The notes under the pieces: model-generated | What the model saw: only the letters and a program-made list of their open reading frames with translations | What the model was told of the DNA's origin: nothing | Database searches by the model: none | DNA from: Rosistilla carotiformis | GTDB taxonomy: Bacteria; Planctomycetota; Planctomycetia; Pirellulales; Pirellulaceae | NCBI RefSeq assembly: GCF_007753095.1 | Contig: NZ_CP036348.1 | Span: forward strand, 5,371,411-5,435,410 | Reading direction: 5' to 3' | Length of the DNA: 64,000 nt | Program-made: the position numbers and the translations under genes | In this document: positions 1 through 64,000 of the stretch, in pieces | Layout: each line of letters begins with the position of its first letter | Position numbering within the stretch: position 1 is the stretch's first letter

Positions 1-3000
1 TGAACAATATCGCTGTCGAAAGTCGATCCACCAACCAATCGAACGCGGAACAGATCGGTCCCGGAAGAGCTCAACGCGATCTCGGCTGCGGCGGCGAAGT
101 TGTGAGTCGGAGTTTGATTTCCCGCCAACCAATCGGGCGACTGTTGGGTGACCTGCGCACCGTCGGATACTCGTACTGCTGGATCATAGAAGGCGATGTA
201 ATATTTCGTTTCGCCGACTGCAAGCTGTTCGCTACTACCGGAGAGAAACGCGGGAAGGACGGGAAGTCCGTCGATATCGCGCAGTAGGTTTCCGCTGGCA
301 TCGGCTTCATAGAGAACCACTGTGATGCCAGGATCGATCCCCGAAACATTCAACCCATCGAGAGTCATCGCGGCGTCGGTGGTATTGGTAACGCCAAAAT
401 GTTGCCAAGGCTGAACCGCGGCGACCATCCGATCTGCGTTCGCGGAGCCGGCCAATTGAGGATTGGTTGCCCAGGCGGTCAAATGGCCCGCAAGATCATC
501 GGCGGGACGCAGATAGGGGACATATTCGAAGCTGCCAAAATTCGGCGACTCCGTCGTTTGTTCCGTCCCCGCTACCGAAACGCCTCCACTGATTTCGACT
601 TCATGGAAGTCGGAAGCTTCCGGGAACGACGCGATCTCAAGCGTCCCTTCGGAACGCGAGGTAGCCAAGCGTCGGACAATATATGTCCCATCGCTCAACA
701 ACGTTCCGTCCGCCAATCCTGTAAACGTGTATCGCCCGTCGGCGTCGGTGACCGCCAATGGTTCATTCGCTTCGGGATCGAGAACGCCGTTGCCGTTGAT
801 ATCCAGAAAAATCCCAAATCCGCTGACGCCCAGTTCCTGGGCATCCCAGATGCCATCGCTATTGAGATCGTTCCACTGGAATCCACTGATTGTCGGCCCC
901 GCATTGGCAACCGGCGGAATGTACGTCAGCGTTCCCTCGCGCAGCGTTCCGATCGGCAAAATGAACTGGACAAGCGCGGCGACATCTAAAGTCGCCTTGC
1001 CTTCGGGGTTGGTGTCGTCGTTGTTCGTTGGATCGGGATCGCGCTGATCCGAAATTCCCGTGGCAACGTTTTCGATTTGTGTCGCTCCCACATCGCTTTT
1101 CACGCGAACAGCGAATCGCATCGTCGCCGATTCGCCTGGAGCGAGATCGAAGCCGCTCCAGGTGATCGTCGAGACTTCGGACCCCGGCGGGATCGTTGCG
1201 TTGCCAATGCTTGCCGTTGGCTGCACGATCGCGCCAGCGCTATCGCGGATTGGCTCGAGCCCGTCGGGCAATCGATCGGTCACCACAATACCGGTCGCCG
1301 TCGCGAAATCAGTAGGGTCCGCTCCTTCGGGGACTACGTTCTCCGCAGTGACTTCGAAGATTACAAAGTCTCCTTCAGTGACCATCGTCTCCAACGCGGT
1401 CTTCGTGATCTTCAGATCGGCAACCTGCGTGTTGCCAAAATTGGCGACCGACGCAACGCCCGCATCGCTGATCACTCGGATCCCCTCGGGCGGATCGATC
1501 GTGACCACATGTCCTCGGGCTACCGAATCGATGGGCACGGGATACGTCTGTTGCCAGCCGTCGCGATCGACTTCACGCACCAGATATTCGCCCGGCTCCA
1601 AGCCGCTGAAATAATAGACGCCATCCTGGCCGCGATGGTTGGTCGTGACAAAGCTTGGTTCGGGATCGTCGCCGGTCGAATCGAAGTTGCCGTCCCTATC
1701 AAGGTCTAGATAAATCGTCCAACCGTTGAGCCCCGATTCATCATCGTCCCAAACGCCATCGCCATCGACGTCATTCCACTTGTGCCCCAAGATGTCGATC
1801 TGGCTGTTACCAAAATTGGGAGCTTCTTCTTCACCAAAACGGCCGATGATCTGTGCGTTTGGATCCGTCGAGATCGTGATCTCATGGCCCCAATCGGTCG
1901 CGTTGCCGGGGTAGGTTTGTACCCAATCGTCCGGCAAGATTTCACGCAACAAATGATCGCCGACTTCCAGTCCATCGAACCAGAACGCGCCATCATCCTC
2001 GCCATCGTTTTGTGTTGTGAACCGAGGTTCATCGGCGTCAAGCTGGCCGTCCCGATCTCGATCAACGTAGATGATCCAGTCGTTGAGTCCCGGTTCATCG
2101 TCGTCCCAAACGCCATCGCCATCGATGTCATCCCACTTGTATCCGATCACCTGCGGTCGCCAATTTCCGAAGTTCGCCGACTCGGTCACTTCAAAATCGC
2201 TAACGTGTCGTAGTCCATTGGGCGGATCGATCGCGACGACGTGCTGGAAATTAAATGCCGCGCCGGGGTAGCGTTGTTTCCACCCCTCGGGGACGATTTC
2301 GCGAACGGTATAGCTTCCCGCAGCTAGTCCGGTGAAGCTGTACGCGCCATCATGCGTTCCATCAAACGCCGTTGTCGTGATCGGCTCGATCCCTTCGTCG
2401 AACGTTCCGTCGTTATCGAGATCGAGATAGATTTCCCAGCCGTTGAGCCCGACTTCACCAGCGTCCCAAGCACCGTCAAAATTGACGTCGTGCCATTTGT
2501 AGCCCGAGATGTCGGCCTGGTAGTTGCCAAAGTTCGGCAACTGTTCTTCGCCAAACGCGCCGTTGACGCAGATTCCAGCCGCTGGATCGATCATCACCAA
2601 ATGTTGGAAACCTGTCGCGACACCGGGGAAACTCTGCTTCCATCCCTCGGGGACAATTTCTCGCACGATGTACGTTCCCGGATCCAAATCGTCGAACCAA
2701 TAGGCGCCATCCAGAGTGCCGTCGTTGCGGGTTTCAAACAGCCGTTCGGTGCCGGCGTCGTATTGCCCGTTGCCGTTGGCATCGAGATAGATCTGCCAGC
2801 CGTTGAGCCCCGATTCGTCATCGTCCCAGATGCCATCGGCGTTCAGGTCGTTCCATTTGTAGCCGGAGATCGCCGGCGGCGGCGTGTTGATGATCTCGAT
2901 ATCGTCGACGTACCAACCCTCGGGATCGATCCGAGGAATTTCACCCGTGTCGAACAGGAACTTAATCTGAATCTCTTGGCCGTTGAATTGACTGATGTCA

Positions 3001-4328
3001 TGCGTCGCCGACAGCCACTGATTGACCGTCGTCTCGGGCAGCGAGCCGTCTTGTCGCGACAGGATCTGCGTCGCCACACCATCGACGAGAATCGAAACGC
3101 TTACAAAATCGGCGTCTAATTCGGGGCGAGTGTCTAACAGATAGGAGAAGCTGACGATCGTCGTCCCTTTTTCGGGCAATTGGATCAACGGCGAGGTGAT
3201 CGTGCCGCGATGCGACTCTGTCAAAACATAATGGCCGCCGCCATAAGCGGTTTCGAACGCGCCGTAGTAGAACGATTGAATCGGCGTGTGATTCAACAAT
3301 CCATCAAATCGGCGTCCTGGGGACCGGTGCCATAGCCCATTGATCGTACGGCCGGTGTTGTCGATCGTGAACCCGCCATCACCGAGACTAAAGTTTTCGC
3401 TGTAGACCTGATCGATCACGCGGGCGTTGGGGGAAAATGCGAGATCGCCGAACACACCGTGAACGGGATCCTGCAGAGGCACAAGGGCCATCGCCCCGCT
3501 GGCCGCATCGATTTGGAACAGCTTACCATTGGCCGCATCGCTGCCGACCAAAACCCCATCGTTGCGATAGCCAAGCCCCGCGAAACTTCCCGAAAATCCC
3601 GCCGCCCCAACCAGCGACTTTGTGGCTAACGTGCTGCCATCGCTTGGATCGATCTCCAACACGATTGCGGCACCAGTGCTCGCGTTTTTTGCCGTCACAT
3701 ACGCTTTGCCACCGGCGTCGATCGCCAGTCCGCCCGGCATATAAGCAGCCACGTGTCCGGCCAACACAATCGATCCGTCAGAAATATCGATCGTGTACAA
3801 CGACATCTGGCTGGCCACCCCGCCACCGCTGACGCCCAAGGCATAAATCGTATCGGTGGTCAGATCGGTCGCCATGTCATCGACACGAATGGGCAATGCG
3901 ATGGCCGCGCCGATCGCCGTTCCGCCACGTGGATCGATCTCCTGCAAGGTCGATGTGCCCCCGGCCGCGTTGTTGGTCGCAATGAACAACCGACCATCAG
4001 CGGTGAACGCAGTTCCATTCACCCCTGTGTCAATGGTTAAGTGATCGTTGTGCAATGGAGCTGCGATTGCAGCGGTGGTGTCCAAGGCAAGGATCAGCCC
4101 ACTGTTGGTGTCGCTGATCGAACCATCCGCGATCCCGCCGTACGCGATGCCAAGATCACCCGCCAACAATTGGCGGTCTTCCAGGCGCTCTATCTGGCGA
4201 CGCAGCTGGTTTCGACGACGACGTTTTGGGGCGCGTTGATGATCCGCACTGGAACTCCGCCGCCGCGACGCGGCACTGCCCGATGCTGAGTTTTGCGGAA
4301 CCGAACCGAAGAAATTTAAACCGAACAC
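1..4328 (-). CDS. Partial large secreted LEPR-XLL-type protein with SdrD-B-like modules
   Basis: The reading frame stays open from a GTG at 4328 to the window edge, so the C-terminus is missing; about 1442 codons are visible. An in-frame TAA lies at 4367-4365 and an AGGAG ribosome site precedes the GTG by about 9 bases, which decides the start. A basic N-terminus of about 55 residues leads into the motif IERLEDRQLLAGD, a LEPR-XLL-type planctomycete signature. Next come a propeller-like repeat region (about 4140-3400) and a jelly-roll-like segment (3400-2880). Four SdrD-B/Cna-B-like modules of about 350 bp follow (GYKWNDLNADGIWDDDE type), beginning near 2865, 2510, 2150 and 1790. A DUF11-like domain (about 1430-960) and a fifth module near 880 complete the visible part. 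The D-x-N/D-x-DG loops suggest calcium binding. A role in the cell surface or matrix is inferred. Confidence 0.85.
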   Translation of the reverse strand, partial: MFGLNFFGSVPQNSASGSAASRRRSSSADHQRAPKRRRRNQLRRQIERLEDRQLLAGDLGIAYGGIADGSISDTNSGLILALDTTAAIAAPLHNDHLTIDTGVNGTAFTADGRLFIATNNAAGGTSTLQEIDPRGGTAIGAAIALPIRVDDMATDLTTDTIYALGVSGGGVASQMSLYTIDISDGSIVLAGHVAAYMPGGLAIDAGGKAYVTAKNASTGAAIVLEIDPSDGSTLATKSLVGAAGFSGSFAGLGYRNDGVLVGSDAANGKLFQIDAASGAMALVPLQDPVHGVFGDLAFSPNARVIDQVYSENFSLGDGGFTIDNTGRTINGLWHRSPGRRFDGLLNHTPIQSFYYGAFETAYGGGHYVLTESHRGTITSPLIQLPEKGTTIVSFSYLLDTRPELDADFVSVSILVDGVATQILSRQDGSLPETTVNQWLSATHDISQFNGQEIQIKFLFDTGEIPRIDPEGWYVDDIEIINTPPPAISGYKWNDLNADGIWDDDESGLNGWQIYLDANGNGQYDAGTERLFETRNDGTLDGAYWFDDLDPGTYIVREIVPEGWKQSFPGVATGFQHLVMIDPAAGICVNGAFGEEQLPNFGNYQADISGYKWHDVNFDGAWDAGEVGLNGWEIYLDLDNDGTFDEGIEPITTTAFDGTHDGAYSFTGLAAGSYTVREIVPEGWKQRYPGAAFNFQHVVAIDPPNGLRHVSDFEVTESANFGNWRPQVIGYKWDDIDGDGVWDDDEPGLNDWIIYVDRDRDGQLDADEPRFTTQNDGEDDGAFWFDGLEVGDHLLREILPDDWVQTYPGNATDWGHEITISTDPNAQIIGRFGEEEAPNFGNSQIDILGHKWNDVDGDGVWDDDESGLNGWTIYLDLDRDGNFDSTGDDPEPSFVTTNHRGQDGVYYFSGLEPGEYLVREVDRDGWQQTYPVPIDSVARGHVVTIDPPEGIRVISDAGVASVANFGNTQVADLKITKTALETMVTEGDFVIFEVTAENVVPEGADPTDFATATGIVVTDRLPDGLEPIRDSAGAIVQPTASIGNATIPPGSEVSTITWSGFDLAPGESATMRFAVRVKSDVGATQIENVATGISDQRDPDPTNNDDTNPEGKATLDVAALVQFILPIGTLREGTLTYIPPVANAGPTISGFQWNDLNSDGIWDAQELGVSGFGIFLDINGNGVLDPEANEPLAVTDADGRYTFTGLADGTLLSDGTYIVRRLATSRSEGTLEIASFPEASDFHEVEISGGVSVAGTEQTTESPNFGSFEYVPYLRPADDLAGHLTAWATNPQLAGSANADRMVAAVQPWQHFGVTNTTDAAMTLDGLNVSGIDPGITVVLYEADASGNLLRDIDGLPVLPAFLSGSSEQLAVGETKYYIAFYDPAVRVSDGAQVTQQSPDWLAGNQTPTHNFAAAAEIALSSSGTDLFRVRLVGGSTFDSDIV

Positions 4329-4846
4329 GCCTGAAGCTCCTGACTTTGCCTGGGCTCCCTGCCGTTAGTGACTGCAACGTGCCAGCGCCCCCGCTGGCCC
4401 CACGTGTCAACGTATGGAAATACGCTGCAATCGGTGGATCCACTATATTCCGCCCCCCAACGGTGTTCTAGAGAAGATTCTCGTGTTCGTCAGATGAATT
4501 GTCCTGTTGGAACCAGGAAACGGCAAACTTTACCGATTGGTGAGAGCTTCGCGATGGCTGCGAGTTTACCGGACACTTAATCTGTGCCGCCTCGATATCA
4601 AATACTTAGTTAAAGATTTGTGCTTTCGAAAACGATTTGCTTGTCGGTACTTGGCACCGTGAGTATAAGTGATCTAAGTGGCACGAACCTGTCAAACCGT
4701 GGCATTGGAAGAATCCTTTCAATCGCCAGAATGAGGCGCGGTCGTTGCGGCACCCGATTTATGTGGATCGGCGTGCGGCCAGGGAGGGCAAGTCAGTTTC
4801 GTTTTTTCTAAGTTGCCATCGAGTGCTACTTACGGGGAGATCTAGA
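4329..4846. other. Intergenic region between two divergent LEPR-type genes
   Basis: These 518 bases separate two divergently transcribed genes and should hold both promoters. I see no clear promoter pair, RNA gene or repeat. Short frames here lack ribosome sites and resemble nothing known. The only clear signals are the ribosome sites at the two edges: AGGAG before 4328 on the minus strand and GGGGAG at 4834-4839 on the plus strand. Confidence 0.5.
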
Positions 4847-6466
4847 ATGTTGTCGCTATTTCGAAAATCGAAAAAGCCTTCCGAATCCACGCGCCGAAAA
4901 CAGCAGGCTCGTCGACGTCTGAGGGCTGAATGTTTAGAAGACCGTCGTTTGTTGGCCGGTGTCGTCAACGTCGACACGACCGTCTTCGGCGACCTGACGC
5001 TCGATGGTAATGTTTCGAGCAATCAGATCGCTGTGCATGGGACCGCGGTTCCAGGACAGTTTGTTATCGAGGGCGAAAACGGAACCCTGCTAACACTCGA
5101 TGGCGGAGCTCAGACCTTTTCCTCGCTGACCGTCAACGGGATCACCGACGATATCATCGTTGATCTTGGACATGGCGATGACATCTTTACGTTGGGTGAC
5201 AACTCTAACCCGACCGAGATTGGTCAAAACCTGATCATCACCAATCGTGACGACGACACCAACATCCTCAGGAATGTGGATATCGGTGAAGACTTGCTGA
5301 TTTCGCGAACCGACATCGCCTACAGCGAATTGCAAATCGATGGATCGATCATCCGTAACAACGTGGATATCGACAACAATGTCGGCGACACGAAGACGGA
5401 GATCAGCGACAGCGAGATCGAAGGAACCTTGATCATCGTCAATGGTAATGGCGACGATGTCACCGTCGTCGACGCCACATCGATTGGTTCGGCACAGTTC
5501 TTCCGTCCCGGTGGCCCAGGCACGCCCGCCGATCCCGTCGTGAGCATTACGAATGGGAATGGCAGCAGTTTAACATCGTTTACATCGGCCAACGATCCCG
5601 ACACGACAGGCTTCCTGCCAACCGGAACCCTCTCGCGGCCAACGATTTACGGTGGCATCAACATCGTCAACGGCGATCAACTGCCTCCCGGATTGATCGT
5701 AGCTCCGCCGACCGCTGGCGGCGCAACACCCTCCAGCTTGAGCGTGGCTGTTGACATTGTTGTCTTCAACCAGGCGGACGTCTTGGGGCACTTGGACATC
5801 GAAAACTTCGATGGACACACAGAAACCGTCATCGTCGACAGCAACATCGGTACTGACAACAAGGCCCGCGATACCGTCGTTCCGATCAATGGAGGTTATG
5901 GTGACGCGGTCACGATCGCCAATGGCAATGGCTTCGACCTCTTCCTGTCTCAAAATTCGACCATGCAGTACGGCTTGAGCCTGAACAATGGCACGGGCAA
6001 CTGGGGCAGCCAAACCGATATCCGCGACAGCGAAATCGGTGGACGTGATACCGGATCACTGGGCGTCGACGCGGCGATCTTCTTTGTCGGTGACAACGGC
6101 GACGACGTGTTCAACGTCAGCGATACAACGTCGGGTTCGACCTTTGATGGCATGGTGATCCTTGAATTCAACAATGGCGAAGACCACGTCCAATTCATGG
6201 GCGTTGCCAGCCAGTTGGAATTGGACATGCTGGACATCAATTTTGGCGCCGGCGACGACTTGCTGTACATGGAAAATGTGGAAGTCAAGTCGATGGTCAA
6301 GGTCCTGTTCTTGGCCGGAACCGACACGCTGGAATTGCGTGACAACGTTGATTTCCCACCGGGCCTGCTAGGCACGATTGAGATCGATGGTGGTGCCGGA
6401 GCCGACTTCTACCATGTCGACAACGTGATGATTCCGTTCATCAACTTCGACACCTTAATCCCGTAG
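4847..6466 (+). CDS. LEPR-XLL-type secreted protein, repetitive beta-rich
   Basis: The predicted protein has 539 residues. An upstream in-frame start at 4745 exists, but the ATG at 4847 has a good ribosome site (GGGGAG at 4834-4839) and gives the usual short basic leader followed by ECLEDRRLLAG, the LEPR-XLL-type signature. The rest is Asp/Asn/Gly rich, with recurring NGNGDD- and GDD-type turns and alternating hydrophobic positions (for example IVNGNGDD and VGDNGDDVFNVSD). This suggests a beta-solenoid or calcium-binding repeat fold. No catalytic motif was recognised. It lies between two other LEPR-type genes and ends in its own terminator, so it is probably a separate transcription unit. Export to the surface is inferred from the signature. 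Confidence 0.75.
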   Translation: MLSLFRKSKKPSESTRRKQQARRRLRAECLEDRRLLAGVVNVDTTVFGDLTLDGNVSSNQIAVHGTAVPGQFVIEGENGTLLTLDGGAQTFSSLTVNGITDDIIVDLGHGDDIFTLGDNSNPTEIGQNLIITNRDDDTNILRNVDIGEDLLISRTDIAYSELQIDGSIIRNNVDIDNNVGDTKTEISDSEIEGTLIIVNGNGDDVTVVDATSIGSAQFFRPGGPGTPADPVVSITNGNGSSLTSFTSANDPDTTGFLPTGTLSRPTIYGGINIVNGDQLPPGLIVAPPTAGGATPSSLSVAVDIVVFNQADVLGHLDIENFDGHTETVIVDSNIGTDNKARDTVVPINGGYGDAVTIANGNGFDLFLSQNSTMQYGLSLNNGTGNWGSQTDIRDSEIGGRDTGSLGVDAAIFFVGDNGDDVFNVSDTTSGSTFDGMVILEFNNGEDHVQFMGVASQLELDMLDINFGAGDDLLYMENVEVKSMVKVLFLAGTDTLELRDNVDFPPGLLGTIEIDGGAGADFYHVDNVMIPFINFDTLIP

Positions 6467-6499
6467 TCGTCCTTTCGACGACGAATCGAACAATTTGCA

Positions 6500-6530
6500 A
6501 AGCGTGTGGCGTCTCGTCACACGCTTTTTT
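6500..6530 (+). terminator. Rho-independent terminator after the 539-residue LEPR-type gene
   Basis: A 9-bp perfect stem (AAGCGTGTG at 6500-6508, complement at 6518-6526) with a 9-base loop is followed directly by a T run. It begins 33 bases after the stop codon at 6466. The remaining bases up to about 6812 show no other gene or recognisable element. Confidence 0.85.
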
Positions 6531-6812
6531 GTTGGTAGCCGACGAAAAAACATCGCCTCAAAAAATTCGTGAAACATCGGCATGCAAACCCACCCGACGC
6601 GGTCCAGGTTTGCACTGTGGAGACGCCTTCCCGTTTGCAAATCAGGGGATGCAATCGGCACAATCGTGCGGATCGTTAGTATTCCTGTAACACAAACCGA
6701 TCCCGCGATGGAATAAATTGCGGAATTTTTTGGGCCCAAGTAGTATCCAACGGTTTGTCGCCGCGTGCCCGATCGCTTCCCCATCCCGTCTCTTTTACCC
6801 GCGCCAGGTTTG

Positions 6813-9800
6813 ATGCGAACCCCACTTTCCCTGCGAAAACTGTTACGAAAATCGACATCTTCGCGGCGGCGTGCGCTGCGGCGGCGGGTGCTGCAGTCCG
6901 AATGTCTCGAACAACGCCAACTGCTTGCCGGTGACGTGCAGTTGCGGTTTGAGTTCGTCGATGCGGCGCAGAGTGCCGTGACGTCGCTATCGGTGGGGGA
7001 GGACTATACGCTGCGCGCGTATGTCCGCGATGTGCAAACCGCCGCTCCGGACGGGATCTTCCGCGCCTACCTCGACGTAAACTACGACAGTAGTTTGGCC
7101 GCCGCATCGGGCGCGATCACCCATGGTCCCGGCTACAGCATGTCGCCCGATGGCAACACGAACACCGCTGGGTTGATCGATGAAGTCGGCGGCAGCGATT
7201 CCGATGCGACCCCACCGTCGAACGACACCCAGCGGACGGCGGAATATTTGCTGTTCTCGACGACAATCACCCCATCGGCTCCCGGCACGCTAAACCTTTC
7301 GATCGACGACGCCGATGGGCCAACGCGTTCGATTCAAATGTGGGACCTGCGTCAGATCCCGGCATCGGAAGTGGCACTCGTCGGCGCATCGATCGAAATC
7401 GCATCGAACATCATCATCACGCCAACGACCGGTCTGCAGACAAGTGAAGCCGGCGGAAGTTCCAGCTTTACAGTTCGCCTGGGCGAACAGCCCACCGGCA
7501 ACGTGTCGTTTAATCTCTCCTCCAGCGACACCACCGAAGGAACGATCGACAAGAGTAGTCTGAGCTTCACATCGACGAATTGGAACACGCCGCAAACGGT
7601 CACGGTGACCGGCGTCAACGACAGCATCGCCGACGGGAACGTTCCGTATCAAATCATCACCACTGCGATCACCAGCACCGACAGTCGGTTTAGCGGCGTC
7701 AATCCGTCGGACATCTCGGTCACCAATCTCGACGATGGTGATGCGGCCGGGATCACGATCCTCGACGCTACCGATTTGACAACACGCGAATCGGGAACGC
7801 GATCCGACACGTTCCGCGTTGTGCTGAACAGCCAACCGACCGCGACGGTGACGATCCCATTGACTAGTAACAACGCGTTGGAGGGGACCGTTTCGCCGAG
7901 CCAGTTGGTCTTCACGACCAGCAACTGGAACGTCCCGCAAACCGTTACGGTGACCGGACAGAACGACGACGTCGACGATGGCGATCAATCGTACAAGATC
8001 GTCTTAGCCAAGCCGACCGGATCGGATTCTGCTTACACGGCGCTCAGTGCCAACGAGGTCACGGTGACGAACGTCGATGACGACACCGCCGGCGTTGTCG
8101 TTACGCCGACAAGTGGGCTGGTCACTGGAGAGGATGGCCGCACCGCAACCTTTACCGTCCGATTGCAATCGCGTCCGTTGGGCAATGTGACTGTCGGTTT
8201 GGTGTCATCCGACACGACCGAAGGCACATTATCGACGTCGTCGCTCAGCTTCAACGTTACCAATTGGAACACGCCCCAAACCGTGACCGTTACCGGCCTG
8301 AACGACAATGTCGACGATGGCGACATCGTTTACAGCGTGATCACGACGGCTTCGGCTTCGGCCGACCCGAAGTATCAACTGAGTGCCAGCGAAGTCCCCA
8401 ACGTCTCGCTCACCAACGCCGACGATGCCGACACGGCAGGTTTTACGATTTCGCCAGCAACGGGCCTGACGACTGCCGAGAGTGGAGCCCAACAGAATAC
8501 GAGCTTCACGATTCAGTTGAGCAGCCAGCCGACAGCGACGGTTGTCGTCTCGTTCGCTTCGTCCGATTCGAGCGAAGGGACTGTATCACCCGCAAGCCAG
8601 ACATTCACGACCAGTAACTGGAACTCGCCCCGAACGATCACGATCAGCGGCGTCAACGATGCGCTCTCCGATGGCAACATCGACTACGCAGTCCAGGTTT
8701 CATCGACATCGACCGATCCCAAGTACGTGCTGAACCAAAGCCTTCCCGTCACGAATGTCGATGACGATCCGGCCGGGGTGACGATCAGCCGCACCTCGGG
8801 GCTGAGAACGACCGAAGGCGGCGGGACCGACAGCTTTAATATCCGTTTGGATTCGCAACCGACGGGCAATGTCGTCGTCAGCTTCACATCGAGCGACACC
8901 ACCGAGGGAACCGTCGCGCCGAGCCCGATTACGTTTTCGACAACCAACTGGAATGTCGCCCAGACGGTGACGCTCACCGGCATCGACGATCCGGTCCAGG
9001 ACGGCGATATCGGCTACACGATCAGCCTCTCGCTCGCTTCGAACGATCCGGCTTACGATGACCTGCAAGCTCCATCGATCTCGGCGACCAATGCCGATAA
9101 CGAAGTCAACGTTACGATCCAACCGGTCGGCGATGCGATCACCGACGAAACGGGACGGCAGGCGACCTTCAGCGTCAGCATCGACAAAGAACCGACCTCC
9201 AACGTGACGATCGCCCTCTCGTCCAGCGATCTCACCGAGGGAACGGTATCGCCCGCGTCGGTCGTCTTCACACCCCAGAACTGGAACCAGCCGAAGACCT
9301 TCACGGTGACCGGCGTCGACGACAACATCGACGATGGCGACGTCAGCTACACGATCATTACGTCGGCGATTCAAAGCAACGATCCAAACTACAGTGGCGT
9401 CAACCCTGCCGACGTGACCGTTGTCAACCAAAGTGCTGGCGATCAAGCCGCCGTTGTCGTTAACGCCGATCCCAACCTGACCACGACCGAATCGGGAGGC
9501 ACCGCGACCTTTACCGTCGCGTTGGCGACACAGCCCGTCGCCCCGGTGACGATCGATCTAACGTCCAGCAACACCGCCGAGGGAACGGTCAATCCAATTC
9601 AGTTGACGTTTACGACGAGCAATTGGAATACGCCCCGGACCGTCACGGTGACCGGAGTCGATGATCTCGTCGATGATGGCGACGCATCGTATTCGATCCG
9701 CTTTGACGTGCTAAGCGCCGACGGAAAGTACAACGATCTAGCCGTCAGCGATCAAGCGATACGAAACACCAACAACGATGTTGCCGGGCTGAACCTAACG

Positions 9801-12800
9801 CCTGCCACGGGACTTGTGACCAGCGAAGATGGGGCGGTGGCAACCTTCACCGTTCAATTGACTTCTCAACCGTTGCAAAACGTCACCGTCACTCCGCAAT
9901 CCGGCGACAACAGCGAAGGGCTTGTCACCTCGCAACCGCTGACCTTCACATCGACCAATTGGAACCAACCGCAAACCGTCACCGTGGTCGGCCAGAACGA
10001 CGACGTGAAAGATGGCAGCGTCGACTACACCGTTGGCTTCGCGTTGACATCGACCGATCCCAAATACAACGCCTTGGCGGTCGGAACCGTCCAAATCACG
10101 AACGAAGACAACGAGATTCCGGTCACGATCTCCGCACCGTCCTCCAGTGCGACCAGCGAGGACGGAACCAGCGTCACGTTCACTGTCGTCTTGGATCAAC
10201 AACCGACCGACAACGTCACGATCGACCTCTCGTCAAGCGACCTTGGCGAAGCGACGATCGACCTGACTTCGTTGACTTTCACGAGCCAAAACTGGGACAC
10301 TCCGCAAACCGTTACGGTCACTGGAGTCGACGATTTCATCGACGATGGCAACGTCGCCTACCGCATCATCACGGCGGCCGTCGTCAGCAACGACCCCGAT
10401 TTTTCAGGGCTCAAGCCGGCCGATGTGTTGCTGACCAACAACGACAACGGCGACGTCGCGGGGATCAACGTCAGCCCACGTGTCGACGTGACCACCAGCG
10501 AAACGGCAGCCGACGGTTCGACCGAGGTTACCGTCGTCCTGAACTCTGAACCGACAGCGTCGGTGATTGTCGAGCTGATCTCGAGCGATACCGGCGAAGG
10601 AACCGTCGCTCCGACTCAATTGATCTTCGACGCCACCAACTGGGATACGCCACAGACCGTCACGCTGACGGGAGTCGATGATTTCATCGACGACGGTCCG
10701 GTCGATTATTCGATCCGTTTTAATGCCCTGAGTGCCGATCCGAAATACAACGCGATCGAGACCGCGGATCTTGTCGTTTCGAATTTGGACGATGATGTCG
10801 CGGGGGTTCGCATCGAATCCGATGGCCCGTTGGCGACAAGCGAAGATGGGGGCGTGGCGATCTTCACGGTGCAGTTGGATTCACAACCGACAGCCGACGT
10901 CACGATCGCCCTTGCGTCGGACAACACTGCCGAGGGAACAGTCGCTCCGCAAACGTTAACCTTCACCACGTTGAACTGGAACGTGCCGCAAACGGTCACC
11001 GCCACAGGCGTCGACGATGCGGAAAAGGATGGCGACGTCGACTACTCGATTCAACTGACCGCCACCTCGACCGATTCGGTCTATAACGCGATCCCGATCG
11101 CATCGGTTGTTGTCACCAATCAAGATGACGAAGTCCCAATCACGATCTCCGCGCCGTCGGCGGCCACAACCAGCGAGACCGGCACCGAGGTGACGTTTAC
11201 GATTGTCTTGGACGAACAGCCCAGCAGCGATGTCACGATCGGACTCTCCTCCAGCGACACGACCGAAGCGACGATCGACATCGATTCGGTCCTCTTCACT
11301 TCGGACAATTGGAACGTTCCGCAAACGATCACCGTTCGCGGCGTCGACGACGACATCGACGATGGCGATGTCGATTTCCGAGTGATCACGTCGGTCGTGC
11401 AAAGCGACGATCCGCTATTCTCCGTATTCGATCCCCGCGACATTTTGCTGACCAACCAAGACGATGGCGATACCGCCGGAATCACGCTCACGCCATCGAC
11501 GACTACGCAGACGAGCGAAGCGGGGACCGGAACGGCTGCGACGATGCAATTCGTTCTCGACAGCCAACCGACATCGGACGTCACGATCGCGATCACATCG
11601 ACCGACACGACCGAAGGGACCGTCTCGGCGAGTTCGCTGGTTTTCACCGCCGACAATTGGAACGTGCCGCAGAGTGTTACCGTCAGCGGAGTGAACGACG
11701 ACGTCGACGACGGCGACATCGATTACCAGATTCAGTTCAGTGTCAGCAGCGACGATGCAAAATACGCGGCGCTCACGCTGCCAGCTCAATCGTTCCAAAA
11801 CCTCAACGACGACACCGCCGGCGTCACGGTCACGCCTCCTGGGAATCTAACGACCGGCGAGGACGGGACCTCCGATCAATTTGTCGTCGTCTTGAACAGC
11901 GAACCGACCAGCGACGTGACGGTGACGCTTGTCTCGTCCGACACCACCGAAGGAACGGTCGATCCGCAAACGTTGACCTTCACCCCCGCCAATTGGAACA
12001 TCGCACAAACGGTCACGGTCAGCGGCATCGACGACAGCTTGGAAGATGACCAAGTCGACTATACCGTCGACGCAACGATCAGCAGCGACGACGCGAAATA
12101 TGCGGCTGTTGTGATTCCCGCGATCACTGCATCGAACATCGACGACGAGGTGGGCGTCCGCTTCACTCCCGCCGGCGATCTGGAAACCTCCGAAAACGGA
12201 ACGACCACCTTTTTTGATGCCGTCCTGACCAAACAACCCACGGGCGAAGTTCGCTTCGATCTGGCAAGCAATGACAGCGGCGAAGTCACGATTTCGCACA
12301 TCCAGCTGGTCTTCACGCCCGACAACTGGGACGTTCCACAGCGTGTGACGGCCACCGGTGTCGACGACGCAAGTGTCGACGGCGACATCGCGACCACGAT
12401 CGTCACGTCCGCCGTTGTTAGCGACGACGTCCGCTTCAGTGGCTTCAACCCACGCGACCTCACGGTCATCAATCGCGACAACGACACGGCGACATTGCAA
12501 GTCACCGCAGTGACGACGTCGCAGGTCGAAGGAACCGCAGGCGGGACCACCGCGTTCACGTTTGATCTCGCCCTGACCGGAAGTGTCACCGGTGGCTTCG
12601 ATATCGACTACGCAACCGAAGATGGAACCGCGACCGCGGCCAGCGGCGACTACATCGACAACGACGGTTCACAGTCCTTTGTCGGCACCGACGGGGAGAC
12701 ACATCAGGTGACCGTGTTGGTCAATCACGACAACATCGTCGAACTCAACGAACAGTTTCAATTCGCATTGGGCGCGTTGACCGCCACCACCGATTCGATT

Positions 12801-15800
12801 CGCGATCGGATCACGATCAGCGGCAGCCCGATCACTCTGACGATCGTCAACGACGACACGGCAACCGTCACGCTCACGGGGCAGAGAAGTCGCGATGAGG
12901 GAACGGCCACCGGAAACGATACGATCGACTACACGGTCACGCTCTCCAACCCGGTTCAAGATGGATTCTCTCTCGCCTACGCAAGTTCCAACGGCACCGC
13001 GACCGCCGGGGATGACTATGTCGCCAATTCGGGAACGCTGAATTTTTCAGGGACCGAGCTGACAAAAACGATCAGCGTGCAGATCACACGCGACAATAAG
13101 GTCGAAACCGATGAGACCTTCCAGTTGGCGATCGGTCCGATCACCGACGTATCCGCCGAGATCTTGAGCCAGTTGACGCTGGTCGATCCGTCGATCACGA
13201 CCACCTTGGTCAACGACGATTCGGCGACGCTGCGTTTGATTCCGCCAGCGGCGACCGACGAAGGATCTTCGCAGACGACCACGCCGTTCGATTTCACAGT
13301 CGAATTGTCCGCGCCGGTCCAAGGCGAATTGCGAATCCCTTTTAGCACAGTCGACGGGACCGCCACCGTTGCCGACAACGATTACGTCGCCCGAACCGGA
13401 ACGCTCGTCTTTTTTGATGGCTCGACGACGCCCAAGGTGATCACGATCGATGTGAACCAGGACGATCGCGTCGAAGCGTCGGAGAACTTTTCCGTTTCGC
13501 TGGGGACTCCGACGGGACCTGCGGCTTCGATACTCAGCGAACTCAACATCGAAGGCTCGCCCGCCACAGCAACGATTCAGAACGACGACTTCCCGCGACT
13601 GATCCTTTCGCCTCTGGCCCCCAGCGAGACCGAAGGAACCGGCGACGACGCGACGGTTCTCTCGTTCATGGTCCAGTTGACTGATGCCGTTCCCGGCGGC
13701 TTTGTGTTGCCCTACACGACCGATGACGGGACTGCGTTCGCCGGTAGCGACTACATCGACAACGATGGAACGCTCACGTTTAACGGCGATGCAGGGGAAA
13801 CGAAGGTGATCACCGTCTCGATCATCAAGGACAACCGCGTCGAAGGGGACGAGACGTTCGAACTGAACTTGGGCCAGTTGCAGCAGCTCGCTTCGGGGCA
13901 ACGCGTCGACATTCCGGACAGCCGCGCGATCGTGACGATCGTCGACGACGATACAACCACCCTGTCGATCGATCAAACGAGTGTCACGCAGAACGAAGGA
14001 ACCTCGGCCACCGGCACCGAATTCCTTTACACCGTGACGCTATCGAATCCTATCCAATCGTCGTTTAGCTTGCCTTACGCAACGGTCGATGGCACCGCGC
14101 GAGCGGCTGATGGCGACTTCACGGCAGTCGATTCGACGCTCGACTTCGTCGGCACCGCTGGTGAAACGCAGACCGTCCGGATCGTCGTCGCGGCGGACAA
14201 CATCGTCGAAGCGAACGAGTCGTTTTCGGTCGCGTTTGGCAATCTGATCGGTGTTCCCAACGAATTGGCCGATCGTGTGACCGTCGACTTTACCTCCGTC
14301 ACGGCGTCGATCGTCGACGACGACACCGCAACGATCACGGTCGCCGATGTCAGCGGTTCCGAATCGGCCGGCGCGTTGACCTTTAATGTGACAGCCAGTG
14401 CGATCGTGCAGGGGGGATTCTCGATCGGATATTCGTTGTCCGATGGCACCGCAACCCTTGCCGACAACGACTACGTCAACACCAACGGAACGCTCACGTT
14501 TGATGGCGTCACCCAACGCAGCGTCGTCGTGCAAATCGGCAGTGATGCCAAAGTCGAACGCAATGAGACGTTCCAGTTGATACTCGACGCGCTCGCGGGG
14601 CTGCCCGCCGGAATCGGCGATCGCGTGACGCTTGCCGACAATTCTGCGACAGCGACGATCACCAACGACGATACCGCTCAGTTCGCCTTCACCTCCGCCA
14701 CCAGCACGGTCCAAGAAGCTGCCGGTTCGCATTCGTTCAACGTCCGCTTGGATGCGGGAGCTGGCGGATCGATCGGCGAAGCGGTCACGGTGAATATCAC
14801 TGCAACCGGAACGGGGACGGCATCAAGCGCCGACTACACGCTGACGACGACCTCGATCACCTTCCCCGCCGGAAGCACAACGGGAACGACGTTGCCGGTG
14901 CAGTTGCAATTGACCGACGACAATCTCCAAGAGCCTTTTGAAACCGCGGTCTTCCAAATCGCCGTCGCGGGAGATGCGGTCGATGGGGCGGTCAGCGTTG
15001 GTTCCCCCAGCAGGCACACCGTCGAGATTCAAGACGATCCACGAACCGCCGTGATTTCAGGCAGCGTGTGGGTCGATGCGAACCAGAACACGTCCGCCGA
15101 CGCGGGCGAAATGATGCTCAGCGGGATCACTGTGCGATTGTCGGGAACCGATCTCCAAGGACAAGCGATCACGGCCGCGACAGCAACCGATGCGTTGGGA
15201 CGCTACCAATTTACCAACCTACCGGCGGGAACCTACACCGTCACGCAACAGCAACCGACCGATTACCACGACGGCAACGCGGTTGCCGGCAGCACGGGCG
15301 GGACGGTTTTGGAGAACCAAATCACCGGGATCGTCCTGGAACCGGCTGGCGTTTCGCAAAACAACAGCTTCATGGAAGCGGGAAAGAAAGCCCAATACGT
15401 CAACTCGGGACGTATCCTCTCGCGACCGATCGATCGCGACACCGTCTCGAGTTCGGAAGTTCAGGGCGTTCAGTTGCAGCGATCCGGTGCAACCTTGACC
15501 ATTCTGGGAACCGACGATCGCGACATCATCGAGGTCACGCCAGCAGCGAGTGCATCGGGGCAGCACATCCTGACGATCAATGGAGCAACGCAATCGATCA
15601 ATGCGAGCGAGGTCAGCGTGATCCGGATCGAAGGGGGCGGTGGGGACGATGACGTGATCTTCCGCGACACCGCCGGCAACGATCGGCTGACCGCCGCGGC
15701 GGATCAAGCGATCTTGGAGACAGCCAACTTGCGGATCGAATCGATCGCGAACGAGTTTGTCGAAGCGATCTCCAGCGGCGGAAGCGATCAGGCCGATCGC

Positions 15801-15845
15801 CAAGCACTCGACTTCATCTTACGTCTATCGGGCGATTGGCAATAA
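6813..15845 (+). CDS. Giant LEPR-XLL-type protein with 15 tandem modules and Calx-beta domains
   Basis: The protein has 3010 residues from the ATG at 6813; a GTG at 6765 is an in-frame alternative. The ATG gives the typical basic leader followed by ECLEQRQLLAGD. An N-terminal beta domain of about 150 residues resembles cohesin-like folds. Fifteen consecutive modules of about 113 residues follow, each with an E-(S/D)-G start, an SSDTTEGTV-like strand, the core NWNxPQTVTVTGVDD and a closing TNxDDDxAG. Seven Calx-beta-like domains come next (about 12490-15045; DGTA, DYxxxxGTLTF and NDDT motifs), then one SdrD-B-like module (about 15055-15300). The C-terminal tail carries a GGGGDDDVIF calcium-loop-like stretch. 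The architecture is that of an extracellular, calcium-stiffened adhesin or matrix protein. No enzyme domain is visible. It converges on the PIN toxin gene with a gap of only 6 bases. Confidence 0.85.
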   Translation: MRTPLSLRKLLRKSTSSRRRALRRRVLQSECLEQRQLLAGDVQLRFEFVDAAQSAVTSLSVGEDYTLRAYVRDVQTAAPDGIFRAYLDVNYDSSLAAASGAITHGPGYSMSPDGNTNTAGLIDEVGGSDSDATPPSNDTQRTAEYLLFSTTITPSAPGTLNLSIDDADGPTRSIQMWDLRQIPASEVALVGASIEIASNIIITPTTGLQTSEAGGSSSFTVRLGEQPTGNVSFNLSSSDTTEGTIDKSSLSFTSTNWNTPQTVTVTGVNDSIADGNVPYQIITTAITSTDSRFSGVNPSDISVTNLDDGDAAGITILDATDLTTRESGTRSDTFRVVLNSQPTATVTIPLTSNNALEGTVSPSQLVFTTSNWNVPQTVTVTGQNDDVDDGDQSYKIVLAKPTGSDSAYTALSANEVTVTNVDDDTAGVVVTPTSGLVTGEDGRTATFTVRLQSRPLGNVTVGLVSSDTTEGTLSTSSLSFNVTNWNTPQTVTVTGLNDNVDDGDIVYSVITTASASADPKYQLSASEVPNVSLTNADDADTAGFTISPATGLTTAESGAQQNTSFTIQLSSQPTATVVVSFASSDSSEGTVSPASQTFTTSNWNSPRTITISGVNDALSDGNIDYAVQVSSTSTDPKYVLNQSLPVTNVDDDPAGVTISRTSGLRTTEGGGTDSFNIRLDSQPTGNVVVSFTSSDTTEGTVAPSPITFSTTNWNVAQTVTLTGIDDPVQDGDIGYTISLSLASNDPAYDDLQAPSISATNADNEVNVTIQPVGDAITDETGRQATFSVSIDKEPTSNVTIALSSSDLTEGTVSPASVVFTPQNWNQPKTFTVTGVDDNIDDGDVSYTIITSAIQSNDPNYSGVNPADVTVVNQSAGDQAAVVVNADPNLTTTESGGTATFTVALATQPVAPVTIDLTSSNTAEGTVNPIQLTFTTSNWNTPRTVTVTGVDDLVDDGDASYSIRFDVLSADGKYNDLAVSDQAIRNTNNDVAGLNLTPATGLVTSEDGAVATFTVQLTSQPLQNVTVTPQSGDNSEGLVTSQPLTFTSTNWNQPQTVTVVGQNDDVKDGSVDYTVGFALTSTDPKYNALAVGTVQITNEDNEIPVTISAPSSSATSEDGTSVTFTVVLDQQPTDNVTIDLSSSDLGEATIDLTSLTFTSQNWDTPQTVTVTGVDDFIDDGNVAYRIITAAVVSNDPDFSGLKPADVLLTNNDNGDVAGINVSPRVDVTTSETAADGSTEVTVVLNSEPTASVIVELISSDTGEGTVAPTQLIFDATNWDTPQTVTLTGVDDFIDDGPVDYSIRFNALSADPKYNAIETADLVVSNLDDDVAGVRIESDGPLATSEDGGVAIFTVQLDSQPTADVTIALASDNTAEGTVAPQTLTFTTLNWNVPQTVTATGVDDAEKDGDVDYSIQLTATSTDSVYNAIPIASVVVTNQDDEVPITISAPSAATTSETGTEVTFTIVLDEQPSSDVTIGLSSSDTTEATIDIDSVLFTSDNWNVPQTITVRGVDDDIDDGDVDFRVITSVVQSDDPLFSVFDPRDILLTNQDDGDTAGITLTPSTTTQTSEAGTGTAATMQFVLDSQPTSDVTIAITSTDTTEGTVSASSLVFTADNWNVPQSVTVSGVNDDVDDGDIDYQIQFSVSSDDAKYAALTLPAQSFQNLNDDTAGVTVTPPGNLTTGEDGTSDQFVVVLNSEPTSDVTVTLVSSDTTEGTVDPQTLTFTPANWNIAQTVTVSGIDDSLEDDQVDYTVDATISSDDAKYAAVVIPAITASNIDDEVGVRFTPAGDLETSENGTTTFFDAVLTKQPTGEVRFDLASNDSGEVTISHIQLVFTPDNWDVPQRVTATGVDDASVDGDIATTIVTSAVVSDDVRFSGFNPRDLTVINRDNDTATLQVTAVTTSQVEGTAGGTTAFTFDLALTGSVTGGFDIDYATEDGTATAASGDYIDNDGSQSFVGTDGETHQVTVLVNHDNIVELNEQFQFALGALTATTDSIRDRITISGSPITLTIVNDDTATVTLTGQRSRDEGTATGNDTIDYTVTLSNPVQDGFSLAYASSNGTATAGDDYVANSGTLNFSGTELTKTISVQITRDNKVETDETFQLAIGPITDVSAEILSQLTLVDPSITTTLVNDDSATLRLIPPAATDEGSSQTTTPFDFTVELSAPVQGELRIPFSTVDGTATVADNDYVARTGTLVFFDGSTTPKVITIDVNQDDRVEASENFSVSLGTPTGPAASILSELNIEGSPATATIQNDDFPRLILSPLAPSETEGTGDDATVLSFMVQLTDAVPGGFVLPYTTDDGTAFAGSDYIDNDGTLTFNGDAGETKVITVSIIKDNRVEGDETFELNLGQLQQLASGQRVDIPDSRAIVTIVDDDTTTLSIDQTSVTQNEGTSATGTEFLYTVTLSNPIQSSFSLPYATVDGTARAADGDFTAVDSTLDFVGTAGETQTVRIVVAADNIVEANESFSVAFGNLIGVPNELADRVTVDFTSVTASIVDDDTATITVADVSGSESAGALTFNVTASAIVQGGFSIGYSLSDGTATLADNDYVNTNGTLTFDGVTQRSVVVQIGSDAKVERNETFQLILDALAGLPAGIGDRVTLADNSATATITNDDTAQFAFTSATSTVQEAAGSHSFNVRLDAGAGGSIGEAVTVNITATGTGTASSADYTLTTTSITFPAGSTTGTTLPVQLQLTDDNLQEPFETAVFQIAVAGDAVDGAVSVGSPSRHTVEIQDDPRTAVISGSVWVDANQNTSADAGEMMLSGITVRLSGTDLQGQAITAATATDALGRYQFTNLPAGTYTVTQQQPTDYHDGNAVAGSTGGTVLENQITGIVLEPAGVSQNNSFMEAGKKAQYVNSGRILSRPIDRDTVSSSEVQGVQLQRSGATLTILGTDDRDIIEVTPAASASGQHILTINGATQSINASEVSVIRIEGGGGDDDVIFRDTAGNDRLTAAADQAILETANLRIESIANEFVEAISSGGSDQADRQALDFILRLSGDWQ
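7407..12489 (+). repeat. Fifteen tandem coding repeats of about 339 bp
   Basis: I count 15 head-to-tail modules averaging 339 bp inside the giant gene. Each carries the NW(N/D)-x-PQTVTVTG block. They are clearly homologous but diverged at the DNA level, with conserved protein anchors, so this looks like an old expansion with selection on protein structure rather than a recent slippage array. Confidence 0.85.
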
Positions 15846-15851
15846 ACGAAT

Positions 15852-16280
15852 TCAGGCAGCCGTCCAATCTTCGAACCGCAGGTTCGGCACTCGAACAAAA
15901 TCGACGGTGTTGCGAGTCAGCAGGGTCAGATCGTTGGCGATCGCGATCGATGCGATCCGCAGGTCCATCGTTCCAATGCGAATCTTTTGGGACCGATATG
16001 AGGCAAAGACTTTGGCTGCCGCGTCATCAAAATCGGCCAACTGCACGTCGGAGAACTCTTGCAATGTTTCTCTCAATCGCTGATACGCTAAAACAACGCT
16101 CGCATCGGTCTTTGCTTTGGCAATCAAACTGGTCCAACCACGAAAACGTTCGTGAAATGTAACGATCGACAGAAAGACATTCTCTTCGGGCACGCTTTGA
16201 AGGCGGCGTATCAGCTGCTCAAACGAGTGACCTGTGGCACGCTGCAAGACACTCACATGATCGGTGTCCAGAAGAAACAC
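15852..16280 (-). CDS. PIN-domain ribonuclease toxin (VapC-like)
   Basis: A 142-residue protein with the layout of a PIN-domain RNase. The acidic residues expected to bind metal are visible: D5 and D7 (FLLDTDH), E44, D106 (GTMDLRIASIA) and D127 (TRNTVDF). PIN toxins of type II systems cleave tRNA or other RNA and are held inactive by a co-expressed antitoxin. The start is a GTG that shares one base with the antitoxin stop (TAGTG at 16282-16278), which suggests coupled translation. The 3' end stops 6 bases from the end of the convergent giant gene. Family assignment is firm; the RNA target is unknown. Confidence 0.88.
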   Translation of the reverse strand: MFLLDTDHVSVLQRATGHSFEQLIRRLQSVPEENVFLSIVTFHERFRGWTSLIAKAKTDASVVLAYQRLRETLQEFSDVQLADFDDAAAKVFASYRSQKIRIGTMDLRIASIAIANDLTLLTRNTVDFVRVPNLRFEDWTAA

Positions 16281-16489
16281 TAGTCTTCGTACTCCATCTG
16301 ATCCGTTTGCCGAGCTTCACGCCCCAGGCGGTCCATTTCATCGAAAACCGGATCTTCCTTATGTGAACCCACGAGCCTCTTTATCCACCCCGCCCGCGGT
16401 GGCTTCCGATCTACAATCTCGCGAAGCTGAACCATTTCTTTCTCAAGTTTGGCTATCCGCTCTTCGACCTTCGTTAGCGTTTGTCCCAT
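16280..16489 (-). CDS. Small coiled-coil antitoxin partner of the PIN toxin
   Basis: A 69-residue charged protein directly upstream of the PIN toxin. Residues 5-30 form a heptad-like helix (VEERIAKLEKEMVQLREIV). The C-terminus is acidic and ends MEYED. The ribosome site GGAAGGA precedes the ATG by about 11 bases. It lacks a recognisable AbrB, RHH or Phd DNA-binding fold, so it is called antitoxin from position, size and the one-base overlap with the toxin gene rather than from family membership. The acidic tail could bind the toxin active site; this is inference. Confidence 0.7.
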   Translation of the reverse strand: MGQTLTKVEERIAKLEKEMVQLREIVDRKPPRAGWIKRLVGSHKEDPVFDEMDRLGREARQTDQMEYED

Positions 16490-16550
16490 AGTTTCGTCAT
16501 CCTTCCCGCGTTACCGAATTGGAGTCTAGTAGAGAGGACGGATTTTTTTA

Positions 16551-16575
16551 TTAACCGCGTGGGCATCGCACCACG
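16551..16575 (-). repeat. 25-bp dispersed intergenic repeat, copy 1
   Basis: This 25-bp block (core CGTGGGCATCGC) matches a second copy at 22688-22712 at 22 of 25 positions. It lies about 62 bases upstream of the antitoxin start. It contains CGTGG and CCACG arms that could fold into a short hairpin. Function is unknown; it could be a repeat-family remnant or a shared upstream element. Confidence 0.6.
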
Positions 16576-16720
16576 TTTTTGAGGGCCGCACGCCCCAATG
16601 AGCTCGCGGTTAAACGAGGAAATACAATACGACTGACCTCTCCCATCATACCACGCGGCAATCGACATCGTGCAGCCGTAACCTGCACGAAGGATTTGAG
16701 TGGATCTTGCCGTGCCAATG

Positions 16721-16765
16721 AAAAAAGCACGGCGGAGTCCTTGGTGGGACAACGGCCGTGCTTTG
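16721..16765 (-). terminator. Rho-independent terminator of the c554-like cytochrome gene
   Basis: On the minus strand the arm AAAGCACGGC (16764-16755) pairs with its complement at 16733-16724, followed by a T run at 16724-16721. The loop of about 21 bases is long. It sits about 27 bases past the stop of the minus-strand cytochrome gene. Between here and the antitoxin start (16489) I see only the 25-bp repeat. Confidence 0.75.
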
Positions 16766-16791
16766 TTCGACACTTGGTGGATAGCTAGCGG

Positions 16792-17847
16792 CTATCGCTG
16801 CTGTAGCCAACGTTCTTCGCCCGGTACGTAGGGCTGGATGGCTGTCAGTTCGGCGCCGGTATGTTCTTCGGCAAACTGATAACCGAGCTTCGCGATCTTG
16901 TCAGCCGCATCGTTCAGCGCGTCGGCATTGTTGATGCTCAGCGGCACCGACATGTAGGTTTCGATGATCTCTCGCAACAGAGGAATCTGTGTCTTTTTGT
17001 AGACCGAGGCGAGGCGTTTGGCGACTGCCGAGGCACGCTTTGCAACGGTGTAACCGTAGGTGCTTTTGGAGGTCGCATTGCTGGTGGCTCGCAAGCTGAA
17101 TTCCAGATCGGCGATCATCCCGCTAACGAACAACAGATTCAACTCATCGGCCGTGTGCTTGGCGTTGTGAGTTCCGCCGCCGGCCAAGAAGCGATGTCGT
17201 ACCATTCCTTCAGACCATGAGACCATTTCGAAATCGAGGCTGCCGCTGCTGTGTCCGCCGACGTTGACTAGTTCCTCATCGGGAACGGTGTGGCACTTCA
17301 TACAGCTTTGCGCCATCGTGTAGATGTTGTGCGGATTCCGCATCCCGGCGGCGATACTGTCGGCGATCCGTTTCTCGCGATGCTCTTTGGATTCACTTTC
17401 ACGCGTGATCCCGGCGCCGCCATAGTTGTAATGGAGATCGATCCAGTTCTTTGCAGGCCCGTGGCACGATTCGCAAGAGATCCCGGAAATCGCGGAGACT
17501 TCGCCGTTCTCCGTTTTCTGCGTGTAGTGGCACGAGATGCAACGGCCGTCGTATTTGATCGACGAAACGCCCAACTTCTGCGCGATCTGCTTCGCTTCGG
17601 GACGACGATGCAGTTCTTCGAACGTTGCGTAGTGAGGCGTTCCCTTCCAAACTTCGATCTCGTTGGGATGGCACTTCGCGCACGTGGAGTACCCGAGCAC
17701 CAGGTTCGGATCCATCGGCGTGATCGCGGGTGGAACATGTCCGGTCTGATCGCCACGCGTTGTGCCAAAGACAGCTCCGGCAACAACGAACAACACGATC
17801 ACCCCAACAAACACAACACGCTTGTGGCAAAGACTGGCAAACAACAC
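16792..17847 (-). CDS. Four-heme c554-like cytochrome
   Basis: The 351-residue protein begins with a GTG preceded by GGGAG at 7 bases. An N-terminal hydrophobic segment (residues 11-28) would serve as signal or anchor. Four CxxCH heme c sites are present: CAKCH (56-60), CISCH (103-107), CESCH (125-129) and CMKCH (182-186). The spacing and the GISCESCHGP motif resemble the cytochrome c554 family. The C-terminal half (about 230-330) is helical without hemes. It would act as a periplasmic electron carrier. Neighbours do not form an operon with it, so the redox partner is unknown. It is read alone and ends at the terminator near 16721. Confidence 0.85.
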   Translation of the reverse strand: MLFASLCHKRVVFVGVIVLFVVAGAVFGTTRGDQTGHVPPAITPMDPNLVLGYSTCAKCHPNEIEVWKGTPHYATFEELHRRPEAKQIAQKLGVSSIKYDGRCISCHYTQKTENGEVSAISGISCESCHGPAKNWIDLHYNYGGAGITRESESKEHREKRIADSIAAGMRNPHNIYTMAQSCMKCHTVPDEELVNVGGHSSGSLDFEMVSWSEGMVRHRFLAGGGTHNAKHTADELNLLFVSGMIADLEFSLRATSNATSKSTYGYTVAKRASAVAKRLASVYKKTQIPLLREIIETYMSVPLSINNADALNDAADKIAKLGYQFAEEHTGAELTAIQPYVPGEERWLQQR

Positions 17848-18285
17848 GAACGACTCCCGCTACAACGTCATGAATGGATTCGATGGAATGGGCAGAAATG
17901 CCAAGGAACCCTACGTTACGGGTGTTGTCGGAACAAATCAGAGGCAGGGAAATTTGCTAGAAAGCGAAGCCACGCCCGCCATCTTCGGCCGTCGCGCAGC
18001 GGTTCGACGCGCGGTCGCACCGATTGTTCCAGTCATTCCGTTGCGCGTTCCCAGCGAAGCAACAAGCCGATCGTTCCAGCCAGCCCCACGGTTCGCTGCA
18101 CACATCGGCCGTCTGCATCGTCGCCCGCCTGCTTTTCGGATCGCCCGAACGCGCCTAATATGGGCGTGCAGCGTCGCCGCAAGGCTTCGCCGCCATCCCC
18201 AAAACAACTCGAAACCAACCGCTTGCAACGCCCACCTCTTTCCAGAACGCGTTGCGATATCTAACAACTTCAAGGAACATCACTC
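17848..18285. other. Intergenic region between the cytochrome and bcp genes
   Basis: These 438 bases separate two divergent genes. Long open frames occur on both strands but have no ribosome sites, arginine-rich composition and no recognisable motif, so I treat them as chance frames in GC-rich DNA. The only supported signal is the AAGGA ribosome site just before bcp. Confidence 0.5.
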
Positions 18286-18765
18286 ATGTCAGACTGGATC
18301 GAAGCAGGCCAGAAGGCTCCCGCGTTTCATTTGGCTAGCGACGAAGGGGGCAAGATCCGTTTGTCCAGCTTGAAGGGGAGCCCTGTGGTCCTCTACTTCT
18401 ATCCCAAAGACGACACGCCCGGTTGCACCAAAGAAGCGTGCGCCTTCCGCGATCGCAGCGAAGAGATCAAGGAATTGGGTGCGACCGTGTTGGGCGTGAG
18501 CCCCGATGACACCGCTTCGCACGCCAAGTTCCGCACCAAATACGAACTCAACTTTCCGCTGTTGGCCGATCCCGACCACAAAGTCGCCGAAGCGTATGGA
18601 GCGTGGCGAGAAAAGAACATGTACGGCAAAATAAGCATGGGAATCCAACGCTCGACATTTGTGATCGATGCCGAAGGCAAAGTGGCCAAAGTTTGGAAGC
18701 GTGTCAAAGTCGACGGTCACGATCAGCACGTGATCGACGCGATCAAAGCATTGACCGAAGCTTAA
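18286..18765 (+). CDS. bcp: Peroxiredoxin, thioredoxin-dependent thiol peroxidase (Bcp/PrxQ)
   Basis: The 159-residue protein matches the full length of the Bcp/PrxQ family, which reduces hydrogen peroxide and organic hydroperoxides using thioredoxin. The peroxidatic cysteine is C47 in DDTPGCTKEACAF, and the resolving cysteine is C52, the spacing of atypical two-cysteine PrxQ enzymes. The typical YFYPKDDTPGCT strand-loop-helix and a late FVIDAEGKV strand are visible. AAGGA lies about 10 bases before the ATG. It has no signal peptide and is expected in the cytoplasm. It is transcribed alone and converges on the DUF1549 gene. Confidence 0.95.
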   Translation: MSDWIEAGQKAPAFHLASDEGGKIRLSSLKGSPVVLYFYPKDDTPGCTKEACAFRDRSEEIKELGATVLGVSPDDTASHAKFRTKYELNFPLLADPDHKVAEAYGAWREKNMYGKISMGIQRSTFVIDAEGKVAKVWKRVKVDGHDQHVIDAIKALTEA

Positions 18766-18814
18766 TCTTCGTCGCGAAGAGATTCCTTGGCGCGAACGAC
18801 AATCGTCTCGTTCG

Positions 18815-21022
18815 CTATCGCCGGAACAAAAACTCTTTGGCGTTCAGCAGCGCCCAGGCGAGGTCTTCGACGGCGGTACGTCGATCCGACGCGTTGTCGA
18901 TCAACTGCGCCGCCCGTTGGCGTTCGGCGTCGCTCGGCGGACGTGTCAGCGCGGTCCAGTAGAGTTCATCGGCGATCTCGGCTCCGCTGAGTTCCGATGC
19001 CGCCAAGCGGGCGATCCGGTTGCTGCGCGACGCCAGACGTTGATTCAGTCCTTCGCCGATCAACATGAAGACCTGCTTGAGCGTCGTTTCGTTGGAACGT
19101 TCGCAATCGCAGGCCAGGATCCGCTCCGGTTTGCCAAACGTTTTCAAGAACCGATCCCCCAACTGAAGCCTCGCGTCCCGTTTGCGCCGCTTCTGAACAC
19201 CGGGAATCTGCGTCGCGCGAATCCCCTTGGGATACCCATCAAACGCTGCTGGATCGTCCAACACATCGCTCTGCAAATCGAGCAGCACTTCAGCCGGCAA
19301 GCGTCGCACGATCGCGTGGGAGTAACTGGTTTGATCGTGCGCGTTGGTGGCGTTGGGGAGCGCCGACAACTGGTAGGTCTGCGAGTTCATGATCTCGCGG
19401 ACCACCGCGCGGAGATCGAAGTTCTGTTGCACGAAGTGATCGGCAAGATACCGCATCAGTGGCGGGTTGCTTGCGGGATTGGTCAATCGGAAATCGTCGA
19501 TCGGATCGACAAGCCCGATCCCCATCAGGTGATACCAGATGAAGTTGACCTGCGACTGGGCGAACAGTTCGTTGTCCTCGGTCGTCAACCAATCCGCGAC
19601 CGATTGCAAACGATCCTTGCGCGCCTTTTCATCTAACGTCGGTCCGCCCAAGAACTTCGGGGGAGCGACCTTGCCGGTCGTGGGATTCTTGACTTCCGCC
19701 TGCTTCGAGACCAGCACGACCTGTTCGCCGACAAACTCGTTTTTGTCCAGCTTGTCCTTCCGTTTGTTTTCCCCCAGTTCGTAATCGAGCTGCGAAAACA
19801 GACTCGACCACTGGTAATAATCGCTCTGCGTCCAATGATCAAACGGATGGTTGTGGCACTTGGCACACTGCAGCCGCGTTCCCAAGAACAGCCGCGCCGT
19901 CGTCTCGCCACGCGTCGCCGGATCGCGATTGGCCCGGTAGTAATTCGCCGCGGGCTGGTCGTACGTGCTGCCAACTCCCGTCACAAGGTCGCTGACAAAT
20001 TCAGTCCAAGGGCGTCCCGATGCGATCGCATCGCGAATCCAGCCATGAAAAATCTCGACACCGTTTTCATCGAGAACCTTCTCTTCGGTTCGCAGGACGT
20101 CGGCCCACTTGAGTGCCCAGTAGTCTGCAAATTCAGTCCGCGATAACAGCTCGTCGATCAGACGCCGGCGTTTGTCCGATCGCGTATCGCTTGCAAACTG
20201 TTGTGCCTCGGTCGCCGTTGGAGCTCGTCCGATCGCATCCAAATACGCGCGGCGGATGAAGACGTTGTCATCGCACAGCGGCGACGGATTGATCCGCAGA
20301 CGTTTCAGTTTGTCCCAGACGAAACGATCAATCGAATTATTGATCGGTGGCGCGTCCCAGACGAATTCGGGACGGGCATCGATGAATGCGATCGAGACCG
20401 GAACTTGCATGTTCAAATAGCGAACGATCAGCGTGGTTTCGCCTTGGGCGAGTCGAGTGACTCGGCCGCCGGGGCTGATCTCCGCGATCAAGTTCGACAA
20501 TTCATAGCAGGCGCGATCGGTGACATCGCGCGACGTGCCGTCGGACAGTTGCGCGATAACCTTCAATTGCAGATCGGTCTGCGGCGCGGCGACGACAGCT
20601 TCCGGTGGCGTCACATCCAACTGGATCACATGAGCGGCATCGGGCGAAGGTGCCGGAGCTCCTTGTTGCAACCACTCTTTGATCACGCGGTACTCCTGCG
20701 AATCGGCATCGAAGCGAATCCCGCCGCGATGCGCCGCAGCCCCCGTCGCCTTCTGCAGGATCAAACTCGCATCGGGAGCCAACACGTTGACGCGTCGGCC
20801 GCGCGCTTCTTCGACCAGAGTCCGGAAGTCATCGCGTGGATTCTGTCCACGCAGCGACAGCTTCAGCCCCCCTTTGCCATTGAGATTGCCGTGGCAGGTT
20901 CCCAGATTGCAGCCCGCTTTGGACAACACCGACATCACATCGACAGCAAACTCTGGCGACTGAGCAGGCAGCGAACCGGCAGCAACGATCAGCAATAGGG
21001 CAATGGGAAGGCGAAACATCAT
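18815..21022 (-). CDS. Planctomycete DUF1549/DUF1553 (PSCyt2/PSD1) protein
   Basis: A 735-residue secreted protein with a signal peptide (residues 1-20). A first cytochrome-like segment has CNLGTCH (38-44). A Big2-type Ig-like domain follows (about 135-215), then DUF1549 (about 230-430) with CAKCHNHP at 386-393, then DUF1553 (about 480-720). This order is typical of a very large planctomycete family. Family members are predicted to bind heme and often sit next to DUF1501 sulfatase-like partners; no such partner is present here. The biochemical role is not established. The start is one of two adjacent ATG codons at 21022. Confidence 0.9.
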   Translation of the reverse strand: MMFRLPIALLLIVAAGSLPAQSPEFAVDVMSVLSKAGCNLGTCHGNLNGKGGLKLSLRGQNPRDDFRTLVEEARGRRVNVLAPDASLILQKATGAAAHRGGIRFDADSQEYRVIKEWLQQGAPAPSPDAAHVIQLDVTPPEAVVAAPQTDLQLKVIAQLSDGTSRDVTDRACYELSNLIAEISPGGRVTRLAQGETTLIVRYLNMQVPVSIAFIDARPEFVWDAPPINNSIDRFVWDKLKRLRINPSPLCDDNVFIRRAYLDAIGRAPTATEAQQFASDTRSDKRRRLIDELLSRTEFADYWALKWADVLRTEEKVLDENGVEIFHGWIRDAIASGRPWTEFVSDLVTGVGSTYDQPAANYYRANRDPATRGETTARLFLGTRLQCAKCHNHPFDHWTQSDYYQWSSLFSQLDYELGENKRKDKLDKNEFVGEQVVLVSKQAEVKNPTTGKVAPPKFLGGPTLDEKARKDRLQSVADWLTTEDNELFAQSQVNFIWYHLMGIGLVDPIDDFRLTNPASNPPLMRYLADHFVQQNFDLRAVVREIMNSQTYQLSALPNATNAHDQTSYSHAIVRRLPAEVLLDLQSDVLDDPAAFDGYPKGIRATQIPGVQKRRKRDARLQLGDRFLKTFGKPERILACDCERSNETTLKQVFMLIGEGLNQRLASRSNRIARLAASELSGAEIADELYWTALTRPPSDAERQRAAQLIDNASDRRTAVEDLAWALLNAKEFLFRR

Positions 21023-21164
21023 GAAAACGCTGGCAGGATGGAGTTGGGGGGAGGCACCGTCGGGGGAGGATCTATGATAACGCCTCCCCCTGCTCGGTTC
21101 TACTTGGAATTCGCTCCGGCAGCGTTTGCATTGGTCCCCAACAAGGGCTGACCGATTGAACTGC

Positions 21165-22619
21165 TTAAAACGTCAATCGGAAGACTTGGCTGGCGGTCAC
21201 GATACTCAGTGGTTTCACTCGCAGCGTACGGGCTCGCAGGTCGTGATGGAAGCGGCCGATCAAGGTCTGGTTTTGGAACATCTCCGGCGGCAGCAACTGC
21301 AACAAATGACAACTGGCCGGCTCTTCGGCCTGTCCCGTTTCGGTGAACACGATCCGCGTCTTGGCGGCATCTTCGACGACCAGATCGTCGCCAACCTTGC
21401 CGATCTGAGCATAGTTTAGTGCCACGATCGGTCGCCGGTCAGCCAGCGGCGACTTCAGATGCGTCTTGATCGTCTTCAGGATGGTGGCGAAATCGCTGTG
21501 CGCGTGCCGGCGGACGGCTTGCAAATCGGAAGCCTCAACGGGGCGTGGCGTGAGCGCGTCCCAACGGATTCGCGGATTGATGTCCCCCGGATATAGGCAG
21601 AGTTCAGGAACTTGAGCGATCTGAAAAAAGCTGTCCTCCGCTTTGACAAATTTCAGGGCTTTGTAAGGCCGGAAATTTAGAGTCAGTCCGATCTGGCCGT
21701 CCCCTAGATTCATCCAGATTCCGGTGTCGACAAGTTCCCGCCGCGCGATGTCGTCGTAGGAGTTGAAGGCGAGTTGAATCAGTTCGGCATTTTCTTGAAC
21801 CAGCCCCGCCTCTTTTAACTCACGTAACTGCCACGCATGCCCCAGCCAAGCCGCAATCGTCGACTGCGTCTCCGCGGCGAGTTCGGGGTCGGCCAGTCGA
21901 TCGTTCAGATAGCTGCGGCCGTTTTTGATCAACGCGTTTAATTGAGTCAATTGATCCAACGCCTGGCTGTAGATCGCTTCGCGCTGCTGTGGTGCGACCG
22001 AGGAATCAAAGCCGCCGTCGTCGCCAGAGAACAGTTTCGTATAAGCGTGCAGCGCCGATTGGGCGCCGGGCAGATAGGCGTTCCCCAGTTGTTTGGCTTG
22101 TTGTTCGATGTTCTTCGCAGTCTTGGCGTTGGTGTTCCCCATCCCCGTGCGAATCAATTCGTGAGTCAATTGTTCCAGCAGCGTCAGGCCGTCCAATTGA
22201 GCTTGGATCTTCTTCTTTAGAGCCGACTTGTTGACCTTCCGAGGCTTGGTCGCATCGGCTTTCTTTTTCTCCACCCGCTGTTCCAACTTCTCCCGCTTGG
22301 CGGCAAGGTCTTCGGGAACCGAAGCCACAGCGAATGGCTTGCCGTCGGTAAAGGCATACATCAGCCCGATGCAATGCTTACAGGGAAACTGACGGCTGGG
22401 ACAGGAGCAGCGGTAGGTGACTTTGCCCGGCGTGATGAAGTCGCACGAGCAGTGATAGTTCGTCCGTCCGCTGCCGCTACACTCGCCAAACAGGATCGTC
22501 TCGTCATCGCTCTTATGCAGCGCGACGAACTTTCCTTTGACCAACAAACCGCGCCCGTTACTGATCGCGTTACTGTTGGGCGCCTCCGAATCTACAAACG
22601 TTTGGTCGATTGAAATCAT
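21165..22619 (-). CDS. SWIM zinc-finger domain protein
   Basis: The 484-residue protein carries a SWIM zinc finger of the pattern CxCx6CxH (C71, C73, C80, H82; YRCSCPSRQFPCKHCIG) near its N-terminus. A Lys-rich linker (about 110-145) leads into a long helical region without recognised motifs. SWIM fingers bind DNA or protein partners. In many bacteria such proteins sit next to MoxR ATPase and VWA-domain genes, which are absent here. No signal peptide is present. It appears to be a single-gene unit. The 25-bp dispersed repeat lies about 69 bases upstream of its start. Function unknown. Confidence 0.85.
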   Translation of the reverse strand: MISIDQTFVDSEAPNSNAISNGRGLLVKGKFVALHKSDDETILFGECSGSGRTNYHCSCDFITPGKVTYRCSCPSRQFPCKHCIGLMYAFTDGKPFAVASVPEDLAAKREKLEQRVEKKKADATKPRKVNKSALKKKIQAQLDGLTLLEQLTHELIRTGMGNTNAKTAKNIEQQAKQLGNAYLPGAQSALHAYTKLFSGDDGGFDSSVAPQQREAIYSQALDQLTQLNALIKNGRSYLNDRLADPELAAETQSTIAAWLGHAWQLRELKEAGLVQENAELIQLAFNSYDDIARRELVDTGIWMNLGDGQIGLTLNFRPYKALKFVKAEDSFFQIAQVPELCLYPGDINPRIRWDALTPRPVEASDLQAVRRHAHSDFATILKTIKTHLKSPLADRRPIVALNYAQIGKVGDDLVVEDAAKTRIVFTETGQAEEPASCHLLQLLPPEMFQNQTLIGRFHHDLRARTLRVKPLSIVTASQVFRLTF

Positions 22620-22687
22620 GGGGACGATCCTTCGAGAAGCAGAGCAGGGAAAAGGGGGACGAACCAGCCAGCACGAATTTTTCTAGT

Positions 22688-22712
22688 TTAACCACGTGGG
22701 CATCGCCCCGCG
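22688..22712 (-). repeat. 25-bp dispersed intergenic repeat, copy 2
   Basis: Second copy of the block at 16551-16575, with 22 of 25 identical positions and the same orientation. It is about 69 bases upstream of the SWIM gene start, close to the 62-base distance of copy 1 from the antitoxin start. The similar placement hints at a shared upstream element, but two copies are too few to decide. Confidence 0.6.
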
Positions 22713-22763
22713 CGTCGTGCCAGGTGTAGTCTATGTTTTAAGCTGATTCGCCTAAACTCCAAC

Positions 22764-22806
22764 GCGGACTAGCCCTGGCGGGCGTGCATTACGCCCCGTA
22801 GTCCGC
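22764..22806. repeat. Compound intergenic hairpin
   Basis: An 8-bp perfect outer stem (GCGGACTA at 22764-22771, complement at 22799-22806) encloses a 6-bp inner stem (GGGCGT at 22780-22785, ACGCCC at 22791-22796) with a 5-base loop. No T run follows on either strand, so it is not a standard terminator. It lies between the T5orf172 and SWIM genes and may be a REP-like palindrome or a structured RNA. The rest of 22620-22921 contains only the 25-bp repeat. Confidence 0.6.
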
Positions 22807-22921
22807 TGGGCAAGTAATCCAGTTTGTGGCTGTCTCCAAATCGCCCCTTGCTTGTGGACGATAGATGTCTAAGAAGTTTTCGTAAACCAACATAGGGATC
22901 CGAAACCGTTTACGCCCCTTT

Positions 22922-24451
22922 TCATGCATTGGCAGTATCTGCTTCAGACTCATAGGTCGAATCGATCATATCTCTGTCTTCGTCGGTCATCGCAAGTGTT
23001 GCGTGATATTGATCGGCTTCGGGTTCGATCGTGAATGGACCCGCAGTGAAGGGGATGGTGTGTTGTTCGTCGTCTTGCAGGCCTTCGACGAGATCAATGA
23101 TCTCTTGAATCGAGACGCGGAAGAACTCTTTGCGTAGGTTGACTCCGTTGACTCTGCGATCATGGAACGCGCGATGGAGGGCGTTTTCCAAAGCCGGCGC
23201 ATTGGAACTTTCCAGCATCATGTGGACGTCGAACGGGAAGGGAACCGATGCGTCGCCAAGTTCTTTGATGCGGTCCATGGGATCAAGTCGCCTCGACATT
23301 CCGATCTTGAAGACTTGATCGCCGAAACTGCCGATGTTGCTAATCACGTACACGTGCCCCGATTTGGTTTGCTGAGCCATCGACAGGGCGCGTTGGCCCT
23401 TCGACTCGGCTTCCTGCAGTCGACGTCGTAATTCTTCCACTTCAGCGGAATGCTCGTCTTGAGTTTGTGCTAACGCTTCCGCCAAGGCCTTTTCAATGGC
23501 TTGGCGTTCCGCGGCGATCCGTTTCATTTCGCGTTCGAGTTCTCGTTCGGCTTTTTGTTCTTCTTTTATTTGTTCTCTAATTCGTGCCTGCTCGGCCCGC
23601 TGAACTTCCTTGCGAACGGCTTCTGCATAGTCTTCCTTTAGTTCTGCTTTGACGGACTCATAAATTTCGGGAGCAACCGGATATCCTTTCTTGCCGCAAA
23701 ACTCGACCGCTTTTTCATACGTCTCAAGCATCTTGTGGTAGTTGTTGGAATTGAGTTTGGATTTGATTCCTTTGCGAACTTCGGTCAGATATCTGGTTGC
23801 GATTGCTGCGGCGGCGGCCTCGTACGAGGCGATCTCGGTCTTTGCCTCGTCCATTGCTTCTGACACGCGAACTTGAACAGCAGACCATTCATTGGCGGCA
23901 TTCTCGCGATCGGTGGCCGCATCGGCCAATAGTTTGGCATGCTGTTGCTGAATCGTCGCGGTTTCCACAGCGATGAGTTGTTCAAAATTCGATTGAAAAC
24001 CGTGGCATTGCTGTACAAGTGCGGTCTGTTGGCGATGCAATTGTTCCGCCGTTTGCATCAGGTCGCGATAGGATTGCCGCAGTTGGTTAGTTTTGGTGCC
24101 GTGATCTAACCAGTACGCGCCCCCCGCAAGTCCCAGTACGAAGGTAGCACCTGCAACGATGAACAACCCGATGGAAATCCCCGAGAACGCCGCGCCGATG
24201 AAAGCAATTGCTAGGGCGACAACTGCAACTAAGCCAACCAGTTGCACCTTGGGTTGACTCAACGGAGTGCCGGAGCCGACAAACTCGACCAATACAGGGG
24301 GGAGCTCGGGCCGGACGTTGAAGTAATCGACGAACAGCACGCGGGTCTTGCATTTCGGGCAGATTTGCGGGGTCGCAAACCTTTGTTCCTCCGCAGTAAC
24401 CTTCGTTTTGCACTCGGGGCAATAGCGTGTGACTTTTTGTGGTTCGTTCAT
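22922..24451 (-). CDS. Membrane-anchored zinc-ribbon, coiled-coil, T5orf172 (GIY-YIG-like) protein
   Basis: The 509-residue protein has four parts. A zinc ribbon uses C11-x2-C14 and C31-x2-C34. Two membrane segments lie at about 70-90 and 93-114. A long charged coiled coil spans about 120-360. A T5orf172/MUG113-type domain lies at about 366-447 (HVYVISN, VFKIGMSRRLDP, LENALHRAF, EFFRV), followed by an acidic tail. T5orf172 domains belong to the GIY-YIG nuclease superfamily and are common in phages, mobile elements and some defence contexts. The ATG overlaps the stop of the upstream broken WYL regulator by four bases (ATGA), so the two were probably one operon. A membrane-tethered nuclease or sensor is an inference; catalytic activity is unproven. 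Confidence 0.82.
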   Translation of the reverse strand: MNEPQKVTRYCPECKTKVTAEEQRFATPQICPKCKTRVLFVDYFNVRPELPPVLVEFVGSGTPLSQPKVQLVGLVAVVALAIAFIGAAFSGISIGLFIVAGATFVLGLAGGAYWLDHGTKTNQLRQSYRDLMQTAEQLHRQQTALVQQCHGFQSNFEQLIAVETATIQQQHAKLLADAATDRENAANEWSAVQVRVSEAMDEAKTEIASYEAAAAAIATRYLTEVRKGIKSKLNSNNYHKMLETYEKAVEFCGKKGYPVAPEIYESVKAELKEDYAEAVRKEVQRAEQARIREQIKEEQKAERELEREMKRIAAERQAIEKALAEALAQTQDEHSAEVEELRRRLQEAESKGQRALSMAQQTKSGHVYVISNIGSFGDQVFKIGMSRRLDPMDRIKELGDASVPFPFDVHMMLESSNAPALENALHRAFHDRRVNGVNLRKEFFRVSIQEIIDLVEGLQDDEQHTIPFTAGPFTIEPEADQYHATLAMTDEDRDMIDSTYESEADTANA

Positions 24452-25141
24452 TTCCTCATACTCGCAGCATTGTTGATTCGTGAAGGTGATTCGCTCGTGT
24501 AGCGGGCGAGCATTGGCTGAAGTTCATCGGCGACTTCTTTACCAAGTGACTCGGGTTCGATGACATCGGCGGCTGGGCCGAAGCTGAGGATGTAGCTTTT
24601 GATTTCGATCGTGCCGGTCAGCGTGACAGGCTCGATCGAGCAGGCTGAGCGGTTGGCGATGAAGGTCGCTCCGCTCTCTCCAATCCCCAGCGTGATTGCG
24701 TCGAGTACTCGGTCGCTCGTGGCAATTCCCATCCCCTGGCGAGCAGAGGAGCCACGGGGAGATCCGCTCAAAATAATCGGCTCGGTTGCCGCCAAGTGCG
24801 ACTCGGATCTTCTCAAATGCCGAGCGAGAGGCGTCGCCGATCAACATGTGTTCGAAACCGCTGGTGCCGGCCTGGCAGATCATCAACGAGAACGCTTCGT
24901 CGTAGGTGAACCGCACCTGCTCGATCGCATCGCGGGACAAACTGTAGGTCTTGCGACCGTTCTGCTCCGCGTACTCTTGAATCGCGAACGGGAGCTGACG
25001 CAGCCCCGCGATGTCTCGGCGGACCGTTTTCTCACCGACGCCCAATGATTTCGCCAGCGTCTTGATGGTCTCGTCGCGTCGTTCGAGCGCAATCAACCGA
25101 AGTAAACGAGGATGACGCGTCCGCTGCGTTCCCATGCTCAT
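24448..25141 (-). pseudogene. Broken HTH-WYL transcriptional regulator
   Basis: The first frame (from the ATG at 25141, with an AGG-type ribosome site) encodes a DeoR-like HTH (TIKTLAKSLGVGEKTVRRDI) and the start of a WYL-family regulator up to FERISPWLLCSPG. The coding sense then moves to another frame near 24725-24750 and continues as SDRVLDAITLGIGESGATF, ending with the family's typical C-terminus SYILSFGPAADVIEPESL. Between IEPVT and SYILSFGP, most of the central WYL domain found in relatives is absent. So there is both a frameshift and an internal deletion of roughly 100 or more residues. A sequencing error could explain the frameshift but not the deletion. WYL proteins often control defence or stress genes. 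Confidence 0.78.
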
Positions 25142-25541
25142 CAACCAAACCTCGCTTCCAGGCCGTCATGGCTCACCGCTATACCCCATGTGTGCATTGC
25201 GCACCCCAACAAAACGCGTCGACAAGAGTATAACGGAACATTTACCCGGTAGAGGGGGTGGTGGACATAGCATGTCCAGGTGGGCGGATTCTGGGAGTCG
25301 GGCAATCGCTCTGTCGGGGCAGAAATCAGGAAAAAGAGAAGTCCGGAAGGGGACAGCCACAAATTGATGGGCAAAGTGTGGCGATCCCTGAATCGGCTGA
25401 TTCCAAATCGGATAGCGCAAATCAAGAAGGTCAGCACCCTCTGACGCGAATTCCTGAAGAGCGAACTCCCGCCGATCCGTCCGCAGGATCGCAGCGGATC
25501 CCATTGGTCAGGGCGGAATGCTTCATGCCGGCGAAAGCTGT
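25142..25541. other. Gene-free stretch with a possible REP-like remnant
   Basis: These 400 bases separate the broken WYL gene from mtfA. Frames on both strands are low-quality and have no ribosome sites. One segment, GGGGACAGCCAC at 25349-25360 followed by AAATT, resembles the ends of repeats linked to REP-type (IS200-like) transposases, but no transposase or clear hairpin accompanies it. It may be decayed mobile DNA. Confidence 0.35.
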
Positions 25542-26321
25542 CTAGCCGTCGAAACGCGCGGCGGGATTTTGGCGATAGTATTGCGAGAAGATCTCGTACA
25601 GTTCCGGATGTCGGGCGCGGAACGATAGCGGGCGTTCGAAGAAGGTTTCGGTAGCGACGGCGAAGAATTCGCTGATGTGTTCGGCACCGTAGCTGTTGAT
25701 CACGTGAGAGCGTCCGTATTGGCAATCGGATACCAATTGCTCGTACTCGCGCTCGATGAGCGTCTGCCAGCGGTCGAACTGAGCTTGCGTTTCCAGTGGC
25801 GGCGTTCCGTCGACGACGCGTCCGTTGAGCATATCCAATTGGTGTGCAAATTCATGCAGCACCAGATTGTTGCCATCATTGTCGCGGTCGCCATCTTCCA
25901 AAACATCGGCCCAGGAAAGGATGACTGGGCCGCGATACCAGGCTTCTCCCTCGCGATGCGAGACGCCTTCCATCAGGACTCCCGATCCGATCGACGTGTG
26001 ACTCTTGGCCGTATAGACATCGGGGTAGACAAGGATCGATTGAACCATGTCGAAGAATTGGTCGGTGAAACCGAGGCACAGCAGGCTGATATGAGCTGCA
26101 ATCGTGACCTGAATCTCATCGTTCATGGTAAGGCCCTTGCAGCCTTCCCAATTTTTTTCCGCGATGAAAACGAGCGCGTCCGATTCGAGCTTGGCTCGCT
26201 CGTCGTGGTTTAAGCGATGCACATATGCGACATTGCGATCGATGATCTGCGACCAATCGCTGCGCATCGGTTGGCGACGGATGCGGTCGCGCCGCCGCTG
26301 TGCAATCCAGCTAAAAATCAT
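25542..26321 (-). CDS. mtfA: MtfA-family zinc metallopeptidase
   Basis: The 259-residue protein matches the M90 (MtfA) family in length and motifs. The zinc site HEFAH is at 156-160 within LVLHEFAHQLDM, and a downstream glutamate-containing segment EFFAVATETFFE (218-229) supplies the expected further ligand region. In E. coli MtfA binds the Mlc repressor and acts as an aminopeptidase affecting glucose-PTS control; Mlc is not visible here, so that role should not be assumed. It starts 11 bases after the stop of the upstream BON-domain gene, suggesting a two-gene operon. No signal peptide is seen. Confidence 0.9.
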   Translation of the reverse strand: MIFSWIAQRRRDRIRRQPMRSDWSQIIDRNVAYVHRLNHDERAKLESDALVFIAEKNWEGCKGLTMNDEIQVTIAAHISLLCLGFTDQFFDMVQSILVYPDVYTAKSHTSIGSGVLMEGVSHREGEAWYRGPVILSWADVLEDGDRDNDGNNLVLHEFAHQLDMLNGRVVDGTPPLETQAQFDRWQTLIEREYEQLVSDCQYGRSHVINSYGAEHISEFFAVATETFFERPLSFRARHPELYEIFSQYYRQNPAARFDG

Positions 26322-26332
26322 CGCGGCGTCGC

Positions 26333-26986
26333 CTATTCAGCCGTACCGGGTGGGATCAGTTCGCCCATCCCTTCGACGATCAAGCGGTTGTCGACTTTCG
26401 AAACGCCCGGTTCCAGCCGCATCAGCATCTCGGCCATGCGACGATCTTTTTCCGTCTTCACGTTGCCGGTCAACACGGCGGTGCGGTCGTTCATTTTCAA
26501 ACGAACTCCCGTCATGCGAGCGGCAACGGGCAGATTGACCAAACGATTTTGAATCGTCGATTGCCGCGAAGCGACACTCGGACGGTCGACTTCGATTTCG
26601 CCACGCAGACGCGTGCGGAAGGTTTTCTGGTTCGATTGCGACTGGCCTTGAGCCCCCGCACCAAACAATTGATTGAACGCCCCGCCAAAGGCTCCCCCCA
26701 TCGCACCGCCACCCAGCGCGGTCGATCGCGCCCCGGTGGTACCTTGAGCCGCTTGGCCTTGAGTGCTGAAGGCCGGGACGGTGCTCCCGGAGGCACCGAT
26801 CGTGCCATCGCGCTGCACGCCCCCGGCAAACGCCGACTCCACGTCGATCGTCGCCAGTTCGCCACCGGCGACTTGTCCGGTCGTCGACAGGTTTCCACCC
26901 GCATTGCCGGCGTTGCCTTGAGCGTGGACGCTCGCGACCAATCCAGGTGCTGTCAGCAGGATGCTGATGGTGATCAGATGCTTCAT
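26333..26986 (-). CDS. Secreted BON-domain protein
   Basis: The predicted protein has 217 residues from the ATG at 26986, chosen because it begins directly with a signal peptide (MKHLITISILLTAPGLVASVHAQ region); an upstream in-frame start at 27064 would bury it. The middle is a Gly/Ala/Gln-rich linker (GGGAMGGAFGGAFNQLFG). A BON-type domain spans about 125-205, with the typical VRLKMNDRTAVLTGNV and GVSKVDNRLIV strands. BON domains associate with membranes or phospholipids in periplasmic proteins such as OsmY. It probably shares a transcript with mtfA downstream. Confidence 0.78.
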   Translation of the reverse strand: MKHLITISILLTAPGLVASVHAQGNAGNAGGNLSTTGQVAGGELATIDVESAFAGGVQRDGTIGASGSTVPAFSTQGQAAQGTTGARSTALGGGAMGGAFGGAFNQLFGAGAQGQSQSNQKTFRTRLRGEIEVDRPSVASRQSTIQNRLVNLPVAARMTGVRLKMNDRTAVLTGNVKTEKDRRMAEMLMRLEPGVSKVDNRLIVEGMGELIPPGTAE

Positions 26987-27239
26987 CGGGTCGGGCTCGA
27001 AATGCGGTTTGAAACTTATACAACCATCGTACTCATGATTTCGGCTGTAACGAACATGCCGCACAAACTTGCGGCCTCAGTAACCGATTGTATCGATTAT
27101 CGCAAAGATACCAAAAATTATTCTTACACCGGCCAAGTACGGCAATAACTCCACGAATAGAATGAATTCACGCGAGCACTCCCCCCAAATTGAGATCGCT
27201 CCACTCGATAACTCAAATCTTCCAACAGGTGGCCTTCGA

Positions 27240-29150
27240 ATGTACTCCTCCGTCCGCTGCGGGCTCTCCGCATGCCTGCTATCGCTGTTGACCGTGTCGG
27301 TTTCGATGGGCCAGTCCGATCCGCGGCCGACCGCCCCGCGGCTGCTGCCGAGCGAATCGTTGGCCTATTTCCGGATCGACGATACCGCCGCTTACCGCCA
27401 GATCATGCGAGAATCCGCCGCCGGGCGAATGGCTGCCGATCCGCAAGTCCGACCGCTGGTATCCCAAGTCTATACAGGGGCGCAGGATTTGATCGCCAAC
27501 ATGAGCGAGCAGCTGGGCGTGACGCTGGACGAATTGCTATCGATCTCTCAAGGGGAGCTTTCGGTCGCGTTGGTTCCAACCGATGCCGAAGCGAGGCTCC
27601 AACGAATGAAAGAGGCTCCCGTCAACGGCGATGCCACGGAAAACACGCCCAAAGTTGACGATGAGTCTCCCGAAGCGATTCGCGAGCGACTGCAGCAAAA
27701 ACGTCGCCAACAGCGACTGACCACGCGGCTCTCCTTTGGCATCGTTGCGATCATCGAATCGGGAGACCAAACGCCCGTGCTGCGTCGATTGTTGGAGACC
27801 GCCGAAGGACAGATGACAGAAAACGGCTTCCAACGGACCGTGGCAACCGAACAGAACGTCGAGATCGTTTCGTTGCAGATGGGCAATCGCCCCCAATCGA
27901 TGCACTATCTCGTCCACGACGACACTTTGGTCATCGGCAGCGAGCTCGATTCGGTTCGCGAGATCTTGATGCGCTGGAAGGGTTCATTGGACGACGAACG
28001 TCTGTCGGGCAATTCGAACTTTACGACCGTGATGAGCCACTGCGTTGGGACCGAAGAGACGCGACCTCAGCTGACTTTCTACGTCGATCCTTACGGTATC
28101 CTCGACAAAGCAACCGCTTCGGGGAGCGGGGCGGGGATGTTCTTCTTCATCGTTCAAAATCTGGGACTCGAGGGAATCAAGGGAGTCGGTGGCAGTATTT
28201 TTACCGGCGGCAAACGCTTCGAATCGATATCGCACATGCACCTGTTGCTGGATCCGCGTCGCGGCGGGGTGCTGTCGGTCGTGCGACCGCAACAGGGCCC
28301 CGTCGGACCGCCAAGCTTTGTCCCGTCCGATGCCACGGGTTTCATGGCGATCAACTGGGAGGTCGAAAAGTCGCTGGATGGTGCGCGACGTGTCTACGAT
28401 CAGATCCGTGGTGCAGGCAGTTTTAACGAAGACATCTTTGGGAAAGCGAACCGCCAGCTGAAAGTCGATCTGCAGACCGACCTGATCTCGCAACTGACCG
28501 GCCGCTTCACCACGTCGCGATGGATTGAAACGCCAGCCCGATTTGGAAGCCAAGTCAACTTGTTCGGCGCTCAACTAAAAGATCCCGTTGCCGCGGAGGA
28601 GACGCTCGGCAAAGCGATGGCCAACCTGCCCGACTGGAATGCGGAAAAGTTTGCCGGAGTGACGCTGTACGCCGGACGCGAGGCGAAGATTCCCGAGTCG
28701 ATGCAAGAGTACATGCGTCGCGGCCAACCACACGTTGCGATCGTGGGAGACCATCTGGTCTACACCGACAGTCGCCAGTTCCTGGAGCAGGCGATCAAGA
28801 CCGAAACGGGGAGCGGCCCGGGACCGATCTCGAATCTGATCGAATACGATTTGATCGCCGGCGAACTGTCGGGCCAATTGGACGGTCGCCCGCCGTTCAT
28901 GTTCTCTTTCACCCGTCCCGAAGAATCGTTCCGAGCTGTCTACGAAATGCTGAAGGCACCGCCGATGCGTGAGGGACTGCGTCGGCTGGCCGAAAACAAT
29001 CCGGTCGCCAAGATGTTCCACGATGCCTTGGAAGACAACGACCTGCCGCCGCTTTCGGTTTTCACCCAATACATGGCCCCCGCCGGTTCGTTCGCCTACG
29101 ACGATACCAGCGGTCTGCACATGGCCAGTTTTGGGCTGAAGAGCGAATAG
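27240..29150 (+). CDS. Secreted DUF3352-like protein of unknown function
   Basis: The predicted protein has 636 residues from the ATG at 27240, which has AGGTGG about 9 bases upstream and opens directly on a signal peptide (ending near SVSMGQS). A start at 27162 is possible but would place 26 polar residues before the signal. Repeated blocks of the kind PSESLAYFRIDD, GELSVAL and MHYLVHDDTLVIGSELDSVREIL resemble DUF3352-type proteins, which are common in planctomycetes. A charged region (about 125-175) interrupts the N-terminal half. No catalytic motif was recognised. The next genes on this strand encode a lipoprotein and an exporter but are separated by 128 bases or less. Confidence 0.7.
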   Translation: MYSSVRCGLSACLLSLLTVSVSMGQSDPRPTAPRLLPSESLAYFRIDDTAAYRQIMRESAAGRMAADPQVRPLVSQVYTGAQDLIANMSEQLGVTLDELLSISQGELSVALVPTDAEARLQRMKEAPVNGDATENTPKVDDESPEAIRERLQQKRRQQRLTTRLSFGIVAIIESGDQTPVLRRLLETAEGQMTENGFQRTVATEQNVEIVSLQMGNRPQSMHYLVHDDTLVIGSELDSVREILMRWKGSLDDERLSGNSNFTTVMSHCVGTEETRPQLTFYVDPYGILDKATASGSGAGMFFFIVQNLGLEGIKGVGGSIFTGGKRFESISHMHLLLDPRRGGVLSVVRPQQGPVGPPSFVPSDATGFMAINWEVEKSLDGARRVYDQIRGAGSFNEDIFGKANRQLKVDLQTDLISQLTGRFTTSRWIETPARFGSQVNLFGAQLKDPVAAEETLGKAMANLPDWNAEKFAGVTLYAGREAKIPESMQEYMRRGQPHVAIVGDHLVYTDSRQFLEQAIKTETGSGPGPISNLIEYDLIAGELSGQLDGRPPFMFSFTRPEESFRAVYEMLKAPPMREGLRRLAENNPVAKMFHDALEDNDLPPLSVFTQYMAPAGSFAYDDTSGLHMASFGLKSE

Positions 29151-29278
29151 GGCGATCGCTGCGGGGGGATTGGGGCTGCGATCGAGAACCGATCCGATCT
29201 GTTCAACCGCACCTGGATCCGGTACGTTGAATTTGTCCGCCCCATGAAGCCCATTACCTCCCACATACGGCTAGTGCC

Positions 29279-29671
29279 ATGAAAGCTTTCTCTGTCGCGT
29301 TGATCGGTCTCGCCGTTTTGTTAACCGGTTGCGAGGAGTCGCAGTCGCAGAAGTCGGGAAAATCCGATGGCATCGATATCAAATGGCCTGGAGGCGGGTT
29401 CTCTTACGATGCGGAGAACGGTGTTCAGGTCGATGCACCGGGCGTCGATGTCGATGTGAAACCGGGACAGCGTGTCGACGTGAAAGCCGGTGGCGTCGAA
29501 GTCAATCACGAATCGGGACGTGGCGTCGACGTGAAGACACCCAACGTGAAGGTCAAAGCGAATCGCGATGGCAACGTCGAAGTCGACACGCCACGGGTGC
29601 GAGTCGACCGCGGTTCGGATGGTTCCCTGGATGTGTCGACTCCCGAATCTCGCAACCAAACCGAACTGTAG
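29279..29671 (+). CDS. Small lipoprotein with alternating Val/Asp strands
   Basis: The 130-residue protein has a lipoprotein signal with lipobox LLTGC (C at residue 18). The mature part consists of short alternating stretches such as VDAPGVDVDV, VDVKAGGVEV, VDVKTPNVKVK and VEVDTPRVRVD, at intervals of about 10-14 residues. This suggests a small beta-solenoid or sheet. It resembles planctomycete hypothetical lipoproteins only in general style. It lies 47 bases upstream of the RND/MMPL exporter on the same strand and could be its accessory. No strong ribosome site precedes the ATG. Confidence 0.7.
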   Translation: MKAFSVALIGLAVLLTGCEESQSQKSGKSDGIDIKWPGGGFSYDAENGVQVDAPGVDVDVKPGQRVDVKAGGVEVNHESGRGVDVKTPNVKVKANRDGNVEVDTPRVRVDRGSDGSLDVSTPESRNQTEL

Positions 29672-29718
29672 CACCTGCGTTTGGTGAAGCTTGAAGTCGG
29701 TTAGGGAGAACACGACGG

Positions 29719-31974
29719 ATGCGAATCTGGGCGCGATTGACGGTAGGCCGACCGTTCTTATTCTTATGCATCGTGCTGGCGGTGACCGTCAGCTGTGGCA
29801 TGGGCCTGCTGCGACTTCGCTTCGATACCTCTCCCAACGCGGTCTTCTCGTCCAACGACCGCTCTAGTCATCAGCTGAGCGATCTGCACGAGGTCTTCGG
29901 CCCCGATGACAACGATCTGTTGTTGATGATCGAAGGGGATCGTCTTTTAGACCCGCAATCGATCGATCGCTTGCGAGCTCTCCGCGACCAATTGCAATCG
30001 CTCGACGATGTCGCTGGCGTCGCAAGCGTCTTCGATTTGCGCCGCGGCGGGGCGATGTTGCCCGTGCTGCCCGAAGCGATTCCGCCGGGCTGGGATGCGG
30101 AAAAGATCCGCCACGACCTGACATCGCATCCATCGGCCGCGGGGCAATTGATCAGCGACAGCGGCGAACTGATGGTCTTTTGGGTGCTGTTAAAAGGACG
30201 CGATCTCACCCAATCGCAGATCGGATCGGCGATCGCGCCGATCGACACCGTGATCGAAGGCTTTGAAACCGACAGCGGTCTGCGCGTTTGGAAAGCGGGC
30301 CATCCGGCGATTCGCGACGGCGTGTTGTCTTCGATCCAAGGGTCACTGTTCTACGGATCGGCGTTCGCCATGATCGCCGGCATGACCGCGTCGCTGCTGC
30401 TGTTCCGCGGCCTGGCGCCGGTTGGCGTCTGCATGTTGGGGCCGACGCTCGGTTCGATCTGGACGTTTGGATTGATGGGCTGGTGCGGAGTGGCTGTCGG
30501 CGGGCTGACCAGTTCGCTGCCGTCGCTGATCTTCGTGATCGGCCTGACCGATGCGATCCATCTGCTGTTGGCAGCGAATCGTCGCTTGGCCGCCGGGCAC
30601 ACGCGGCGCCGCGCGATCTATGCGTCGTTACTGCGTGTCGGCCCGGCGTGTCTATTGACTTCGTTGACGACGATGATCGGCTTCGGTTCGCTGCAATTGT
30701 CGCGGTTGGATGCGGTCGCGGAGTTTGGTTTGTGGGCCGGGATCGGTGCGGCGGCGGCGTTGATCGCCGACCTGTGCGTGCTGCCGCTGGCGATTCGTTT
30801 CCTTCCCGAATCGCATCTGCACAGCCGCCGCGGCAGCAGCGTCCCGTGGATGGAATCGATGATGGCGGGAGTTTCGCGGATGCCGCTGCGGGTTCCGATT
30901 CGCGTTTCGCTGCTGGGAATCGTTGCCTTTTTTGCGATGTTGCCTTTTGCGATCGATCAGAAAGTCGATATCCGCTGGACCGAAGCGATCCCCGAGGCGG
31001 ATGAGACGAACGAGGCGCTGCGGCTTGCCGACGCGGAGCTTGGCGGCGCGCTGCCGGTGCTGATTATCATCCGCTGGCCCGAGACGTTGTCGTTCCCGGC
31101 GTCGGAGATCAACGTCGTTGCCGGGCGGGTCTCCAAAGCGGTCAAAGAGACAACAGGCTTCGCTCCGCCAGCATCGATCTACAACACGTTGGCCGGATTC
31201 CCAGGGCGTTCGTGGGAGGAGAAGTATCAATTGATCGAAGGTCGCCGCGGCGCTGTCGATCGGATCTTCAACCCCGATCAGCGGCAGATGCTAGTCAGCA
31301 CGCGGGTGCCCAACGATGGAGCGATCGCGTTGGAGGAGCGTCTGTTGCGGTTGGATGCCAAGCTGGAGCCGATCATGGCGACGCATCCCGATTTCGAAAT
31401 CGAAGTCACCGGCACCGTCGTTGCCGCGGCGCAGAACATGCGAGCGGTGATCGGCGATTTGGCTCGCAGTCTATCGGTGGCTAGCGTCTTGATCTTCGCG
31501 GTGATGTCGATCCAGTTTCGATCGCTGTTGATCGGCTTGATCAGCTTCATCCCCAACATGTTGCCGCTGTTGATCACCGCCGCCGGATTATCGATCTTGG
31601 GCTATCCGCTGCAGATCACTTCGGCGCTGACCTTTTCGCTGTGCCTTGGCCTGGCGGTCGACGACACGATCCATGTGATCACGCACTTTCAACAGGATCG
31701 AAGACCGACACGCCCGGTCGCCGAATCGGTTCGCATCACGATGCTCCGCGTCGGGCCAGCGCTGCTGCTGACGACTGGGATCTTGGTCGCTGGATTTGGA
31801 TCGATGCTGTTGAATCCCATGCCCGCGATCAAGTTGTTCTCAGCGCTCTGTTGCATCACGATGATCGCCGCGTTGATCGGCGATCTGATTCTGTTGCCTG
31901 CGCTGCTGATGGTTGCATTTCGCAAACGGGCTCCGCTTCGCTGGCCTCGCCGCGCGATGGTGCCAACGCGTTAG
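29719..31974 (+). CDS. RND/MMPL-family exporter
   Basis: The 751-residue protein has the RND/MMPL layout. TM1 lies at about 10-30, followed by a periplasmic loop, a first bundle of five membrane segments (about 215-365), a second loop and a second bundle (about 585-740). The conserved charged membrane motif GLAVDDTIHVITHF is present in the second half, with GLTDAIHLLLAANRR as its counterpart in the first. GGGAG-type ribosome site (GGGAGA) precedes the ATG. Such proteins use proton flow to move lipids, hopanoids or hydrophobic compounds; no adaptor or outer-membrane partner is nearby. The stop overlaps the convergent nagB-like gene by four bases. Confidence 0.87.
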   Translation: MRIWARLTVGRPFLFLCIVLAVTVSCGMGLLRLRFDTSPNAVFSSNDRSSHQLSDLHEVFGPDDNDLLLMIEGDRLLDPQSIDRLRALRDQLQSLDDVAGVASVFDLRRGGAMLPVLPEAIPPGWDAEKIRHDLTSHPSAAGQLISDSGELMVFWVLLKGRDLTQSQIGSAIAPIDTVIEGFETDSGLRVWKAGHPAIRDGVLSSIQGSLFYGSAFAMIAGMTASLLLFRGLAPVGVCMLGPTLGSIWTFGLMGWCGVAVGGLTSSLPSLIFVIGLTDAIHLLLAANRRLAAGHTRRRAIYASLLRVGPACLLTSLTTMIGFGSLQLSRLDAVAEFGLWAGIGAAAALIADLCVLPLAIRFLPESHLHSRRGSSVPWMESMMAGVSRMPLRVPIRVSLLGIVAFFAMLPFAIDQKVDIRWTEAIPEADETNEALRLADAELGGALPVLIIIRWPETLSFPASEINVVAGRVSKAVKETTGFAPPASIYNTLAGFPGRSWEEKYQLIEGRRGAVDRIFNPDQRQMLVSTRVPNDGAIALEERLLRLDAKLEPIMATHPDFEIEVTGTVVAAAQNMRAVIGDLARSLSVASVLIFAVMSIQFRSLLIGLISFIPNMLPLLITAAGLSILGYPLQITSALTFSLCLGLAVDDTIHVITHFQQDRRPTRPVAESVRITMLRVGPALLLTTGILVAGFGSMLLNPMPAIKLFSALCCITMIAALIGDLILLPALLMVAFRKRAPLRWPRRAMVPTR

Positions 31975-33872
31975 ATCGGTTCGCCGTTCCAGCGCGTGAA
32001 GGCTTCCAACGCGTAATATTCTGGCAACCCACATTGGTTGTACGCGTCGGCGGTGCCGCGGTTGCGGTCCTCGGCACGTTGCCAAAATTCGCGTGGATCG
32101 CTGCCGGGGAACAGGGCTTCGTCCTTCTGGCTCTCGTGCATGAAGATCGCTTTGCGTTTCAGCTCCAAATCGTCGGGACTCAACGGCACCGCGATCTCGA
32201 TCTCGTGCAACGCGTATTCCTGCCACGCCCCGCGGTACAGCAGCACCTCGGGAACCGGTTGATTCTTTTCCTTCAATCGTCCCAGCGCCAGGAAGATCGC
32301 TTCGGCGCAGACGCGGTGCGTGCCGTGAGGGTCGGCCAGATCGCCAGCGACAAAGACGACGTGTGGTTTCACTTTCAGCAACAGATCGTAAATGATCTGC
32401 ACATCCTCTTCGCCGACCGGATTTTTGGTGACCGTTCCGGTGCGGTAGAACGGGAGATCCAAGAAGTGCAGGTTCTCCTCTTTGCAGCCCGCTTTGACGG
32501 CTGCCGCGCGAGCTTCGCTCCAGCGGATCAGGCCTTTGATTCGTTGGATCTCTTCGCAATCGGGCTGTCCCGGTCGCTTCGAATCGAGACCGCGGCGAAC
32601 CTGTTTTTCAACTTCCGCCGACCGATCTAGATCGATGTTGAACAGGCGGTTGTATTCGGTCACCAGATCGGCAACGCGGAGCGCGTCGTGATCGAAGACG
32701 GCGATGTTGCCGCTGGTCATATAAGCGACATGCGTCTGATGACCGTCTTCGACCAAGCGGATCAAAGTGCCGCCCATGCTGATCACGTCGTCGTCCGGAT
32801 GGGGACTGAAGCACAAGCAGACCTGATCATCGCGACCGGCCGGATGGTAATCGATCGTGTCCATCATCATCCGGAAGACGCGATGAGCCAATCGTTCGGC
32901 GGGGCCGTAGTGACGCAGCAATTGGTGCAGGTCGTTGACGCGGAAATCGTTGTCGTCCAGTTTCAGCAGCGCCTTGCCGGCGACTTCGCTGAGCCACAGG
33001 ACCGCCCGCTTGATCATCGGTTCGTCCCACGACATGTTGCCCAACAACCATGGGGTCGCGATGCCGGTCAGCATCCCCGCGGCGGGTTGGTCCAGCAACA
33101 GTTCGAGGTTGGGATGTTCTTGCAGGAAGCTGGCGGGAACGCGATCGGTGATTCCCCCTTCAAACGCTTCGCGAACCAGACCGGCTTTGTGTTCCCCCAA
33201 CGCCAGGCAAAGGATCTTGCGCGCGTTGAGGATCGTTTCCAAGCCGGCGGTGACGGCATGGGTTGGAACGTATTCCTCGCCGAAGAAGTCGCTCGCAGCG
33301 GCTCGGCGGGTGACTGGATCGAGCGTACACATCCGCGTATGGCTGTTGCGGATGCTGAAAGGCTCGTTGAATACGACGTGCCCGTTGCGACCGATGCCAC
33401 AGACGACGATGTCCAATCCGCCGTCGTCCTGAATCGCTTGTTCGTAAGCGTTGCAGACCGATTCGATCCGGTCGACGCTGACGGTGGTGTCGGGGACCAA
33501 CACGTTTTCCGCGGGGATGTTGACGTGGTCGGTCAGATAATGGCGAATCGAAGTCAGATGGCTCTGCGGACTCTCGGGATTCAGCCCGATGTATTCGCCC
33601 AACAGATAGATCTTAACGTTGGAGAAGTCGAGCTTTTGCTCGCGATGCAGCCGGATCAATTCGCGGTACGTGCCAGTGGGGGTCGAACCGGTCACCAATC
33701 CCAAGACGGTCTGCTTGCCAGCTTGATTGTGCGAATGAATCGATTCAGCGATCGCTGCGGCGGCGTACGCGGCGAGATCGCCACTGCGATCAAAGGCGAG
33801 CGTGGTGACGGCAGTTCCGTCGACAAAGCGGCTGTGGTCGGGAGCGGTAGAACTGGAGCTGGATACGAGCAA
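31971..33872 (-). CDS. NagB-like domain fused to a PIG-L deacetylase
   Basis: The 633-residue protein joins a glucosamine-6-phosphate deaminase-like domain (about 25-285) to a PIG-L/LmbE deacetylase domain (about 350-590). The deaminase part aligns well with E. coli NagB (TGSTPTG, GEYIGL, GHVVFNEP). However, the position of catalytic D72 is G92 and that of D141 is N163; H165 and E170 are kept. The PIG-L part has a good zinc motif, SPHPDDD (H358, D360, D361), and DPHGTH downstream. Such fusions are found in planctomycetes and Bacteroidetes and probably act on amino sugars. Loss of the base D72 makes standard deaminase activity doubtful. TsaB is encoded 48 bases upstream. Confidence 0.85.
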   Translation of the reverse strand: MLVSSSSSTAPDHSRFVDGTAVTTLAFDRSGDLAAYAAAAIAESIHSHNQAGKQTVLGLVTGSTPTGTYRELIRLHREQKLDFSNVKIYLLGEYIGLNPESPQSHLTSIRHYLTDHVNIPAENVLVPDTTVSVDRIESVCNAYEQAIQDDGGLDIVVCGIGRNGHVVFNEPFSIRNSHTRMCTLDPVTRRAAASDFFGEEYVPTHAVTAGLETILNARKILCLALGEHKAGLVREAFEGGITDRVPASFLQEHPNLELLLDQPAAGMLTGIATPWLLGNMSWDEPMIKRAVLWLSEVAGKALLKLDDNDFRVNDLHQLLRHYGPAERLAHRVFRMMMDTIDYHPAGRDDQVCLCFSPHPDDDVISMGGTLIRLVEDGHQTHVAYMTSGNIAVFDHDALRVADLVTEYNRLFNIDLDRSAEVEKQVRRGLDSKRPGQPDCEEIQRIKGLIRWSEARAAAVKAGCKEENLHFLDLPFYRTGTVTKNPVGEEDVQIIYDLLLKVKPHVVFVAGDLADPHGTHRVCAEAIFLALGRLKEKNQPVPEVLLYRGAWQEYALHEIEIAVPLSPDDLELKRKAIFMHESQKDEALFPGSDPREFWQRAEDRNRGTADAYNQCGLPEYYALEAFTRWNGEPI

Positions 33873-33920
33873 GGGATCGGCCTTGGGTGGAAAGGGGACA
33901 ATCGAGCCGCATCAATTGTG

Positions 33921-34715
33921 TCAAATTTTCTTTGCTTGCGAATACGTGCCAGCCGAATTTTGGCGATTGTCTTTTTCATCCGCCATTTCTTCGGCAGCAC
34001 TCTTACGAAGGTAACGCGGCACCAACGACCAGTAATCGTCCCGCTTGCCTGATTGATACATCTTCCAAGCGAGCCGTCCGAGCGTCGCTGCCATCGGCCG
34101 CGGCCAGCCATCAAAGGTCGTCCCATATTCGACCTCATCGGCGGCCGAAGGTTCCGTCGCCGAAGCGTCCCGACTCGGCGGCGGTTCGACAACGCGGCGT
34201 CCCACCGCATAAATGTCCATCGTCGCCTGCAAATCATCCCATCGGCTTCGATCGACAATTTCGGTCGCCCCTTCGTCCGGGTCGATTTGTTCGTCCAGGT
34301 GCTCGGTGCGGATGAATAACTGCCCCCGGTAGGCGTTGGTGCAGACGGCGATTCGTCGCGCCGTAGCGGGAAATTGTTCGGGGTTCGCCAACCAAGCTTC
34401 CCGCTGTTGCTGGCAGATGATCGCCAGCGAATCGACGGCGACAAGATCGGCTTTCAAAGCAAAACAGAGCGTTTTTGCCGCGGTCACTCCGATTCGCAGA
34501 CCGGTGAACGATCCCGGCCCTACCGAAACACTGACAAGTCCCAGCGGCGGATCGCCGGCCGGAATCAACCCCAACAAGGTCTGGATCGCGGGGGCAAAGC
34601 TGGCCGTCGTACGCTGCTCTACCGTCAAATTCAGTTCGCGGACCAGGTGATTGCCTTGTAACAAGGCGATCGAGGCTTCGCGCCCGCTTGTTTCAATTGC
34701 CAAATGCCAGATCAT
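33921..34715 (-). CDS. tsaB: tRNA threonylcarbamoyladenosine biosynthesis protein TsaB
   Basis: The 264-residue protein matches TsaB, the ASKHA-fold partner of TsaD needed for the t6A37 modification of ANN-decoding tRNAs. The N-terminal LAIETSGREASIAL strand and the signature SVSVGPGSFTGLRIGV (about 62-78), followed by AAKTLCFAL, are diagnostic. The C-terminal part has low-complexity polar stretches and the family's typical P-x-YLR (VPRYLRKSAAEE). It reads in the same direction as the nagB-like gene and may share its transcript. A divergent phosphoesterase gene starts 148 bases away. Confidence 0.93.
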   Translation of the reverse strand: MIWHLAIETSGREASIALLQGNHLVRELNLTVEQRTTASFAPAIQTLLGLIPAGDPPLGLVSVSVGPGSFTGLRIGVTAAKTLCFALKADLVAVDSLAIICQQQREAWLANPEQFPATARRIAVCTNAYRGQLFIRTEHLDEQIDPDEGATEIVDRSRWDDLQATMDIYAVGRRVVEPPPSRDASATEPSAADEVEYGTTFDGWPRPMAATLGRLAWKMYQSGKRDDYWSLVPRYLRKSAAEEMADEKDNRQNSAGTYSQAKKI

Positions 34716-34863
34716 TGTGGGATTGTGCCCGGAAAAACGTAGAATTTACAATAGCTTGTTTCCCGTAACGAGGGACAAGAGGAATAGCATGTGGTGGAAC
34801 TCTCTACAACGACGGGCTATAGTTTCCCCTTGAACAAGCGTTCCATCCACGAGGTGCATTAGC

Positions 34864-35616
34864 GTGAAGCGAGCTCTGATTAGCGATATCCATGGAAATC
34901 TGGAAGCCCTGCGCGCTGTCCTTGCCGATATCGATTCGCAAGACATCAGCGAAATTGTCTGTTTAGGGGACATTATCGGCTACGGTCCCAATCCATGCGA
35001 ATGCCTGGATCTCGTGATGAAACGCTGTGCCATTACGATCTTGGGCAACCATGATCAGGCGGCGCTGTTCGATCCCGATGGCTTCAATCCCGTCGCCCTG
35101 CAAGCGATTTATTGGACGCGCGACAAATTGGACAGCGGCCCGGCCAGCGAATCGAATCGCCGCTGGGATTTTCTTGGCACCCTGCCCCGTCTGCACAAAG
35201 CCGATCCGTTTATGTTCGTGCACGGCAGCAGCCGCGATCCAACCAACGAATACGTCTTCCCCGAATATGTCTACGATCAGCGGAAGATGGAAATCTTGTT
35301 CGCTCGTATCGAACATTACAGCTTCCAAGGCCACACCCACCTTCCAGGTGTGTTCACGACGCAGTGTGAGTTCCTGACGCCCGAGGAATGCAATTACGAA
35401 TACCAGCTGGGTCCCGAGAAGATGATGGTCAACGTGGGCAGCGTTGGACAGCCACGCGATGAAGATCGCCGCTCCTGCTACGTCGTCTTGGACGACGAAT
35501 CGATGAAGATCGAGTTTCGGCGGATCGAATACGACGTCGAAAAAACGGCTCAGAAAATTTACGACGAACCCGATCTTGCCAACATGTTGGGTGATCGTAT
35601 TAAACTGGGGCGGTAA
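34864..35616 (+). CDS. Metallophosphoesterase, first of a tandem pair
   Basis: The 250-residue protein starts at a GTG with GAGGTG about 7 bases upstream. Calcineurin-like phosphoesterase motifs are complete: D8-x-H10 ([10 protein letters not shown]), G-D36 ([13 protein letters not shown]), GNHD (61-64) and GHTH with later [10 protein letters not shown]. This is the YfcE/ApaH-like class that binds two metal ions and hydrolyses phosphoesters. The substrate cannot be told from sequence. The next gene is a close paralogue, so the pair arose by tandem duplication. No signal peptide is present, so it is expected in the cytoplasm. Confidence 0.88.
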
Positions 35617-35643
35617 AGACGACACGGCTTGGAACTGCGAGAC

Positions 35644-35715
35644 TCCAGCCGATGCTGGATTTGAATAATCTGCCGGGGCTAGCCCCTGCTGCAACACCAG
35701 CCGCCGTCGCGGCTG
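35644..35715. repeat. Three adjacent palindromes between the duplicated phosphoesterase genes
   Basis: Three inverted repeats lie in 72 bases: TCCAGC with its complement (35644-35659), the perfect 12-mer GGGGCTAGCCCC (35675-35686), and CAGCCGC with its complement (35698-35715). No T run follows. They may act as a weak transcription attenuator, an mRNA-stability element or a REP-like cluster. Confidence 0.6.
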
Positions 35716-35735
35716 ATTGAAACTAGGAATACTCC

Positions 35736-36485
35736 ATGCCGCGTCAGGCGATCGTTAGCGACATTCACGGAAACCTTGTCGCGCTTCAAGCCGTGCTCGC
35801 CGACATCGCCGAGCAAAACGTCGACTCCATCGCCTGTCTTGGAGATGTTGTGGGCTACGGTCCGCAACCATGTGAGTGCTTGGACGTCGTGGCGGGATTC
35901 GAATTCACGATCCTCGGCAATCACGATCTCAGCGCGCTGTTCGACCCCGAAGGTTTCAACGCCGCCGCCGAACAAGCGATCTTCTGGACCCGGCGTCAGC
36001 TGGAAAACGGCACCGACAAAGAAGCCAGCCGCCGACGCTTGGACCTGCTGTGCAATCTGCCACGAACCTATCGCCGCGGCGGCATGTTATATGTCCACGG
36101 TTCGGCGCGGGGACCAACGACCGAATACGTCTTTCCCGAGGACACCTACAATCCTCGCAAGATGGAAAAGATCTTCTCGATGGTTCCCGAGGTCTGTTTC
36201 CAGGGGCACACCCACGTCCCGGGAGTCTTCACGCACGAGAATCAGTTCGTTCGCCCCGATGAAACCGGTCACGTCTACGAACTGTCGGGGAAGAAGGCGA
36301 TGGTCAATGTCGGTAGCGTTGGGCAACCGCGCGACGGCGATCCACGCAGCTGTTACGTGATCGTCGAAGATCGCCGGCTGGAATTCCGCCGCGTCGAATA
36401 CGATATCGAAAAGACGGTTCGGATGATCGAAGCCGAAGCCGACCTCGATAACTTTCTTGGCTATCGGCTCCGCGAAGGCCGTTAA
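35736..36485 (+). CDS. Metallophosphoesterase, second of a tandem pair
   Basis: The 249-residue protein is a full-length paralogue of the preceding gene, aligning without large gaps. All metal-binding motifs are kept: SDIHGNLVAL, CLGDVVGYGPQPCECLD, GNHD, GHTHVPGVFTHE and [23 protein letters not shown] about 8 bases before the ATG is a good ribosome site. Conservation of the active site in both copies suggests that both are used, perhaps with different substrates. The stop overlaps the convergent symporter gene by four bases. Confidence 0.88.
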   Translation: MPRQAIVSDIHGNLVALQAVLADIAEQNVDSIACLGDVVGYGPQPCECLDVVAGFEFTILGNHDLSALFDPEGFNAAAEQAIFWTRRQLENGTDKEASRRRLDLLCNLPRTYRRGGMLYVHGSARGPTTEYVFPEDTYNPRKMEKIFSMVPEVCFQGHTHVPGVFTHENQFVRPDETGHVYELSGKKAMVNVGSVGQPRDGDPRSCYVIVEDRRLEFRRVEYDIEKTVRMIEAEADLDNFLGYRLREGR

Positions 36486-38125
36486 GCCTCCTTCGCCGGC
36501 GGCCGCATGCCGCTCGTCGCCAGTCCGGCAATGCATCCGATCACGACGATGCTTACCGTCCCCACAACGATCACCAAGAACTGGTGAAACGGGCTCTGCA
36601 ATTCGGCCAGCTCTTCCGGCCACAGACCGCTTGTCGACAGCACCATCCAAGCGATCACAAGCGAACCGCTACCGACCGCTGTGAGCGCGGCTCGGCTGTT
36701 CGCCCGCTGGCTGATCAAGCCCAGCAAGAACAGTCCCACGATCCCGCTTCCTAAAACGCTCGACAACGTCCACCAGACGTCCAGCGCACTTTCGGTCAAC
36801 CGGACCAACGCGATCGCCATCCCGGTCCCCAGCAGGCCCCAGACGACGGTCGCGACGTGCAGCACTCGCATCCGTTGCCGATCGGTCGCTTCGGGGCGAA
36901 CGAATCGCTGGTAGAAGTCGCTCATCACCAACGTCGCCGAAGAGTTCAACGACGTGGAGACCGTGCTCATCGCGGCGGCAAAGACCGCGGCGATCAACAG
37001 CCCCGAGAGCCCCTGTGGAAGGTGAGCCGAGATGAAGTGCGGGAAGACGCGGTCGCCCAAATCGCGCGGCGTCAGCGAAGCCGCTGTCGTGGATAGCTGT
37101 TCCTGATAGCTGGGCGAGTAGATTTCGACGTTGTCGGCCGACAGGGTGAACTCTGGATCGACGCCCTGCTGCATCAACCGCTGGCGAGCGACGATCTGCC
37201 GGACTTGGTCGAGGTCGTCGGGATAGCTGGAGTACCAGGCGAACAGCGACGTCCCGATGAAGAAGAACAACGCGCTGACCGGAACGTACAGTCCGGCGCT
37301 GATCCACAGACTGCGAGCCGCATCGCGATCGCTCTTCGCCGCGATGTAGCGTTGGATGTAGCTCTGATCGATACCGAAGTTCTTCAAGTTCTCGAACAGT
37401 CCAAACAGCAGCACGATCCAAATCGTTGGCTGCGAAACAGTCCAGATTTCGCTGCTGCCGAGCGAGAACTTTTCGGAATCGTTTGCGATTTGAAAGACCT
37501 GCCCAGGCCCTTCGGGCAAGCCGACCAAAATCACCGCCACGGCGATCAACGCTCCGGCCAACAGCACGATCGCCTGGATCGCATCGGCCCAGATCACCGC
37601 CACGATCCCGCCGATGAACGCGTAGACGGTCACGACGATTCCGGTGCAAACGATAATCCAACGGATATCCCAACCGAAAATCACCGCCATCGGCAGCGCC
37701 ATCAGATACATCACCACGCCGATCCGAGCGATCTGATACAGCAGATAGAACGCGCTGGCATAAACGCGTGCCCAGGCACCGAAGCGACGTTCTAACAGCG
37801 CGTACGCCGAGACCTCTCCGGTCGATCGGTACAACGGAACGAAGTACCGCACCGCAATCAGCGCGGCGAGCGGCAGGGCGAGCGAGAAGACAAACGGATT
37901 CCAGTTGTCGACAAAGGATTTGCCCGGCAACGCTAGATAGCTGATGCTGCTCAAGAAGGTCGCGAAGATCGACAGACCGCACAGCCAACCGGGAAGCGAA
38001 CGGCCGCCGGTGGTGAAGTTGTCCGATGAACGACTGTTTCCGGAGAAGTAGAGTCCGATGCCGATCACGCCGACAAAGTAGAGAATCAGCACCGACCAAT
38101 CGATGATCGTGAATTGCGCTTGCAT
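36482..38125 (-). CDS. Sodium:solute symporter (SSS family)
   Basis: The 547-residue protein has about 13 membrane segments and the SSS family pattern, including an early GGRSLPGWLCGLSIFATFLSSISYLALPG stretch that forms the sodium site region. This fold couples sodium entry to uptake of sugars, organic acids or similar solutes. Three bases separate it from the upstream GntR gene, so the two are an operon, with the regulator probably controlling uptake. The nearby divergent sugar isomerase suggests a carbohydrate substrate; this is inference from context. Confidence 0.9.
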   Translation of the reverse strand: MQAQFTIIDWSVLILYFVGVIGIGLYFSGNSRSSDNFTTGGRSLPGWLCGLSIFATFLSSISYLALPGKSFVDNWNPFVFSLALPLAALIAVRYFVPLYRSTGEVSAYALLERRFGAWARVYASAFYLLYQIARIGVVMYLMALPMAVIFGWDIRWIIVCTGIVVTVYAFIGGIVAVIWADAIQAIVLLAGALIAVAVILVGLPEGPGQVFQIANDSEKFSLGSSEIWTVSQPTIWIVLLFGLFENLKNFGIDQSYIQRYIAAKSDRDAARSLWISAGLYVPVSALFFFIGTSLFAWYSSYPDDLDQVRQIVARQRLMQQGVDPEFTLSADNVEIYSPSYQEQLSTTAASLTPRDLGDRVFPHFISAHLPQGLSGLLIAAVFAAAMSTVSTSLNSSATLVMSDFYQRFVRPEATDRQRMRVLHVATVVWGLLGTGMAIALVRLTESALDVWWTLSSVLGSGIVGLFLLGLISQRANSRAALTAVGSGSLVIAWMVLSTSGLWPEELAELQSPFHQFLVIVVGTVSIVVIGCIAGLATSGMRPPAKEA

Positions 38126-38128
38126 GGG

Positions 38129-38809
38129 TTAGCTTTCGTCGATTGCTTTGAGTGAGGCTTTGAGCCCGCGGCTGATATGCGTCGCTGAGGCAGAGCGTGA
38201 TTTCTTGACATCGCCCGCTTGGATCGCCGTCAGGATCTGGAGATGGTCGTCGCAGGTGCTGCGCATCGTGGCGACATCGTAGCGGTGGCGGCGGATTCCA
38301 AACACGCGCGTCAGCACATGCGAGCGGACCGCCGTTCGCGCGAGCGCTTGGTTGCCCGTCGCTTCGATGATCAACATGTGGAAGGCAAAGTCGGCTTTCT
38401 CAAACTGGGCGGTCATCCGTTTGTTGGCGAATTCGGAACTGGAATTTGCCAGTTGATCGGTCAACGCGAGCATCCGATCGACTTGTGCTTTAATCTGATT
38501 CAACTGCTTCGTCGCCGCCCGCTCCGCTGCCCGAGCTGCAGCGTACGGTTCGATCGCTTCGCGAACCTCATACAGTTCGATCAATTCATCGCGGTCGATC
38601 TTGCGGACGATCGCGCCGAGCTGAGGCACCAGATCGACAAGCCCTTCGTTGACCAATTGCCCAACCGCTTCGCGAACCGGTGTTGCGCTGATCCCTAATT
38701 CCTTGCCAATCGGTCCGTACAACAGCCGCGTTCCCGGTTCAAATTCGCCCGCCAGCAACTTGCTGCGGAGATGGCGATAGGCGCGGCCTGCGTTGGTTTC
38801 GACTGCCAT
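38129..38809 (-). CDS. GntR-family regulator with FCD effector domain
   Basis: The 226-residue protein has a winged HTH of the GntR family (about 8-70; LLAGEFEPGTRL, KELGISATPVREAVGQLVNEGLV) and a helical FCD domain (about 75-215) that usually binds small carboxylic acids or sugar acids, often through a metal. It is the first gene of a unit with the sodium:solute symporter 3 bases downstream. A perfect 12-bp palindrome upstream, at 38888-38899, fits the GT-N6-AC symmetry typical of FCD regulators and could be its operator, giving autoregulation. Confidence 0.92.
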   Translation of the reverse strand: MAVETNAGRAYRHLRSKLLAGEFEPGTRLLYGPIGKELGISATPVREAVGQLVNEGLVDLVPQLGAIVRKIDRDELIELYEVREAIEPYAAARAAERAATKQLNQIKAQVDRMLALTDQLANSSSEFANKRMTAQFEKADFAFHMLIIEATGNQALARTAVRSHVLTRVFGIRRHRYDVATMRSTCDDHLQILTAIQAGDVKKSRSASATHISRGLKASLKAIDES

Positions 38810-38887
38810 CGGTAGATTCTCTCGCGACAGAATTAGAGGATGAGTAGAAGACCGCTGCGAAGCTTTTGCGGAGTATCGCTTGCCGCA

Positions 38888-38899
38888 AGTCTATAGACT
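38888..38899. promoter_or_regulatory. Candidate GntR/FCD operator
   Basis: AGTCTATAGACT is a perfect 12-bp palindrome, 79 bases upstream of the GntR gene and 129 bases upstream of the divergent isomerase gene. Its GT-N6-AC symmetry is like that of FCD-type regulator sites. Its location suits control of both transcription units by the adjacent regulator. Confidence 0.6.
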
Positions 38900-39027
38900 A
38901 AGCGGAAGACTCTCACACAGCAAGCGTTGCTACACCGCTCATTTGTCGCGACGCTGCGATTCCCGTTGTGGTATCATATCGCAACCGATCTGCTTTGGGG
39001 GCCCCGAATTCTCGATCTCGATAGGCG

Positions 39028-40047
39028 ATGCCGATGCAACCCGAATCCTCTCTGAAACGACGCGATCTGTTGACCTACGCAGCTTTTGGCAGCGCCGCTT
39101 GGGCTGTCGCCAGTCAGGCCGATGGAGCCGGCTCGGTAGCGGTTCAGGGAGAATCGACCGATCCGCCGCGGCCTCGGTATGCGATGAAGAAGTCGATCAA
39201 TTTGTGGGCCTTCCCCTACCCCGACAAGATGTCGCTGCGGCAGTGCATGGAACTCGCCAAAGCTGCTGGCTTCGACGGCATCGAGCTGAATTACGATCTC
39301 GACAGCGAACTATCGCCCAAATCGGGGACCAAAGAATTCCATGCGATCCGCCGGATGGCCGACGAGATCGGGATTGAGATCAGCGGCGTCTGTTCGTTCC
39401 TGTTCTGGCCGTTTCCGCTGACCAGCAACGACCCTGCAGAGCGGGCCCGCGGGATGGAGCTGGCGGGCAAGATGACGCTAGCCGCTCACGATTTGGGAAC
39501 GGAAAATTTGTTAGTCGTTCCCGGAGCGGTCCACATGCCGTGGCGAGCCGATCACGATCCGACTCCTAACGATGTTTGCGATCGCCGGGCCCGCGAAGCG
39601 ATCGGGAAACTGTTGCCTCAAGCCGAGAAGCTGAACGTTTCGCTGAACATGGAAAACATCTTCTTCAACGGTTTTCTGATGTCGCCGATGGAGATGGCCG
39701 ACTTTGTCGACAGCTTCTCCAGCGAGCATGTGAAAGTCCACTTCGACACCGGCAACATCATGGAGTACCAGTTCCCCGAGCACTGGATTCCGATCCTGGG
39801 CAAACGGATCAAGAACGTTCACCTGAAAGAGTTCACCAAAAAGGGAAGCGACCATTCGTTGGAAGCCTTCCGCCCGCTGCTGGATGGGACCACGAACTGG
39901 CCCGCGGTGCTGGCCGCCTTCGACCAGATCGGCTACGACAGCTATCTCACGTTCGAATATTTCCATCCCTACCAACACTTCCCCGAAGCGTTGGTCTACC
40001 AGACGGCCGATTCGCTGGACCGGATGTTGGGGATCAAGCAGGGCTGA
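39028..40047 (+). CDS. Tat-exported sugar phosphate isomerase/epimerase-like TIM barrel protein
   Basis: The 339-residue protein begins with a twin-arginine signal (LKRRDLLTYAAFGSAAWAVAS). The rest (about 55-335) is an AP-endonuclease-2-type TIM barrel as in sugar isomerases and epimerases of the hexulose-6-phosphate isomerase class. Metal-site style segments include GFDGIELNYD, LNMENIFFNGF, VHFDTGNIMEY, NVHLKEF and YLTFEYF. An exported enzyme would act on free sugars rather than sugar phosphates, and many planctomycete members are exported like this. It is divergent from the GntR-symporter unit and probably shares its control. Confidence 0.87.
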   Translation: MPMQPESSLKRRDLLTYAAFGSAAWAVASQADGAGSVAVQGESTDPPRPRYAMKKSINLWAFPYPDKMSLRQCMELAKAAGFDGIELNYDLDSELSPKSGTKEFHAIRRMADEIGIEISGVCSFLFWPFPLTSNDPAERARGMELAGKMTLAAHDLGTENLLVVPGAVHMPWRADHDPTPNDVCDRRAREAIGKLLPQAEKLNVSLNMENIFFNGFLMSPMEMADFVDSFSSEHVKVHFDTGNIMEYQFPEHWIPILGKRIKNVHLKEFTKKGSDHSLEAFRPLLDGTTNWPAVLAAFDQIGYDSYLTFEYFHPYQHFPEALVYQTADSLDRMLGIKQG

Positions 40048-40053
40048 TTCGGC

Positions 40054-41550
40054 TCACGAGTTCGCCCAACCTTTGGAGCGTTCGACGGCCATCTGCCACT
40101 TGTGATATCGCGACTCGCGAATTTCGGGATCCATCGCGGGCGTGAACTCGCGATCCAAAGCCCAGTTCTCTTTGACGGCTTTCAGATTTTTCCAATAGCC
40201 GACGGCAAGTCCCGCCAGATACGCGGCTCCCAAAGCGGTCGTCTCGCTGACCTTCGGGCGTTGGACCGCCGTATCTAAGATGTCGGCTTGGAACTGCATC
40301 AACGCATCGTTGCAGCAAGCTCCGCCATCGACCTTCAGAATTTTCAGCTTAGTCCCCGCGTCCTGCTGCATCGCATCGAGCACATCGCGCGTTTGAAAGG
40401 CCATCGATTCGATCGACGCTCGAGCGATATGAGCCGCCGTGGTGCCGCGGGAGATTCCCAAGATCGCTCCACGGGCGTGCGGGTCCCAGTGCGGTGCTCC
40501 CAGCCCAACCAAGGCCGGCACAACGATCACGTCATCCGCATCGTCGACCTTCGACGCCAGCGATTCGACGTCGCGCGATTCCGCGATAATTCCCAGCCCA
40601 TCGCGCAACCACTGCACGATCGCTCCGGCGACAAAAACCGAACCCTCCAAGCAATAGGTCACCTTGCCATCGATTCCCCAGCCGATTGTGGTGAGCAATC
40701 GATTGTCGGAAAGCTTGGGCGTTTCACCGATATTCATCAGCATGAAGCACCCGGTGCCGTAGGTGTTCTTGGCGCTCCCCTCTTCGAAACAACCCTGCCC
40801 AAACGTCGCCGCCTGTTGGTCGCCGGCGACGCCCGCGATCGGGATCACGCCGCCGAGAAACTCCGGTTTCGTTTCGCCAAAGCTTCCGCTCGATGGGAGC
40901 ACTTCGGGCAACATCGCACGCGGAATGTCGAGCGCCGTCAGCAGTTCGTCGTCCCAGTCGAGATCGTGGATGTTGTACAGCAGCGTCCGGCTGGCGTTGC
41001 TGTAATCGGTCACATGTTTTCCGCCGGTCAACCGCCACAACAAAAACGAATCGACGGTACCAAACAGGACCTCGCCCCGTTGGGCTCGCGCTCTTAATCC
41101 GGGGTGACGATCGAGGATGTATTTTATTTTGGTCCCCGAAAAATAGGGATCGATCAAAAGTCCTGTCTTGTTGCGGAAGGTGTCCGCCATTCCGTCTCGC
41201 GTCAATTGATCGCACAGGTCGGCGGTGATTCGGGACTGCCAAACGATTGCGTTCTGAATCGGTTTGCCCGTCTCGCGGTCCCAGACGACAACCGTTTCGC
41301 GTTGGTTGGTGATCCCGATCGCAGCGATGTCGTCATGCGTCAGCTTCGCTTCCTCGATCACCTGCCGAGCGACTGCCAACTGGCTGCTCCAGATCTCTTC
41401 AGGATCGTGTTCGACGTGCCCTGGTTGCGGAAGGATCTGCCGGAATTCCTGCTGCGCCACCCCGCGAATCTGTCCCGAATGATCGAACAGGATCGCCCGA
41501 CTGGAGGTCGTCCCTTGATCCAACGCCAGGATGAATTTTGTCTTCTTCAA
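40054..41550 (-). CDS. glpK: Glycerol kinase
   Basis: The 498-residue protein matches glycerol kinase in length and motifs: the phosphate-1 loop [28 protein letters not shown], a late [13 protein letters not shown] and [18 protein letters not shown]. It phosphorylates glycerol to glycerol-3-phosphate with ATP. The ATG overlaps the stop of glpD by four bases, and glpD in turn overlaps the DUF255 gene, so these are translated from one mRNA. Together glpK and glpD feed glycerol into triose phosphate. Confidence 0.97.
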
Positions 41551-43106
41551 CTCGCCACCTGCTTTCCAAACATCGTTAACAACCGCTGCTCACACTCCGC
41601 AACTTCCTGCCCCACGCTGTCGGCTTCCAGAATTCCAGCCGCCACCATCCGCGATGCCAGTTGGTCCAACGTGGCTCGCGACAGCCGTGGATGATACAGC
41701 AACATCAACCGACGCTCCACCAAATCGCCCAATCGGCGAACGTGTTCGTCGGCGATGATCGCATCGACCACGGCCAGCGGGATTTGGGTGCCGACAAGCA
41801 TTTCGCCATCGCCGCTGGCCGTCGTCGCTTCGCGGCAATCCTCATGACCGGGGAAAGGACGATCGCGGCCAAGATCCTTCGCCTCAAAACCGACTCGATC
41901 GGCCAGCCACTCGACCGTCTCTTCGGCCAGGCTGCGACAGGTGGTCAATTTCCCGCCGATGATCGACAGCATCGGCCACGGTTGGTCGGGATGGTCGTGT
42001 AGAATGTGGTTCCGCGTCACCGAAGCGGCCGACTTGCCGCTCTCGCGATACGGCAGCGGACGCACGCCACAGTAAAAGCATTCGATGTCTTGACGACTGA
42101 ACTTCGTTTGCGGAAACAACGAATTAACAACAGCGACCAGGTAATCGAGTTCCTCGTCGGAAGCTTTCGCTTTGGCAGGGTTTTCGTCGAAGAAGATGTC
42201 GGTCGTCCCGATCAAGCAGCAATCGCCGAACGGGAGCAAAAAGACGGGGCGGCCGTCGTCCGCTTCCGCATAAACACCGCCGCCAGCGAGCATCTGACGC
42301 AGCTGGGGATGGAACGTGATCAGATGGCTTCCCTTGGTCCCGCCCATCAATCGCTTCGAATCGACGTCGATCTTTTTCAACGCGCGATCGACATAAGATC
42401 CCGTCGCGTTCACGACAGCTCGTGGGCGCAGCGTCCGCGTCTCTGCGGGTGGATACGCCAGTTGAGGCTCCAGTCGCAGCGTCGCGTCATCGCGATGCGT
42501 CGTGTGGTAGGTCAGCAGTTCGAACGTGACGCCATGCTGTTTCGCAAGCGCTTCGCAATCGGCGATCATGCCGACGACAAACCGTTCGGGAAAACGAATC
42601 TGAGCGTCGTAGTAGGAGCTGAGCCAACCGTAACGCTTCGGATCGACAGGGGGCACGTCGGGAGCTGACACTTTGCGGCGGCAATGTTTGGGCAACGTGC
42701 TGGCTCGCGCGAACAGATCGTACATCGTCAATCCGACCCCGACCAACCAAGCGCCACGCGGTTTGGGAGTGGAGCGTTTGGCCGGTATCCCAAGGAAGTT
42801 CCGCGTCGCCGCGACCGCTCCGCCCAACCGCGACTGGCTGGGAATGAACAGCTCCAACGGTTTGACGAACTGCGGCGCCAGCTTCAGCAACCGCGAGCGT
42901 TCGTCCAACGATTCGCGGACCAAACTCACCTCGGCGTATTCCAAATATCGCAGCCCGCCGTGGATCAGGCGACTGGAATAGGCGGTCGCCCCCGAAGCGA
43001 TGTCGGCCGAATCGACCAGCACGACCGATTGGCCATTGATCAACAGTTGCCGCGCGATCGCGACGCCGTTGATGCCGCCGCCGAGGATCAGGATCGGATC
43101 ATTCAT
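41547..43106 (-). CDS. glpD: Glycerol-3-phosphate dehydrogenase (FAD-dependent)
   Basis: The 519-residue protein has the FAD-binding start [26 protein letters not shown], followed by [16 protein letters not shown], typical of the GlpD/GlpA family. It oxidises glycerol-3-phosphate to dihydroxyacetone phosphate and passes electrons to quinone, which links it to the menaquinone-based respiratory chain encoded elsewhere in the window. The C-terminal helical domain is present. It overlaps glpK downstream and the DUF255 gene upstream by four bases each. No signal peptide; expected at the inner face of the membrane. Confidence 0.95.
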
Positions 43107-45094
43107 GGTTTGGTTTCAGCAAGGATCTTGGCCATCGAGACCGCCGCGCGCGGGGCCGAGGTGGGAGAGCGTTTCAGCAGCCCAGCGACGTTTGCAATCG
43201 TTCGCTGAGCGTAGTCGTGGTACGATGTCGGCGCTTCGATGTGCTCGCCCAAATACAACAGGTTCTCGGCGGAGACCGTATTTCCCGATGGGATCGCACT
43301 ATCGACGGGATCTTTCGCCCGCGCGATCAGCGATTGGTGATCTTGCGAGGTGAAAAAGAATCCGTCCCGTTGTTCATCCCAGAACTGGGCGATCTGAATG
43401 TCGGTCAGCGTTCGGGCGGCGTCGAGCCACTGCGGTTCGCCGGTCGCTTGGTGGATCGCGATCAATCCGTCGACGAAAAATGCGTAATCATCGACGTAGC
43501 CATTCAGCTTGGCCTGGCCCGCCGAATAGGTTCGGAAGAGCGTGCCGTCGGGTTGCCGCAACGATTTCAAAACAAACGTGGCCGCTCGTTTGGCGACCTC
43601 TACATATTCGGGCTGCTCCAGCAGACGACCGGCATCGGCGTAGCCACGGATCATCAAACCGTTCCACGACGTCAAGATCTTGGTGTCGGTGATCGGAGCG
43701 GTTCGTTTTCCGCGAGCCGCCAGCATCGTGGATCGCAGCGGCGCAAGCGTCTCTCGCAACGCGGCGGCATCGGTCTTCAAAGGCTCCGCAATCGTAGCCA
43801 ATGGTTCGTCAGTCTGTGGGACAAAATATTCGCCTTCAAAATTTGGTTCGCCATCCAGATGATAGGTCGCGGCAAAACGGGCGTAGTTTGGATCGGCAGC
43901 AAACGCTTTCAGATCGTCTTTCGTCCAACGATAGAACGCTCCCTCCTCCCCTTCGCTGTCGGCATCGATCGCCGAATAGAAGCCACCTTCGGGCGACAGC
44001 ATCTCGCGAGACGACCAGGCCAGCAGGTCCTCGACAATCCAGCGGTATTCGGGATTTCCAGTCAATGTAAACGCCCGAGCGTAGACGCTGGCCAGTTGAC
44101 CGTTGTCGTAGAGCATCTTTTCAAAGTGTGGGATCTGCCAGAATCGATCGACGCTGTAGCGATGGAAACCGCCCCCCAGATGATCCTGGATCCCGCCGGC
44201 AGCCATCTTGTCGAGCGTGCGGGTGAGCATCGCAAGGGCTTGATCGCGGACCGGTTCATCGAGCGATTCATCGGTTGCCCGATGCAGCAGATAGAAGAGG
44301 TTTGCCGGCTCGGGGAACTTTGGACGATTCGGTTGGTTCTCGACAAACCCAAAGCCGCCGTGTTCGGCATCATATTCTTCGGCCAGTCGCTGCCCGACGC
44401 GTGCGACCAGACCTAAAGAAGGTTCTGCCGCGGGAAGAACCGATGCCAGGTCCATCTGCTTCTGCAGCGCATCGGTCATCTGGTCGCCGCTGGCAAGGAT
44501 CTGATCGTGGTCGCGTTCCCAGGCGGTCTGGATCGCTTGAATCAGAGAGAGAAAGCCGGGGGCTCCTTCGCGGTCACCATCGCGAGCGGGGAAGTAGCTG
44601 CCGCCGTAAAACGGTTTTGCGTCGGTCGTCATAAAGACCGACATCGGCCAGCCGCCGCGCTGCGTTAACAGTTGGACCGCTTGCATGTAGATCGCATCGA
44701 CGTCGGGGCGTTCCTCGCGATCGACCTTGATGCAAACGAAGTGCTCGTTCAGGTATTTCGCTATCTCCACGTCCTCGAACGATTCGCGTTCCATCACGTG
44801 GCACCAGTGACAGCTGCTGTACCCGACCGACAGAAAGATCGGCTTGTTCTCCGCCTTGGCCTTGGCAAACGCTTCGTCGCCCCACGGATACCAGTCGACC
44901 GGATTGCGAGCGTGCTGCAACAGATAGGGACTGGTTTCGGCAGCTAATCGATTGGGCGGATGCTGCTTGCCCGGCGGCTCATCGGCCCCGGCCGGTCGTC
45001 CCGAAAGGACGACTGCGGAGAGCACCGCGATGCAAACCATCGCGGCAGGGAAGGGGCGAAAGACAACCGATCGGGAGGTAGGTGCGTGCGACAT
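43103..45094 (-). CDS. DUF255 thioredoxin-fold protein (YyaL/SSP411-like)
   Basis: The predicted protein has 663 residues from the ATG at 45094. An upstream start at 45184 would overlap topA by 41 bases and precede the signal sequence oddly. Here a hydrophobic N-terminal signal ([21 protein letters not shown] region) is followed by the DUF255 signature [24 protein letters not shown]. Next come a thioredoxin-like site [11 protein letters not shown] and an (alpha/alpha) barrel resembling glycosidase six-hairpin folds. The family role is not settled. Its four-base overlap with glpD places it at the head of the glycerol operon, although the link to glycerol is unclear. Confidence 0.9.
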
Positions 45095-45143
45095 GCCCTC
45101 ATCGTACCACAACCGATCGGTGCGTGAGCTTGCGGCGATTCGC

Positions 45144-47885
<2,742 letters not shown>

Positions 47886-48186
47886 GCGGTTTCGTCACAT
47901 CTCGACGGGGGCGGAGTTTACGAACGGTCTACGTTATATATGACCCAACCTAAGCGACAGGCAGCAATAATGTCTGCGATCGGAAGATTGATGGCATAAG
48001 ACCCTCGGCAAAATCCTTAATATGCCAACCTTGTGCTTGTCAAGTACGCCGACAGTTTCTTTATAGGAACTCTTGACCGCCGATTGTTTGCCCAGAACTC
48101 GCATTCCCCCTGAATAGGCAGCTGGCGGAATTCGGCACCACCTTCGGCGAGTGGATAGCCGCCGCCGGCACGCGGCAGACGGGGAT
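47886..48186. other. Intergenic region upstream of topA
   Basis: These 301 bases lie between topA and the DCC-family gene, both on the minus strand, and should carry the topA promoter. A TATATA-like stretch near 47935 is the only promoter-like feature. I see no RNA gene or repeat. A frame at 48017-48328 on the minus strand has no ribosome site or motif. Confidence 0.45.
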
Positions 48187-48615
48187 CTAGGAATTCAGAT
48201 GGATCTTGCAGCCGCCCGAGTCGCAGTTTTTTCCTGCCAGGCGATAGCGACGCTTGGCGACTTGCTTGTACATCCATCGCCACAGCCCCGCCGATCCGGG
48301 CAGGTGCAGGACGGGCATGATCGGCCAAAGTAAAGCGAGTTGGCGACTGAGGTAACGAACGGCGTCGCTGCCCCCATGCCTGTTACCCTCGCCATCGACG
48401 ACAAACATCTCCTGCATCAGGTCGTCATGCGACAGATCGGGGTAGCGCTCGGCGACTCGTTCGTCGTGCAGCGAGATGAACGCTAGTCGGTTTCGCCGAT
48501 CCAACCAGTTCAATCGCTCCACCCCACCGCGGCAAAAATTGCACTGGCCATCGAAGATGACCACATCGGCATCGGGTCGCGAATCGGGATCGGCGAGATC
48601 GGGCGACTTAAACAC
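48187..48615 (-). CDS. DCC-family (DUF393) thiol-disulfide oxidoreductase
   Basis: The 142-residue protein is full length for the DUF393/DCC family. The N-terminal motif FDGQCNFCRGGV has the C-x2-C pair (C25, C28) in the DGxCxxC context that defines the family. WxxRRNRLAFISL and the later LSRQLALLWPIMPVLHLPG are also typical. These small proteins have a thioredoxin-like fold and are thought to shuttle disulfides, but their partners are mostly unknown. It is transcribed alone, with a divergent ubiE gene on the other side. Confidence 0.9.
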   Translation of the reverse strand: MFKSPDLADPDSRPDADVVIFDGQCNFCRGGVERLNWLDRRNRLAFISLHDERVAERYPDLSHDDLMQEMFVVDGEGNRHGGSDAVRYLSRQLALLWPIMPVLHLPGSAGLWRWMYKQVAKRRYRLAGKNCDSGGCKIHLNS

Positions 48616-48781
48616 GGGAAAAGCTCAGTAAAAACGAGGGCGTGACAGCAGACAAACCGCAATTTTGCGGCCGCTTGTAACATACCATACGCCGGTTATT
48701 CACAGCCCGGTTGTGCAGGGGGCTCCCTTGCGGTCATAAAGGTACGAGATTCTTGCCTTTATTTTATGTGAAACAACTCTG

Positions 48782-49516
48782 ATGGCGACTGTGGACGCAA
48801 CCAACACGAAGGAATTGGACAAATCGAACGCGCGGGTGCGGGAGATGTTTCGCCAGATTGCGCCTCGCTACGATCTGATGAACCATCTGCTGTCGTTGAA
48901 CATCGACAAGCGTTGGCGCAACCAGACCGTCAGCCGGCTGCGGATCGAAGGGAACGCCCCGATTTTGGATGTCTGCACCGGAACGGGAGACCTGGCGCTG
49001 GCGATCAGCCGCCGCGCTGGAGCGGAGACGCCCGTCGTCGGTTCCGATTTTTGTCACGCGATGCTCGCCATCGGCGATCAGAAACGCAAGCAGCAGCCCG
49101 AGGCAAACGTCAATTTCCTGGAAGCCGACGCGCAACATCTCCCCTTCGACGACAACCAATTCCAAGTCGTCACCGTTGCCTTTGGATTGCGGAATGTCGC
49201 CGATACCGATCGCGGTCTGCAGGAGATGGTTCGCGTTTGCCGTCCGGGTGGACAAGTTGTTGTGCTGGAATTCTCTCAGCCGACCGCGCCGGGACTGAAA
49301 CAGGCGTATCAGTTTTATTTCAAACATGCCCTGCCGCGGATCGGCCAAATGCTGGCTCGCAACGACAAGAGTGCCTACCAGTATCTGCCCGAATCGGTCG
49401 GCAGCTTTCCCTGTGGCCAAGCGTTGGCTGATCGGATGCAGCAAAACGGGCTGCACGATGTGAAGTTCACTCCGCTGACGTTTGGCGTTGCCACGATCTA
49501 CGAGGGGATCAAATGA
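48782..49516 (+). CDS. ubiE: Demethylmenaquinone methyltransferase (UbiE/MenG)
   Basis: The 244-residue class I methyltransferase carries the UbiE/MenG signatures: [25 protein letters not shown], the SAM-binding loop [15 protein letters not shown] and [26 protein letters not shown]. It methylates demethylmenaquinone to menaquinone using S-adenosylmethionine. It begins a run of three overlapping genes (ubiE, ubiX, mqnP) that lead to mqnE, so here the substrate is very likely demethylmenaquinone rather than a ubiquinone precursor. The stop overlaps ubiX by four bases. Confidence 0.95.
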
Positions 49517-50154
49517 CGCGTCCCTTGGTGGTTGCGATCACCGGTGGCAGCGGAGCGGTCTACGCGGTTCGGTTGCTGCAAGTTTTGCTGGCCGGCGGAC
49601 GCGAGGTCTTTCTGATGCTCAGCCGCAGCGGCGCCGACGTGATCCGGCAGGAATTGAAGCTGGAACTAAACCTTTCCGTTGCCGGCTTTGATGCCGAGCC
49701 GTTGGTGACGTATCGGTCGCCGTGGAGTGAATCGGTTCCCGAGTTGCCCGACGACTGGCGCGAGCGATTGACGTACGCAGCGATCGACGATTACTTCTCG
49801 CCGATCGCCAGCGGATCGTTCCTGACCGACGGGATGGTCGTCTGTCCTTGCAGCGGCAGCACGTTGAGCAGCATCGCGCGGGCGGCGAGCAGCAATCTGG
49901 TCCATCGGGCGGCCGAGGTGCATTTGAAGGAACGCCGATCGTTGGTCTTGGTGACGCGAGAGACTCCGCTGTCGGTGATCGCACTGGAGAACATGACGCT
50001 GGCCGCGAAAGCGGGTGCGACGCTGTTGCCCGCCATGCCGGGCTGGTACCACGGCGTGCGTGGCCTGGACGATCTGGTCGACTTTGTCGTCGCCCGGATC
50101 CTGGACCAATTGGGAATCGAAAACCACTTGATGCAACGTTGGGGTGAAGCATGA
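49513..50154 (+). CDS. ubiX: Flavin prenyltransferase UbiX-like
   Basis: The 213-residue protein matches UbiX, which attaches a dimethylallyl group to FMN to make the cofactor of UbiD-type decarboxylases. Motifs include [66 protein letters not shown] and [28 protein letters not shown]. In futalosine-type menaquinone synthesis, UbiX and UbiD-like proteins help decarboxylate the naphthoate intermediate. No ubiD is visible in the window. It overlaps both neighbours by four bases, supporting co-translation. Confidence 0.95.
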
Positions 50155-51083
50155 GCGACACCATGGCGCAGCCGAGCAAGCTGCGGATGATGCTGGAGAT
50201 GATTCGCTTCAGCCACACGATCTTCGCGTTGCCATTCGCCGCACTGGCGACGGTGATGGCGATTAAGTTGCCGCTGCCCGAGGGGACCGCGGTGCGCGTT
50301 CGACCACTCGATCTGGTCGCGATCTTGATCTGCATGGTCGCCGCGCGCAGCGTTGCGATGGCGTTTAACCGCTTGGCCGATCAAGCGATCGATGCGGGGA
50401 ACCCGCGAACCGCAGGGCGGCATCTGCCGGCGGGATTGCTGGGCCGGCATGAGGTGACGATTTTTGCGATCCTGTGTGCCGTCGGATTCCTGGTCGGGTG
50501 TGCGTTATTCCTGCCCAATTGGCTGCCGCTGGCGGCGTCGATCCCCGTTCTGATGTTCCTTTGCGGCTACAGTTTGGCAAAACGATTTACCGCTGCCGCC
50601 CACCTGTGGCTGGGCGTTGCCCTGAGCCTGGCGCCGATTTGCGTTTGGGCGGCGCTTCGCGGTTCGGCGGTCCTTGCCGATCCGAGCGACCTGTTGCCGG
50701 CAGTGATCCTTGCCGCGGCGGTGGCGCTGTGGGTGACTGGGTTCGATATTATTTATGCCTGCCAAGACGAAGCCTTTGATCGCAGCGAGGGGCTGCAAAG
50801 CGTGCCCGCTCGGTTTGGTGCCAAGGGGGCGTTTCGGATCGCCGCCGCTTGCCATGCCGGGATGGTTTTGGTGTTGTTGGTGCTGCCAAGCGTCGCGCCT
50901 GCCCTAGGCCTCGGCTGGATCTACTACGCCGCGATCGGAAGCATCGCCGCGCTGCTGGTTTACGAACACTGTTTGGTCCGTCCCGACGACCTGGACCGAA
51001 TCAACCAAGCCTTCTTCCAAGTCAACTCGATCGTCAGCGTTGGCCTGTTGGTCGCCGCGGGGATCGATTGCTGGATGGGATGA
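50151..51083 (+). CDS. mqnP: UbiA-family prenyltransferase, probably MqnP
   Basis: The 310-residue membrane protein has about eight hydrophobic segments and the two Asp-rich sites of UbiA prenyltransferases: NRLADQAIDAGNPRTAGR and DIIYACQDEAFDRSEGLQS, followed by VPARFG. It attaches the isoprenoid side chain to the aromatic ring. Its position between ubiX and mqnE fits MqnP, the prenyltransferase of the futalosine pathway, rather than the 4-hydroxybenzoate enzyme of ubiquinone synthesis. It begins at an ATG overlapping the ubiX stop. Confidence 0.88.
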   Translation: MSDTMAQPSKLRMMLEMIRFSHTIFALPFAALATVMAIKLPLPEGTAVRVRPLDLVAILICMVAARSVAMAFNRLADQAIDAGNPRTAGRHLPAGLLGRHEVTIFAILCAVGFLVGCALFLPNWLPLAASIPVLMFLCGYSLAKRFTAAAHLWLGVALSLAPICVWAALRGSAVLADPSDLLPAVILAAAVALWVTGFDIIYACQDEAFDRSEGLQSVPARFGAKGAFRIAAACHAGMVLVLLVLPSVAPALGLGWIYYAAIGSIAALLVYEHCLVRPDDLDRINQAFFQVNSIVSVGLLVAAGIDCWMG

Positions 51084-51290
51084 GGGAAGGATGCCGGTCG
51101 CCAGACGTGACCGCGAAGTATGGGATGATTGGACCCGCAGCGTTTGCTTCAGGTTCACGCCAATGCAAACGGAACGTACAATCCGGCTGGCCATTGATCG
51201 TCGTCGAAATGAATCGTGCTCGAATCGAACGCCTGACTGGGCGATCGCGAGCTCTCGCTAATAATAAATGTTAACCCCAACACAAATCAG

Positions 51291-52436
51291 ATGATTGCAA
51301 CGGAAATCAACGCCCGGCTTCGAACGATCCGCGACAAGGTTGAATCGCAAGAGCGATTGACGATGGATGATGGTTTGTTCTTGTATCAACCCGACGTGCC
51401 GCTGCACGAAGTCGGCGAATTGGCCGATCTGGTTCGCCAGCGGATGAACGGGAACGTTGCGTATTACAACATCAACACGCATCTGAATCCGACGAATGTC
51501 TGCGTCTACCGCTGCCGCTTTTGTGCCTTTCGCGCCGACCTCCGCGATCCCAAAGGCTACGCGATGGATGATGAACAGGTCATCGCTCGTGGGCAGGAAG
51601 CGACCGACAACGGCTGCACCGAGATGCACATCGTCGGCGGACTGCACCACCAGCGTCCCTACGAATGGTATCGCGGCGTGCTGTCGACGCTGTCGGAGAA
51701 TTTCCCCAAGCTGCATCTGAAGGCTTGGACGCCCGTCGAAATCAATTGGTTTGAGTTTCAGACGAAGAACTCGACCGAGTGGGTCATGAACGACATGCGG
51801 GAAGCGGGGCTGGGCAGCTTGCCCGGCGGTGGAGCTGAGATTTTCCACCCCGAGGTTCGAGACCAGATTTGCGAACACAAAGCGAACACGCACGCTTGGT
51901 TCCATACGCATCGGACCGCTCATCAGCTGGGGATCCGATCGAACTGCACGATGTTGTATGGACACATCGAACAGGCGTATCACCGCGTCGACCACCTGTT
52001 GCGACTGCGGGAACTGCAGGATGAAACCGGCGGATTCCAGGTCTTCATCCCGCTGGCGTTCCATCCTGAAAACACCAAGCTGAGCCATCTGAAGAAGCCT
52101 TCGGCATTGGACGATCTGCGGAACGTTGCGGTCAGCCGATTGCTGTTGGACAACATCCAGCACATCAAGGCGTACTGGATCATGTTGGGAATCGGAACCG
52201 CTCAAACCGCCCTCTCCTACGGCGCCGACGACATCGACGGCACCGTGCGGCATGAGTTGATCTATCACGATGCCGGAGCAACGACTCCCGAATTCCTGAG
52301 CGTCGACAGGATCCGAGAACTGATCATCGAAGCGGGCCGCGTGCCGGTGGAACGCAACACGATCTATCAGGAAGTGATCCGCGACCCTAACGATTTTTCG
52401 AACTGGTCGATCGGCGAAACGCTCCCGGTATCGTAG
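51291..52436 (+). CDS. mqnE: Aminofutalosine synthase (radical SAM)
   Basis: The 381-residue radical SAM enzyme has the cluster motif C71-VYR-C75-RF-C78 in TNVCVYRCRFCAF. Other matches to MqnE are NINTHLNPTN, MHIVGGLHHQRPYEWY, LKAWTPVEI and LPGGGAEIF. It joins 3-[(1-carboxyvinyl)oxy]benzoate to a SAM-derived radical to make aminofutalosine, the first committed step of the futalosine menaquinone pathway. It follows mqnP after 207 bases on the same strand, so it may have its own promoter. Other pathway genes (mqnA, B, C, D) are outside the window. Confidence 0.96.
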   Translation: MIATEINARLRTIRDKVESQERLTMDDGLFLYQPDVPLHEVGELADLVRQRMNGNVAYYNINTHLNPTNVCVYRCRFCAFRADLRDPKGYAMDDEQVIARGQEATDNGCTEMHIVGGLHHQRPYEWYRGVLSTLSENFPKLHLKAWTPVEINWFEFQTKNSTEWVMNDMREAGLGSLPGGGAEIFHPEVRDQICEHKANTHAWFHTHRTAHQLGIRSNCTMLYGHIEQAYHRVDHLLRLRELQDETGGFQVFIPLAFHPENTKLSHLKKPSALDDLRNVAVSRLLLDNIQHIKAYWIMLGIGTAQTALSYGADDIDGTVRHELIYHDAGATTPEFLSVDRIRELIIEAGRVPVERNTIYQEVIRDPNDFSNWSIGETLPVS

Positions 52437-52946
52437 CCACTGGAACCCAGCGCCGTTGCAAAGGCGACCGATCTGCCCTCGCACGGCAGTTCACGCCCTG
52501 AGAAGGGCAGGTACCTCCAACGCAATCGATTCCACCAAAGGAACCGATTGATCGCGACACCAGCACGAACCGCCAAGGGAAGATGCGTTGCCTTCAAGCA
52601 GCGACTCGAACCACTTTACGCGGCTTGAAAGTGCCTTAACTGCCATCCAGGGGGCCGCTCCCTAGCGGCAATTCGGACAAGCGTTATAGCGTGCACAAAC
52701 GGAAATATCAGCGGTAAGGATTTCTGATAAAGGCAACCTAAGGGTTTGCAATGATTCGCCCCTCGGATCATAGTGGAAGCGATCTCCCACCCTGGAAGAA
52801 TTCAGCAATTAACATAAGTTGCAAATCTTGTTTTCTAGTTCTTCCGTCCGGGCTATTCCGGAACAGATCAACCCAGCCAGTATTAGTAGCGTGGGGCATG
52901 TACACACAGTTCACAAGGATTCAACGTTGGCAAGCGGAGTACGAGA
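52437..52946. other. Intergenic region with one short hairpin
   Basis: These 510 bases lie between mqnE and the coiled-coil protein. A 6-bp stem GCCGCT with complement (52654-52669) has no T run after it. The part after 52780 is more AT-rich and probably holds the promoter of the coiled-coil gene. A frame at 52751-53113 overlaps that gene in another frame and has no supporting signal. Nothing else is visible. Confidence 0.45.
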
Positions 52947-53948
52947 ATGATAAAAAAAGCAATTTACAGCGTCGCCCTGGCGACTTTGACGGCTCAACCG
53001 AGCATCGCGAAAGACCCATGTTCGACAGCCGTTGGCTGCGGATGTTCTCAACCCGTTGCCGCGAGCTCGGGCTGTTATTCATCGTCGAGCACGGCTTACG
53101 ACAATCCCAGTGAATTGAACATCTTGCTGACCACCGAATTGGTCGCCTTGCGTGAAGAGCTGGCGAACATGAAAGCGGCAGCCGCTGAAACCAGCGAAGC
53201 GCTACAGCAAGCCGAAACTCTTGTCGGCACGCAGAAGTCGCGGATGGAACAATTGATCGCGGAATCGTTGAAGGAAACTAAACGGGCCGAAGCAGCTGAA
53301 AAAGCGGCTAAAGAAGCACAGTCCGCCTTGGCTACGGCGAAGAAAGCCAACAACGAAGCGGTTGCTAAATTCAAGCAACAGTTGGCTGACACGAGCAAGA
53401 AAGTCGAACAGCTGACCAGCCAAAACGCCGAATTGACCAACAAGATGGCTGCGGCACAAAAGCAGATCGACGAAGAAAAGAAGCGTCAACAAGAAGAACA
53501 AAAGCGCCGCGAACAAGCAAAAGCAAAACGCGACGAAGAAGCCATGAAGGCGAAACAAGCGGCTGAAGAAAAGGCAAAAAAAGACGCGGAAGCCAAGGCT
53601 AAGAAGGAAGCCGAAGCAAAAGCCAAGATGGATGCCGAAGTAAAGGCCAAGAAGGAAGCCGAAGCGAAGGCTGCGGCTGAGAAGGCAAAGAAGGAAGCGG
53701 AAGCTAAGGCCAAGATGGAAGCAGACGCCAAGGCGAAGAAGGCCGCCGAAGCCAAGGCTGCTGCTGACAAAGCCAAGAAAGAAGCCGAAGCCAAGGCCAA
53801 GATGGAAGCAGACGCCAAGGCGAAAGAAGCTGCCGACGCAAAAGCTGCTGCTGAAAAAGTAAAGCAGGAAGCGGAAGCCAAAGCCGCCGCTGAAAAGGCA
53901 AAGCAAGCCGCTGACGCGAAGCCAGCAAGCGAAGAAAAGAGTAACTAA
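52947..53948 (+). CDS. Secreted Lys/Ala/Glu-rich coiled-coil protein
   Basis: The 333-residue protein has a signal peptide (MIKKAIYSVALATLTAQPS), a short Cys/Ser-rich region (STAVGCGCSQPVAASSGCYSSSS) and then a long helix-forming region. Residues about 60-170 have classical heptads (LREELANMKA, VEQLTSQNAEL). From about 180 onward it becomes a low-complexity string of KAKKEAEAK-type units; one 29-residue unit recurs with 32 identical bases (53706-53737 and 53793-53824). The four cysteines near the N-terminus may form disulfides. It has a strong terminator. Function unknown; a periplasmic scaffold or TolA-like spacer is possible. Confidence 0.75.
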   Translation: MIKKAIYSVALATLTAQPSIAKDPCSTAVGCGCSQPVAASSGCYSSSSTAYDNPSELNILLTTELVALREELANMKAAAAETSEALQQAETLVGTQKSRMEQLIAESLKETKRAEAAEKAAKEAQSALATAKKANNEAVAKFKQQLADTSKKVEQLTSQNAELTNKMAAAQKQIDEEKKRQQEEQKRREQAKAKRDEEAMKAKQAAEEKAKKDAEAKAKKEAEAKAKMDAEVKAKKEAEAKAAAEKAKKEAEAKAKMEADAKAKKAAEAKAAADKAKKEAEAKAKMEADAKAKEAADAKAAAEKVKQEAEAKAAAEKAKQAADAKPASEEKSN

Positions 53949-53996
53949 GTCCTTCGAGTCACACGTCCTAACGACGACTCCACTGAGTACGAAGCA

Positions 53997-54026
53997 AACG
54001 GTTGGCGGAAACGCCAACCGTTTTTT
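53997..54026 (+). terminator. Strong rho-independent terminator after the coiled-coil gene
   Basis: An 11-bp perfect stem (AACGGTTGGCG at 53997-54007, complement at 54012-54022) with a GAAA tetraloop runs into six T residues. It is 49 bases past the stop codon. The rest of the region to 54391 holds only the oppositely directed terminator at 54287-54319. Confidence 0.95.
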
Positions 54027-54286
54027 CGTGCCCCTCCGCCCTCGAAACGCAATCAATAAAAAGCCGTCAACGATCTCGAACACGAATCGGGGCGGACTCA
54101 ATTGACGAGCCTATCGACATCTTGTCGACTCCTCGTGCCGTTCCAGCTCAAGCATCCTCACGCAAAGACAGCACCGATGCCCAAGGTCCACGGAGCGTCA
54201 AAGAGACGGCGATAGGGTAGCAATCGGTGATGTTCCCAGACAAAGCCGCACTCGACCGAAACTCCTCCACGATCACGATCCACCAT

Positions 54287-54319
54287 AAAAAAACACACGA
54301 CGCATCGAAGCGTCGTGTG
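54287..54319 (-). terminator. Strong terminator of the respiratory operon
   Basis: On the minus strand a 10-bp perfect stem (CACACGACGC at 54319-54310, complement at 54303-54294) with a 6-base loop is followed by seven T residues (54293-54287). It lies about 73 bases past the coxD stop and marks the end of the alternative complex III/oxidase transcript. Confidence 0.95.
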
Positions 54320-54391
54320 CCATATTAATATCGATTTCATGAAGACCGCTACGGCATTCATCGCGTGGACGACGCCCACGCCCCAACAAGA

Positions 54392-54739
54392 TTACTGAAC
54401 GCTTTCCGCAACCGGTTTCAGGATGATATTGTGGTTGTAGGCGTGCGTATCCATCAATAGAAAGCTGACGAACAGCGTCACGAACAAGAAGGAGCTTAAG
54501 AACATGATGATGTTAAAGGGCTTATCCCATAACATGTGCATGAAGAAAGCCATCACCAAGGTCGCCTTGACCGACGCGATGGTCATTGCAATCCAAATCT
54601 CCCAGTTCCCCAAGTGCAAGCTCGCTTGAAACACGGTCAGGATGGTCAGGGCGGTGAGTGCAAAAAACACGGCCAGCAGCATCCAAACCGGCATTGGATG
54701 GGCAAATTCACCGTCAGCGTGTTCGTTGTGAGAACTCAT
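54392..54739 (-). CDS. coxD: Cytochrome c oxidase subunit IV
   Basis: The predicted protein has 115 residues from the ATG at 54739, giving the usual short His-rich N-terminus (MSSHNEHADGEF) seen in prokaryotic subunit IV. An in-frame start at 54814 would overlap coxC. Three membrane segments follow: about 18-38, 50-70 and 80-100 (MTIASVKATLVMAFFMHM is the family core). Subunit IV stabilises the caa3-type oxidase. It is the last gene before the operon terminator. Confidence 0.9.
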   Translation of the reverse strand: MSSHNEHADGEFAHPMPVWMLLAVFFALTALTILTVFQASLHLGNWEIWIAMTIASVKATLVMAFFMHMLWDKPFNIIMFLSSFLFVTLFVSFLLMDTHAYNHNIILKPVAESVQ

Positions 54740-54806
54740 AATTAGAACGCCTATCGTATAAAACGGATGATCGAGGGATGGGTTTGTAAAACAGTCGCCG
54801 CGTGGA

Positions 54807-55979
54807 CTAACCAATCAGATACAGCAGCGGGAACAAGTAAATCCAAATCAAGTCGACGATGTGCCAATACAGGCCCACATAATCGACGGGACCAAAGTAT
54901 TGGCTGCAGAAGTCTTGACGAACCGCCCGCACCAACAACCAAGTCATGACTCCAATTCCCGCGATAATGTGGATCGCGTGAAGACCGGTCATGCAATAGT
55001 AGATACTGAAGAACACACCCGCCAGCGAGTTGGAATTCACATCCAATTCGGGACGATCGTAGAACGGATCGATACCGGTGTAGTCTTCCACAAATTCCCC
55101 GGTCGCCGCCGCGCCTTGCGCCTCTAAGGCCTTCAATTCGGATCGCACGCCCGTGTTCGTCGCATCGCTAGCCAACATCCCCAAAACTTCGGTACCGGCT
55201 GGCGAATTCACTTCTTCAACCGCGACGGTCTCGGCGGCATCCAGCTTAGGCGACTCATGATCGTGCGCTGCGGATTCAGCCTCCGAAGCGACGTGTTCGC
55301 CGTGCGCTACGGCTTTGTTGCTGGCCCGGCTTTCAAGAAACGTACCCAATCCAACGCCGACAAAAAAGCAAGCTGCGACAACCACCAAAGGCATCGCACA
55401 CTTCGTCATAAAAACGTTGCCGACGAGCTTCGAATAGCCCAGTAGGCAAATCATCCCCACCAACAGAATCGCGGGAACAATGCAGAGCGCTACAAGATAG
55501 TGCGAGAGTCCTTCGTGATGCGGTGCGGCTGGGTCGTAGTGATAAAAGCCGGCAGGCAACAGACCAAGGTCAAATTTGTGCGAATACTCGACCGCTTTGA
55601 CTCCCAAAAAGATCATCGCACAACTGAGCGTTGCGGCCAGCATTCCGACGGTCGTCTTGTGTTGTTCCAACTGTGAAGCGCGCACCGCCCACGCCATCGT
55701 CAAACTGCTGAACAGCAGAACTCCGGTGTTGATCGCGCCCAGTTCCGTATTAAGGAACTGGCTACAGTAGGTGTAGACCTCCGGACGCAGTGAGCGGTAG
55801 ATCGCGTAAGCGCAGAACAACCCACTGAAGAACAGAATTTCCGTGATCAGGAACAACCACATACCCAACTTACCCGAATCATATTGTTGTTCGGGAGTGT
55901 CGAAGTGGTGCGCCAGGAACGAAGGATGTTCGTGCTCGTCATGAGCATGGCTGTTTTGATCGATTTCAGCGGTTGCCAT
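54807..55979 (-). CDS. coxC: Cytochrome c oxidase subunit III with an acidic insertion
   Basis: The 390-residue protein has the subunit III membrane fold: WLFLITEILFFSGLFCAYAIYR, GAINTGVLLFSSLTMAWAVRA and the final GLHAIHIIAGIGV with YWHIVDLIWIYLFPLLYLIG. It is far longer than the usual 200 or so residues. The extra length is mainly a hydrophilic acidic segment at about 215-305 (HDHESPKLDAAETVAVEEVN, ALEAQGAAATG) between membrane segments, plus a His-rich N-terminus. The catalytic cores are in subunits I and II; III supports proton uptake and stability. It sits between coxA and coxD. Confidence 0.92.
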   Translation of the reverse strand: MATAEIDQNSHAHDEHEHPSFLAHHFDTPEQQYDSGKLGMWLFLITEILFFSGLFCAYAIYRSLRPEVYTYCSQFLNTELGAINTGVLLFSSLTMAWAVRASQLEQHKTTVGMLAATLSCAMIFLGVKAVEYSHKFDLGLLPAGFYHYDPAAPHHEGLSHYLVALCIVPAILLVGMICLLGYSKLVGNVFMTKCAMPLVVVAACFFVGVGLGTFLESRASNKAVAHGEHVASEAESAAHDHESPKLDAAETVAVEEVNSPAGTEVLGMLASDATNTGVRSELKALEAQGAAATGEFVEDYTGIDPFYDRPELDVNSNSLAGVFFSIYYCMTGLHAIHIIAGIGVMTWLLVRAVRQDFCSQYFGPVDYVGLYWHIVDLIWIYLFPLLYLIG

Positions 55980-56106
55980 TGGCTGGCCGTTCTTTTTCTA
56001 GTGTTAAGTGAAAACTGTGTTTTGAATCTCGATTCGGGGTCCGTTTACTAGACTCCCGAACGTGTTCCAGGGGTTAACAAATCCTTCGGTGAAAGATTCG
56101 CCCGCC

Positions 56107-57819
56107 TTATGCGTCCTTTTTGGAATCAACATGCTGCGGAGCAGGCTCAAGCTTCTGCGGCACCACTTCGCGGTCGGGTTCGGTGAACACATAGTCATCC
56201 GACTTCGCGTCGTATTCCAAATCACCGAAGTAATACGGATTGCCAACCACAGGCGGGCGTTCGAAGTTGTAATAAGGCGGCGGACTCGAACAACGCCATT
56301 CCAACGTTGCACCACCCCACGGGTTGCGTGGAGCCTTCTTACCGCGATACAGCGAGTGCAGCAGCACGATCAGTGCAACCAACAAGCCAAATCCCAAGGT
56401 GAATGCCCCCACGGTCGACATCCGATGCAAGCCGGTGAATTCCGGATCGTAGCTGGCGTATCGACGAGGCATGCCGCGGCTGCCCAAAACGAACTGTGGC
56501 AAGAAGGTCAAGTTGAACCCGATGAAGACGATCGCTGCCGAAATTCGGCCCCACGTTTCATTGAACATCTTGCCCGTCATCTTCGGCCACCAGTGGAACA
56601 GACCACCAAGGAAGGCGACCAAAGTTCCGCCCATCATCACATAGTGAAAGTGGGAGACAACAAAGTAGGTATCGTGCAGGTGCAAATCGGTTGTCAACGT
56701 TCCCAAGAACAAACCAGTCAAACCACCGATCGTGAACAGGAACATAAACGCCAACGCGTAACACATGGGCGTCGTTAAGCTAATCGAGCCCTTGTACATC
56801 GTGGCCAGCCAGTTGAACACCTTAATCGCCGACGGCACCGATACGGTGAACGTCAGCGCACTAAAGATGATCGTGGTGATCTCCGACATGCCACTTGTGA
56901 ACATGTGGTGTCCCCAAACCAAGAAGCTCAACAACGCGATAGCGATCGAACTCAAGGCGATAAAGCGGTAACCAAAAATGCTCTTATGGCTGTGAACGCT
57001 CATCAATTCGCTGATCACGCCGAAGGCGGGCAAAATCATGATGTAAACAGCGGGATGGCTATAGAACCAGAAGAAATGCTGGAACGCGACGGGATCCCCG
57101 TTGAACGCGGGATCAAAGATACCGATATGCATCAGACGTTCGCAAATCAACAGCAACAATGTGATGCCGAGCACAGGGGTCGCCAAAACTTGAATGACGG
57201 CCGTCGAATAAATCGCCCACAAGAACAATGGCATCTTGAACCAGGTCATACCCGGTGGACGCATCGTGTTGACCGTCACGATGAAGTTCAACCCGGTAAA
57301 GATCGAACTAAAACCGAGAATGAACACACCGGTCGTCGCAGCGATGACCGACGTCGATGTCGTGGTGCTGTAGGGCGTGTAAAACGTCCATCCGGTATCG
57401 AGTCCCGTGGTGCAAAGCGCGAACAGGAAAAAAACCGCTCCGGCACACCAAAGATAGAAACTGCTTAGATTCAATCTTGGAAACGCGACGTCCTTGGCAC
57501 CCAACATCACGGGTACCAAAAAGTTCCCCAATGCTGCCGGGATGCTGGGAATGATGAACAAGAAAATCATCACCGCACCATGCAGCGTAAACACCTGGTT
57601 ATAGGCGTCATTGGAAAGGAAGCTGCCCTGTGGGTTGTACAGGTGAGCTCGCAAAATCAACGCGAGCGTTCCACCGATCGCGAAACTGACCATCACGCCA
57701 ATCAAATACATCAAACCGATGCGTTTGTGGTCCAGTGTGACAATCCAAGACATGATGCCTTTGGTATTGGTCAAGTAGTTGTCGTCGGACGCATGGTCTG
57801 CAGTGGCTGCTTTTGACAT
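56107..57819 (-). CDS. coxA: Cytochrome c oxidase subunit I, A2-type heme-copper oxidase
   Basis: The predicted protein has 570 residues from the ATG at 57819, chosen because GAGGA lies about 7 bases before it. The longer frame opens on a TTG at 57840. The heme and copper ligand segments are visible: [30 protein letters not shown] (Cu-B His and the crosslinked Tyr), HHMFTSG and [15 protein letters not shown]. The helix VI motif is YSHPAVY, without the glutamate of A1 enzymes; a YS pair is the mark of the A2 class. Twelve membrane segments are expected. It reduces oxygen to water while pumping protons, with electrons coming from subunit II. Confidence 0.96.
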
Positions 57820-57923
57820 GCTCATGTCCTCATTTTTCAAACGTGGTTATGTAGTAGTTGTAACTTAATCACCGGAGAAACCCGCACGCCTTGCCTGTGG
57901 CGTCTGCAGGGCCTTACACCGGT

Positions 57924-58979
57924 TTACTTTTTAAGGGACTTGATGTACGCGATCACCGAATCGATTTGATCGTCATTAAACTGACCCTGGAAGGACGGCA
58001 TGACAGGGGGATAGCCTTTCACAACCTTCGCCTTCGGGTTCAGGATCGATTCGCGAATGTAATTCTCATCGACAGCAACCTTGCTGCCGTCGGTCATCTC
58101 ATGTTCGGCGCCAAAGCTGTTCAAAAAAGTCGGACATTGGCCGGCGGTACCATCCGCCGAATGGCACCCTTTGCAACCGCGTGTCGTGTACAAGAACTCC
58201 CCGTACTGTTCGGGAGTTTGATCATCGGGACGGCGGTTGGCCGATTCGAGCCAAAGGTCATAGTCGTCCTGCGTTTCATGAACGACGACTTTCCCTTGCA
58301 TGTTGGAGTGATCTTTGCCGCAATATTCCGCGCAGAAGAAGTCGAAGTATTTGCCTTGGTTGAGGATATTCCCCGCTTCGGCTGGATCGTCGCTCTTCCA
58401 TTGCATCTCTTCGTCGGTCAACGAATCGGTTGCGATGGTGGGCGTGAACCAAAGGATGTTGTAACGTCCGGGAACAATGTCACGTTTGACACGGAACGCT
58501 GGGATGTACATCGCGTGCAACACATCCTTGGAACGCATCACCAACTTGGTGGGTTGGTCTTTGACGACGTGCAGTTCCGGGTTCATGATCCCGCTGCCGT
58601 AATCAAACAACCACGACCACTTTTGCGCCGTGACTTGCACTTCGCGAGCGTCGCTTGGTGGTTCTCGCATGTCGAGATAACCAACGCTGCCTCGGTAGAA
58701 CATCCAAATCAAGAGGAAGCAAGGTCCCACCGACCAAGCCAATTCCAACGCGGTGTTGTGCGTCGCCTTCCCTTCAGCTTTGGTACCCTTGGGTTTACTG
58801 AACTTGAACGCCGCCCACCCCATGTAGATCATCATCGGCACGAAAAACGCGACGCTGATCCAGAGGATCGCTTTGTACATGAAGTCCACTTCCGTGCCAA
58901 AATTCGACGCGGTTTTCGGAAACCAAAAACCGTCGGAAACGTCGGCGAGGACGAACGAAAGGTTCTGTAATGTTTGCAT
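57924..58979 (-). CDS. coxB: Cytochrome c oxidase subunit II with fused cytochrome c (caa3-type)
   Basis: The 351-residue protein has two N-terminal membrane segments (about 35-58 and 80-97). A CuA domain follows with ligands H155 (KDVLHAMYIP) and C216, E218, C220, H224 and M227 (CAEYCGKDHSNM). The C-terminal heme c domain has CKGCH at 269-273 and a likely axial methionine in YPPVMPSF. The fusion allows electrons to enter without a separate soluble cytochrome. Between the first half of the CuA domain and the Cys pair there is a lengthened loop (about 183-205). It reads directly into coxA, 105 bases downstream. Confidence 0.96.
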   Translation of the reverse strand: MQTLQNLSFVLADVSDGFWFPKTASNFGTEVDFMYKAILWISVAFFVPMMIYMGWAAFKFSKPKGTKAEGKATHNTALELAWSVGPCFLLIWMFYRGSVGYLDMREPPSDAREVQVTAQKWSWLFDYGSGIMNPELHVVKDQPTKLVMRSKDVLHAMYIPAFRVKRDIVPGRYNILWFTPTIATDSLTDEEMQWKSDDPAEAGNILNQGKYFDFFCAEYCGKDHSNMQGKVVVHETQDDYDLWLESANRRPDDQTPEQYGEFLYTTRGCKGCHSADGTAGQCPTFLNSFGAEHEMTDGSKVAVDENYIRESILNPKAKVVKGYPPVMPSFQGQFNDDQIDSVIAYIKSLKK

Positions 58980-58991
58980 CGGTTTGAAACT

Positions 58992-59903
58992 CTAGTGTGA
59001 ATGGTGGCCAGCGGGATGCTGCACGTTCATTCGCGTTGGGTTAGGTAATTCGTGGTCGCTCAGGTCCGCCGACGTTTTGCGTCGTCCAAGCCAATAAGGA
59101 ACAAGTCCGACCAGTAACAGCACAACCGTCGCTGCGCCGCACAACCGCATGATCTTCCATGCGCTGGCTGTATAGCTGCCTTCCAACGGATTGTAGACAG
59201 AACAATACAAAACGAAGTTGTCGACTAACGAGCCGATTTTTCCGCCACCAGCCGCCAAAAGACCAAGCTTCACCTGATCGGCAGGGTAATCGATTAATAA
59301 CAAATAACTGCTGATCGTCCCTTCTGGCGTGCAGAAGGCGAGCATCGCGGCGTGGCTGTATTGCCCAGTTTCGGGAATGAACTTGTACCGAAAACCTACC
59401 GCGTCAGCAATTTTTGTAATGGATTCTTGGTTCCCGGTTAGGAAGTGCCAGCCGTCGGCGACTCCTTCACGAGGCAAAATACTTACGTACTTTGACTTTG
59501 TCTCTTGCGCCTTAAACGGCGATTCTTTCGGATCGATGCTAATCGTTACGATTTGGAAATCTTTGCCAACGTCCAAATCCAACGCGTCCAAAGCACTGAC
59601 AAGCTTGTTCAATTGCAAGCTACACAGCATTGGACAATCGCTGTAATTGAGCGTGACCAAAACAGGACGTTGACCGTCAAAAAACTGCTGCAACCGTACC
59701 TTTTGCCCGCGTTCATCGAAGAACACCGCATTCAAGGGCAACGGCTCACCCAGTCTTTGTTCGACACCCACCTCTTGGACGTTCGTAGGAAGGTCCTTAA
59801 TCAGTTGGCCGTTTGCGTTGGAAACAACCAACGACCAACAGACCGCAAAGAAAATGCGGAATGGAATCGGTGTCGCGTTAGGCTTCGTCACTTGTTCCTG
59901 CAT
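58992..59903 (-). CDS. SCO1/SenC-family copper chaperone with C-terminal membrane anchor
   Basis: The 303-residue protein has an N-terminal signal or anchor (about 12-32) and a thioredoxin-like SCO domain with copper ligands C90, C94 (SDCPMLC) and H183 (QYSHAAML). A TM segment lies at about 245-265, and the tail is His-rich (HPAGHHSH). SCO proteins deliver copper to the CuA site of subunit II, whose gene is 12 bases downstream. The His-rich tail may hold extra copper. The ATG lies inside the end of the upstream gene (26-base overlap). Confidence 0.93.
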   Translation of the reverse strand: MQEQVTKPNATPIPFRIFFAVCWSLVVSNANGQLIKDLPTNVQEVGVEQRLGEPLPLNAVFFDERGQKVRLQQFFDGQRPVLVTLNYSDCPMLCSLQLNKLVSALDALDLDVGKDFQIVTISIDPKESPFKAQETKSKYVSILPREGVADGWHFLTGNQESITKIADAVGFRYKFIPETGQYSHAAMLAFCTPEGTISSYLLLIDYPADQVKLGLLAAGGGKIGSLVDNFVLYCSVYNPLEGSYTASAWKIMRLCGAATVVLLLVGLVPYWLGRRKTSADLSDHELPNPTRMNVQHPAGHHSH

Positions 59904-60192
59904 CGGATTTAGGTTTGTCCTTGAGGGCCGCTTCGATCGCGTTTTCGATCGGGATACCGAACCGCCCGGTAACCGGATCCACCACCACGTATTCGTTTAA
60001 GCTCTCGGTCTGTTCAATCAAGACCTGATTGAACTGTGTGTATTCTGTGTTCAACATTTTTCGTCTCAGTTCGCCTTCATCCATCCAGTGGAAAATGATG
60101 GCAACGAACATGATCGTGATCACTGTGCCGACGACAAAAATTGCGCTGTAGGCGAAAATTTGTTTGTTGTCCAAGTCGTCGTATTGAGCCAT
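59878..60192 (-). CDS. Small membrane protein of the alternative complex III/oxidase operon
   Basis: The 104-residue protein has one membrane segment (about 12-36, FAYSAIFVVGTVITIMFVAIIF) and a hydrophilic C-terminal part with a segment VVVDPVTGRFGIPIENAIEAAL. That last stretch resembles a short conserved motif in similar small proteins from planctomycete oxidase operons. I do not recognise a named family. Its place between actF and sco, with a 26-base overlap into sco, suggests a structural or assembly role in the supercomplex. Confidence 0.75.
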   Translation of the reverse strand: MAQYDDLDNKQIFAYSAIFVVGTVITIMFVAIIFHWMDEGELRRKMLNTEYTQFNQVLIEQTESLNEYVVVDPVTGRFGIPIENAIEAALKDKPKSDAGTSDEA

Positions 60193-60308
60193 GGCTAATG
60201 CTATTTATGAGTGAAAATGTCGTATGTTTTGGCCGCTGAGTTGTTTGCCCGGCGGGTTGCTTATTCTGTTACCATGGAGAGGCGAAGTTTGTCTTTCGCG
60301 AACTCCAA

Positions 60309-61553
60309 TTAAATGTTCTCAAACGCCAGTGCTTGTGGCAATCGCGGGTCCTTTGCAGCGACCAATGGAATCCCCGATCCGATTCGCAACATCACCCCCA
60401 CGTACAAGGCGAACATACCAACCGCACATAACAGGGAACTGATGAAACCCATCACTCCACCGAAGACGAGGTAATTTTCATGCCCTGCTTCGGGCATAAT
60501 CACCCAATACAGATCGACATAGTGCATCGCAAGGATATAGACACCCCAGCACGCCATCCACTTCGGCCAACGACGAACGTGCCGCGACATGATGGCAAAG
60601 AAGGGAACCAACCAGTGCAGGACCACCAACGATATCGAAACCAGGCTCCAGCCATGCAATCCGTCGCCCTGACGATGCAACAACCAAATGGTTTCTTCCG
60701 GGATGTTTGCGTACCAGATCAGCATGTACTGGCTAAATGCAATGTAAGCCCAAAACACGATAAAACCAAACGTGAATTTTCCCAGGTCATGGAAATGCTC
60801 TTCGTTGATTTCGTCCACCAAGACACCCTTCTTTTGTAAGAAGTAGATGCTGCTGCTCATCAACGCGAAGAACGAAAGCATCGATCCGGCGAATAGGTAG
60901 ACGCCAAACATCGTGCTGAACCACAACGGATCCAACGACATGATCCAAATGAAGGCAGCAAACGTGACGGTCAAGCCAAACAACACCGTCGCCGGCCCGC
61001 TCCAGCGTTGCAATTTCGCTGTCAACGCGATGTCACCGGTTAAGTCTTGCTTGCAACTGTTGGTCCAGAAAAACCGGGTAATCGCAATCCAGACACCGAA
61101 GAGCACAACCGAGGTGATCAGGTAGGCCACCGGATTGAGGATCTTTGCCTTTTCATGGTTTGCGGCCGTTTGCGAACTCCACCCCTCTGCGTTCCATGGG
61201 TACAGCGCCCCATGATCGAACAACAACACGTAGACCAAGATGGGCAAAAACAGAATCGCCAACAGAGGAATCACGGCCATCATGATTTCGGCCACGCGAC
61301 GCACCGAAGCACTCCACCCAGCGCGACACAGATGTTGGATGATGACGAAGAACAACGCCCCAAGGCTGATCGTCAAGCAAAAGGTGAACGCCGTCAGATA
61401 GGCGTGCAACGAATGCGAGACGCCATTGGGCGACATGAAGCCGGCGATCACGCCAACCAACACGGCGATCCCTCCTCCAGCCAGCAACGGACGTTGGACG
61501 CCGCTGAGCGATTCGGGCAGTTGCAACGAGCGATCGTTTGGTTCTTTTGTCAT
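60309..61553 (-). CDS. actF: Alternative complex III quinone-binding subunit ActF
   Basis: The predicted protein has 414 residues from the ATG at 61553, giving a short leader MTKEPNDRSLQLP; the longer frame to 61661 would cover the intergenic gap. It has about ten membrane segments and the ActC/ActF (NrfD-like) layout, for example LHAYLTAFTFCLTISLGALFFVIIQHL and WVIMPEAGH near the end. ActF is the second quinol-site membrane subunit of alternative complex III, which oxidises menaquinol and passes electrons to the oxidase. It lies immediately downstream of the actD-actE fusion. Confidence 0.92.
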   Translation of the reverse strand: MTKEPNDRSLQLPESLSGVQRPLLAGGGIAVLVGVIAGFMSPNGVSHSLHAYLTAFTFCLTISLGALFFVIIQHLCRAGWSASVRRVAEIMMAVIPLLAILFLPILVYVLLFDHGALYPWNAEGWSSQTAANHEKAKILNPVAYLITSVVLFGVWIAITRFFWTNSCKQDLTGDIALTAKLQRWSGPATVLFGLTVTFAAFIWIMSLDPLWFSTMFGVYLFAGSMLSFFALMSSSIYFLQKKGVLVDEINEEHFHDLGKFTFGFIVFWAYIAFSQYMLIWYANIPEETIWLLHRQGDGLHGWSLVSISLVVLHWLVPFFAIMSRHVRRWPKWMACWGVYILAMHYVDLYWVIMPEAGHENYLVFGGVMGFISSLLCAVGMFALYVGVMLRIGSGIPLVAAKDPRLPQALAFENI

Positions 61554-61685
61554 CGTTGTTTTTGGTAAGGCCGGAAAGATTCCGGCGTCGTCTTTAAGTA
61601 AATGATTGCAGTTCAAGGGGCGATCGGTTGGTGTGTCACGCTCACCCTTCGGTAGCCGCAACTTCGATCAGCCGATTTCTATTCG

Positions 61686-63419
61686 CTATTCTTTGTCTGG
61701 CGATGCTTCGCCTTCAGCGGTTGGCTCAGCTTCTTCAGTTGCCGGTTTCGTTTCTTCAGCCGCAGGTTTTGCTTCTTCAGCCGCTGGTTTCGCATCCTCA
61801 GTTGCTGGTTTCGCATCCTCAGTTGCTGGTTTCGCTTCCTCAGTTGCTGGTTTCGCTTCCTCAGTTGCTGGTTTCGCTTCCTCAGTTGCTGGTTTCGCTT
61901 CCTCAGCCGCTGGCTTTGCTTCTTCAGCCGCTGGTTTTGCTTCTTCAGCCGCTGGCTTTGCTTCTTCAGCCGCTGGCTTTGCTTCTTCAGATGCTGGTTT
62001 CGCTTCTTCAGCCGCTGGTTTCGCTTCCTCAGTTGCTGGTTTCGCTTCAGCTGCCTTCTTCAGTCGGGCGGCTTCCTCGGCTTCGATTTGCTTTTTCAGC
62101 TGATCCGCTTCACGAGCCAACTTGGATCGCTTGTTCGCGGGGATCTCATCGATCGAAACATCTCGACTCGCTTGCAACACACGCAGGTAAGCGACGATCG
62201 CCCAGCGATCTTCCACCGTGATTTGCCCCGCATAACCAGGCATCTTGCGGATACCGTTGGTGATCGTGTTAAAGATCTTGCCGTCGGCCATCTTGCCGGC
62301 AGCGAGCCGTTCTTCATGCAGCGAGGAAGGCTGCGTCCATGTGGTCGCCAGTATTTTCTTCGCTCGCTGATTGACCAATCCATTGCCAAAACCATCACGG
62401 CCATGGCAAACCGCACAGTAGATGTCGAATCGCTCACGACCCTTATCCAGTGTCGCACGGTCAATCGTCAGCGGGTTTTCCTCAACCCAAGGCGTGGTGT
62501 CGGCAGCTTCGCCCGCGGCGGCATCGCCAGCTTGAGCAAAGGCGACCAATTGCGTCGCGTCGCCGCGATTACCCTCGGCCATTGCTTCCAATTGGATTCC
62601 GGTTTGATCATCCACGTCCAAATCGCCGCTGCCACGCATCACCGTGCCAGGGACATTCGGACGCATCGTCCGTCCATCGGCAAACAGGATCGTCTTTTCC
62701 TGCGGGCCCTTCGAAGGCATGAAGTCCATATCCCAGAAGATGTGGAAGCGTGGCTTCGAACTCTTCGTAACTCGCATGTCCGCGATAATCAACAACGGGA
62801 AAACGCTCAACACCGCCAGAACCAAGACCGCGAGGTAGATGAACCGCGGAACGTTTGTTGGCGATTCGTCTTCGTAAACATCTTCAAGATTCGCTGGACT
62901 GGTATCCGCCAACAGCGCCCGGGCGCCCGCGTCATTGAATCGGGCATCGCGTGAATCGATGTACAAGAAAAACTTGTCATCCGTCGCCGCGTCGAAGCGT
63001 GGGCTGGTGAACATCGCGTTGCTGAACTTAGGCAATCCATTCAGCGCCCACTGGCCGAAGAAGGCAGCAAAAGCGGAGAACAGAATCGTCAATTCAAACG
63101 CAACGGGAATGAACGCAGGCAAGCTGAGGAACGGTTTACCCGAGATAATGTACGGATAATCGATGGCGTTCATCCAGGTTTCCATCGTCAACCCGGTCAG
63201 ACAGCCTGTGGTGCCCGCAGCCAACACGATCCATGGCAGAATCGTCGGCTTGATGCCAATCGCCTCATCGATGCCATGCACCGGGAAGGGGCTGAACGCA
63301 TCGGTTTTTGTATAGCCCGCTTCTCGCACGCGATTCGCTGCAGCGATCAGTGCTTCGGGAGTGTCGTATTCAGCGACAACGCCACGGGATTTCGATTGAT
63401 TGCCAGAGGAGTCAGCCAT
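61686..63419 (-). CDS. Fusion of ActD (DUF3341) and ActE (cytochrome c) with repetitive tail
   Basis: The predicted protein has 577 residues from the ATG at 63419; the longer frame opens on a TTG at 63428. Residues about 12-180 match ActD/DUF3341 (GVVAEYDTPEALIAAANRVREAGY, two membrane segments near 61-80 and 102-122). A third membrane segment (about 193-211) precedes an ActE-like cytochrome c domain with CAVCH at 335-339 and a likely axial Met in GIRKMPGYAGQI. In most bacteria these are separate genes. The C-terminus (about 460-565) is 15 units of KPA(A/T/S)EEA. Fusion and tail would tether the heme c domain to the membrane complex. Confidence 0.92.
   Translation of the reverse strand: MADSSGNQSKSRGVVAEYDTPEALIAAANRVREAGYTKTDAFSPFPVHGIDEAIGIKPTILPWIVLAAGTTGCLTGLTMETWMNAIDYPYIISGKPFLSLPAFIPVAFELTILFSAFAAFFGQWALNGLPKFSNAMFTSPRFDAATDDKFFLYIDSRDARFNDAGARALLADTSPANLEDVYEDESPTNVPRFIYLAVLVLAVLSVFPLLIIADMRVTKSSKPRFHIFWDMDFMPSKGPQEKTILFADGRTMRPNVPGTVMRGSGDLDVDDQTGIQLEAMAEGNRGDATQLVAFAQAGDAAAGEAADTTPWVEENPLTIDRATLDKGRERFDIYCAVCHGRDGFGNGLVNQRAKKILATTWTQPSSLHEERLAAGKMADGKIFNTITNGIRKMPGYAGQITVEDRWAIVAYLRVLQASRDVSIDEIPANKRSKLAREADQLKKQIEAEEAARLKKAAEAKPATEEAKPAAEEAKPASEEAKPAAEEAKPAAEEAKPAAEEAKPAAEEAKPATEEAKPATEEAKPATEEAKPATEDAKPATEDAKPAAEEAKPAAEETKPATEEAEPTAEGEASPDKE
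61728..62042 (-). repeat. Fifteen 21-bp tandem repeats at the 3' end of the actD-actE gene
   Basis: Fifteen 21-bp units encode KPA(A/T/S)E(E/D)(A/T). Neighbouring units are often identical (for example around 61800-61880), so length is likely to vary between strains by slippage. The array keeps the reading frame because the unit is 21 bases. Confidence 0.9.
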
Positions 63420-63559
63420 CGTCGGCAAACCGTCCGTTCTGTAGAGGTGCGATAAAAACTGTGTGACGGTGATACGTCACGGCCAAAATTTCGATCGGGC
63501 CTAAACCCGCGAATACCTTCTCTCGTGCGACCGCGATCCGCGATCACACCGCTGCCTTC

Positions 63560-64000
63560 TTAGTGCTTGTCGTCGTGGTGCGCGTGCTTGGCGTGTAACT
63601 GGTGAGCCAGCACCGCCTTCACCTCGCTCATCGCGATGATCGGCAGGAACCGACAGAACAGCAAGAACAACGTGAAGAACAATCCAAAACTTCCGATCAA
63701 CATTCCCACGTCAACCCACGTCGGCGAGAAGTATCCCCAAGCACTCGGCAGATAATCTCGCGACAGCGAACTGACAACGATCACGAACCGCTCGAACCAC
63801 ATCCCGATGTTAACAAAGATGCACACGATCACCATCGCCACCAAGTTGGTGCGGAAAAACCGGAACCAGAACAATTGGGGACTGATCACGTTACAGGTCA
63901 CCATGATCCAATACGCCCACCAATAGGGTCCAAATGCCCGGTTGATAAAGGCGAACTTCTCGGCGGGCACTTGACCGTACCAGGCGATGAAAAATTCGGT
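63560..64000 (-). CDS. actC: Alternative complex III subunit ActC (NrfD-like), C-terminal part
   Basis: The frame is open through the window edge, so only the last 146 residues are seen. They begin [18 protein letters not shown] and continue through [54 protein letters not shown] and a last membrane segment. The tail is His-rich ([11 protein letters not shown]). This is the end of the NrfD-like quinol-binding membrane subunit ActC. It lies 140 bases upstream of the actD-actE fusion. actA and actB would be expected beyond the edge. Confidence 0.92.

Follow-up and report, generated by a model that had tools for sequence, protein, structure and literature searches.

The nuclease gene and the remains of its upstream regulator

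The window, that is, the whole stretch of 64,000 nucleotides that was analyzed, comes from a marine bacterium and contains on its minus strand a two-gene cassette made up of a gene for a 509-residue predicted membrane-anchored nuclease and, directly upstream, the damaged remains of a WYL-type regulator gene (Table 1). An earlier note on this DNA had described a zinc ribbon, two membrane segments, a long coil, and a T5orf172 domain within a single protein, and motif, hydropathy, AlphaFold, and Pfam analyses agreed with this layout. Pfam placed MUG113 (7.3e-20, residues 381 to 456) and T5orf172 (1.6e-15) at the C terminus, while several zinc-ribbon models matched the N terminus, all of them below the cut-off, and a CxxC-x16-CxxC motif (spacing counted by eye) is present there. 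Two hydrophobic segments were found with our own hydropathy script. The AlphaFold model, built on 32 aligned sequences (mean pLDDT of 78, pTM of 0.40, with blocks of 55 to 73 in the membrane part), consists of the ribbon, a helix at residues 67 to 89, a long helix at residues 94 to 232, more helices, and the GIY-YIG domain; as modeled, the second membrane helix continues into the coil. The GIY-YIG motif residues were invariant or, for E422, at least 90% conserved across 32 homologues. In Foldseek searches against solved structures, the top match was the GIY-YIG nuclease Slx1, with a probability of 1.00 but an E value of 0.035, and nothing reached 0.001.

Table 1. Features of the cassette, its borders, and the partner gene of related loci (window positions unless a locus is named)
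Feature	Position	Strand	Evidence
SWIM zinc-finger gene, conserved left border	21165..22619	-	Pfam SWIM; 98% (G001) and 95% (G002) identity
Segment without counterpart at the site in two congeners	22846..25324		blastn vs L053, L054, L062, L063
Two-gene cassette	22924..25159	-	only part of window 20001-27000 aligning with the 10.4-kb R. sallentina contig (blastn)
SNIPE/PD-Lambda-1-like membrane-anchored GIY-YIG nuclease (putative)	22922..24451	-	ORF, PADLOC, Pfam, 88% identity in R. sallentina
GIY-YIG nuclease domain (T5orf172/MUG113), residues 365-456, including E422	23084..23359	-	Pfam, alignment, Foldseek
Divergent DUF4041-like helical hairpin (predicted), residues 226-258	23678..23776	-	hhalign 91.5%, score 35.6
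Second predicted membrane segment, residues 91-109	24125..24181	-	hydropathy; start of model helix 94-232, local pLDDT 61-67
First predicted membrane segment, residues 64-82	24206..24262	-	hydropathy; model helix 67-89, local pLDDT 55-73
Zinc ribbon, residues 11-34	24350..24421	-	motif; sub-cut-off Pfam; beta strands in AlphaFold model
ATGA overlap (regulator stop/nuclease start)	24448..24451	-	ORFs; also in R. sallentina L064
WYL remnant, C-terminal frame (WCX part)	24448..24816	-	deletion point 24622/24623
WYL remnant, N-terminal frame, HTH kept, then frame lost	24539..25144	-	ORF, Pfam, PADLOC, alignment
M90 metallopeptidase gene, conserved right border	25542..26321	-	Pfam Peptidase_M90 3.1e-80
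Partner gene, examples	L071:7452-8123, L079:7011-7685, L069:6909-7568; 12 further loci		

The regulator is split into two frames, of which the first matches the PADLOC WYL model (1.2e-8) and the second Pfam WCX (1.3e-6). Its intact form was found in Rhodopirellula sallentina SM41 (L064, NZ_ANOH01000005.1), among the best 80 of at least 573 confirmed matches in genome contigs, where a 340-residue HTH-WYL-WCX gene (WYL at residues 147 to 215, WCX at 244 to 321) lies directly upstream of the nuclease gene. Compared with this gene, the window regulator has a 324-bp deletion of codons 175 to 283 that removes the larger part of WYL and half of WCX, and, ahead of the deletion, a separate 2-nt frameshift. 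The earlier note was therefore right about the ATGA overlap and about a frameshifted regulator that had lost most of its WYL domain, and the outcome that it had named as refuting, a regulator intact after error correction, is ruled out because the deletion and the frameshift are separate lesions, for which a single sequencing error is insufficient. It had also proposed translational coupling of the two genes; the overlap is there, but the coupling itself has probably been lost, since translation from the regulator's own start would be halted by the frameshift at 24539, ca. 88 nt short of the nuclease start.

A conserved pairing of WYL and T5orf172 genes had been named in the earlier note as support for its reading. 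An intact WYL gene does precede the nuclease in R. sallentina, but as a general pairing this did not hold, a WYL gene being found beside the nuclease at only 2 of 113 loci (the window and R. sallentina), a count that includes the window and SNIPE, contains L014/L074 and L093/L145 twice, has ca. 1.5 kb of flank or less at 24 loci (L144 to L167), and comprises several contigs that stop near the gene (242 nt upstream in L067). From this low number, we take the WYL pairing to be local, rather than a two-gene system of general occurrence. Two weak partial WYL matches occurred, downstream on the opposite strand in L091 and ca. 7.5 kb away in L099, and the genes adjoining other WYL relatives of the order included no consistent partner. 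No palindromic operator common to the window and L064 was found: the window has 7-nt arms 3 nt apart at 25262 to 25278, L064 has two other pairs of different sequence, and the number of such pairs is about that expected by chance according to a rough estimate. The sigma-70 promoter scan returned 0 matches versus 1.1 expected.

Kinship with SNIPE and the planctomycete branch

SNIPE, the same system as PD-Lambda-1, is a membrane-bound GIY-YIG nuclease of Escherichia coli that cleaves phage DNA while it is being injected (PMC13190303). Two PADLOC models of PD-Lambda-1 matched the window nuclease, one (PDLC03976) at an E value of 4.8e-83 over residues 231 to 496 and the other at 6.3e-82. The domain order, regarded in the earlier note as unusual, is thus not a new combination, a fusion of unrelated domains being ruled out by the match over residues 231 to 496, and on sequence grounds we consider the protein a divergent relative of the published SNIPE family. 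By tblastn, 185 plasmid records and 38 phage records contained relatives, and query coverage stayed below 80% in every case; the common part is the C-terminal half, and identity among the rows listed was ca. 38 to 56% over part of the protein only. Of the 40 plasmid rows listed, 37 carried a DUF4041 annotation, and one phage row was annotated PD-lambda-1. The PD-lambda-1 protein of phage record PV340555 (L052) had the expected letter at 9 of 9 SNIPE positions taken from the text of PMC13190303, and we take it to be SNIPE or nearly so because of this agreement. Its E414, the predicted catalytic residue of SNIPE (PMC13190303), aligns with E422 of the window nuclease, which accordingly has the C-terminal GIY-YIG domain (MUG113/T5orf172) with a catalytic glutamate that characterizes SNIPE. 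The membrane anchor, also characteristic, is provided by prediction, from the two hydrophobic segments and the model helices.

In SNIPE, DUF4041 is located between the anchor and the nuclease domain. Pfam DUF4041 (PF13250) did not match the window protein at E values of up to 1; among the relatives scanned, it was present in SNIPE, L015, L016, and L018 and unmatched in L012, L013, and L014. With a model seeded from the Pfam coordinates and rebuilt on 75 sequences, matches at an E value of ≤1e-4 were obtained for 77 of 113 proteins, and the window protein gave 0.035. The comparison by hhalign of 29 DUF4041-poor proteins (among which L093 and L145 are identical) with the 77 canonical ones aligned 33 to 34 columns with probabilities of 88 to 91.5% (scores of 36.3 and 35.6), versus a maximum of 3.9% (score of 16.6) in 30 column-shuffled controls. 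Given this difference, the window branch appears to have a short, divergent DUF4041, and the complete absence of the domain was discarded, as a remnant was found by profile comparison. A stretch of ca. 70 residues preceding DUF4041 in SNIPE was not found in the window branch with its own model; we rejected it as a distinctive loss, as 39 of the 77 DUF4041-positive proteins likewise gave no match to it (E > 1e-3).

A tree of 71 of 112 rows that we chose (29 DUF4041-poor proteins, with the duplicate L145 left out, and 42 others; the fragments L157, L162, and L163 were excluded) placed the DUF4041-poor proteins together on a single branch (29 rows, each from a planctomycete), which had a support of 100/100 and a long stem (0.74) and lay apart from the 42 DUF4041-type rows (100/100, with the root set arbitrarily on SNIPE). 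Within it, the window protein, that of R. sallentina, and that of a third genome, G029, formed a tight subgroup (100/100). Canonical SNIPEs also occur in planctomycetes, for instance, in rows L015 to L018 and L146 to L156. Three types of head were seen in the reduced branch: a zinc ribbon, a GYF_2-like domain plus a zinc ribbon, and a single transmembrane (TM) segment. The second type is found in L066:7809-9521 and L067:243-1874, where the N terminus is GYF_2-like (a resemblance below the cut-off, at 1e-4, from a scan that covered L066 only) and is followed by a zinc ribbon and a membrane segment. Among the best 80 of 138 matches in viral contigs, L176:4350-7679 encodes a 349-residue nuclease that is of the reduced-DUF4041 type by reading, flanked by a phage-like HTH gene and an ORF resembling a serine recombinase (by reading); to judge by L176, the branch may not be limited to planctomycete chromosomes.

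The reduced domain raises the question of what is recognized. An anchored nuclease of the same ancestry could have changed its target to other viruses or to DNA arriving by other routes (plasmids, transformation), with siphovirus injection going unrecognized through the reduced DUF4041 and the zinc ribbon or coil recognizing something else instead. The reduction in all 29 rows of a long-stemmed branch and the variety of the heads speak for such a change, but the GIY-YIG core is conserved in 32 of 32 aligned rows, and variation of the N terminus and DUF4041 is usual among SNIPE homologues (PMC13190303, section 9), so that no new target is needed. We consider a changed target unlikely, although the best placed of the alternatives.

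The single-TM members of the branch have a neighbor of their own. In all 15 of those in the tree (single TM assigned by hydropathy for 14 and by reading for L080), a related gene of ca. 220 residues lies directly upstream on the same strand. This partner was not seen with the 14 zinc-ribbon members (the check in L067 being limited to 242 nt upstream), only a ribbon-only resemblance in 5 of them, and it is not beside the nuclease of the single-TM member on viral contig L176. In the 392 genomes of the phylum, it was full length in 2, both times adjoining the nuclease, with a ribbon-only match in a third. Three members scanned in each of Pfam and NCBIfam gave no match above the cut-off. The predicted structure (mean pLDDT of 91.5) combines helices with a winged helix and ends in a zinc ribbon, and Foldseek returned weak matches to regulators of the Fur/PerR and ArsR types (best E value of 0.013, none at 0.001); as modeled, the partner may act in regulation or as a sensing subunit. 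The long L080 protein (663 residues) was rejected as a fusion of partner and nuclease, as the two are in different, overlapping frames and the long ORF is an artifact of an upstream start. Against a model of the partner's ribbon, the window zinc ribbon scored 25 to 27 bits, and the zinc-ribbon SNIPEs other than those of the window, L012, L013, L064, and L072 did not exceed 20.6. The background consisted of 49 fragments, mostly partners and SNIPEs; one of the few unrelated ribbons among them, the ribbon-plus-TM protein L175, reached 38 bits, and the next reached 11. The window ribbon may, on this weak resemblance, descend from the C-terminal ribbon of the partner. Another gene in the upstream position is lexA, which directly precedes a zinc-ribbon SNIPE on the same strand at L093:2157-2771 and L101:1100-1819 (by Pfam LexA in L093 and similarity by reading in L101; L145 repeats L093).

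One tentative idea, which we hold to be rather doubtful, is that in the planctomycete SNIPE branch, the recognition of invaders shifted from DUF4041 to exchangeable parts, either the ribbon and two-helix head or the upstream partner, with WYL control in Rhodopirellula. It is made less probable by viral contig L176, where the nuclease has no partner.

Selection, genomic site, and distribution

Compared with R. sallentina, the nuclease gene had a dN of 0.07 and a dS of 0.95 to 1.28. The dN/dS ratio of the whole gene was 0.054 (NG86) or 0.075 (YN00), an average over the entire divergence with which a very recent loss of function stays compatible; it was 0.037 or 0.027 in the nuclease-domain part and 0.13 to 0.14 in the less constrained ribbon/membrane part. 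The nuclease is under purifying selection. In G029 (L012:8487-10019, 71% identity), the nuclease gene contains an in-frame TAA and has no WYL neighbor, and to judge from its sequence, it is perhaps a pseudogene.

The earlier note had left open whether the pair is a relic or a variant of a regulated nuclease system. The loss of a control gene agrees with the intact gene in L064 and with the defense context, but a relic does not agree with the low dN/dS ratios. In a decaying remnant of a defense system, the nuclease would be following a regulator already gone, in line with the WYL lesions and the in-frame stop of the G029 relative; the 509 codons are open, the motifs are intact, and the ratios are low throughout and lowest in the nuclease part, which makes decay improbable.

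At the site of the cassette, the flanking DNA blocks shared with two congeners, G001 and G002, end at 22637 or 22845 and restart at 25342 or 25325, and the nuclease is absent genome-wide from both. What these genomes have instead, between the SWIM and M90 genes (L053:1-7200 and L054:1-7500, respectively), are a CBASS cyclase (1.6e-113), an E2 gene (3e-46), and an HNH-SAVED effector (1.1e-139) in G001 and the candidate defense pair PDC-M23A (7.5e-97) and PDC-M23B (E = 0) plus an E2 gene (5.4e-46) in G002, together with a remnant of CBASS in the form of a shortened cyclase next to a transposase-like ORF (by reading; 99.5% DNA identity to G001). Ca. 320 bp of the 3' end of M90 is duplicated at the far border of the site in G001. 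The SWIM-M90 interval looks like an exchange site for defense genes. In two more distant genomes (L059 and L060), M90 was not found beside SWIM. The GC content of the cassette (0.545 versus a window mean of 0.570) is within range, 23 of 124 segments being lower. In R. sallentina, the neighbors of the cassette differ from those of the window, only the two genes being shared, and a 1,241-residue NTPase resembling PD-Lambda-4_A (3.3e-22; L064:6116-9841) is encoded ca. 1.7 kb downstream of the pair. The defense surroundings that the earlier note had named as support were found, as CBASS and PDC-M23 genes at the congeners' site and as the PD-Lambda-4_A-like gene in R. sallentina.

Among 60 relatives, 11 had a match to the window protein at an E value of ≤1e-3, as did 31 of the 392 genomes drawn from the phylum (the window's own genome included in both counts), several of these matches resting on the GIY-YIG domain or the ribbon alone, and this patchy occurrence fits a defense gene. 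That the protein is instead a housekeeping membrane protein of the host with no defense role is highly improbable: L093 and L101 share their neighbors (lexA-like upstream and response-regulator-like downstream, by reading), as in vertical inheritance, but the gene is patchily distributed and absent from congeners, other defense genes occupy the same site, and relatives occur in plasmid, phage, and viral-contig records.

Proposed function and comparison with known systems

Together, these results lead us to regard the window protein as a divergent putative SNIPE-type anti-phage nuclease whose WYL control was lost, with a probability of roughly 0.75. Weighing against this reading are the absence of a Pfam DUF4041 match and the shortness of the profile alignment, the modest local confidence of the model in the membrane part, the weaker constraint on the ribbon/membrane part, the in-frame stop of the G029 gene, and the occurrence of a WYL neighbor in two species only, with no common operator found. 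The two membrane helices would hold the protein in the inner membrane, with the zinc ribbon, coil, and nuclease domain in the cytoplasm, both termini being placed on the same side because the number of helices is even. As phage DNA crosses the membrane, the coil, the DUF4041-like hairpin, and/or the zinc ribbon would bring the GIY-YIG domain to it, and the DNA would be cut; cutting at injection is inferred from SNIPE. The ancestral overlapping WYL gene upstream would have controlled expression. A ligand-relieved repressor is its likeliest role, by analogy, because CapW represses CBASS, with WYL-dependent release upon infection (PMC9122588), and BrxR-family WYL proteins adjoin many defense systems (PMC9122601). 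In the window genome, what is left of the regulator lacks both an intact reading frame and the presumed ligand-sensing part, and the nuclease gene persists by itself.

The loss of WYL beside a conserved nuclease is informative given that capW in a CBASS operon could not be disrupted by its authors (PMC9122588). Here, the loss may be tolerated because the membrane anchor keeps SNIPE off the host DNA, and a nuclease that is tethered, and thus harmless, may not need its switch. A branch with nuclease and anchor but with a DUF4041 the size of a hairpin also makes it testable which part separates phage DNA from self.

Among known systems, CapW and BrxR (CBASS and BREX; PMC9122588 and PMC9122601) have the same wHTH, WYL, and WCX architecture next to a defense gene. 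The R. sallentina ortholog has all three domains, the window gene does not, and adjacency to a defense gene is found here too; the orientation differs in that the WYL gene lies on the same strand and overlaps the nuclease start, while capW is on the opposite strand. The terms DUF4041, GIY-YIG, and T5orf172 are absent from the main text of PMC9122601. PDC-S57, a PADLOC candidate with a T5orf172-like domain, matched residues 362 to 462 (3.9e-20), thus covering the GIY-YIG region alone, and PD-Lambda-1 scored ca. 200 bits higher on the window protein.

In the main text of PMC13190303, zinc, WYL, and Planctomycet have 0 occurrences, and in the main texts of the literature searched, no paper was found that combines Planctomycetes and DUF4041; planctomycete members may be among the 474 homologues of PMC13190303. 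That paper describes E. coli SNIPE as requiring DUF4041 and proposes that the domain binds DNA as well as the tape measure protein. According to its section 9, 59% of the homologues have one TM segment, 7% have two, and 34% have none, the N-terminal region is the most variable, and DUF4041 is less conserved than the nuclease. The window protein is like E. coli SNIPE in its N-terminal anchor, helical middle, and C-terminal GIY-YIG domain (MUG113) with the catalytic glutamate. It differs in its anchor (two predicted helices and a zinc ribbon versus a single helix with a periplasmic N terminus), in a DUF4041 apparently shrunk to a divergent hairpin, and in the WYL gene that R. sallentina pairs with this type of nuclease. 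With the SNIPE homologues that have other heads (PMC13190303, section 9), it shares a variable N-terminal adapter, of which the two-TM form is already known.
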